Assembly: GCA_000310025.1 (NCBI GenBank) | Contig: FN649741.1 | Location: 83,262-147,261, forward strand | Origin: Ectocarpus siliculosus | Lineage: Eukaryota > Sar > Phaeophyceae > Ectocarpales > Ectocarpaceae | Direction of reading: 5' to 3' | DNA: 64,000 nucleotides | In this document: positions 1 to 64,000 of the stretch, piece after piece | Layout of the letters: each line of letters starts with the position of its first letter | Position numbering within the stretch: the stretch's first letter is position 1 | Notes under the pieces: generated by a model | Databases searched by the model: none | Seen by the model: the letters and a program-made list of their open reading frames with translations, nothing else | What the model was told of the DNA's origin: nothing | Translations under genes and position numbers: made by a program

Positions 1-984
1 CCGTGCTGGCAACCGGTAGAGTGGTTCATTTGGGTGCCGTATGTTGTCGGGATGTATGTTGAGTAGCACCGCAAGGACGTAGTTGTAGTTGCGTTCTCGG
101 TGTAAAGGCGGATATCGATCGACTTGCAGCCCTTTTTTTTCACAGTGAGTGCAGTTCTGTGGCAGGGCGCATTTTTTTGGGAGAATTTGAGGGTGCCTGG
201 GGGCACAACACGATTATCTTTCTTCTTTGCTCAGTTTCAGACCAGAGACTATACCAACATCATCCCCGCAGACAACGTGCTATTAGAGCCCGATCTCTGT
301 ATGTCGGCAGCAAATTTCGTGCGTGGTTTTGTTCCCGCCTGTCGTCTACAATTTGTGCGCTGACACGATTGAATGCCTTCAACTGAAGCCCAGCCCAACC
401 CCCCCCTTATCCTGCCCAAACGTCGCCACAGCTGTGCCATCGATATTTCTTCGATCCTGATACGCGAACGCCGTTGGATGGGGCTATGGACACGTCGGGT
501 TTGCGCGTATCACCCAAGCAATGGTATAGACGGCACAGGAAGGACGAGGCATTAGAACACAGGGCCAACTTGTGTACGTAATTTGTTGTACACGCATGCA
601 TGAGTGTCGTAGAGGGCTAGGTTCGTGGTTCCCCAGTGTGTGGCTGCCTCTTTGTTGGCCTCCTTGTAGTCTATTGATCTAGTAATCACACTTGTAAGTT
701 AGAGGCCTCCAACTAGGTTTTGCACCCACTCAAACACGTACTCGAGGGCAGGTAGAAGGGGGTTCAACAGAATGGGCGTTGCTTTTAGATTCGGGCGAAG
801 CGTGGATTCTTTTGTTCAAGATTACACGCCAGGACACAAGATGCAGTAGTAGACTACATTCTACTGTGTACCTTGCGGAAACAACACCATCAGAGTGGAG
901 GAGGAACTGATGGAGTTACTTCCGGCGAACGCAACGGAGCTGGACAGAACGTTACTCCTATATTTTTTCCTTCCACCGCGAGTC

Positions 985-1475
985 GACAGGCCTGTCCCTC
1001 CACTCACTGAAAAGACTTCAGCAGATCCCTTTGCACTGTAGTGGTTAGTGGTTATATCTCGAACGGTAGTCTTTCTGTGTTTTTTTGTCTAGTCTAGACT
1101 ACTCCTTGAAGTTCATAAGATCAACTCAAAGGTCTGAAAAAAGAAGATACAACAGTTAACGTCGAAAAATGTCTGAAGTTATACTGGACTCTGAAGTCTA
1201 CCATGTAGAGGGACAATTCGTGGCAATTCGTTCACACGGTTGTGCCGAGATAGTGCTTTCCTAACTTTTTCATACAAAACAGGACAACATACAGAGAGAT
1301 GCACAGGATGGCTACCAAACTGTCTTGTTGACCCTGTTACCCACGGGGGAGATATCACTGTTGTGTGCCGCTTGGGCAATCGTAAGAAAACAGAATTTTC
1401 GCTGACTCTTACGGATTCATGCTAATCTATGTATATCTTAGACTCTTTTCTTCGATAGAGATGGATTCGTTGGGC
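985..1475 (+). repeat. Interspersed repeat family A, longest copy
   Basis: This segment matches 36800-37140 on the opposite strand, a piece at about 60890-60990 and a short core near 25365-25395. Shared landmarks are an AAAAGACTTCA block, a TCGAACGG..TAGTCTTTCTGTG block, a CTGTCTTGTTGACCCTGTTA block and a GATAGAGATG.ATTCGTTGGG end. The 36.8-37.1 kb copy lacks roughly 190 bp found here between the second and third blocks. I see no transposase or reverse transcriptase, so it looks like a non-autonomous element. Exact ends are uncertain. Confidence 0.6.
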
Positions 1476-1817
1476 CGTTGTACAGAAGATATGTAGTCTA
1501 TGGGGTAACATACAAGAAACGGCAAGCCACCATGGACCACAACTCAAAAAGCAACAGCCTTCCAGAGCACTGCCGAGGGTGCGGATTGCATGACGAGCAC
1601 CGCCTGTTCCTGCCGATACCTAGCACATATTTTTTTTATGTGCGCTGGTCAACAGCTTCCTTCAAAACCTACACCACTCCTCCTTCCTCTACCCCCCACT
1701 CGTCTCTCTGCATCCAATGGTTGTACAGTATTTGTTTCCTTTGAGTGCTTGCGGGCCGCGCGCGCGCTAAACTGTTCCGTTCCCTGGAGATATGTGGTGA
1801 ACAGTGTACATCAAGAC

Positions 1818-1869
1818 TTGGAACAGGGAACAGGGAATTCCGAGTTCCCTGTTCCCTGTTCCCTGTTCC
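1818..1869. repeat. Palindromic GGAACA/TGTTCC simple repeat
   Basis: Runs of GGAACA units followed by TTCCCTGTTCCC units form a near-perfect inverted repeat that could fold into a short hairpin. No coding role is seen. Confidence 0.6.
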
Positions 1870-2104
1870 CCAAAGTGCAGTTAAGACACGCCTGGACGCC
1901 AGAACGCCCTGATGAAAAAAAATAGGGCGTCCTTGCGTCCTGGCAAACGTTGGCCGCCGCAAATCATATTCTCGACGGTTTCTCAGGGGCACACACACGC
2001 CTCCTTTAAGTACAAAAAAAAAAGTGTCCACTCGAGACGTCCAGACCTGCCCGTTGCAGCTCACAAAAGCCTCCGACATCGTCCTATCTCCTGCTGCCTT
2101 AGGG

Positions 2105-14422
<12,318 letters not shown>

Positions 14423-16910
14423 AAATTCTACGAAAAAGTCTAGCGGCAGCAGTAGTCGAGCGATATGCCCACCCCCCTCACCCCCATATCGCCGTTACCA
14501 CTGTTGGCGTTATCGGGGAGTTCCGCTTGGATTATTCCACCGCTAGCTCTTCGTTGCCGGCGAGTATGCCTCATGCATAGCTCCGCTATTTAGTGTTACT
14601 GCTGTTGTTTGCGCCACAGCGAGCGGTGGAGGCGGCGACGGCTTCCTGTCGCGTTCTTCGTAACGGTCTCCCTGGGCGTTAAAAGTTGAGTTTGGCGTTT
14701 TGGCGGCGGTGGCGAGGAGGGGGGGGGGGGGGTGGCGTGCGCCGGACCACTGGCTGCGATCGGCACACGGGTGGCCAGAGGCAGGTTGTGCGTAGGTTGG
14801 GGCACCAACTACAACCTCGGGGGGAAGGTTGTAGGGAGGCTGCAGCCCAAAAGCGTGCAAGGTATCCCGCATCTTGGATAGTGGTGTTACTGCAATCAAC
14901 ACGGCGGGCTGCAAGCCTGAAGAAAAAAAGCGTTCAAAGTCGAACTCTGCCTCCCAACCTCCCCCCCCCAGGTTGTAGTTCGTGCCCAACCTGACCCTCT
15001 GGCCACCAGTGCATTCGTTCATTGGCGTTTGCCCTGACTGACTTGGTCTTAATTTTGACAACAACGTGACTGCGCTGCTGGGGGTATGTGTACGTACGTG
15101 TGCATCGGGCTGAGGAAGGTGTACGGTGGGGCAATCGTGTGTGTGGGTGTACGGTACACGAATGATGGCGCTCTTTTGTGTGGTGCGTTTCTATCGAGTG
15201 GGCGTCGGTCGTGCGCAACAACGAAAGTATCGTCGTACTGTACCGTAGCGTGACACGCATGTACATATGTATCTCCGTGCCATGTGTTTGTTTTTTTGTG
15301 GTGGTGGTTACAGAGGAAGAGAGCAAGGGTTGTAAGGCGGAGAACAAAGCACGCCGTCGATAGAAAGAGAAAGTCTATCTTTTCGGCGAGTAAGCCGGAG
15401 GACAAGAGTTTGTTGACTCACGATGCGTTCGCGGCATGCGGTCTAGACAGTTACATACATACGTGCAGATATTGTAGCGTCCCCACTTGCGAACCTACCT
15501 CTAGTTTTGGCCAGGGGGTTCTTCTCAGTTCGCCCTCGTCTGGACCACAAACAGCCGCTAGATAGGTTTCCAGTCGGTTCTTAACCGGGCTCACAATATT
15601 CAAGTATGTGGTGATCAAGTTGCTGAGCATGGAAGTTCGTGACTGATGCCATGTTCTTAAGCGCGGGCGATAATCTACCTACCTGTAGTTTGCCGACTGA
15701 GTGCTCCGTATTGCTTTTGTAACGATATCGACCAATTATTCCGGCTTGTTTGTTTTTCTGTAGGCGTGCGTTGTGGCTGGTGTTCGTTGTGGGTGTCGTG
15801 GCACGTACGTAACAGGTCTCGTGTGTGTATCCTGTTTGTACAAAAGAGTAAATGTAAGGACTAGAAACGCTTGTTTTCGTTGATGGGTTGGTCGGGGCAT
15901 TTTGCTCCCCTGTGTTTCGTGTTGCCGTTTGTGTAACACGAGGGTAGCAGGTGGCGGTGGCAAATAGTCGACTACTTCCATGCTTGTCTTGGCGCGTTCG
16001 TTCACGATTTTTTTTTTCAGTGTTGCTCGGCGGGGAAATGGTACCTTGACACCTCGGGTGCTGTAGGAAGGGGGGGGTGTCCACCTCCAAAAAGGACAAA
16101 CCAAGGCTTGCAGGCACGTTTGCGACCTTCTCCGGAATGTTTGTGTTTCTCGCCGCGGGTGGGGGGTTGTGTAGCAGCTGTATGGAGGTGACCGGCTCAA
16201 CGGAGGTGTTCTTCAGAAACGAACCGACGTCATTTCGGCTCTATCTTGCAGGTGTGTGATCCTACCAGATTGGCTTGGGGTCGGTTCTCGACTTTCGAAC
16301 CCGCAGTCACCGCCCATATGTTGTGGCCCATGGTTTTTGGGCGCGCTCGCCCGACCCTTGCCTTGACAGGGGTGGCTAGGGGTTTGCCTTTTCGGACTCG
16401 CCCGACACGCCGCACGGGAAATGCGCCACAAAAATGTGCAGATGAATAATTTTCGAGTACAAAATTGAAAAAAAATCGATTTGCGCAACCAACTGCCAAC
16501 GGCGAAACAGTCGTCGTCCAGACGACTTCCCCTTCAGTTCGCAACAATTTTTTTATGAAGACCACACTACAAATACTTGTGTGCAATGCGCGACCGAGAA
16601 CGATCGCCACGAACAAATTGTAAAAACGAAAAAAAGAAACCACACGACACGAGAAACAAAAGAACAGGACACATCAGCCACGGCCTCGCTATTGTTAACA
16701 CTCCAGTGTAGGCAAAATTTACAACACCAACCTGCACTCTCCACAGGAACCTCACTGTAGATTTTTCAACTCTGCAAGTTGGACACGATTTCAATCACCA
16801 ATGGATGTCGCGATCACCGGAGGCCTGCACACAAATGATAAGTCCCTTTTCAACATTATGAAACTAAAGCACAGTCAGAGATCTAAATTAACGGTAGAAT
16901 ATAACGCCTT
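14423..16910. other. Intergenic region between copine and LHC gene 1
   Basis: No gene is recognised. The frames here, including a 178-codon frame on the minus strand at 15581-16117, lack family motifs and typical coding composition. The copine 3' UTR should occupy the left edge and the LHC 3' UTR (minus strand) the right edge. One hairpin element lies at about 14768-15010. Confidence 0.5.
14768..15010. repeat. Hairpin element (MITE-like inverted repeat)
   Basis: The left arm begins GGTGGCCAGAGGCAGGTTG and contains CAACTACAACCT. The right arm ends with the reverse complement (AGGTTGTAGTTCGTGCCCAA, then CCTCTGGCCACC). Inside, GGCTGCAGCCC and GCGGGCTGCA also pair. Total length is about 240 bp with no coding capacity. 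Ends and target duplication were not determined. Confidence 0.6.
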
Positions 16911-19720
16911 TTAGCCGAGGATGTCGGCCGGGTTAATCAGCTCCTGGACCAGCATGCCGGCGATGCCGATCATGGCCAGGCGGCCGTTGTTGAGCTCCTT
17001 GGTCTTCATCACGTCCAGAGCCGCCTCGTCCTCGGGCTTGAGGTTGAGGGGGTCAAAGCCGAGGTCTCCCGGGACGTAGTCCTCCTTCAGGCCGCCCTCG
17101 CCGGTCACAGCGCTGGGGGTCTCGAAGGCGGTCATGATGGTGTTGTACTCGATGAAGGCCATGCCCAGGAGGGAGAACACCCAGAACTGTGGCGAAGCGA
17201 GCGTCAGGGGTGCATCGGCGATGTGAGGATACAGATGATATGATGACTAGTTCGGCAGTCCGCATACATCAACATGTTAAATAGAAGAAGATCAGTAAGG
17301 TTCGTTTGTACCTCGAGCGAGGAGGAAATAAATACATTGGTATGAATGATGAGGAACATCAGGTTCGAGGAACACATTCGTTCCCATTTGTGACAGGAAA
17401 GGGGCTATACCCGAAACGACCAAGATGCTGCTTCCTTCCATACCACCATGTAGCGTACAGGATAGTTCTGCAGGATAGGGTCACAATACATCGTACACCC
17501 ACGAGACTCGACCAAACCAGAGCTAATAGTGTTCGTACGCTTTGTCCGAGCACCATCTCATCTCATGATCCATCATCATCATCGTAGAAAACCTTTTGAC
17601 CGCAACAATCAATATCTGTTCGCTATTTTCAACACAACGTATGAAGAAACGACAAACCAGGCAGGGCTGTCCGCGGTGATTACTATTTTTTTTGGTTTGG
17701 CGAAGACGTTCGGGTGGGCCTCTTTTCTTTCTCACCAAAGTATGCATGCATATACCGTAGATAGATAGATGTGATGACAAGAAAAAAACTGCGTGTAACC
17801 ACAAAAGTAGGGAGGTTATTGCGCATCTCAATAGCGCGCATGTTTTCGCTCCGGTGGTCCTCGTGCAGTAGGAGGAACACATCGCGACCACGCTCTATAG
17901 GCTATTGATAACGCTCATGACATACATAGTAATAGTAGTCGGGCTTTTCACGATGCCTTCAAGCGGGGTCGCGCGCGTATGTACATTCTATCTACAAGTA
18001 GATGTAATATTTTTTGCAAAATTTATGATTAAATGTCTCAAAACTATGGAGGACTCGTCATTTCTACCGGCCGAGTAGGATATGTGCAATGCGCTAACAG
18101 CAGTGTGTTGGCGGCGACTGAGTGAGTTAGCCCTACAGTTTCCCTTTCCTTTTCCAAAAACAAAAACCTGAGCCTCGACTTTCGATGCTTCTTTCTACCA
18201 AGTATCTTGTACCAACCATGGCAAGACTAAATGAAGACGAGTCTCTCTCTTGCAGCAGTAGTTACTATGAGCGGGCCGGCACCACTGCCGCTGCTTCTGT
18301 GCACTCTCTACCGGCAGTAGACCTGCCACATCATCCCTCCCTACTACCTGTCAACCAGACGCGCTTCACTTGGGCTACACTTGAGTCATTTAGGTCTTCC
18401 AATCTACTGACACGTCGACGCGACGCCCACACACGCAAACCGACGTCATCATCTGACCTCTGTGACGCACTCGCGTATGCACCCGTTTGACCTGTACACC
18501 ACCGCACACAAAAAAACTGCTCGCTCGCTCAGATTCTCACGACGCTGGCGGAAGAACGTCTTCTATTCGTCCATGTAGCGCTCATCGACGTGAGAGTAGA
18601 GCAATGGCAACTCCAGCGGAAGATTGCACCCCCAGATAGATTTCACAGAAAAGGTTAACGGAAAATGACTCAGAACGAAAAAAAAAAGTTTCGTTTCGCC
18701 AGCAGTGGGTGGGTGAAGATCGTTCCATCGCGGAGAGTTCTGTGTTTGAGCGCACTCACCTCGGGGTACTGCGCGCTGATCTCCTGGAAGTGGTCCACGG
18801 CGGGGCCGATGTAGTCGGGGCCCATGAAGAGAGGGTGGTATTGCTGGAGTGTGCAAGGGCAAAAAGCAAAGGGAGCGAGACGGGAGACAGAGATGGTTAG
18901 CCCGAGGGACCGAAAAACATGAGCAATATGAAAATCGAGGCTGCTTCGAGAAGAAAAGGAGCAACACCCCACATGCGGAGCACGCTGCTTGACGAGCTGC
19001 TACTGCACACGTGTGCGGAGCAGAGCCTCACCTCCGCGACGAGGACACCGAGGGACGCGAGCATGGCCACACGTCCGTGCTTGATCTCGGCCTCGCGCCA
19101 CTTCTTGATGTCGGCGGGGTCAGCCCCGTCCGAGAGGTTGAGGGGGTCGAAGATCTGGCGTGGCGGGCGGTTCGATGAACGGTAGGCCGTCGTGGAACAA
19201 ACGGGGGGGCACGAGTTAGATTCGAGGCAGTAGCGTAGAAGGGCGCACCAAGAGTCTGTGTGGCAGCACGCCATATGCTGCACCACCACGTGGCGAGGTA
19301 AGACCGCAAGTGCGTACGCATGTCCCGATACGGCAGGCGGATCTCGAATTGATCGCTGCTTACGTGTGCGACGTGTGTTGGTTTTGCTCTGTCAGAGAAC
19401 ATCCATGCGAGCGGACACTCTTTTCTCGCCTGCGGTCGACGCAACACAGCTCTACATCGCTGGTCTCATAGCGATGGCACCACGTGGCCACGCAACAGCA
19501 GCTACGGTGGTAGCATTGCGTTGCTGCTCAATGCACTCACCTTTCCATCGCCGAAGGGAGCTCCGGGCAGGGTTGCGACGTAGTCGGATCCAGCGCTCAT
19601 CTTGAGGGCCGAAGAAGAGGAAGCGGGTGCGGCGGATCGCACGGCCATCGGTGCGACGAAGGCAGTCGAAGAGGCGATGAGGGTGGCGGCAGAGCCGAGG
19701 AACAGCTGGGTGGCGACCAT
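16911..19720 (-). CDS. Fucoxanthin-chlorophyll a/c light-harvesting protein, gene 1
   Basis: An antenna protein of the thylakoid membrane that binds chlorophyll a/c and fucoxanthin and passes energy to the photosystems. Four exons: 19720-19541, 19154-19032, 18843-18760, 17186-16911; all introns phase 0 with GT-AG ends; 220 residues, a normal size for this family. The N-terminus ([24 protein letters not shown]) is a bipartite plastid presequence: a hydrophobic signal, then the Phe motif used by stramenopile plastids. Helix 1 holds [14 protein letters not shown] and helix 3 holds [14 protein letters not shown], the paired Glu/Arg chlorophyll-binding motifs. The helix 2 region is [21 protein letters not shown]. 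It shares every intron position with the genes at 25628 and 40007. The start at 19720 is the first Met before the hydrophobic segment. Confidence 0.96.
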
Positions 19721-20279
19721 CTTTGCTAGTGTGTGAGAAGTGTTGGAAAAAATTGAGTGCGCTGGGGATGATGGATGAATTGTGAGTGCTGGGCAGTGGG
19801 GTGGGTCACCACCGGTCTGTCTGGCGGTGGCTTGGGGCGCCGTGGTTTGGGAAATTTTAGATTTTGGTAGGAACCCCCCCTTAGAAAAACAATTAGCGTT
19901 TGCGGGGGACTGGGGGGGGGTAGGGCGCGGGCGAGCGCCACATGCAGATACCTGTACACGATTGCTGTCCTTCAGCAGTAAGAACGCGTGCGTAACTCAG
20001 AAACAACGCACTGGCACCAGAGGAGTGGAGATGATGAAGTGGGAGACCGGTCACAAACCGGTTTGTCTAAATTAATTGACATGCTGTGAGGGATATATAT
20101 GGGCATGAGAACATAATCTATTAGATGAAGCCGGGACACCTTCCTTCCGTGATCGGTCGCAGACTACCTACCCAGGGTACAAGCTGGTGTGTGGTGTGGC
20201 TGGATGGTGGGTGGGTGAGTTCAAAATCATGGGCAATGACTCACACAAGTATTTTTTTGTAGTTCTGCACAGTGGAGCA

Positions 20280-20280
<1 letters not shown>

Positions 20281-20310
<30 letters not shown>
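20281..20310. repeat. CTG microsatellite, 10 units
   Basis: Pure CTG run in intergenic DNA. Confidence 0.95.
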
Positions 20311-20311
<1 letters not shown>

Positions 20312-20764
20312 GGGATACATTATTGTAGGAGTTGCACAAACAAGCGCTCCATGTAGACTACTGCTTTAAACCCGATTCGCAGGGTATCCGTTGATCGACT
20401 TTTACCAGAATTGGTAGACCTTCACACATGGCGTCGTCCCTCGCAAGAGAGCAAGGCGGAAGCAACACCGATCTGATCCACACGCAACGGCTGCATGTTG
20501 TTTGTGGCACTTTGTGGTACTTTCTTGCGAACGGCATCCAATCTGGGAAATAAGTATGTATCTGCTGTATGTGGGGGGGGGGAGGTAGACTATGTGCTGC
20601 TGGGGGTCCAATTGCGGGGGGCCTCGGAGAGAGCGCACACATGTGTGTTAAGTTTAATACCGGTATGTTTAAGTCTCTTTGTGTAGTGTGCTTCGTCTTC
20701 TTGTTGCTGTTAATTTGATTCTAATTCTTGAGGTGGTGATGGGTGGTAATCAACAGCAGCAAAG

Positions 20765-20950
20765 GGTTTCTGTCATAATCATTCGGTCCTGGGCTAACAT
20801 AGGCCCCATATTTGACCTCTAGCCTCTGCGACAATGCACGGAGGTGCACTAAAACGATATATATTCGGGAAGGCGCAGAGGCTTGAGGTCACATATGGGG
20901 ACAAAAGTTAGCCCCCAGGACCGAACGATGACGGTGGCAGAATCCTTTTT
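20765..20950. repeat. MITE-like hairpin element, complete copy
   Basis: Arms of about 65 bp are inverted. The left arm contains CATTCGGTCCTGGGCTAACA, CCCATATTTGACCTCTAGCC and TCTGCG; the right arm contains CGCAGAGGCTTGAGGTCACA, TATGGGG, GTTAGCCCCCAGGACCGAA and a GGCAGAATCC end. The centre is short and noncoding. A related half-copy lies at 21155-21245. Confidence 0.75.
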
Positions 20951-21154
20951 CGCTCGATCAACAAGCAACAAGGAGACTAGGATAACCCATGGGAGGCAAG
21001 AACATTATATTTATATGGGGTTTGTTTAATTAATTAATTGTTTTTGGTTTGGGGAATGTTTTTGGTTTGGGGGAGACGATATATGGGGGTGATTGATTTA
21101 ATTAATTGTTTTTAGGTTTGGGGAGTACATATGTACATGCACACTATACAAGAA

Positions 21155-21245
21155 AGAGGGATTCTGCCACCATCATCGTTCGGTCCTTGGATGAACAAAA
21201 TCCCCATACTTGACCTCTAGCCTCTGCGGGAAGGCGCAGAGGTGA
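21155..21245. repeat. MITE-like hairpin element, truncated copy
   Basis: It repeats the outer arm of the 20765-20950 element (GGATTCTGCCACCATCATCG, then TTCGGTCC, CCCCATA and TTGACCTCTAGCCTCTGCG). It breaks off after GGCGCAGAGG, the first bases of what would be the second arm. Confidence 0.7.
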
Positions 21246-21984
21246 GTGAATACACGTGTTCCAAAAACTGCACAGAGAAAAGACACGCGACCAGTAAGCA
21301 ATTGGCTACATAGAAGTATACGCCCCTGGAGCATGTTAGCTTCGAGATACAACAATGTACCATAAATCAGCACACCCAGAACCTTCTTTCGAAACGAGCA
21401 TAATGAAATGCTAAAGCCAGAGCTAAACAACCAGGGGTATTAATCATCGTTCATGCCGTTGATGCTGTATTGCGTCAGGCAGAGCCGGGCATACCCATCT
21501 TCTGTTCTTCCGCTCTGATGAGCACAAAACAAAAAAATTGTTGCTGGGATCCATGCACATCAGCAATGCCTCGGGCCGGTGCGCGACGGCACACCCATTC
21601 ATGAAGATGGGCATCAAGATCACAAGTTAAACGTTCCCATGTCCCCTTCAACAAGCCGCTGGCAAGAAAGAAAGGAGACAACTGCGCACCAGCAAGTAGC
21701 AGCCGTTTGTCCATCAATGCGGTACATTTGTCTGAGGCCGGGCGTGGCTTGCGCACCACCAATCTTAACACAGCACCACTTGTACCAGACGAGCTCGCCA
21801 ATTTCGTGGTCTCCAAGATTCAGTGTAAACATACATATATACAAAATTCGAAGTACACACATCGATACATATACCCGCTCACACAAACAAAGATACGAAC
21901 GCGAGAAAACAACCACGATATCTTGCTCACATGAAAAGACTAGAATCACTCAAGGAACAAGTCACAGTGCTATTCTTCCGAGCG

Positions 21985-22385
21985 TCATTTTGCGCGGCAA
22001 GCAGCAGCCTGAGAGGGCAGCCCGCCGTCCAACAGTCGCATGGCCTGCTGGAACTCCGAGCTGTCGTAGACGAGCGCCCCCGTGCCCTCCTCCTGCCCGT
22101 CAAAGTCGATGTCAAGACACTCTGGAAGGGTCTCGGAACCGTCGCCGGCTATCGACCCCTCCAGCGGCATGCTTCGCTTCCTTGCAGCCCTCGGCGGCCG
22201 AAGAGACTCGTGTGGACATTCGTCAGTGGCCACCCCGGTGACATCGTTGATCCAAAACCACACGCCGGCCTCCTTGACCCTTCGCCAGTTGGCCGGGTCG
22301 CCTTTGGGAGAAAGCTCCGCCTTGCGCATACCCTCTCGCTTGTTTTCGGATTTGCGCTTGTTGGCTCTTGCCGCGGCCTCTCTGT
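21985..22385 (-). CDS. Last exon of an unrecognised protein with a WW-like segment
   Basis: An open minus-strand frame runs from a plausible acceptor (AAAACAG, near 22386) to a stop at 21985. It is Lys/Arg-rich at first (ANKRKSENKREGMRKAEL). Then comes DPANWRRVKEAGVWFWINDV followed by TGVATDECP, which follows the spacing of a WW domain (first Trp, aromatic strand, N-x-x-TG turn), but the second signature Trp is replaced by Asp. The C-terminus is acidic and ends DGGLPSQAAACRAK. The upstream exons could not be joined with confidence. Function unknown; a protein-protein interaction role is only an inference from the WW-like fold. Confidence 0.5.
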
Positions 22386-24865
22386 TTTCGACGCGCGAGC
22401 GGGAGTTCGTTTGAAAACGGTGCTTTGGTTTGGTGTGGTCGGTGTGTGCTGCGAAGGGCGTTCTAAAGGTGCGTGCGTGAGTGTAAGGCAGTGCGTGGCA
22501 GGGCTCAAGTTCATATAGGTGGATGTGCTTGCCGCAACATTGATCGCCGCTCGTTTGGCAAGTCTTCATCGCGCAACAACACTCCGGACGAAAACACACA
22601 CACACCAAGATCGACCATGTAATAGGCTTTGGCCGACAATGGCAAGAGATGTTTTGATTGGTTGGCGACGTACTTGCCAATGGGCAGAGCGCACGCTACC
22701 GTGCCGACCATTTCCTGTACTCGATGTTATTCATCGTCAACACGCGTCTCTTGGTGCTAACTCGGCCAGAATTTGCGCGTTTCTCCAGATTGGTCTCTGC
22801 ATGCCAGACAATCGCACAACGAGAACTGCGGAAAGCACTCATTTATCACGAGGATGCCCGCATATGTAAGCAGGAGGTCGTGCCATCGAACCATTTGCTC
22901 CGCACCAATGCTACTGTTGTGTTGTCTTTGTTTCCACGACAAAATTACAGCAGGGAGAAAAAGAGACCCCTGAGAGTCGACAGCGGTACTACCAAACCAA
23001 GGCGTTCAAGAGCACGCCATGACTTCCTCGCTCTACGTTGGCACCCGTTCTTTGCTTCCAAAGGTACGTATGGTGCGACCTTGTCCTTGGTTTGGCTTAT
23101 CTCTCTTTGAGATAACGCTAGCATCGGGCGTGCGTTCCCTGCACACATGCCTTGTAATGCCTTGTCTCACGATTACAAATAGCGCAATCTGCGTACCGCC
23201 ATGGAGAATGGCTCTACCAGGAAGGGCAAACTCACCAACAACTCGCCACCGTTACTGTGTGCAGTCCCTGTTGTACATTACTGTCACTCACATCACACGT
23301 TCAAATGATGTCAGAGGTGGAAATTTCTACCGGCGTCGACCAGGACCAACATTTTCCAGACTGTGGTTCCACTCCGACAAAGACACACCTACCGGGGAAT
23401 CGTTGACGACTTCCTCGAGAATTCAAGTGTCGCGAGATTTTAGAGTAGGCTGGATGCTGCACGCTTGTACACAGAAAGTACCGATGAGAAGAAAGCACAC
23501 AAAGAGGAGGGCCAGCACTCTTCCTGTCCAGATTCAGTGAAACTTGGGTTCAGATGAGGCATTCATAAATACATCGTCGACAGAACAACCATACTCACGT
23601 TCTCCTGTTGACCAATGGCTTTTTCTCCCCTGCCTGTGTACCTCGAACGCCTCTGAGGGGGTCAGCCTCGGTGCTCTTGTTTGCCCTGTGCTGGAGTATT
23701 TTCGGACACAGCAGTTGTTGCGAAATTCAGTTGTTGAGGAAGCAGCTGTTGCAGCAACGCAAAGCACTGGCGGGGAACGGCAGCACAGCTTGAGTTGCAA
23801 AGTAATAAGCGCCCAGGGAGGGGGCTACTGCTAAGGTTTCCCGCGCTCCACGGGTTGAGGGATGGTTGGAACCAGATGGGTGCATGTGGTGCGTGTGTGA
23901 TGGAAGTGTTCGGTAGACTAATGGAAACGTAGACCATAGGGCAACAATGTATTGTTGGAAACTCAAGTATTTGGTTGTTCTATATCTACGCACGCTGTAG
24001 GCCGACGTGACTGAGACTGTCGGGGCTAGAGCTATTTTTGCTTGCCTGCTCTATTGGTCGCCTTAATAAAGACGTATGGGGATCGAGAGGTGTAGTACTG
24101 CACTCACTCCTCGTTGATTTCTGTAATGTTTCGCGTTGAGCCTAACACCGACGGGTCGGGTCGCGTCTCAAACGCTGGCCAGGGATGTCTGTCGAGCATA
24201 AGTGAGTCCCTTTCGAAGAGACCGAGCCTGTCTACCACCACTCGATCCGCTCCCGCTAGCAATGATCATGTGGCGTCAGACTCACACAGCACCTCCACCA
24301 CCGTGATCTTTAGCGCGCCCTCTGAGTGAACGTTCATCAAAACAGAGAAAAAGCTCTGAAGCCAATCGGCAAATACATGTAGATCGGCGCAAGTTCGAAC
24401 TCCTACACGGAGACGGAACAGCAAAGGCAGGTGGCTGCTTTACATTTTCTAAAGCGTGGCATGATTCATTCTAATTTGTGCTTCTACCTAATTCAGGCTA
24501 AATTATGACCAAGGAAATTAAAAAAGTCGGCCTTCGGAGGTTAGGTACAGGAGGGGTTGAACACAGGTCAGGTTGGTCGTAATGTTAAGAAAACAACGTA
24601 TGTAGTCTTGTTGTACATGTACCTCTACACACATTACGCCAGGTTTCTGTTGCAGTTTTGAAACAGAGAGTAAACCTATTCGTCGAGGGAAGGTGCCAAC
24701 AGAGCAGAAAGGTGACATGTTTACCACACCGACCCCATACTTGTAGTATACCGCTGGCTCTTGTCGCAAAGTGCGGGTCTCGAAAATGAATGAAGGCCTT
24801 CAACTCACAACACACAATTACGCCGGCGCTTTGCTGTGTCGCGTCATATAGTGCATCATTCTCAC
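22386..24865. other. Region without a confident gene, perhaps introns of a minus-strand gene
   Basis: Several short frames occur on both strands. A minus-strand piece near 24114-24330 reads GALKITVVEVLCE and then, after an in-frame stop, VVVDRLGLFERDSLMLDRHP. It could be exon debris but has no family match I know. The region may hold the middle exons linking 24866-25111 to 21985-22385, but no consistent splice chain was found. Confidence 0.3.
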
Positions 24866-25111
24866 CGCACGCAAGGCAGAGTCAGCTCTGGCTTGGCGCC
24901 TGGACATGAACAAAACTGGTGGTTTCAGAGTCCTTCCCATTGGCTCTGGCGTAGTCCCGCCAAAGAGGGCACCCTCGTCATCCTCAGTCAGGTACACCCG
25001 TCTCGCGGCGTATCTCTGAGCGGCGGACTCGGTCGCGCCATCAGCTGAAACGTGAGTGGGATCTGATCCCATGATGGCCGAAGATGGCAAATATGTAGCC
25101 AGCCAGTTCAC
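24866..25111 (-). CDS. Possible first exon of an unrecognised minus-strand gene
   Basis: From an ATG at 25111 the frame reads MNWLATYLPSSAIMGSDPTH, passes YLTEDDEGALFGG and reaches FMSRRQARADSALRA, where a good donor (GCG then GTGAGAA) follows. If unspliced, the frame stops at 24818. The composition looks coding, but no domain is recognised. It might be the 5' exon of the gene ending at 21985, on the same strand; this is inference only. Confidence 0.3.
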
Positions 25112-25627
25112 CGAGCTCGCACGTGGTACTTACAGGGTCCGGTTGTGTCAGCTCCGCGCTTCACGCCCGACGAAGTCGTCCTTTGATGCCTTGATGCCAA
25201 AGATGCCAAACAGGCAGCACAGCAGTGCAGGTGTGATTTTTCGTCGGGGTTCGCGCGCGCCGAAGCGCTCCCGAAGAGTAACATGCGGCGAGATCGACGA
25301 ATCAAGAACCTTTTTCAAGAAAAGGGCAGAGAGCAGAGAGAGCAACGGGCATCCGGCTGTTACCCACGTGGGGGAGTTAATCACTGTACGATATGCTACG
25401 CGAGAATCAGTACAACCACACGTAGTTCATATAACACCATTCATCCACGGTGAGTTTACCCTGGATTTTTGGACTGCTATATGTTCGAAGGGCGGAGCAC
25501 GAAAAGAGCGGGCACAATACATGCTCTGAACTCTGCCTTTTTTGCGCTGGCTCCGTTCTTGAAGATGACATTGGAAGAGCAATTATTACCAGATAGCATT
25601 TCTCCTCTGTACCATCCTCTGTCAACA
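25112..25627. other. Intergenic region before LHC gene 2
   Basis: No gene is recognised. A short match to repeat family A (CTGTTACCCACG..GGGGGAG core) lies near 25365-25395. Confidence 0.4.
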
Positions 25628-28120
25628 ATGCTCTACTCTCAAGTAACTGTTACGTTCCTCGGCACAGCTGCCACCCTCATCATGTATGCCTCTGGCTTCG
25701 TCGCGCCGATGGCTGCGTGGTCCGTCGCGCCCGCAACCTCCACCCTTTCCAGCCTCAGGATGACCGCCGGATCGGACTACGTCGCCACCCTCCCCGGTGC
25801 TCCTTTCTCGGATGGAAAGATAATAATAAATCGAGAACGCGCGCATCTAATCCTGCCGTAGTAGCTATAGTCGAACTTTTGATCGCTACACGATATGCTC
25901 TCTCTCGCTGTGTGTGTGCGAGCACCCTTGGTTGTTGAGCAAATGATCTGTACAGGCCAGCATTATACAACAATTCGACCGCACACATGTGCGGTTGTCT
26001 GCGCTTTCACAGGGTAGGTGTCACATGGGTAGGTATGTGCTGGCACCAACATGTGATGAGTGTGTCTTCGCGCTGCGTATGGATCCAAAGCGCATGTTAC
26101 TGCAGCTGCTCCCCCGCCGCTCTCTCTCTCTAGACTTGTTTATCGTGTTGTCCTGACTTCTTTATCTATATCGCTGGTATCACCAGATCTTCGACCCCCT
26201 CGGCTTGGCCGATGGCGCTGAAGTTGGAGACATCAAACTCTGGCGTGAGGCAGAGATCAAGCACGGACGTGTTGCAATGCTTGCGTCCCTTGGCGTCCTT
26301 GTGGCCGAGGTGAGATGCAACCGACGTTGCTCTCTGATGACGAAAAGGCGGCCTTCTCATTTTGTTTGTTGTCAAACACCACCGTTCCGTTTTCTCTCAA
26401 ATTAATCCTTCCCGCTTTTTCCTTTTGTTCTAACCAGAAGAATGACTCAGACGTTTTTCCGGAAGGCGTTTCGTATGCGTTCTGGATGCGCAACAATAGG
26501 AGACATGAGAAAAAGAGGGGCTATTTTTCGTTCATCCCCGATCAGTATCGATTGATTTAGAATAAATAGAAGAATGAGCCTGCCGAGTTGCTCCTTAGAG
26601 TGAGGGGCCTGCATGAAAAGGCGAATGCGCAAAATGCGCAACTATTTGTAGTCCACAGGTGGAGCTGCCACTTTTTTTTCATCTTTGAAAAGCAGCTCGA
26701 TTTTGCTGCAGATCAAGTTGACGTGCACCACGAACTCAATTCGTCGCCCTCGTATTACGCACCTCTTGCCCCACCCCCACCCCTCCCGCCACCCCCGCGT
26801 TTGGTTCATATCCTTCATTTTGCGAATGAAGCGGACCCCCCCGCCCGCATGAGCTGCTCTTTATGTCGTGGTGTGTACATCAGAGCTGATACAGCATCAT
26901 GTACGCACCGCACTTGGATTGAGCCTGCTCTCTCGCACCTGCTAGTGTATCATTTTGCTCCTCCTCGCTGGCTCTGCATTCGTTTAGGAGTACCACCCGT
27001 TCTTCATGGGTCCCGACTACATCGGACCCGCTGTGGACCACTTCCAGGAGATCAGCGCACGGTTTCCCGAGGTATGAGAAAAACAATATGGCAAAACGCG
27101 CCAAATCGTTCCCACCCAGCCAGCCTCTTTCGCCATTCAAAACACATCAGCGAGAAGGGAGACTTGGCAGTGCAACCGCTGTTCCTCAGATCGTCTGTCT
27201 TCTCCACCGCAGTCACGCTGGCGGTGCTTGAGCTCACAGACTTGCATGCACATGGTTATGGTCTGTGAGATGACACTCGAGAAGTCACAAACATGTGCAT
27301 GGTATGCAAGCACGCAGGCACGAGCAAGCGATCAGGGATTTCCGCTCGTGATGACCCCCATATCGAAAGGGCACGTCAGTTCGCCACCCAGCGACGGTTG
27401 TGTAAGAACGGCACTTCGTTGCGAAGAACAAACATTTCATCTTGTTGCGTTGTTTACGCGTCGTTGCTTTATCGTAATACTTGCACCGTGATGATGCCCA
27501 AACGCTGTTGTTCCTAAGTGGTACTGACACCAGGAAGACTGAGCTATGTACAGGAATGTCGTGTAAAATAGATGGTGTAGTATTGCTTTCTTTTCGTGTC
27601 GTAAGAAGACAACATCGTGCTCCAGAGTACCTCCTTTGCTTTGTCAACGCTTTCTTCGCGATCCCATTTGAGCCATGTCTGCCATTCACTGCAGATGAGA
27701 CCCTCGCCGGTGTGGGCAAGCCTCCATGCGTTGGGGGGAGATCTCCCCGCCCTCGCCCCGTAGCCCTCGCCCCGTCGCCCTCGCCCCGTGTCCTACACGC
27801 TTACTCACGCTCGCCCGCGATCGACCCCACCACAGTTCTGGGCGTTCTCCCTCCTCGCGTTGGCGCTCATCGAATATAACACCATCACCAAGGCTTACGC
27901 TGAGCCAAGCTTCGTCACTGGCGAGGGCGGCCTCAGGGATGAGTACAGCCCGGGAGACCTCGGGTTCGACCCCCTCAACCTCAAGCCTACGGACCAGACG
28001 GCCTTGGAGACGATGCAGACCAAGGAGCTTAACAACGGGCGCCTCGCCATGATCGGCATCGCCGGCACGTTGGTGCAGGAACTGGTCAACCCGACCAATA
28101 TTCTCGATTTCCTTCACTGA
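25628..28120 (+). CDS. Fucoxanthin-chlorophyll a/c light-harvesting protein, gene 2 (defective intron 1 donor)
   Basis: Paralogue of the genes at 16911 and 40007, predicted in the same thylakoid antenna role. Exons: 25628-25819, 26187-26309, 26988-27071, 27836-28120; 227 residues if spliced like the paralogues. Helix 1 ([14 protein letters not shown]) and helix 3 ([14 protein letters not shown]) are intact. Two features are odd. First, exon 1 ends at GGAAAG followed by ATAATAATAA, where the paralogues have GGAAAG followed by GTGAGT or GTGAAA, so no GT donor exists there; read-through ends at a stop 14 codons later (25859-25861). Second, the presequence is diverged and has a four-residue VTVT insertion after MLYSQ. 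The other introns have normal GT-AG ends. It may be a recent pseudogene, or use a non-canonical donor, or the base change may be an assembly error. Confidence 0.85.
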
Positions 28121-30064
28121 AGCTGCGTGTAGCATTCGGCGAGCACGGGGCACATAGATAGTCGCCTCAACAGGTTCTTTATCAGAGGGCAGAGATACGT
28201 GGCGGTACTGCGTCGAGTATTTCGCGTCGTAGATGTGCACATCCAGTTGTACCGGAGCGGCTTAGGAAAAGCACAAATGCGTTCCTATAGAGTGTTCTTG
28301 AACTACACACAGTTACCAATCAATCAGTGTATGCATAGATCGACGGCAGTCAGTCGTATTTTCGCCCAAATTGATCGAGATCGGAGCAATCTGGTGCCGG
28401 GAGCACCTGCTGCATGCTGGTGTTTCGTGCTTGAGAAGGCCGGTCACCGACACAGCCAACCGTTCACGCAGAAGGCACCAATCAAGCTGAAACTCGCTGG
28501 GGGCGTCCAAAGTAGTGCAGGACCGTCGATGGTGTGATTCCTCGCGCCTCGGGCGTTCGGCTTAAAAAAAGTGCGTGGTTCGGAGCTTCGTAGTGAACGG
28601 CACCAGACAGACAAAAACAAATTACCGTTCTGTGAGATCTCTAGAGACCGTAACGGTCTCTTAGGGGAGTTGTTCGGGTTTCTGTGCGCGGGAGGATGAA
28701 CAGGGACGCATGGGCCGCACACACACCACACCCAACGTGCTCCAGCAGAACAATGAGCAGCACTACATATAGAAGGGGAATACTAATGTTGTAGAGACTG
28801 AGTCTGGTACTTTGCCGCAGCCTGGTTCGGGCAATCCCGTGGATAAGAGCGCGTCAGCGTTGCAAGCCCAAAGCAGCACAGACAGCAAAGGTAGCGGCAG
28901 GCACATAAACATCACACTCGCGGTGCCTGCAGCTGTCAAAAGGAGATGGACAGGTTGGAATTACTGCCCTGTTGGGTGGTAAACCGCCGGTTACCGCCAA
29001 TGTTTGGTTTTTCCGGCCGAGGCTAAACAAAAACTTCCCTCCGAAAAACGCAAGCCCGCCTACCGTCGAATATTTACCCAGTTTGGAGCTTCCTCCATGT
29101 GTTGGTTAAACCGCCTCCGCCAACCTCGAACCCTCCGAAAAACGCGAAACCGTCTATACTGCCCAAGTCATTTCCGCCGTAGGTCACGTCTGCCCCAGCC
29201 TGTGTCCGCATAAAAACGATTATCGATCAACAAACCCCTTGAAACAGTCAACGCCCGAACTGAGAACGGGTTATTGTCGGCGAAAGCGACGCTAACGACG
29301 AGATAATGGGAAGGACGTTCACCGATGAAACGGAAGAAAGAAAATGGAATTTACGCGCACAACCAGGTCGCCGATGCAGTCCAGGACCGATATGGGCAAC
29401 AATGCCGAAGAGCGATGAACGGAAACCGACGATAGCAAGAAAGCCCAAGAGCAAAAACAATTCTCAAAGAAATGGGGAAAGACGTCAAAGTGGCGGATGG
29501 ATTATTCGCCAGAAAGAAACGGCTAGACGATCGATCACGAGGGCTTGACGGTACACTCATGATACCAACGCGGTGATGCACGCTGCCATGTATGTCGGGA
29601 AACAAGCAGAAACCACAAAGGCGAGGCACTCACAGCACAAAACACTGACGGAAGTCCGCGATCCATCTGGGTAGACAGGCACATGAATTGTTTGTTGTTC
29701 TTTTTGCTTTAGCGATGTTTTCTTTTCGTTTGTGTCAATATTACCCCGATGACAACGGTAACAAAACATGAACACGCGGACCAATGGAGGTCAACAGTAC
29801 CCGACATGAGTACTGACCGTTGGCGCGATACGCGTACTGAAAGCTACAAAGATGCTGACGGTGCAACAAACACTACCACGGCAAGAAGAGAGGACGAGAA
29901 CGATATGCGTATAAAACGGTCCATTGCTGACGGCACTCCACAAGCACGAGAGGCCCACATACAAGTATCATCGGCGCCCGGCACATGTGACCGCAAACCG
30001 AGAATAAACAAGAGCATGCAACACGACAGGTCACCGCCAACACCACGGGCGACACACGGAGGGT

Positions 30065-30240
30065 TGTTTAAGTTGTTGTTGTTGTTGTTGCGGTAGTTGT
30101 CTTCACAGGAAAAAAACGTTCCGGTCTCTGTGCAAATCTTCTAACGACCGACCGTCCAACTGACGGGGACGCTTTCAGTGGTCACAGGCCAGCTACCCCG
30201 AAAAGGGTACACCCTTTTAAAATCAAAATCCATCTAGTAA
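30065..30240 (-). repeat. Interspersed repeat family C, intergenic copy
   Basis: It begins (plus strand) with a GTT run, then GTTCCGGTCTCTG, a GACGGGGACGCTTTCAGTGG block, a TCACAGGCCAGCTACCCC block and an AAAAGGG..ACCC end. It aligns with copies at 9355, 51935 and 57617. On the minus strand the GTT run is a 3' CAA tail. Confidence 0.65.
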
Positions 30241-30371
30241 TGCACCCTGAAGATCGTCAACAACGAACCGGGAGACGAGCGAACCCGAAGAGATATACTC
30301 CGCAAGACATAATTTGTTCCAGGTCTGTGTTGGCTGATCTCTATAAACCAGCACATTTGGATATGACTGCT

Positions 30372-30437
30372 GAAAAGCACGATGACAATTATACTACTAG
30401 TCAGCGCTGACTAGCAGTCTAGTGGTCATTGTGCTTC
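30372..30437. repeat. Short perfect-looking hairpin
   Basis: GAAAAGCACGATGACAATTA leads into ACTACTAGTCAG, then CTGACTAGCAGTCTAGTGGT and CATTGTGCTTC return as the inverted arm. The same arm (CACGATGACCACTAGACTAC) occurs again at 30962-30989, so this may be an end of a small DNA element. Confidence 0.6.
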
Positions 30438-31683
30438 AAAAAAATCGCCCGATATTTGGGAAGAAAAGTCTGAGGAAATAGGTTTCGCAAAATAAGCCGA
30501 TGAACCTCTTGTACCGATAGCTATTTCCGGGCAAGACAGCGCTGATCACAGGGATGGCAACCCTGGGGGGACGTGTTCGTGGCTTGAAAGAAAGCTCGAC
30601 GGACTCGGGCATTCACGGTTGGTAGTCCCCCCCCTTTCATACTGCTTGCAAAGATGATCGCAAAATGGGCGTTATGTCAGGTCTCCCCGGAGGCGAACAA
30701 GTTGCCGGCTCTTCAGCTATGTGCTGAGGCACTTTGAAAGACTTTCCTTCGGAAACAATTGTTCACCATTTCATGTCACCGGCGAAGAAGTGTCTGCACC
30801 GCTGGGTTGCCTTGACGTGGTTTCCATTTCGGGATACCAACTTGTGCGGGGTCGTAAATCTGGTCTTTCTGCCCTGTGCCAGACAGACTGAGTGAGGCTC
30901 CTCACTCCGTCTTGGGAGCGCGATCGGACATGTGGATCGTTTTCGTCTTCACTGTTAGAATCACGATGACCACTAGACTACTAGTCAGCAAAAACATACA
31001 AGTACATAATCCGCCAAATACCATTGCGTGCTCTAATCCACATTCCGGAACCGGACGTACCGGTATCTTCGTAAACACTCCATCCTGAAACAGCTTTTGG
31101 ACAAATCTTAGCTCATTCTAACCTTGGACTCAGAGACCGCCAACGTCGTCGGTGAAACGAGAATGACCGGAATTCGAGAAGTTTTCACACGTGAAAACAC
31201 AAGCGCCTTTCCAGCCAAAACGCCGTCCACCCGTTTTGCCAGAACCTTTCGCGACAACAACCGTCTACTGAGGTTGCACTGTGGTTCCCGTACTCTATCG
31301 CGTCCGCACATCCCTTTGCTCGGTGACAGTTGCAAGCGCCCCTTCCCAAAATATTGCATCGCCAATCGGTGCTAGGAAAGTCTGTCCCTTCACTTAACTA
31401 CTGCCATATCAGTTCGGAGATACGGCAGCGTGCGCAAGTATCAACCATGCGTTCAAACCGGCCATGATGCCCGTCGAAAACCTTGCAAGTCTAGCGTGTG
31501 CCGAAATGTGAGTATTAATGTTCAATGGAACATAGAGTCAGAACCAAACGTTGCTTGCGCAAAGCAAATCCTAGACTACAGCAGGTAGTAGTCTATATTC
31601 ATTCGGTCGAATCTGACAGATGCCGCATCTTGTAGGGGATGCACCTTCCGCCTCCTTGTAGCAGCGTGCGTTTGGAGACATTT

Positions 31684-34600
31684 CTAGCCATGCCAGTGTA
31701 CGGCGTACTCGGGAGGGAGGAATCGCGCCGACTCTGAGTCCGGCCCGCCGACAGCGCTGTCGATAACCAAAGTCTGCAGCGCCGATAGCGCACCTAGCTC
31801 TTGTGGAACCTCACCACTCAAGTCGCTATCGTTGATCCTCAGGAGTTTCAGCTTCTTCAGCTCGCCGAGCTCGGGAGGAATCTGGCCACTTAGCTCATTG
31901 TTGCTGATGTCCATCTCAGACAAATTCTTGAGCCCCCCCACCTGGGGTGGAATGCAGCCTGTTGTTCGGGATTGGACGAGATGTTTGAGGGTTGAGGAGA
32001 CTTTTCTGCAGCAGTAACAAGGTGCTCGGCAAGGAAGACATTCAGATGCCGCTCCAAGATCCCACCCTAGGGCCAAGGGGAGCGAACCTGTGCTTCTGCG
32101 ATGTACGTAGTGTGGGAGCCTCTACTCTACCTACTACCTGCAGTCGAGGGGTGCGCAACGGTGTGGCCACCTACCAGTCAAACTGTTGTTGCACAGACGT
32201 AAGAAGTGCAGCTTGTCGAGGCGCCCCAGCTCGGACGGGATTGAACCACACAGTTGGTTCTCCCTGATATTGAGTTCCGTGGCGCGTTTCAGGTCGCCAA
32301 GCTCCGGGGGGATATGGCCAGTGAGTTGATTTCCATGCAACCACATCTCCTCAATGTTCGCTAGGCGTCCCAGTTCACTCGGGATGGGGCCGGACAACCC
32401 GTTGGAGTGGAGCTTTTTGTGGCGCAAGTAGGGAATTGAGGAAAAGGAGGGGTGGGTCACGTGAAAAACTGCAAACAACCGTCCAGCTGCCGTGCTAAGG
32501 GGCGTGCAATTTGTGATTTACTGCCGTTTCCTGTTCGTTTCGTTTCGCTGTCATCCCCAAGGAGGGGCTGATGGCAGGCTTGACTGAGTGATCACACAAC
32601 TAAGTCCTTCGATTGTCCGTAGAAACAGACAGAGAGAGTGACACACGAGAGCCCAGAATATAGGATCCTGTATATCATCCAAACCATAGACGTATACCCC
32701 CTAAATGTATCCATACCGCGGAGGCCCGAGTCGTACCCTTTCTATGTGACTATCATTGCTCAAATTCCACAGATGACAGCTCATACAAATACAAATAGCG
32801 GACCTTCAACAAATGAGACGCGCCGAATTTCCCAGCTCCGGAGGAATGTTGGAGGTCAGTGCATTGCCCCCTAGTTCCAGGCTGTACAGGTGCGTAAGAC
32901 GTCCGAGCTCAATCGGTATCGTCCCTGAGAGCTGATTGTTGGTGCACTGAAGCCAGGCCTGTTTTGGCATCGAGGAAGGCATAGCGTGGTTCAAGGGTCC
33001 TTGTCAACCCACAACGATGTCAAGGCCAATCGACGCGCGTACGGACATCCGGGATACCCCCGACTGACACCAAATTTCTGTCATTTTCTCTTTTCACTCA
33101 CAATACTTATGGAGCATGTTTGAGCTTTTGGCCCACGCAATTTACCGCATTTCTAAAATTTCTGTGTACAATAGTTGTTGACCGCAACTCGCATCAACTT
33201 ACGCTTATCCGTACACAATTTGCGTGAGACTCTTAGACGTACGCTACCCCTGGGGAAGAAGCCATCTTCCTGTGCTGAACCGTACGGTAGCTCACCAACT
33301 TGTTCAGATCCCCAAGCTCGGGTGGTATCACGCCACTAAGTTAGTTGTCTCTGAGGGGATTTGAGGCAAACACAAAGCGCAAAGAGGGATATGGCGATGG
33401 GCATTGTCAGTGTGACCACCATGTTCACAGACGCGGCGTCTAATTATTGAAAGTGGACCGCCGAGGAAGCCAAGGGGGGGAGAATCGTAAAAACCACACC
33501 CATCGCCGATTCCCGCCGAGAGAAAAACGGCCTTCAAAATGACTCGTGGTCATTTACCGATCACTCTTGCCTGATTATCCTTGCCTCGTTTATCCTTCGA
33601 ACGAGGACAGAAATGCGTACCTGAGGTGTAATTCGCCGAGGCAAGGCAGACGTCCAAGCTCCTTGGGGATGGGCCCGGGTAAACAGTTGAACCCAATGTC
33701 GAACATCCTGAGCTTCTTTCAACCCTCAATTTCCTTTGGTATGGGTCCGCTTATTTCGTTGAACTCGAGAAATAGCCTCGCCAAGTTCCTAAGGTTCCCC
33801 ACCTCCGGCAAGAGCGGTCCACAAATCTCATTTTTTACCAAAGCCAGGGTCTCCAATGCCGTCAGGTCGAAGAAAGCTCGTGGGAGCTCTCCTACCATCC
33901 CATTCTCGCGCAACTCCACCATCACCACCCGACCTCGATCATTCACTTAAATGCCGTGCCACTCCCTGAGCGGAGCAGACGTGTCCCACGACGAGTTGTT
34001 CTGCCACGATTCTCCCCCCGTCGCATCATACAACACCATGAGGGCAACGCGGTCCGTGTTGGCGTCCATTTTCCTACCGCCCACTGGTGAGGTCGGGGTG
34101 GAGATCACCGGCTCCGGGTCGGGGACCGCCCCAGGAGCGGTTGGAGAGGAGATCGCCGGAGGAGCGGTTGGGAAGGGGACCACCGAGCTTGGAACGGAGA
34201 CCGCCGGGGGCTCGTCCACACTCGTTTTCACCGGAAACTCTCGAACTGGCATAGCGACGGCCATCGGGATTTCAGCAGGAGCAGTAGTCTTGCTTGCCAG
34301 AGGATATTCTGCTGGTGGTGGAGCAGACGCAGGATCAAGTGACGGTCCGGACTTCAGCAGGGCTTGAACTACATCATCCTTGTTTTCGCAGTAACTCACA
34401 TCCACCTTCAATTCGTCGTCTAGATGACACAGTTCTGCCACGGTCTTGTTGATGCTGATGGCCACGCCCGCTACCTCCGGGTACCTTCGGGATAGGTAGG
34501 GCTCACTCGCGCAGAGGGATGCAAAGGCTGGAAGGAGCCGCTTGTCCAGGCAAGGGAGGGACAGCTCGCTCTCGGGCGGGAGCGCACACACGCAGGGTAC

Positions 34601-34744
34601 AACGTTGAGCAGGAACGACAAGACCTTCTTTCCGTCAGGCGTGGTAGAGCGTGCTTCGTCTGCCCAGAGGGGAGAAAAGGTCTCCACAATATCCGCAAGC
34701 GTCTTGTTTACCACGAAACGCTTTGAAGCCCTCGGGGACTCTGT
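31684..34744 (-). pseudogene. Leucine-rich-repeat protein gene with in-frame stops
   Basis: Exons as traced: 34744-33621, 33350-33296, 32958-about 32790, 32412-32175, 31958-31684. The first exon has an unknown domain (FVVNKTLADIVETFSPLWAD onward), a Pro-rich linker and then DRVALMVLYDATGGESWQNN and SAPLREWHG, the cap that precedes LRRs in many stramenopile LRR proteins. About ten 24-residue repeats follow (for example LSGQIPPELGELKKLKLLRI). Three stops break the frame exactly where the repeat consensus expects sense codons: TAA at 33949-33947 (after REWHGI), TGA at 33721-33719 (where a Leu is expected before KKLRMFD) and TAA at 33343-33341 (DN-stop-LSG, where Gln is usual). Splice phases otherwise fit perfectly, including LCNNSLTG joined to CIPPQVGG, so the decay is recent. 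The 5' end is not resolved. I cannot tell whether it belongs to the LRR-GTPase (ROCO) family; no GTPase domain is present here. Confidence 0.85.
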
Positions 34745-35489
34745 CTGCCGGGTGAAGGGGGGATAGAACATGGACGGACATGGGCAGAGAAGACATGTCA
34801 AGCGTCAAGTGTGAGGTTGCAAAATCACGGACGCAAGGTGCAGTAGATACGAACAGGGAACGCAAAATGTTTTATTTCAAGCGGTACGTGTGCGTTTGCA
34901 TCGGCATTGAAACCGTCAAGGTAGTTAGTGGCAAGGATTGCCCCGGTTTTGCTGTGCACGAGAGCTACGACACAACGATTGGGCAACCTGTCAGGGGCTT
35001 TGTGCACCTTTGCCAGACACTACTTGTGTAGAAGCTGCCGTATCGTCGGCACTCTCATCGAAAGGGTTACGCCAAAATGAAGCGGAACGTAAGAAAGTAC
35101 TGACGAAGATCGGATCTGAGGTTCGTGTGGAGACAACCACAACGACAAGATTGGTTCCTCCAGGCGTCTCCTGCCCCGCCCGTTTCTATGGGATCCACCC
35201 CTCCAAACAGATCCTGGGCGGACGTTTTAACGCGTGGGAGCAGAAAACGTGGACCGGCTCGGGTGTCAACTAAATAGGCATGCAGCTCGAGCATGTTCGT
35301 CGGCTAATGGAGTCACCTTGCTGTTGTAGACGTAGCCGGCTGAGATAGCCACGGTTGCTGCGTTTAGTTAGACGTCAAGGGCTTTGCCCCGAAGCAAGGC
35401 CTTCCCTGCCTTGCTGGCAGCTTTATTTAGATGATCGATGTCCCCCCCGCTAGCTACAAAGCCTTTCAGGGACATTCCCGCAGCCCTCA

Positions 35490-35846
35490 GCGAGACGTGC
35501 TATCAACGGGGGTGGGGAACGGGAACATAACAGGAAGAGCGACGTAGGTATTTTTTCCAACTGGGAGGCATGCTATTCGCGTTGGTCGACTAAGCAATCC
35601 GTTTGCCGCGTCATAGATCTGCTTTCGGCCACTTGCGGGTTTCATGACGGAGAAGCCAAGACATGAGCACACAAGTAGGGTAGCTTCCAGGCTGTCCGTA
35701 ACACTCCCCAAGTAGCCGATGCTCACGGAACGATACTCGTTTACGCTCTTGCGCACGTTTGCTAGGTCATACATAACCTCACGAGAACATTCCATCTGCG
35801 CGAGCATATTGACGACCACAGACAAGAGTGTGGTATTGACCCACGA
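35490..35846 (-). CDS. Possible exon of unknown protein upstream of the LRR pseudogene
   Basis: After an ACAG acceptor (35850-35847) an open frame reads SWVNTTLLSVVVNMLAQMEC and continues to a stop near 35487 (ending PVDSTSR). It contains MYDLANVRKSVNEYRSVSIG and looks coding, but no family is recognised and no clear donor was found. It could be a 5' exon of the LRR gene on the same strand. Confidence 0.3.
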
Positions 35847-36074
35847 CTGTGGAGTATGTGGGATCAAGTACATGGAACACTTTATCTCCCAAATCTCGGG
35901 AGAGGAGTGTAGCGTAGACTAGACTATAGACTTATTATCAAGGGTTTGTGCAGGCTTGTCGTATTCACGCACTACAGGTATCAAGTTATTGAATACGCCG
36001 CATCCTAAACACGTCACAATCGAAACCAAACCTACTCAGTCATCAAATTTTCTTCACGAGGCGATCAACGTCCT

Positions 36075-36311
36075 CTAGCACACCTTGTCGTCATCTTTGC
36101 GGTCCAGAGATCGATAACATTTTTCTCGTGCGTTGATGACGACGTCGCCGCCCCACTCCCACCAAGCGGTGCCATCCGTGCACGGAGCAGAATCATCTCC
36201 CGGTCCGCCGCTGTCTCCTGTGAGATGTGTCCATCCTGCCGTGACCAACCCCGAGGTGAGCTTCCGCACGCCCCAACATGCCTGAGGGCCGGCGACTAGC
36301 TCAATGGCCAT
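36075..36311 (-). CDS. Possible exon or small ORF, unknown
   Basis: A frame from ATG 36311 reads MAIELVAGPQACWGVRKLTS, then TGDSGGPGDDSAPCTDGTAW, ending at 36075. It is rich in Trp, Gly and Cys like an extracellular fragment. GDSGGP resembles the trypsin active-site box, but no other protease motif is present, so no enzymatic call is made. Confidence 0.25.
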   Translation of the reverse strand: MAIELVAGPQACWGVRKLTSGLVTAGWTHLTGDSGGPGDDSAPCTDGTAWWEWGGDVVINAREKCYRSLDRKDDDKVC

Positions 36312-36799
36312 ACGCCCTATGCTACAATCGAGTGATTAGAAAACCTACACAGAGACGGGGGCGCTTGTTATGGAAGTGCATATATTTTGTACGCATCTCC
36401 TCTATGTTCGTAGTCAATTTTCAGTGTAGCACTACTCATCAGGATATTGTGTGACAGTTGGCATGCAACGAAAATGCGGATCAATTAATCACTGGTTCGT
36501 CATGTTTCGACGTCTTTCGTGTTTGATTTTTCAGTTTCTCTCTCTGCGATCTCCCCAGCTTGTCCCTGGGTATCTATGCTATGTATCGGGCGTAATCTCC
36601 TGGAACACTGCATCTGTCTGATGCGTGCCCTGTTTGTTTTTGTTTGCCGAAAGTTCTTGGTATGGATTCATGTAACTAACCGCTGTATTATATCCTGTAT
36701 GAAAGAGGGGGGGGGGTGGAATGTGTGCTGCTGGTTGGTCGCAGGCTCTCTGTCAGCCTGCCTCTGCCTACTGCTCTATTTTTTTATTTCATCAATATG

Positions 36800-37140
36800 A
36801 CCCAACGAATGCATCTCTATCGAGGAAAATAGTCTAAGATAGGTTTCAGCAGTGAATTCAAAGCGTTAGCGAAAGTTCTGTTTTCCCACGATTTCCCGGG
36901 CAGCACACAGTGATAACTCCCCCGCGGGTAACAGGGTCAACAAGACAGTTTGTTTTTTTGGTAGACGTCTTGTGTATTAAGGAATAATAAAAACACACAC
37001 AGAAAGACTACCCATTCGAGACTACCCATTCGAGGTATACCCACAGTCGAACGGGATGTGGTGGAGTCTTTTTAGCGAGTGGAGGGAAAACGGCTGGGTA
37101 CTGGACTTATTTCGAGTCTTTTTTAGTCTTTACACTGATG
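36800..37140 (-). repeat. Interspersed repeat family A, internally deleted copy
   Basis: The reverse complement aligns with 985-1475: the CTCCACTCGCTAAAAAGACT block, a duplicated 14-bp TCGAATGGGTAGTC unit, TCTTTCTGTGTG, then directly AAACTGTCTTGTTGACCCTG and the GATAGAGATGCATTCGTTGG end. About 190 bp present in the first copy are missing between the two halves. Confidence 0.6.
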
Positions 37141-37490
37141 ATTTATACCAGTGATGCCAGCTTGTGCTAAGTACAAAAACATCTGTCTGTATAGATAGGT
37201 AACTTACATTTTACAATACATCCCCTGTAGTTCTCTACTGGGTCAACGACAAAATATCGGGGAGAATCCCTCCGTTGTGTCGTGTATTGTAAAATGTAAC
37301 CTTCACAGGGGACACGGCGCAGTGTCTATTGACAGCTTGCTGGTTTGTTAAACATATTTGGAATGATATCGTAAAAATCATGGAAGATGGAACGAAGTCT
37401 ACAGCAGCAGACATCATCACTCGTTTTTCAAGTTGCATACGGGAAGTTTCCGAGAACTTTCTTTTCTCGTCAAAGGGCTAAGCACCGCTC

Positions 37491-38922
37491 TTTTTCAAAG
37501 GGAAATAGACACAAGTGGGTATACCCACCCCTTTCTCGGACAAAAGTGGGTACTCGAAAATCCAGCGCGCGCGCACTCCATAGGCGACCCCCAAACGACT
37601 CAAAACCCCATTCTGACACCTGGGCGACACAGCCAGGGACCATACACAGCACGGGCATCGTTTTTTTCCCACTTCTAGGCACACCTTTGGCCCTAATACC
37701 GCCGACGCGCGCAAGTCCTCACCAGAGTGCCCACTTATGTCCGACATCGCGGTGGGTATACCCACCGGCGTCAACTAATTTTTTCATGTACCCACTTGTG
37801 TCTGTATTTTGACCCACTTTTGTCCAAATTGTACCCACTTTTGTCCACTTACGGACGGCGGAAATCGAGCGGAAATCGACCTCCACGTCACCGCACGGCA
37901 GAACATCGAATAGCCTCGGAACGTCTCAGAACCTCCCAACACCGTATGTATCCATGGCATCTTTCCTATCCATGGCTGCCGACTGCGGACCGACCACGGA
38001 ACATGTCAGAAACATGCCAGACCCCTTCGGTACCGGCACGGGAAGATACCAGGCACGGGAAGATACCCGCGGCAAGCCTACTGTTGTCGTGACGAGTCGG
38101 TGTGCACTCGTCGTGGTGGTTGGTGTTTTTGTGTGTGTGCGTTGTTGCTGTTTGCGCGTCTTTTTGTTCTGTATGCGCGACCCGTTGGTTGTGTTGTCCG
38201 TTGTATGTCACGCATTTATTTGTGGCGTGCCGTTAGTGCGCTGCTTGCCGGGCTTGCCNNNNNNNNNNNNNNNNNNNNNNNNNNNNNNNNNNNNNNNNNN
38301 NNNNNNNNNNNNNNNNNNNNNNNNNNNNNNNNNNNNNNNNNNNNNNNNNNNNNNNNNNCCGTGCCTGGTATCTTCCCGTGCCGGTACCGAAGGGGTCTGG
38401 CATGTTTCTGACATGTTCCGTGGTCGGTCCGCAGTCGGCAGCCATGGATAGGAAAGATGCCATGGATACGGTGTTGGGAGGTTCTGAGACGTTCCGAGGC
38501 TATTCGATGTTCTGCCGTGCGGTGACGTGGAGGTCGATTTCCGCTCGATTTCCGCCGTCCGTAAGTGGACAAACGTGGGTACAATTTGGACAAACGTGGA
38601 TCAAAATACAGACACAAGTGGGTACATGAAAAAATTAGTTGACGCCGGTGGGTATACCCACCGCGATGTCGGACATAAGTGGGCACTCTGGTGAGGACTT
38701 GCGCGCGTCGGCGGTATTAGGGCCAAAGGTGTGCCTAGAAGTGGGAAAAAAACGATGCCCGTGCTGTGTATGGTCCCTGGCTGTGTCGCCCAGGTGTCAG
38801 AATGGGGTTTTGAGTCGTTTGGGGGTCGCCTATGAAGTGCGCACGCGCTGGATTTTCGAGTACCCACTTTTGTCCGAGAAAGGGGTGGGTATACCCACTT
38901 GTGTCTATTTCCCTTTTTCAAA
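37491..38922. mobile_element. Mutator-like DNA transposon with long terminal inverted repeats (gap inside)
   Basis: The element spans 37500-38913 and is flanked by a 9-bp direct repeat TTTTTCAAA (37491-37499 and 38914-38922). Its arms (about 37500-38058 and 38359-38913, roughly 555 bp each) are near-identical inverted copies starting GGGAAATAGACACAAGTGGG, with only scattered differences. Subterminal copies of a GTGGGTAC / ACCCACTTTTGTCC motif, some palindromic (GGGTATACCC), are typical of transposase-binding arrays. Long inverted repeats plus 9-bp target duplications are the hallmark of Mutator-like elements. No transposase is visible. The interior is a 200-bp GT-rich piece (38059-38258) and a 100-N gap, so the true length and coding content are unknown. 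The matching frames in both arms are mirror images, not genes. Confidence 0.85.
38259..38358. other. Assembly gap (100 N)
   Basis: Exactly 100 undetermined bases, a common placeholder for a gap of unknown size. It falls between the two inverted arms of the transposon, as expected when near-identical inverted repeats collapse in assembly. Confidence 0.98.
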
Positions 38923-40006
38923 TCAATTGTTGAATTTCACGGACAGTAGGTGTTTCCCGCCGTTTTTTTGAATTTGCAAAACGTATTTGATCCTTTGGGG
39001 TAACGTATCAGTGATGTTTACAGCAGTAGATGAGAATGGTACACCTGGTGCATGGTAGGTAGGCCATAGCAGTCAGTTTGTATCATGTTAGCTTGTTTCT
39101 TGCTATGTTTGGTGTTGGAAAACAAACACCATCAGTAGAGCACGGAAAGTTTTCAAATGATTTACATCCAATGTGTGTGTGGCGGTTGTTGTCAACTTCC
39201 CTGGTGTTCCTCAGAGCGGTTTGTCGAGATATCTTGTCGCAACCATGTCGTAATCACGTTGTAGAGCATCCGTCATGAAGGTCAGCAGCAGCAGCGAGTA
39301 GCAGTTGGTCTCTCCGTGTGGAGCAGTGGTGTGGACATGTTACGGAGTACGGCGAAGGATACAACACGTAGAAATTACCCACCTGGACGCACAACGATCA
39401 GCAGCGAAGACGATGTGTGTCAGCCACGAGGTCAATATGGGAGAGCACCTTAGCACGAAACCCGATACAGCCTTCTCGCCTTGCCTCAAGTCCTATCGGA
39501 GGGGCTATGTATGTGGTACCACGGCAGGGATCCGAATGCCGACTGCTCCGAACACAATGAATGTTGTGTATGTATGTGTATGTTACGGTGGGAAGGTGGA
39601 GAGGGAAGAGGTTGGGTAGTTGGTTCATCGGGTGTGTGAATTTTGTCTGTCTGCCTGTCCTCCCTCTGTCTGTTTCTCCAATATCAACGTTTAATCAGCG
39701 AAAGAGACGGAGACAGCATCGGGGCGCACCAGCGAAGATATGCACTGACTGTCTGACTGTACACCAACAATGACGTGAAATGCGGCGCAAAAGGTAATTT
39801 TAAAATCCAACGGCGAGGGCCATTGGCTGTGAAGGATGCGGCGGAATAAACACACCGCAGAAACCATGACGCAGCAAAGTTTCAACGCGCCAACTCAGAC
39901 CCTTTTCTGCTTCGGCGCGAACACTGGTCATCCCCACCCGCCCACCCAAGTCACAACCTTCACCTTTCCCTCTCTCATCTTCCACACATCCTACCCAATA
40001 AGCAAG
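38923..40006. other. Intergenic region and 5' flank of LHC gene 3
   Basis: No gene is recognised. The last 60 bases before the start codon are C/T-rich (CTTTCCCTCTCTCATCTTCC), consistent with a leader. A CCATTGG inverted CCAAT-type motif lies near 39829 but its role is unproven. Confidence 0.4.
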
Positions 40007-42005
40007 ATGGTCGCCTCCCAGATGTTCCTCGGCACTGCCGCTGCCCTCATCGCCTCCTCGACTGCCTTCGTCGCACCCGTGGCCGTGCGATCTGCGGCAC
40101 CAGCGTCCGCTGCTTCGGCCCTCAAGATGAGCGCTGGGTCCGACTACGTCGCAACCCTGCCAGGGGCTCCCTTCTCGGATGGAAAGGTGAAACATAACCA
40201 GCCATGTGCGACGAAATCGCCACATGAGTGTCTGATCTGCATCGAGATGTGGAAGGTCGTGCGCCGTGTCATTTTTTTTACCCTTGGAGCTCGGTTTCAA
40301 ACGGTGTCCGCAGAAGAGAAATCGGCGACATGCCCAGCTTTGGGTTTGGATAGTGTGGCGTGGCTTTGGACGCGGTGCCGGTACTATTTACGGCTCTGCT
40401 CTCCGCCTGGGGTCCGGATCTGCTGTACATGTTGCACACAGTCTGCATCTGACTCAAGAAAATGATGAACTCGCACTGCCTGTGATGTAGTCTACGAAGT
40501 ACGCAGTACGCACGAGTACGTGTTCTGTTTCTGCCTCCGTTGACTGTATCTACGGCTACCTTCGGTACCCAGCCCCTTTGTTTACGTCTACTGATTTCCA
40601 TGAGAATAGTTCTTTGCTGGTGTCGGGGAGGCGTGTAATCCGCTCTGACTGAGTACCTTCACACCTGACATATGGGTATTTCCATGTTTGTTTCTGACTG
40701 TTTCACCCGCTCGCAACGCGTCCTGCCGTTGTTGTTTTTTGTTTCAAGATTTTCGACCCTCTCAGCTTGTCGGATGGCGCTGCCCCCGGCGACATCAAGA
40801 AGTGGCGCGAGGCCGAGATCAAGCACGGGCGCGTGGCCATGCTTGCGTCCCTCGGGATTCTTGTCGCAGAGGTAAGCTCCCATTCGAAGTAGTCTTAAGA
40901 GCGGAAGGGATGTGTGGTGTTGAGAACCGAAGTGTGATGGGTTGTGCGAGCTTGTACCCTTTGAATGCCGTTTACCCTTCTTGGATACTACTGTGGTTTC
41001 AAGTGAGAATGAGCGTGGACATTGTGGAGGTGATAGCTTGTGAATTTGAGGCTCGACAGCGAGAAATTCGACTCTTGCCTTGTCTCGTGCTTTCTCAAGA
41101 CTCGCTGAAAAATCTCGCGTAGAATACGACCACTCACTTGTGTGGTAGGGACGCAGTATATACGTGCTTTCCATCGTGTCGATGCAGTCTGTTTTTCGTT
41201 TTCCAGTCAAGCAAATCGAGGTATGCTGGTTCAACCGACAGTTGAAAAGTGCGTTTTTCTCCTTCCTGCAGAATCATGTACTGCTATATTTACCTGGTAC
41301 ACTTTAGTGACGAGATCATCCACCCGTTGACTAGGCATGTGACAAAATATGTGCTTACCCCTCCCGCTTGCGTCGACGCCCCGTGCCGTCCGCAGGAGTA
41401 CCACCCTCTGTTCATGGGTAAAGATTTCATCGGCCCGGCCATCATCCACTTTCAGGAGATCTCTGCGCAGTTCCCCGAGGTATGAGAACGTTTGATGTCT
41501 ACAAGAACTTAACGTTCTCTCGTGTCACATCACAGTGCCGCAGAGCGATCAGCACGTACGGCATTACATAGGTGGTGCGTTTTCGGTGCAATGCCGCCAT
41601 CTACGGCTCCCGTGCCGTTGTTCCCACTGCACCATGCAGTACACCCGAACATCCCTTTTCGCCTCTCTGTTCCTCACTTCCCCTCACCCATATTACCTCA
41701 TGTCTCCCAAACCTCAGTTCTGGGCGTTCTCCCTCCTGGGCATGGCCTTCATCGAGTACAACACCATCATGACCGCCTTCGACACCCCTAGCGCTGTCAC
41801 CGGCGAGGGCGGCCTGAAGGAGGACTATATCCCGGGAGACCTCGGCTTCGACCCCCTCAACCTCAAGCCCGACGGTGAGGCGGCTCTGGACGTGATGAAG
41901 ACCAAGGAGCTCAACAACGGCCGTTTGGCCATGATCGGCATCGCCGGCATGTTGGCGCAGGAGCTGGTCAACGGGCAGGACATCCTCCCCAACTTTTTCT
42001 TCTAA
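40007..42005 (+). CDS. Fucoxanthin-chlorophyll a/c light-harvesting protein, gene 3
   Basis: Thylakoid antenna protein, an intact paralogue of the genes at 16911 and 25628. Exons: 40007-40186, 40749-40871, 41396-41479, 41718-42005; GT-AG introns, all phase 0; 224 residues. The presequence [24 protein letters not shown] gives a signal peptide plus the Phe plastid motif; the mature part begins near [20 protein letters not shown]. Helix 1 has [14 protein letters not shown] and helix 3 has [14 protein letters not shown] with the chlorophyll-binding Glu/Arg pairs. The C-terminus ([12 protein letters not shown]) differs from the other two (INPADILG and [11 protein letters not shown]), so products could be told apart. 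Its exon lengths match gene 1 except for the last exon. Confidence 0.96.
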
Positions 42006-44234
42006 ATGCGTGGGCCTCATAGATTTCCTGCAGACGTTTTCGTGCGTGAATGTTTTTGGGCGGCTGCCTTTGAATGGAGTTTCTGCTTTGATTCGCGCAG
42101 AAGCACCGTAGTTTACCTCCGACGGTGATAAACAAATGCGTGTAAGAAACTGGTGGTCCTTTTAGGCTAGAGGAGATCTTTGGCAAAACAATATGTTTTC
42201 GTTCCACGCCGGCTAGCGGTTCTTTCCCAGGGTCAGTTGTGTGGGCAGTTGGTCAAGGTTTCCTCTGAGGAAGGCGAGCACGCTACAAGCACTTGCGGAG
42301 TGTTTTGTACAGTTTGAGTTTTGTTATATATTGCAAGTGATTCGCTCTTGTTGTGTCGCCTGTGTGACATCACCACAGGAGGGTGGTTGGCGTTAAATAC
42401 TCCCACACGGAGGCACCATGAGATTCGCGTGCTACGTTTTCAAGGTGCACATGATGATTTTTTTAATGAAATTTTGGTGTTCAAATTCAACACCATTCAA
42501 ATCGAAGTGTGGGTGTGGTGCAGTATATCTGGTGGACAGGTGCGGTGTCTTTCAGTCCAGCGGTGTAGTCTACCGTAGGAACGTGGTGATGCACTGCAGT
42601 ATGTCAGCGAACCCGCACGGTTTGTTGGAGATTGCGAATTCCCGTTTTGTCTTTGATTCAATGTTTGGGCAACCGTCACCCACCGCTATTTGGCACTGGG
42701 TATTGTAATGGTGTTTTCTGTATGCCCGTTTCTATAAGTGCACACCCTCGGATAGAGAAAGAACGACTTGTCGCAGGCATCTCAGCTCAAGGCGCTCAAC
42801 GATTGGACCTCTTTCACAACCACTAATATTATTTTAGACAGATCGCTAGGGTGCTTCCCATGGCACTTCTCGCGCGCTCTTGACGACCTAAAACGCAGAG
42901 ATATAGGCCCCGGTGCCGCTGCACGAAATAGTCCTTCGCGTTTCATACGCTCAAAATCGGAGGAACATCAATGTGCAATCCCCGGGAACGCGAAAATCCG
43001 ATTGGACATAACAAGTCCTGTGTGGCCTTCCTCCTGTGTGACACCGACTGGTGCGTCCGGACTCGTACTGCAAGGTACAAGGACTGATCTCGATTTCCAG
43101 AATCGATGGGGATGACACCAAGAATACCGACCAATAAAAGGTGTGGCACCGCCGTCGCTATGAAAAAATTCAGGTGCAAACACCTTTGAAAGAATGTGGG
43201 AAAAACAATGTAACCGAGGATGGTGTGATGCATGCAACCTCGCGCGTAACATCGATGTACAGTAGATTAATGTAGATGAAAGTAGGTGTGACATTCACTC
43301 TGAATGACAAGGTGCCCCCACAAACGGACGGCTAGACCCTCAATAATATGCGTAGACGTGGGGATGATAGGCAAGGAAGGGTGGTGTTGACTTATGAGGG
43401 AAGAATCCGCCTGGAGGATCATCTTCATCTCCGGACAGGGCGAGAACGGACAGCTGTACCCGGCGAAAGTGCCATTTGTATAATAGTGGTGTCAAAGCTC
43501 CCTCCCACCCTGTGTTGTGTGTGTGTTTGTCCTATGTATTATGGCCACAGCAGTCCCCCATTTTTCGTGGTGAGACATGTACTACACTTTACAGTGTATT
43601 TTTCCGTACAACTACAACCATCCAGGGTCACACGGGAGGGGGTAAACACCAGGGCTTTTTTCTTCTCTTCATGGTATTATTTTCGCGCCCCACCTTGCTC
43701 CTGCGATGCGTGCTGAATTATATTTCTATCGCGAGAAGAGTCCAGCCGTCCCTCTCCCTCATCAACGGTGCTAACGTCGAAGTTTGGTACTCACGAGAGC
43801 TTTTCCAGCTATTTTTCGCTTTTATCCACAAGTTTTGTAAATTTATCACCCGATGGGGATTCGAACTCGCGACCTTTCTCTGCGACTAGCGACTTCGATG
43901 TTACCACTAGACCACCGGGCGACCGGTACCCTGCGCAACGAAACTCAAACCCAATGCTCTTCGTACGCAGTGTACCACAGAAACAAAACTGCGCACCCTT
44001 CTCTCAACAAACGGATGCAGCGAGGCGCAAATAAACGGTAACAAGTCGCGCAACAAGAGGACCTGACCAAGTATGACTGCCGTGGTACACAGCCCACATC
44101 AAGCCGACAAAATTGTTGCAAATCAACGCAAGATTTGCAAGCCAAGCCAAGTCAGGTTCGCAACTCAACGCAGGTGTCGCAAGTCATCACGAAAGTGTTG
44201 GGAGTAAAACGTTCACACCGCAGCATCCTACACC
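42006..44234. other. Intergenic region between LHC gene 3 and the SufE-BolA gene
   Basis: No coding gene is recognised. The genes on both sides end here (convergent), so 3' UTRs probably occupy each edge. A tRNA-like segment lies at 43847-43921. Confidence 0.45.
43847..43921 (-). repeat. tRNA-like sequence, probably a tRNA-derived SINE head or tRNA relic
   Basis: On the minus strand CGCCCGG at the 5' end pairs fully (with two G-U pairs) with TCGGGTG at the 3' end, like a 7-bp acceptor stem. It is followed by TG and GTCTAGTGGT (A box-like) and later GAGTTCGAATCCC (B box-like). However, the T stem does not pair (GCGAG against CCCCA) and no clean anticodon arm forms, so this is unlikely to be a working tRNA. 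Confidence 0.4.
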
Positions 44235-47200
44235 CTACATTCCTACTTCCTCGGGCGTCTTCGTGTCTAGGGTAACCGCGTGTACTATTTTCATTTCGTC
44301 GGCCATGAGGCCGTACACGGATCGGTGCCGCTTCAACAGCGTCAGGCCCTCGAAGGATTTGCTGACGATGTTAATCATGAACTTGGACTCTTCCCCGCCT
44401 GACTCGTCCTCGATGACCAGCTTCAACGGCTCCAGCTTTTGCAGCCTAGGAATAAGACAGGCCGTAGACAAGCGAATATAGCAGGTCAGACGGGATAAAG
44501 TGATGCGATGGACAACAGTAAAGGGGGGGGGGGTCGGCGTACTCTTATGTTTTGCATGCCTTAGCGGTTAGACCATTGACCACGAGTCCTCGAGAGGACG
44601 GAGCATTGTTCTCACAGGACCGATCACCGATGGTCAACCGTTCAACCTACTTTGCCGAAGGTCGCTCATAAATGTTTTCCCTAGCCTATCGATCCTATCG
44701 ACATCACTTCTCCCCCTCTCAACCCACTTCCTATGTCCTAGTACAGCTACCGTCTTCTCCTGGCTGTTCCATGCCATAAACATCTTCCTCTACCTTCCTT
44801 CTACTGTTCCCAGCTCAGGCATGTACACTTCCCTCCCCTTGTACAACGGATATTCCATAATTACATGAACACGGTCTTCGCACTCGGAGCCGCATTCACA
44901 TTTGAACTTGTCGTCTTCAGGTCTACCTTCCTAAATCTTCGTCTACGTTCTCGAAGGCCAATGTACCTGGTCCTGATTTTGACCTCCCGCTTTGCCCCTG
45001 CATCCATTGGTCCATGTAGGTAGTCCTTGAACCGTATTCCTTCTTTAACATGCCGTACACTTCTAGACCGTCCTTATCCTTGGTTTCTTTGGTTTTATAT
45101 TATGTTCTTCTCTCTCGGCAAAAGCGACAGATATCTTCTCCTTGAACACCCTTGGACCCTCCGTTTCCGGCGTGTCACCTTCGTCAGTTTCGAACCCCTT
45201 CCATTCGTCATCTACAACCTTGAACCATTCCGTGGGTTGTCTACCCCTCTTGTTTGACCACTTCGCTCCCAAGCTATTCTCGGCAACCTCTCCTCTCCCA
45301 TACCGCACATGCGGTACAGCAGTACTGCCACGTTAGCTTCCTTGCGTCTTTTCCCGATCGTAGGGATTTGGATCCACAATTCTGCCCTGAGGGCTGCATT
45401 GCTTGTGCGCTGGGACCATCCTAAGGATGGTTTTCGCTGCTTTCATCTGCGCCGCCTCGAGCTCGTTGGCTACCTTCATATTTCCTCCCATACTTCTCCG
45501 GCGTACTCTAGCGGCGGTACGATAACGCTCTTCAAAACTGTCTACTTGATGCGTATATCGAGGTGCCGGTTTGCGAGCATTGGGTGCAGCTTTCCTGCTC
45601 GTGCTTTGCCCCTTTCCGCTACCTTGGACACGTATGCATTCCACAAACAGTCTATTGCGATCTCTACCCCAAGATATGTGTACTGATCCATTACCGCAAG
45701 CTCATCGCCCTACACGTCCATCTATACTCTACCGGTTCCTCCCTGTCCTCGTTGCATACCATGACGGCACTCTTCTAACGTTGGCAGACAATCTTCACCT
45801 ATATCAGCAAAACCCTTCGCTGCGTCAATCTGCAGTTGAAGTCCCTCAGGGTATTCAGACATCCCAAAAAAACAACCGCAAACAGCATTCCCGACACCCA
45901 AGATTCCCCTGCCTTTACTCCCTTCCCAACTGTCTCTACGAGCTACAACAGATCCTATATGAACACCTCGAACAATGTTGGGGACAAAATGCAACCTTGT
46001 GGGAACCCCTGTTCAATGTTGAAGAACTTCATTTCTCCGTCAAGCATGACAGCGCGTTTCGTACACTCTTGTCATTTTCTTCAGCACTCTCCACATTTTC
46101 CCCTTTATCCTGTCCTTTGACAACTGCTCCCACAGCCCATTTCTCCACACCGTATAGTATGCCTTTTGGGGATGGTATTTTTTTGTGGTGGCATTTCCGC
46201 ACGAAAAAATACCGTTCAGAATTTGACGGAAAGGAACTTGAACCAGAACCCGCAAATACTAACAGTTGACCAAAAGGGTCCCCAGCCCGTTTTCTTACCA
46301 ATATCTGCAACACCTGTCACCGTAGCAAATTACACCAAAACAAGGTCCTATGAGCGATGGTGATTACCACGGGATGAAAGCCAACCTGAGGACGAGAGTA
46401 ACGGTAAGCCTGGGGTTCACCGTCTCTGTCCCGGCAACAGACACACGACGCGAATCCTCCAATACATCGTCCGATAAACATTGCGCTTTTTCGTCTGTCC
46501 CGGAAACGTAACCAGTGGTGACGTTCACGGCATGCTAAGCCAACTACGGATTGATTGCTCCGCTCTCTCACTTTTCGGTTATCCGTGATGCCATCGTCCC
46601 GCTTTGCTCCGGCTCCTCCGCTGCCGCTTCTTCCGCCGCCGGGGCTGCTTGCTCCACAGCCGCGCGGATGGCCGACTCGCCGCCCAACGCTAGCGCCTTC
46701 CCCTTCATCGTCCGTAGCATGTTGATGAACCCGTTGTTTCGCCTGCGTGCAGTAGCGGCGATGCAAAGTGCGTTTAGGTGCGTGCTCGGCAGGGTACTCA
46801 ACGCAGAAGCACGCAGCACAAGCCGCCTAAACTTGGGGCCGGACCAAGCACATGTGTTCCATGCCCGACGTAAGTGTAACATGAATAGGGGCGCTATACA
46901 GGACGGGGTCATGTCGCAAACACTGTTAGTGTAGTCTGTGCCGACTCTCGTGTACTAGTAAACACATAAAACAGGATATTGTCGTTTGTGCCGACTTTCA
47001 TGTCGGAAACACTGAATACTGGGTTTTGCAGTCTGCGCCGACTCTCTACAGGCGATCAAGTACCCTACGGAGATACGAGTTATCTTCCTCCATACATCGC
47101 CTCCGCGAACCCACAAAACCATACACCAGCCGCATCAAGATGCCGACGTGATGTGCGCTCCAGCAGGTAAAAAAATTACGACGACAAGAGCGGCTGACAA

Positions 47201-48739
47201 CACTTTCATACGGAAGCGGCCGATCGCAAAATGAAATGCAACACCAGTAGGGGCTTGGCGGATGTCACGGTGTCTAGAAGCCCACGTTGATTGGTGCGCT
47301 CTGCAATACTATGGACATTTGGAGCCTCCATCGCGCCTCGCCCTTTTTGGTGCGGTCAAAGCAGATATCGCACCCATCGAGCACCTTGAAAATAGAAGTA
47401 GTAGCCTTTAAAGGCGTCTTTCTACAGCTCCAATAAACCATAACAGGGCATCAACGACCAGGACAATCGTTTTGGATGATAGGACAAGCGCGGCGTACAT
47501 ACCCGGCAGTGAGGCTGGCCTGAAGGCCGGCCACTTGGATGAACTCTGGCTTGACGGTCTGGATGGCCTCCGGCGAGTTGCCGGAAAGGCCCATCGCGAG
47601 AAGGCCTGCCAACCCCTTGGTGATCATCGCGTCCGAGTCCGTGGAGTAGTAGATTAGGCCATCCTTCACCTCCGCCGCAACGTACACGGTCGAGAGGCAC
47701 CTGGAACAACGAAGTTGACGAGATCAAGGCCGTTGCCAAAGCCAAGCGAACGGCGATAAGAGACGCGTTGCTCAACTACACTCACTATCGCTCGGATTTC
47801 CACGATGTTCGCCACAGCACTACTCCCCAAGCTTCGTGTTTTGCGTTGGTTGCTGCTGCCATACACTACGCCCTTTGGGCAGGTGCAGGGTTCAATAGAT
47901 GCAGATACGCCCTGTGATCCTTTGTTGTCGCAGCCAACGACGGATGTGCGAAGACCTCGCGTCGTTCGCCCTGTCGACACGTCACGTGTGTGTTGCAAGT
48001 CTTGGCAGCCCGGTACAGGCAGTGGTACAGCTTGCATTCGCCCACGTACTGGTTCCTGCTGTGAACGTTGGAGCTCTAACTAATGCCACCACATACAAGT
48101 CTCGCTACTGCTGACGAAAGCTTCAACACGCAAAAGCGTCCAGTCTACACGTCTAGACTACAGCAATAGTATAGACTTGCTGTGCCGAAAGGACCGCCGC
48201 TGGCGTCCGACTTCAACTCTTCGTCCAAGCAGTTTACCGCATCACATACCAGAATCCTACATCATGTGTTCATGTTTCGCTGGAGAACAGTTGCCACCTA
48301 GACCAAAGCCGTACCCACGTTGCTTCTAAAACATGTTTCCACGCCCTACAGGTAGTATACCTCACCCCAAGACCTTGTTCTCCTCTGTCTGGAGAGCCGG
48401 GTCCATCTTGTCGCCCATCTGCGCGAGGTGCAGGAGCTGCATCTGTCGCATCTTGTCCGTGGGACAAGACCTGAACACCTTCGTCAACCTTTCCAGCTCC
48501 GGGGTCAGCCCCAACTCCTTCAGGTCAGTGGATGTCGACATGAGAGGGGCATCGCGTCCGCTACGGGCTGGTTCAGCAGCACGAGCTGCTGGTCGTCTCA
48601 GGCGTGCGGCCTGTGCTGCTCTGTGAGACGAAAACGCCCCGCCTGGCACTACTGCGACGTTGGGCGTCACAAAGGCCTCGCCGACCGAGCACACGCTGGT
48701 CGTCAAGGCGACCGACAAAATTGCTGCTCGTGCAACCAT
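44235..48739 (-). CDS. Plastid SufE-BolA fusion protein (cysteine desulfurase activator)
   Basis: SufE takes sulfur from the cysteine desulfurase SufS/NFS2 and stimulates it; plant SUFE1 carries a C-terminal BolA domain that binds monothiol glutaredoxins. Exons: 48739-48366, 47700-47503, 46742-46572, 44445-44235; all phase 2, GT-AG; 954 nt, 317 residues. The presequence is MVARAAILSVALTTSVCSVG then EAF-VTP, a signal peptide with the stramenopile Phe motif. The SufE domain includes LLHLAQMGDKMDP, TEENKVLGCLSTVYVAA (the Cys of GCLS is the catalytic residue, just after intron 1), YYSTDSDAMITKGLAGLLAM and AGRNNGFINML. An Ala/Glu linker leads to MASRITEKLQKLEP and the BolA domain: LVIEDESGG, SKFMINIVSKSFEGL, LLKRHRSVYGLM and VHAVTLDTKTPEEVG. 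Intron 3 (46571-44446) holds a LINE fragment. If exon 3 is read through, a stop three bases past the donor would give a SufE-only form. Confidence 0.93.
44530..46170 (-). mobile_element. 5'-truncated, inactive LINE (non-LTR retrotransposon) copy A
   Basis: The minus strand encodes, with frameshifts and stops, reverse transcriptase segments in order: KAYYTVWRNGLWEQL, IKGKMWRVLKKM, FFNIEQGFPQGCILSPTLFE (followed by an in-frame stop), PEGLQLQIDAAKGFAD, MDQYTYLGVEIAIDCLWNAY and KVANELEAAQMKAAKTIL. A C-terminal Cys/His-type segment (CECGSECEDRVHVIMEYP) follows. The catalytic Asp-Asp box is not readable. The 3' part is shared with copy B at 55540. It sits in intron 3 of the SufE-BolA gene, in the same orientation as the gene. 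The 5' boundary is approximate. Confidence 0.85.
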
Positions 48740-50160
48740 TTTGGAGCAGAAACTGTAGGCGTGTGCTGGTATTGTAGCAGCGTTGTGGGCTGGGTTGCCG
48801 AGGAGGCAACACGTACCTGGTACGGCAGCACAGTGGAGGCATCGCAGATGGATATCGTAAGGCGGTACGGTTGTGTTGGCGGCGCCCCCGGCCAGTGTTT
48901 GCGCAAAAAGATTAAAGATTTCGTGTTCATGTGTCTCGCACTCTCTCTACTTACCTTCTTTGGCCTTGCCTCTCTGGCTGAAGACCTCTTCGTTGATATG
49001 TTTGTGTGAACTACTGTAGCCTGTCTTGTTGTGTCCAACGTCAATGCCGCTCGAAATGAATGGAATGGGATTGATTTTGGATCGTCCTACAGAGTACATG
49101 ATTCATTGTGGAGGTCATCATCAGATCAGTCTCTACAACTCTGTCGGCGTATTTTTTGGATGCATGAGCCAGGGTAACTATGATTTTGTTTTGCTCTCTG
49201 CGTCCCTTCGGCAATGCTCGCCTTAGCTTTAATCCCAAATGTCAGAAGATTGCGAGGCCACCAACTGAACCATTTTGCCACCCTGGTTGTCGTCAATACG
49301 CCATTCGTCCCACCCGCAAAAATGCGGGTAGTTTTTCCTTCTGCCGTTGCGAGTAGTTGCTCTCTTGTTGATGATCATCTTCTCAAGCCTTCAGGGGGCT
49401 GAAAACAGAAACACAACATGCAGCCAACCTTCACTCGCTTCCGGGCGCCCCAGGGTTAAACTTTCTAGGCCGCCTAAGCGGTGACGAAGTTTAGGGGGTG
49501 TCTTGCTACATGCGACGTCAGAGAAGGAACAGCCTACAAGGAACAAGGAAGTCTAGAGCCCGCGTCGACAGAGCCATCTCCATCGTACTTGCGTGTTCGC
49601 CCTTCCAGCCAAAAGCCGACACAAAATAAAGAAGGTACTGTAATACACTGGGGTCAGCACGGAAGTATACAGCTTTTTGTGCGATCACCGATGATACACA
49701 TGCGTGCCCTCAGAACGTACGTGTTGTCATTCGTTTGCACTTCGAAGTACACAATCAACACCGTAGGAAGCAGACGATGTGAGTTAGCACCACTCCAACG
49801 CGACTTAGTTGATGTCCATGTGGACAAGAAAACAGCTTCACCATCCTGTCGGAATTCATGCAAGCTGGGGAGAAGAAGCGTCGTGTTTCTCTCTTTCAAC
49901 ATGAGAAAAACAACACAACAACAAGTCAGTCGGCATCTAACGACCAAGATCAGACGTTGCTGGATCGTCGTGAAACAAACGCCCATCGACAACCACATAC
50001 ACACAACAACACATGTGCGCTTGCACAGCACTAACCGTGGTACATTGTGCTCGGCCCCTTCTGGACACGTTACTCAGGGAGACCGTAACATGCCGTACGT
50101 CGACATCTCACTTATTACAGTACAAACGTCTTAAGCGTACACAACAAATACATCGATCTC
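48740..50160. other. Intergenic region between the ferredoxin and SufE-BolA genes
   Basis: The two genes are in tandem on the minus strand, so this holds the ferredoxin 3' flank and the SufE-BolA promoter. A 217-codon plus-strand frame (49481-50134) has no recognisable motif and is probably chance. Nothing else was identified. Confidence 0.45.
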
Positions 50161-51938
50161 CTAGTCTTCGTCAAGGAAGACTCCCCCCCACTCTACTCCT
50201 CCTCCCTCGAAGTCGTTCCCGAACTGCTTCATGTACACCTGGAGTAAGGAGGCAACGCACGCACAGATGACAGGCGTTATCGTCAAGGGTCTAGCAAATC
50301 GGGTACCATAAGCTTGCCGGTGTAGAGAGCACCCCTCACACACTGTGAATGAAATGGACCGTTCGGTGAGAACATGATTACACAAAACTGGGGAGGGGGG
50401 GGGGGGGTTGGCGTGATTCACCGCAGCCTGGTCGTCGAGACTGAGCGCGCCAACCAACCACTGAGCTTACTCCTAGTTTCGACTGTAACCACAGTTCCCA
50501 TTTCTTACCATGACCAAGCTGCCCAAAATCGGCCACACAGCGGATTCATGAACCCGCCGTACCAGAGCACCACACAACGTATATACGGCATGTGAGAAGC
50601 GTGATTATCTGAAAAATTTTTGACAGCTGGTGTTGTTTCAACCCAGATGACATCGTGAGGCGGGGGGTCTACATCGAAAAATCACCCCATTCGCATGCAT
50701 GTAGGATTGCAGTGGCAAACTCACATCGTCTTCCTCCTGCAGCCGCACCACGAGGTCTGACTTGGGGTACGAGCAACACGTCAGCGCATATCCCTCCTGC
50801 TTAAGGTCCTTCAGCAGACCGAGCGCGCCCTCCTGCTTCACCTGATACACAGCGGCGGACGTCCAACAAAACAAAAAACACGAGGAAACAACCGTTCGCT
50901 AAATACGATTTGCCACGCGTAAGATTTATTGATATACATACACATGCAGTGCACTGTGCAGCTTACATGCAGTGCAGTGTGCAGCTTTCCTCGCGACAAC
51001 CCACGAAGAGCGACAAGCTTCGTGCGGCTTCGAAGAGAACATCTCGGAGATCTCGGAGATTGTGGTGTTGCCATGGGTTGAGCTCGAGGCCATAAGAGTG
51101 ATCGATCGGTCCATCGATCAGTCCTCCTGATTCGTATATCCTTTCGAAAAGACTAAAAAACAACAACGCTGGCATGATCGTCGAACATCACATGGCATGA
51201 TGCAAGCTGGACATGCCACGGCGTTGGACTTTCAAAAATGGACGCAGAGGCGCTAGGCCAAACTGCCACTCGACAGGAATCCTGCGACATCGTTGGTGAT
51301 ACACACCTTTCCCTCCAACACCTTGACGGCGCACGTTGTGCAGCAGCCGTTTCTGCACATCCTCTTCTTGTTAATGATGGGGACGTCAACACCCGCGTCT
51401 TCCGTGGCGAAGTAGATGTAGCGGTCAACTGGCACGTCCGCCGATGCCACCTCTTCGCCGGCCTTGTTCACGTACGTCACCTTTCATTCGAAGCATCGTA
51501 AGCAGTGGTTGTTGTTGTTGCTGTTGCAATTGCCGTCTTCGCATCAAAACCGGCGGAATGCTGTGCATACAGGCCAGTAGGCTTTCTTGTCGTCTTCCGA
51601 CGGAAATCATGTGTCGTTTTGCTTCACTTTCGAATCTCGCGGGGGCAATCTATACTTTGATTCGAAGCAGCATTTATTTCTGTTTTCGTCGGAAATTTCG
51701 CATTCCACAGCATATCTTCATGCAATATTTTGAGTCTACAGGCGCGTCCGGGAAATACCTAATTTGAACTACTCACAAGTCTTCGTGTAGTTTGAAGTCA
51801 AAAAGGATACAGTGCTGGTCTGTTCCGAGCAAGAGGGGGGTGCTCGATAGGAAGGATACACGTGACAAAAGCATAACATATCACACACCCTGGATCGATC
51901 TCCAAAGTCGAGTACTCCACAACGAAGAGGATGCAACA

Positions 51939-51972
<34 letters not shown>

Positions 51973-53578
51973 GCAGCTGTTTTCTTCACATTAAAAACCG
52001 TTCCGCTCTCTACCCAGTTCCTTCTTCTCTGTCCGTACTATTTATAGTTCAACATTTAACGCGGTAGATTCCCGTGGTCACAGGCTAACTTACCCCCAAA
52101 AGGTATGCACCAATACAATGTAATGTGGAAGTATTACCACAAAACGATACGTTTTCGGAAAGATCTCGACGACGAGGTTCCAACGCCGCCATTTTCGGCA
52201 CATTACTTAATTACTCTTTCTGATGTGGGGTGGGGGTACTGCTGCAGTCGAGCTTTGAAATCGGTTTACAGCATTGAGGCAAGTAGGGGGTGTGATACCT
52301 TATGTCACCTACGGTGATCTCTGTACGTAGTATCTGAACTAGTCTGAAGAGCAGTGTTGTGCCGACAGCTGTAGCTCTACGGACATGTTGCGGACTAACG
52401 GAAGAGTATTGCCGAGAGGCCACGTGCTACTATCTCGCATCTTGCGGGGTCCTACAGTACCCCTGGACCCCTTAGTTGTGTGGGTGAGGTGCAGTCGGCC
52501 GGGCATCACCTCTTTTTCTTTTTCTCTTGTCACAAGCCTTTCCCACTCCCTTCTCGGACAAGCAACAGCCGGCTACCAAACGTCGCACTCCGTGCACCAC
52601 GGGCAGGGTGCACCTCGCACCGTACATCTTATACATACCGTTATCGGCGTTGTTGCATTGGGAACGAGAATGCATAGGTTTTCTGTACTGCTTGTACGAT
52701 GATTCGTCGTGAGTAAGCCAGTCTCGTATTATATAGTCTCGTCCACAAGAACACCAAGTGCAAGATGCTCAAGTTGCGCTCGAGAGACGCGGCGCAAATG
52801 GGAACTGCAACCTGAAACATGTGTCAGCCGCGGTCGCCGCTCTATTTGTAGACAAGAAATGCACAACACCAAATAAGAACTGTTGTACACGAGTATGCAA
52901 GGCACAGGTAGATGTCGGACAGGCTCGGGTTGGAAACATGAACACTCTACGCGTGTTGCCCTGGGGACCGTACACACGATGATGCTGAGGAATCGCAAGA
53001 TGCCTGCTGGCAGAGAGCAATTGCATTGGCTCCACATGCATGTACAATTTACATACTTATGCATAAGCGTATTGACGACGCTTTCGACCGGTTGACGATT
53101 AGCCCTCGCGGCTCTCTACGCCGCAAACATTGAAGGGTCTCAAGTCTCTCCCTCCTGGTGCGTTGCTCTCTCGCGACACTGGTGTCCAACTCCTCGCATC
53201 ACGTTGAACATATTCCCACGCGTACCTTGCTCACTGCTTGCTTACATGATGGGTCTCTGCGTCTGGGTCTCCTGGCCAGATCCCTCCAAAGCCGGGCACG
53301 ATGTCGTCTTCGTCCCACCATTTGTTTGGCGAATACTTGACGTCGTAGGCCATCAGCGGTGACGCTGCTGAGGTGCGTGCAGAACCAGCACCAGCTCGGG
53401 GACGGCACACTCCCCCGCCCACTGCCGGGGCAACCAGAAAGGCTCGAGATTGCACCGTCATCGACAACCATACGAGCGCTCCCGCTCTCGCCCTCGTGCC
53501 CCCCGACCCTGTTGCTACTGGTCGCCTTGGCTTTGTGCTCCGGCCCCCGCCTGCTCGGCTTGTCGCTGGCGGTGTCAT
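50161..53578 (-). CDS. Plastid [2Fe-2S] ferredoxin, FdC2-like
   Basis: A plant-type [2Fe-2S] electron carrier of the plastid stroma; the C-terminal extension places it nearer FdC2 than photosynthetic ferredoxin. Exons: 53578-53246, 51480-51307, 50841-50725, 50238-50161; all phase 0, GT-AG; 233 residues. The N-terminus contains a hydrophobic stretch (ALVWLSMTVQSRAF-LVAP) with the Phe plastid motif, then YDVKYSPNKWWDEDDIVPGF. Cluster ligands are CRNGCCTTC (the first, third and fourth Cys by C-x4-C-x2-C spacing) and the Cys of YALTCCSYPKSDL. The ending DDVYMKQFGNDFEGG matches the FdC2 signature after the fold. The start at 53578 is chosen to include the whole hydrophobic segment; Met at 53461 or 53629 are alternatives. 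Intron 1 (1.8 kb) holds a family C repeat. The gene is divergent from the PPR gene and in tandem with SufE-BolA. Confidence 0.9.
51935..52115 (-). repeat. Interspersed repeat family C, copy in ferredoxin intron 1
   Basis: On the minus strand the body (GGTGCATACCTTTTGGGGGT, AGCCTGTGACCACGGGAATC, GAGCGGAACGGTTTTTAATG) ends in a run of about ten CAA triplets. Copies at 30065 and 57617 have the same body and a shorter CAA tail, and the one at 9355 has a poor tail. A body plus a 3' microsatellite tail suggests a retroposon (SINE or a LINE 3' end). No coding sequence. Confidence 0.7.
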
Positions 53579-53883
53579 GTGCTCCTCCCAGCGTGTGTTA
53601 GGGTTATGTGTGCAATAGGTAGTGTGCAATGTCGCGTGCTCGGTCTCTCAAGGCTCTTCCTCTTTAGCCCCTCTCCCCTCCCTTTTGGACAAAAAAACAC
53701 GCGCGGGACGGGTTTTCAACCTTTGAATGCGGAGCCAGAGGCCAGTACACCAGGCCGGCACTCTCCCTCGCAAGGGCCTCTCGTTACCAACTAACAACAC
53801 ATAGCAGGCCGCGGTCGTACGCACTACTCGACGAGGTCGGGAAGCAGCTCGTTCCCCTACGGGCGGGATTGTGAGGTGAGCGA
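53579..53883. promoter_or_regulatory. Probable bidirectional promoter region (ferredoxin / PPR)
   Basis: About 300 bp separate the start codons of two divergent genes, the ferredoxin (minus) and the PPR gene (plus). Both promoters and 5' leaders must fit here unless the PPR start is the downstream Met at 54031. No TATA box or named operator was identified. Confidence 0.5.
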
Positions 53884-56800
53884 ATGGACTCTCCATCTCC
53901 TGGGCTTCATCTCACCAAGTACTTCAGCCCAGCGCACTGCCTGGTCCGAAGAAGGGCCAAGCATGCGACACCGACACCGCCCATCTTCAACCCAGGAAGA
54001 GGCGTGTGCCGAAGGCATGGGCTCGTTGCGATGCTGTTAGTGGCCGACCGATCCAGAGTGGTGGATGCGTTTGGAGGGGTGGCGGTAGGAGTAGCCTCTG
54101 CGCTTCGAGCTGGGTCACCGCCTGGGTCGGAATGCACAGCAGCAGTCGGACTGGCGCCTCCGACGAGCAGCAGCAGCAGCAGCCGGGGCGGGGGGCAGGG
54201 TCGGAGGATGATGGTTCGACCACGCCCGACCACCTTGGCGCCGACGACTGATGCCGGAGAAGACCGAGCTCTTTCAAGGTGAGCAACACGGCTGTTCTTG
54301 GATTGCATGGTGGTGGTACAACTCGGATGTGCACATCTATCAGCTGTGCCTAGCTTTGTACTCGTCCGGCATACGCATACGTGGTTCGTCTGCATGATCG
54401 ATAGCATTAGCATGTGCATCGTACCACTCGGAACACTACAGCAGTATGCAACAGCAGTGTTTGTCATTGAGCCTTCCGCAAATTGACCTGTCTGTGATCC
54501 ATCTATCAAACCTAGCACATCCTCCACCCCACTCCTGCTGCCTACAGCCAGTGTATTGTTAGAGCCTCTGCACCTCTGCTCTCTGTCACTGCATCGCAGC
54601 AGTGAAGCACGCTGCTGCAGTAAGTTGTATCTGAGGATCGACTTTTGAGAGCTACAGCAGAGAGCAGCGATCTGTAGTTGGCAAACTCGAATACAATTGT
54701 AGTGGAACTGAACTACATGTACCGATTTATCGTGGCATCAGCATCTCTTTTTTCACTTCAACCCGATACGTATGAAGTGGCTTTTGCCACTACTTATAAG
54801 AGGACGGGGCCCTCACTGGTGGTATTTTCGGAATCTCACGCCCCCCATATTCGAAACTCGTAGCCGCACGCCTCCTGCGCACTGCGCACCCACACGCACC
54901 ACAGCCAGTAGTCTATGTTTGGATTTTTGTGGTGGCGGCGACAGAGAGGGTGGTCGTGGCATGGAAGGTACATCTTGTTGTAACGAAGAAGGAAAGGGAA
55001 GAAAGAATGAAAAAAACAAGGATGGAACCGATGATGGAGAATGGAGAGCATGAGCGTTTCGCCGGAAGACTTGCCGCACAACTAAATAACGCCGCAGGAA
55101 TAGACAGGAGTGGCCAAGGAATAGTCTTAGTGGTCATCCTGGCGAGAGTGGTGGTGAACGTTAGGAGGATAATAAAGCACTCCAAAACGAACACGCGTGC
55201 AACAGAGCAGCCTTGGTAACATGTGCAGCGTCTCTGCTGTTCTACCGTTTCTGTCTTCAATCCGGAGAGTAGCGTAGCCTCCCGAATGACGCTCCCTCAC
55301 AGGGTCCCAGATCATAGCCTTGGGAAACACTTGCGTTTTCAACCGCACAAAGACAAACATATTTTTCATTGGTAAGCCGGTAAGGTCGATGATGTTGATC
55401 TATAAATTACACCATACACACAGAGTTGTGGGCGCCACACGTTATCTTCCAGCAACTGCTGTGTGTGAATTCCTGTACAACAGTAGGCGCAAAGAATTGT
55501 GAAAGCGGTTCGGTGGAGCGGATACGCCCTGGAGGGGGGGGCGTACTCGTATGTTTTGCATGCCTTGGGGGTTAGACCATTGACCACGCGTCCTGGAGAG
55601 GACGGAGCATTGTTCCCACAGGACCGATCACCAATGGCCAATCGTTCCTTCCTACTTTGCCAATGGTGGCTGAAGAATGGCTTCTGTACAATAGTCTCTC
55701 TATCATATTGGTATCACTTCCCGCCTTTTCAACCCACTTCCTATGTCCTACAGAAGTACAGCTACCGTCTTGTCCTGGCTATTCCGTGCCGTAAACATCT
55801 CCCTGTACCTTTCGTCTTGTACAACCGACATTCCGCAACTACATGAACACGGTCTTCGCACTCGGAGCCGCAATCACATTTGAACTTGTCGCCTTCATGG
55901 TCTACCTTCCTAAACCTTCGTCTACGTTCTCGAAGGCCAATGTCCCGGTCCTGAATTTGACCCCCAGCTTTGTCCCTGCATCCAGGTACTCCTTGGACCC
56001 CAGTCGTTCTTTCAACATTCCGTACACTTCTACGAGACGCTCGTTATCCTTGGTTTCTTTGGTTGGATGGTATTATTCTCTTTCGGCAAATGCAGCAGAT
56101 ATCTTCTCCTTGAACCCCTCTAGACCTTCCGTTTCCAACGTATCACCTTCGTCAATTTCGAACCCCTTCCATACGTCATCTACAACCTGGACGCCCTGGG
56201 GGGGGAATGTTCGGTGTTTTCTATTTACTTGCTTCCCCCTGTTCATTTCGCATACTACGCTGTTGTCAACGTTTTTCTTAGTGTTGCGTGTGTTGTTGAA
56301 CCCATCCTACATGAGCCCCGCCGGAATTCGGGTGACTTTACTGCCGTGTGGTATGCATACGCTTATGAATAGTTGTTCTCAAGTTGTACATAAAATACAT
56401 CGCTATCACTTTGGCGAGAAAATATTATTTCTCGCGTGGTGGCCCGAGATCGATGAGGCCTTGCAATGTGAGAATTCCGATGAATATCTGTCGGTATAGT
56501 GTGCATATCAAAACGTTTCCTCCTCAATAGTGGCAAAAGCACCACTATTGGGGCACTATTGGGGTGTCAATAGTGGTGGAATGCAACGATAACGGAATAG
56601 TGATGCTGCCCTCAATAGTGGCATGAGGGTCGTCTGCCCGTAGGCGCCCCTATTGTCGAGCTGCTTTCTGTACTGCTGTCTGCGTACATGTATTGTATCG
56701 CAACCCTTCTCTTCTCCGTCTCCGGACTACAGCAGCAGTTGCAATACAGCAGTACTTGCCATGGCAGCCCACAAGGGCCATACTTACCTCGGCCGGCAAC

Positions 56801-58754
56801 CGGCGGTGCTGCTAGTATGCATGCATGCGAAAGTAACGGTCACAACACCTCGATTTTTTTTAAACGATTGGAGTCCACGATAACGCTTCATGTCACACAC
56901 CCCGCCCCTCATTTAGTTTAACATCCAGGCGTTGGATGAAGGTTGCCTGTACATGATGACCCAATCGAGAACTATGGGAGAGATCGGTACTGTGAAGTCC
57001 CTCTCGAGTACGTAGGTATTACTGCTGTAGAATTTTTAGGCGTTGGTGAACTACAAGCATTACAAAGGTTGTCAAACATCGCACCAATACCCCAAATCCC
57101 ATGCACTGGAACGCAACTACACTTGTCGTACACAAACCAAACATCAGTGCTCGAGTACGACCGCCTATGTACTGCTGTACTATTATAGGAGCACGGACTC
57201 GCCCACCCGGCCCCCATTGGGGCGGGCAGCCATATTGTAATGAGGCGGTTGCGAGGATGAAGCATGGTAATGCTGACAGCGGAATGTACGGCTGTGTGGA
57301 GAATTCTTGCGCGACGTCTTTGCGTCCGTTCGCTGACCCTGTCTGAATCCTCATGATCCATCCCACTCTCGTATTGCTGGTGCACTGCTGCCGCTGCCGC
57401 TGGCCCGGCATGCTTGCTGAACAATCCAGCAGTGAGAGCACGGGCGAGGACGGGGGGGCGTCAAGCAATACGGCCACGTTAGATAGAGTTGAAGCGCAGG
57501 CGGCGGCGGCCGGGGGGGGGCGGGGAGGGAGGGACGAGGCACGCCAGAATGGAAACCGAAAACGGCTCGGAGGTGAGAGCATTCGACACTTGGCGAAGTA
57601 GTACCCCATCGTATGATTGTTGTTGTTGTTGTTATTGGTGTCTTTACATAAATGTAGTTCCGATCTGGGCTCAGTACTGATCCCAACTGACGCGAAGGCC
57701 TTTCCGTGGTGACAGGCTACTGTGTTGTAACTTGCTGTAACCGCGCCCAAAAAGGGACGATAAAGTTACTTTATAAGAGATCGAATGCACGAGGCAGAAA
57801 ACGACGCAGTACTGCACGCTGCGAGAGTGATTCATTCGCCTGTTCGATCACGGCGGTAGACCGAGAGAGCTGTGTGGTACAGTCCCGTGAGACGGGAAAA
57901 GACAACTACGAATCGAACCCGGAACTCCGACTCATTCAAGCCGTCTGGCTCCTCCGGCAGATCTGCTGCTCGGGGTTGCGGCTAGCGTGAGACCACACGC
58001 TGGTCTTGCGAGAGTAATGCGACCGCATTATTCGCACACCCCGATGTATCTTGACAAAGGCTCCTTGAACTATCGCCGTGGTTGTGTTTTTTCAGTTATT
58101 GGTCGTGCTGGCAGCGAGGATCGACGGTTTCAGAGGCGCACCTTGAGAACGCCGAGACCGAGCACCCGTGTTGCCAGCTTCCGGGAGCTCAATTCGCGCA
58201 AGGTAGATCGTTCGCTGGTGAAGCAGTCCGTGCTCCACTACCTCTCCGACCCGGAGGAACTGACGGTCATGCAGTTCACCAACCTCGGGATGGCTAGCAG
58301 CCGGCACTGCGACATACACCTCACTGTGGAAGTGATCGAGCAGGTGGGCGGGGAGGGAGGAGCGGCAGCGGCGGGGGGCACTGGGGATGATGAGGGAGGG
58401 GGTGCAAGAGGGGTTCTGGAAGCAGAGAGGCGTCTGCTCTCCTCTGCGAGGTTGCAGCTCTCAGAGCGTGTGGTCGGTTTCCACAACTGGAGATAGGGTA
58501 TAGGGTATAGGGTATAGGGTACAGGGTATAGGGTATAGGGTAGTGAGCCAGAAGAGAGGCTGTCGGCGGTTTGTACACTCCGCTCCTGATTCCGTTTTTT
58601 TTCGCACAATTTCGAGGAAAGTTAGGTAAGAACAGCAGGGTATCCGTGTATCTCCAGTCGTTGACGAGGTATGACGCTCTTATGTGTCTCCGGACAAGGC
58701 TCGGGGGCACCGTGGATCACACATCACCCCCCCCGCGCGCTATTGCGACTAACG

Positions 58755-58818
<64 letters not shown>

Positions 58819-61800
58819 ACTGCTGCAGGCCCGATTGGTGGGCCTTACGCCTGACGTCCGGTTCATGACCAACCTGGTGAACGCGGCGTCGCAAAGCCGG
58901 CGGTGGGTCATGGCGCTCCAGCTCTTGCAGCTCATGCGCTCCAACGGCACCCCGCCCAACGAAGTGACGTACACGAGTGTGCTGTCGAACATGTCCAAGG
59001 CAAAACAAGTGAGGGGCAAGAAAAATTCGGGTAGGGTTGCTCGGAGAATTCGGGAATGTGTCGCGGATCAGGGGCAATGGTTTCGCACCGGCGATTTTTT
59101 TTCTGCCGGTGGGGCAGTCGTACGTGCCTGCTGGGGAGGTTGTGCTGCCGTTGTGCTTGGTCGCTCTTGCTATGCATACAGTTTCCTAGTCTCGGGCCAG
59201 CAGACCTGACGTTTGCGATGGATGTGGGGGAAGGTTTGCTCCCTAAAATGAGGCTGGACAGCTCGTTTGGTTGCCGTCCTACGCGGTGTACTACTCTCAT
59301 CCCCGCACACCGTTGGCTGGTTGTTGGCGCCCCCTTCCCAGACCCATCTGTCTATTAGTGGACCGTTGTTCTGTAAACCACGCCCAACCCCGTGCTGTGC
59401 ATCACGGCGTCGAATGTTGGTGTTTTGGTTCTCTTGTTCAGCACCACATAGCTGCTGAGACTATGCGGACGGAGGGACTACAAAAAAGCCTCTTTGCGTA
59501 CAACGCCCTCATCTCCGGCTGCGCGTCGGGCCGCGGGTACGAACGCGCGCTAGGGTACTTCGACGACATGGTGAGCCGACATGCCATCCGTTTGGCGTCC
59601 CGTTAGGGAGAGGCAGGCCAGGTGGAGCTCTGCCTTATCCTGCTTCCGCCCGTCTTGTGTGAAGGAACTGGACCGTATCGGGCAAGCCGAGACCGAATTC
59701 GGCTGGATGGTTGAACGAAAATTGCAGGCTTTGTCGCAGGCTGCGATGTGACCCTAGTGTTGTGTTCTTTGCAGCGTTTACGTTTTTGCTCGGGTCTCGT
59801 GAATGCCTCGAATTGAATGGGTTATCACCGGTATTCTTGCACGAAAGTTGGACTCCTGTATCCATCGCATGAATATTTTGTGCATCTGGAAGCACGCTTT
59901 TTGATTCGTCCATTCCTGCACACCGGGGGATGCTTGGTGCTTGTTTTTGTTTTTATGCATCAGTGTTACCAGCAGTGTTGTAGTGGGGGCGCTACTAGAT
60001 GGCATGTCGGGAAGCACCACATGACGCGGTCGCAACAGGTGTCGATTGTTTCAGAGGTATGCACCCACATGCACGTCCGATATCTCTATGTACCGCAGCA
60101 GCACCAGACAAACAGACAAACCCCCTATGTGCCCCCGGCCGGATGCATGCGCATGCCTCCGTTGCTTGTTTCGATTTGTTCGACTGCTGTAACCTTCTGG
60201 ACACACATGGCCGCCGATTCGATGATGCGATCGATGTTTTCCTCTCTTGTGTGTCCCCCGCTGCAGAGGAAGGCGGGTGTGGAGCCGGACGAGATGACGT
60301 TCGCGAGCATCATCGCTACCATTAGGGACGGCTCTGAAGGAAGCCCCGAGCGAGCTATCGAGGTGAGCTACGCTCCATGCCCCCCCACCCCGCGTCTACA
60401 GAGTCACAGGGTTCGGGATAGTCCTATGGCGGTGACGGCATTGCAGCGTACAGTCCATATTTCAAGATAGCGGCTCTTCCTCGGCAAGAGAGCAACCGAC
60501 ACTTGTGATTTCGATGTTTGGGGCGGGTGGTTGTTGGGGCCTATCGATCGATCGCGGCGATGATCTACAGCAGGGCAGGAATGAGGGGGGCATCTTCCCT
60601 CTCTCTCCGATCAACTAGGCTGGTCACTTTGTCGCCTTGTCATTTAGTGGCCGGCTGCGGTATCATTAATAGTTCACTACATACGTACAGAGCAGACGGC
60701 CCGCCGAGCCGAATTCCGGAAGCACAGCTTCCCCTCAACATTAAGTTCGACCTCTTGTCGGACTATGATTTTTACATTTTTATATAGGAATTAGTATAGG
60801 GGACCTCGTTGGGGATGACAAAAAAGAAACTCCAACTGGCATCCCTGATAACTCAGTGTAAGGCTTACACAAACTCAAAATAAGCCAAGTCTCCAGTCGG
60901 TTTCAGTCCACTTACCTAAAAGACTTCACCACATCCCTTTGGACTGAGGTTATACCTCGAACGGGTAGTCTTTCTGTGAGGTTATGTTTACTTTCTGAAA
61001 CTAATGTTTACTTTCTAAAAATTACAGTGGTGCGCTTGCGAACGCGGGGCACGGTACGAGCACCTCGCCCGCTCGTCTGACATGCGGCGTTGTTGATTCT
61101 GCCGCATCACCCACTTGCGCCCGTTTACGACGTGCGTTAAAGAACTGAAGGGCAGAGCGCGTGACGAAATTCCCTCGCAGTTAGCAGTTAGTTGTTCTGT
61201 CTTGTCCAGCTGACCTTGACTGACTCTTCATGTGTTTGTTTTGTCTGTGCAGGCTGTCCAGATGATGAAGGAGGCCGGGCTGCGACCGGACACGTACTGC
61301 ATGAACTCTGTCATGGCGGTCAATGTGCAAGCTAGGCAGCCCAACGCCGCTCTGAAAATTTTTGAGGAGATGAAGAGGGACGATATCCCGAGGGACGTGG
61401 TAAGAGAGAGAGTGAGAGAGAGCAATCTTCACGCTGACGCTGCTGCGACTGCGGCCGCAGTAGTCCATTTTATTTTAATTTTTCGGCCTTCCCTGAGAGT
61501 GATCTCTTTCTCTTGAAGTTTTGTTCCGCATGGTGTCGAAATACCCCTATTCTCACACTCAATTGTTGTTCAGCGTGCCTTTTTGTTTTTTGTGGTTCTT
61601 TGTGTGCTGTGCACTTCGTATGTATCAGCGTCAACTCGAGCATCGTATTATATGCATGTTAGTCATAGTCACGTCTCATAGCCACGTCTCGCAGTTTCTG
61701 CCCGCGCGGTTTACTGTCTCCTACCGCAGGACCTAAGAGTACCGATCCGTGCCCACCCGTGTTGAATCATCTCCGGTGCATATGTCGATGTGTTTAAATC

Positions 61801-63258
61801 GTGAATGCTAAGGCTTCACTAGGCTAAAGATTCACTAGTTTCTTCCCCTCAAGGGTGCTCACGAACAAGTACCTGTTTGAGTCCTGTGCAGAGTAAAGAC
61901 GCCTCGCCGAACCTCGAACTCCCAAAGTAGCACTGTAGCCGTAATGTTTTCGAGGTTGTCGGCTGAACCACCAAGGCGACCGTCTTGTAGTATAGTATAG
62001 CGCACCTGAAAAGGCAATCCACACGACCTCCCCTCGGCGTTTTTTAGCATACCCCTGTAACATCATCACTGTCGTTGCGGTGCCCCCCAAAGCATGGAAG
62101 TCACGACCACCTTCCCGTTGTAGTACTCTAGCCCACCTATGTACCTCCTGTCTCCGTTCCGGTGATTTGATATTATGCTGTGTTCCGCTCTAGGTGTCGT
62201 ACAACACGGCCATCTCCGCCTGCGATAAGCTGCAAGATGCCGAGACGGCCGTGCGGCTGCTACGGCAGGCGAGAGAAGACGACGTCGAGCCTGACGTGTT
62301 CTCGTACAACACCGCCATCAGTGCGCTTGGCCACAGCTGCCAATGGCAGGTCGGTGGGGTGAAACACGCTACGGGAAAATGCACCAGTAGCCTTTTTCAT
62401 GATTTTTCGTTGAAGAAAACGTGTTGGATAAAGCATGCAATCGAGGAAGGAAAGTTGGGTTAGGGTTAGGGATAGGGAATAGGGTCTGCGTACCCCCTCC
62501 CTGTTCTATTTCCACGTAACCTTACTATTTCTCGTGAAGGTGATCCAAATGCCTCCTATTCCTTGCGGGGTTCTATCTTGCATCTGTGCTAGGTGCTCGT
62601 TGTTGGTTTGGCATGAATCAATAAGCTACTTGCGCGACCCAGTTATTTCCGCCTACGTGGACTGTTAGAGACGGTTCCCGTCACCGAAGATTTGGTACAG
62701 AAATGAATCATGAGCGATGCGAATCATGAGCGATGCAGTAGCGGACCGCACAATCGTGGACCGGTAGGCCTTACGTGCTCGAGGAACGCATTGTAAGCCA
62801 GGATTTTACCTTCTCCTCTCGATCATAGCCTTGGCTCAGATTGAGATCAACTGAGACGCCATCCACGTTGGTGGTAGCTGGCGACGCGATGCGATGCGAT
62901 GCGATGCGACCATTACGTCTTCCGTGGTCGCACCCACCCACCCCGGTCATGACGGACTGCTGCACAGGTTCGCTCGCTTGCCACGCTCATGAAGTTCATG
63001 TTACCTTACTTGCTGCTTCTGGTGCTTGGGTGTAACATGCTTGGTTCCGTACGGCTGTGCTGTGCCGCCGCGTTGCGTGTACCCGTCGTGAATCCTCAGG
63101 AGGCCGCTCGAATTTTCGAGGAGATGAACGAGGCAGGTGTGGCACCGTCGCTCATGACATACAACACCCTCATTTCAGGCTGTGTCCGTGCGCAAGCCCC
63201 TAGCGAGGCCCTATCGGTGTTTTACCTCATGAAAGAGAGGGGCATCAAGCGAGATCAG
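53884..63258 (+). CDS. Pentatricopeptide-repeat (PPR) protein, 3' end beyond the traced exons
   Basis: PPR proteins bind organellar RNA through tandem ~35-residue helical hairpins and act in RNA processing, stability or translation. Exons: 53884-54278, 57433-57572, 58096-58343, 58829-59008, 59442-59570, 60267-60362, 61253-61399, 62194-62349, 63100-63258; 550 codons so far, all phases compatible, and the last five traced introns phase 0. Eight P-type motifs are seen, for example FAYNALISGCASGRGYERAL, VSYNTAISACDKLQDAETAV, FSYNTAISALGHSCQW and MTYNTLISGCVRAQAPSEAL. The 63258 donor (CAG then GTGACA) ends at RDQ, just where the next motif would begin, so more exons should follow. The N-terminus is basic with a LVAMLLVADRSRVVDAF segment that may be a plastid or mitochondrial presequence; Met 54031 is an alternative start. 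Exon 1 and exon 2 are joined mainly by phase and context and are less certain. Confidence 0.85.
55540..56185 (-). mobile_element. LINE copy B, severely 5'-truncated
   Basis: It aligns with the 3' 650 bp of copy A (44530 onward): the same CATGCCTT..GGTTAGACCATT end, GAGAGGACGGAGCATTGTTC, the segment encoding the Cys/His-type region and the Glu-rich tail. The match breaks at about 56183. It lies in intron 1 of the PPR gene, antisense to it. Confidence 0.85.
57617..57785 (-). repeat. Interspersed repeat family C, copy in PPR intron 2
   Basis: The plus strand reads GTTGTTGTTGTTGTTATTGG, then GTTCCGATCTGGGCTC, CAACTGACGCGAAGGCCTTT, CCGTGGTGACAGGCTACTGT and a CCCAAAAAGGGACG end. It is the same family as the copies at 9355, 30065 and 51935. 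Confidence 0.65.
58494..58542. repeat. Telomere-like TAGGGTA microsatellite in PPR intron 3
   Basis: Seven units of a 7-bp TAGGGTA repeat, one with a C substitution. It resembles but is not the TTAGGG telomere unit. A short TTAGGG-like run also occurs near 62459-62485 in intron 8. Confidence 0.9.
58757..58818. repeat. CTG tract immediately before a splice acceptor
   Basis: About 20 CTG units, then CTACTGCTGCAG, whose final AG is the acceptor of PPR exon 4 at 58829. The repeat takes the place of the polypyrimidine tract. Confidence 0.9.
60890..60990 (+). repeat. Interspersed repeat family A, fragment in PPR intron 6
   Basis: CCACTTACCTAAAAGACTTC, then ACATCCCTTTGGACTGAGGT and TATACCTCGAACGGGTAGTC with TTTCTGTG, match the left half of the family A copy at 985-1475. 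The right half is absent. Confidence 0.65.
62886..62909. repeat. GCGAT microsatellite in PPR intron 8
   Basis: Five tandem copies of a 5-bp GCGAT unit. Confidence 0.9.
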
Positions 63259-64000
63259 GTGACATTTTTTTTCTTCTTGTCTGGTTTTTGGTCGGGCGGG
63301 GAGGAAAGGCTTGGTTTTCTGGCGCGCGTGTCATGTCTTTCCCAGACAAAGTGCGCTGGGCGAAGGGGTAATCGACTACAACCGAATGCTAGTAAAGACT
63401 TTCTACAAGACTATCAATGGCCGATCATGCAGCTTGAAGGAAGGACCGACAATAAGACACCCATGAAGTTTGGGTCGAAAAGGCAAACGTTGTCGGTTTT
63501 GCCGATACCGCGAGTTGGCCAATCGTTGGGCAGACGTATTGCTATACCCGTGTCTCACGAGACGCTTTGTCCGTTGAAAGTGCACACGAGGAGTTGCAGC
63601 TTAAGTCACTTCTGCAAACTTTGACGATTAGAAACTATCGAGTGACGTGCTTAGTTGATGTTACGTCCAGGAAACGTGGGTACCTTCGGCGACGGCGATA
63701 GTCGTAGAAGGAAAAACATCCGTCGCGTCGGTGGCCCTGGGTCAGACGAGGACGCCGTCTCCCGAGGTATCGGGAGCCGAGTAGGCAACACTACGCGCGG
63801 GCGAGTACCGAACGGGAGCTTTTGCCTACGATACACGGACGGAGATCTTGAAACCAACGTTCCCGTCTGCCGGGGACAATGATTTACCAAGATCTCGAGC
63901 GGTGTATCGTGGGCACCACCTGCCGTCCTGTACTCGCCCACGCGTAGCGCTGGCCACTCGGCTCCCGTTACCTCTGGGGACGGCGTGTACTCGGGGCCGG
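63259..64000. other. Right edge, probably an intron of the PPR gene
   Basis: Follows the donor at 63259. No acceptor followed by a PPR-like frame was found before the window ends. A minus-strand frame at 63651-63941 has no recognisable motif. Confidence 0.4.

Follow-up and report, generated by a model that had tools for sequence, protein, structure and literature searches.

The genome of the brown alga Ectocarpus siliculosus contains a four-exon gene in which a SufE domain is fused to a BolA domain, as confirmed by our analyses, and this is very likely the nuclear gene for the plastid SUFE1 of a secondary-plastid alga, acting as SUFE1 does in Arabidopsis and carrying a LINE remnant as a passive passenger in its third intron. 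The gene lies on the minus strand of the stretch of DNA analysed here (the window), which comprises 64,000 nucleotides of contig FN649741.1. Its parts, two sites in the BolA domain and two LINE copies are the following, in positions of the window:

48366..48739, minus strand: exon 1, with the start codon, an N-terminal presequence and the first part of SufE
47701..48365, minus strand: intron 1, 665 nt, phase 2, donor GTGAGG; retention would give Gly-stop
47503..47700, minus strand: exon 2, further SufE sequence that includes the catalytic Cys (GCLSTVY at codons 125-131)
46743..47502, minus strand: intron 2, 760 nt, phase 2, donor GTATGT; retention would give 17 residues and then a stop
46572..46742, minus strand: exon 3, the end of SufE (GFINMLRTMKGKA), an Ala/Glu-rich linker and the first 8 BolA residues, MASRITEK
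44446..46571, minus strand: intron 3, 2126 nt, phase 2, donor GTGAGA; retention would give Lys-stop
44235..44445, minus strand: exon 4, the BolA domain and the stop codon
44379..44408, minus strand: beta1-beta2 [H/C] loop of BolA, DESGGEESKF, shortened and without His or Cys (from alignment)
44274..44285, minus strand: VHAV, containing the C-terminal His that is conserved in BolA (from alignment)
44525..46140, minus strand, sense to the gene: dead LINE remnant in intron 3 (putative reverse transcriptase and C-terminal region), 3' end set from the second copy, 5' limit approximate
55531..56191, minus strand: second LINE copy; its 3' end is that of the intron copy, with which (intron positions 45223-44525) it aligns over 715 nt at 78.5% identity

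The four minus-strand exons join into 954 nt with a single open frame of 317 amino acids plus a stop, in agreement with the 318 codons of the initial annotation when the stop is counted. All three introns have GT-AG borders and are in phase 2; the first codon of GCLSTVY is split over the exon 1/2 junction, and the last codon of MASRITEK is completed by exon 4. Upstream of the ATG at 48739 an in-frame stop is reached with no other in-frame ATG between. Near the exon 4 acceptor there are two AG candidates, giving exon starts at 44445 and 44435, and by arithmetic only 44445 keeps the frame. The donor of exon 3 and the acceptor of exon 4 do restore the reading frame, as had been proposed, and rejoin the first BolA helix. 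Within intron 2, an imperfect 27-nt repeat occurs three times at intervals of about 50 nt (46927-47050). ARAGORN and Rfam at its gathering threshold gave no match within the window.

The two domains are recognized well above the Pfam cut-offs, which bears out the joining of SufE to BolA in one reading frame: SufE (PF02657) matches residues 88-204 (E 1.9e-31, 108.8 bits, cut-off 27), and BolA (PF01722) matches residues 251-314 of the joined model (E 9.4e-17, 61.5 bits, cut-off 25.7). The catalytic Cys of SufE is present, with GCLSTVY aligned to GCQSQVW of E. coli SufE. The intron was originally placed in the linker between the domains; instead, intron 3 interrupts BolA at its N-terminal edge, within its first helix. 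The match to the start of AtBolA1 already covers residues 241-248 (MASRITEK), which exon 3 encodes, and this homology continues across the exon 3/4 junction (ASRITEK|LQKLEP versus ASRMREKLQKELEP). Removal of intron 3 makes the first BolA helix whole, so SufE and BolA belong to one fused gene.

The order of presequence, SufE and BolA is that of Arabidopsis SUFE1 (At4g26500), with which the algal protein also shares the SufE Cys and the C-terminal His of BolA. The comparison with plant SUFE1 is upheld, and the window also holds ORFs for chlorophyll a/b-binding antenna proteins (PF00504) at 18897-19391 (minus strand, E 4.9e-15) and 41496-42005 (plus strand, E 2.1e-19). Two further ORFs, 19502-19996 and 39833-40465, have a similar N-terminal stretch in common and are themselves without a Pfam match. 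Plastid proteins of heterokonts have a Phe at the signal-peptide cleavage site, and the presequence encoded by exon 1 contains GEAFVTP (48682-48662, minus strand), which we take to be a candidate heterokont plastid-targeting motif; judged from the sequence, SUFE1 is thus presumably targeted to the plastid.

A literature search by SufE-BolA, or by SUFE1 with brown alga, returned no paper. A relevant entry was found separately in a 2021 survey (PMC8003979), which reports that some algae have a SUFE1 without BolA. In its Table 2, absence of the BolA domain is marked by notes a and b; SUFE1 of Phaeodactylum and Aureococcus carries note b, while SUFE1 of Ectocarpus siliculosus, Nannochloropsis oceanica and Ochromonas is entered as '+' with neither note. 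As the Ectocarpus protein is tabulated without the mark for a missing BolA domain, the fusion appears, from this table entry, to be already on record for the brown alga and to be its ordinary SUFE1. The same table lists Ectocarpus without BOL1 or BOL4, with the authors' caution that absences may be assembly faults.

Pairwise scores, which are not a tree, place the SufE part closest to cyanobacterial SufE, as in Arabidopsis SUFE1. Among 30 cyanobacterial SufE proteins the best match reached 47% identity and 121 bits; 22 of them scored at least 105 bits and the other eight 58.5 to 98, and two (60.5 and 58.5 bits) were no better than SufE of Thermus (60.5 bits), with E. coli SufE at 49 bits. For the BolA part, the pairwise scores were 70 bits for AtBolA1, 60 for AtSUFE1, 54 for AtBolA2 and at most 48 for cyanobacterial BolA (best 30 of 79 matches). 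AtBolA1 (PDB 4pug) and AtBolA2 (PDB 2mm9) are 47% and 44% identical to the algal BolA part, respectively; unlike the algal protein, neither is fused to SufE. The fusion was not seen in a sample of 146 cyanobacterial genomes (the phylum of a cyanobacterial MAG), in which BolA was found in 74 genomes, SufE in 66 and both in 64. In these 64 genomes, 33 SufE/BolA pairs lie on one contig, the closest 7.0 kb apart. Likewise, neither of two BolA signatures, which recover 29/30 and 30/30 known BolA loci, was found in the flanks of any of 30 cyanobacterial SufE loci. A scan of genome contigs gave one relative, a cyanobacterial SufE, and a scan of viral contigs gave none.

The dead LINE fragment reported in intron 3 is real. 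The strongest evidence is the second copy in the window, which matches the intron copy with E 6e-176; both copies end at a common 3' end, CATGCAAAACATA.GAGTACGCC, followed by a C-rich run and then by unrelated sequence. The reverse transcriptase match is weaker evidence than the second copy: one intron 3 frame holds GFPQGCILSPTLFEVFI, with an RVT_1 match of 20.7 bits (E 3.6e-4), short of the curated cut-off of 29.6. In its repeated copy with a shared 3' end and in this putative reverse transcriptase stretch the element is like LINE-type non-LTR retrotransposons; it differs from them in being disrupted and in being truncated or at any rate incomplete. The stops and frameshifts in all frames show that it is dead. 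Without the LINE, taking its 5' end at about 46140, intron 3 would be about 0.5 kb long and thus near introns 1 and 2 in size. Elsewhere in the window, a near-perfect inverted repeat occupies 37500-38913, with arms of 448 nt (99%) and 111 nt (100%) around a run of N; an artefact of the assembly or a palindromic element could explain it, and it may extend beyond 37500-39000, the interval searched. A pentatricopeptide-repeat ORF (62953-63624, plus strand, PPR_2 E 1.3e-17) lies near the window end.

The BolA domain departs from its relatives in one loop. As described in PMC6558291, glutaredoxin-BolA pairs hold a cluster to which BolA contributes its C-terminal His together with a His or Cys from the beta1-beta2 loop, the loop ligand being His97 in AtBolA1 and Cys29 in AtBolA2. 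The C-terminal His is present in all 34 aligned rows, including the algal BolA, which also keeps RHR and FEGL. In contrast, every one of the 33 compared rows, of which 30 are cyanobacterial and 3 come from Arabidopsis, carries a His or Cys within the loop stretch, not all of these His being proven ligands, and the algal BolA has none. The cyanobacterial rows are the best-scoring 30 of 79 matches, a choice that favours canonical sequences, and the three Arabidopsis rows, from 20 PDB sequences, are the sole other eukaryotic ones. The algal loop is also shorter than that of AtSUFE1 (DVSYQHAGH...GETHF); its length is like that of AtBolA2, and in the alignment a Glu occupies the place of the AtBolA2 loop Cys. 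As exon 4 runs unbroken through the loop, no alternative choice of exons brings back a ligand, although an assembly error may lie behind the missing His or Cys.

Intron 3 invites two other readings of the locus. The model might wrongly have joined two neighbours, a gene for SufE (exons 1-3) and one for BolA (exon 4), as the two parts are separated by a 2.1 kb stretch bearing a transposon and as SufE and BolA are separate genes in the cyanobacterial sample. However, the start of BolA is divided between exons 3 and 4 and the splice rejoins its frame; moreover, the region upstream of exon 4 has no in-frame ATG back to the last stop. These two observations make it very unlikely that exon 4 stands alone as a gene; in addition, Table 2 of PMC8003979 lists this fusion for Ectocarpus. 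We therefore set the two-gene model aside, primarily on account of the divided BolA start, and regard it as scarcely credible. A structure prediction for exon 4 alone (69 amino acids, no alignment) had a mean pLDDT of 44 and was discarded. The second reading keeps one fused gene but takes intron 3 as a splicing switch, whose retention, or polyadenylation within it, would yield a SufE-only form beside the fusion, the two differing in glutaredoxin control. The initial annotation had called a splicing switch between the two forms conceivable, and its factual basis holds: a TGA does directly follow the exon 3 donor, and retention is predicted to end the protein one codon past exon 3 with SufE complete. 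In addition, intron 3 is the last of the model, leaving no splice junction downstream of the early stop, and the SUFE1 proteins without BolA listed for other algae in Table 2 of PMC8003979 suggest that a SufE-only form could work. Nevertheless, when a phase-2 intron is retained, its bases 2-4 form the next codon to be read, so that a GTAA or GTGA donor inevitably brings an immediate stop (TAA or TGA). Retention of intron 1 would likewise stop at once, before the SufE catalytic Cys, giving a useless product, and retention of intron 2 would give no immediate stop. The stop is thus set by phase and donor and carries no regulatory signal. Neither AATAAA nor ATTAAA occurs in intron 3, and as both are also missing from the 935 nt downstream of the true stop codon, their absence speaks neither for nor against a switch. 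Nothing in our analyses supports a switch; we have set this tempting story aside as unfounded and consider it highly improbable.

If the gene is accepted as a single fusion, its BolA domain might still have lost its function and be drifting, with the loop as one sign of decay; the presence of a loop His or Cys in all 33 compared rows and the algal SUFE1 proteins entirely without BolA reported in PMC8003979 would fit such a course. The retained RHR, FEGL and C-terminal His, the open frame and the 47% identity to AtBolA1 speak instead for selection on the domain, and we consider decay unlikely. The missing ligand does weaken a direct transfer of the Arabidopsis glutaredoxin-cluster model to the alga, and the loop suggests docking of glutaredoxin without full co-ligation of a [2Fe-2S] cluster. 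We tentatively propose, as a possibility that is less likely than not, that the BolA of this SUFE1 kept its glutaredoxin-facing features (RHR and the C-terminal His), lost the loop ligand and recruits glutaredoxin without forming the usual bridged [2Fe-2S] pair.

In the preferred reading, that of a plant-type plastid SUFE1, the conserved Cys of SufE would take persulfide sulfur from the plastid cysteine desulfurase and would hand it on to the SUF scaffold. By analogy with Arabidopsis SUFE1, for which the role of BolA and glutaredoxin is reviewed in PMC5890173, the C-terminal BolA may dock a monothiol glutaredoxin, which may in turn remove glutathione and so keep SufE active. The missing loop ligand would be compatible with such docking without the usual shared cluster. 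The LINE is most simply viewed as a passive, decayed insertion that is presumably spliced out constitutively with intron 3.

Taken together, our analyses add one more well-supported plant-type SUFE1 gene from an alga. If the loop proposal is true and the alga has no stand-alone plastid BolA, as Table 2 of PMC8003979 indicates for Ectocarpus, its plastid would be without any canonical GRX-BOLA cluster heterodimer. Furthermore, the loss of the loop ligand, if common to relatives of this alga, would provide a natural test of whether the BolA domain of SUFE1 serves in cluster sharing or in glutaredoxin recruitment.
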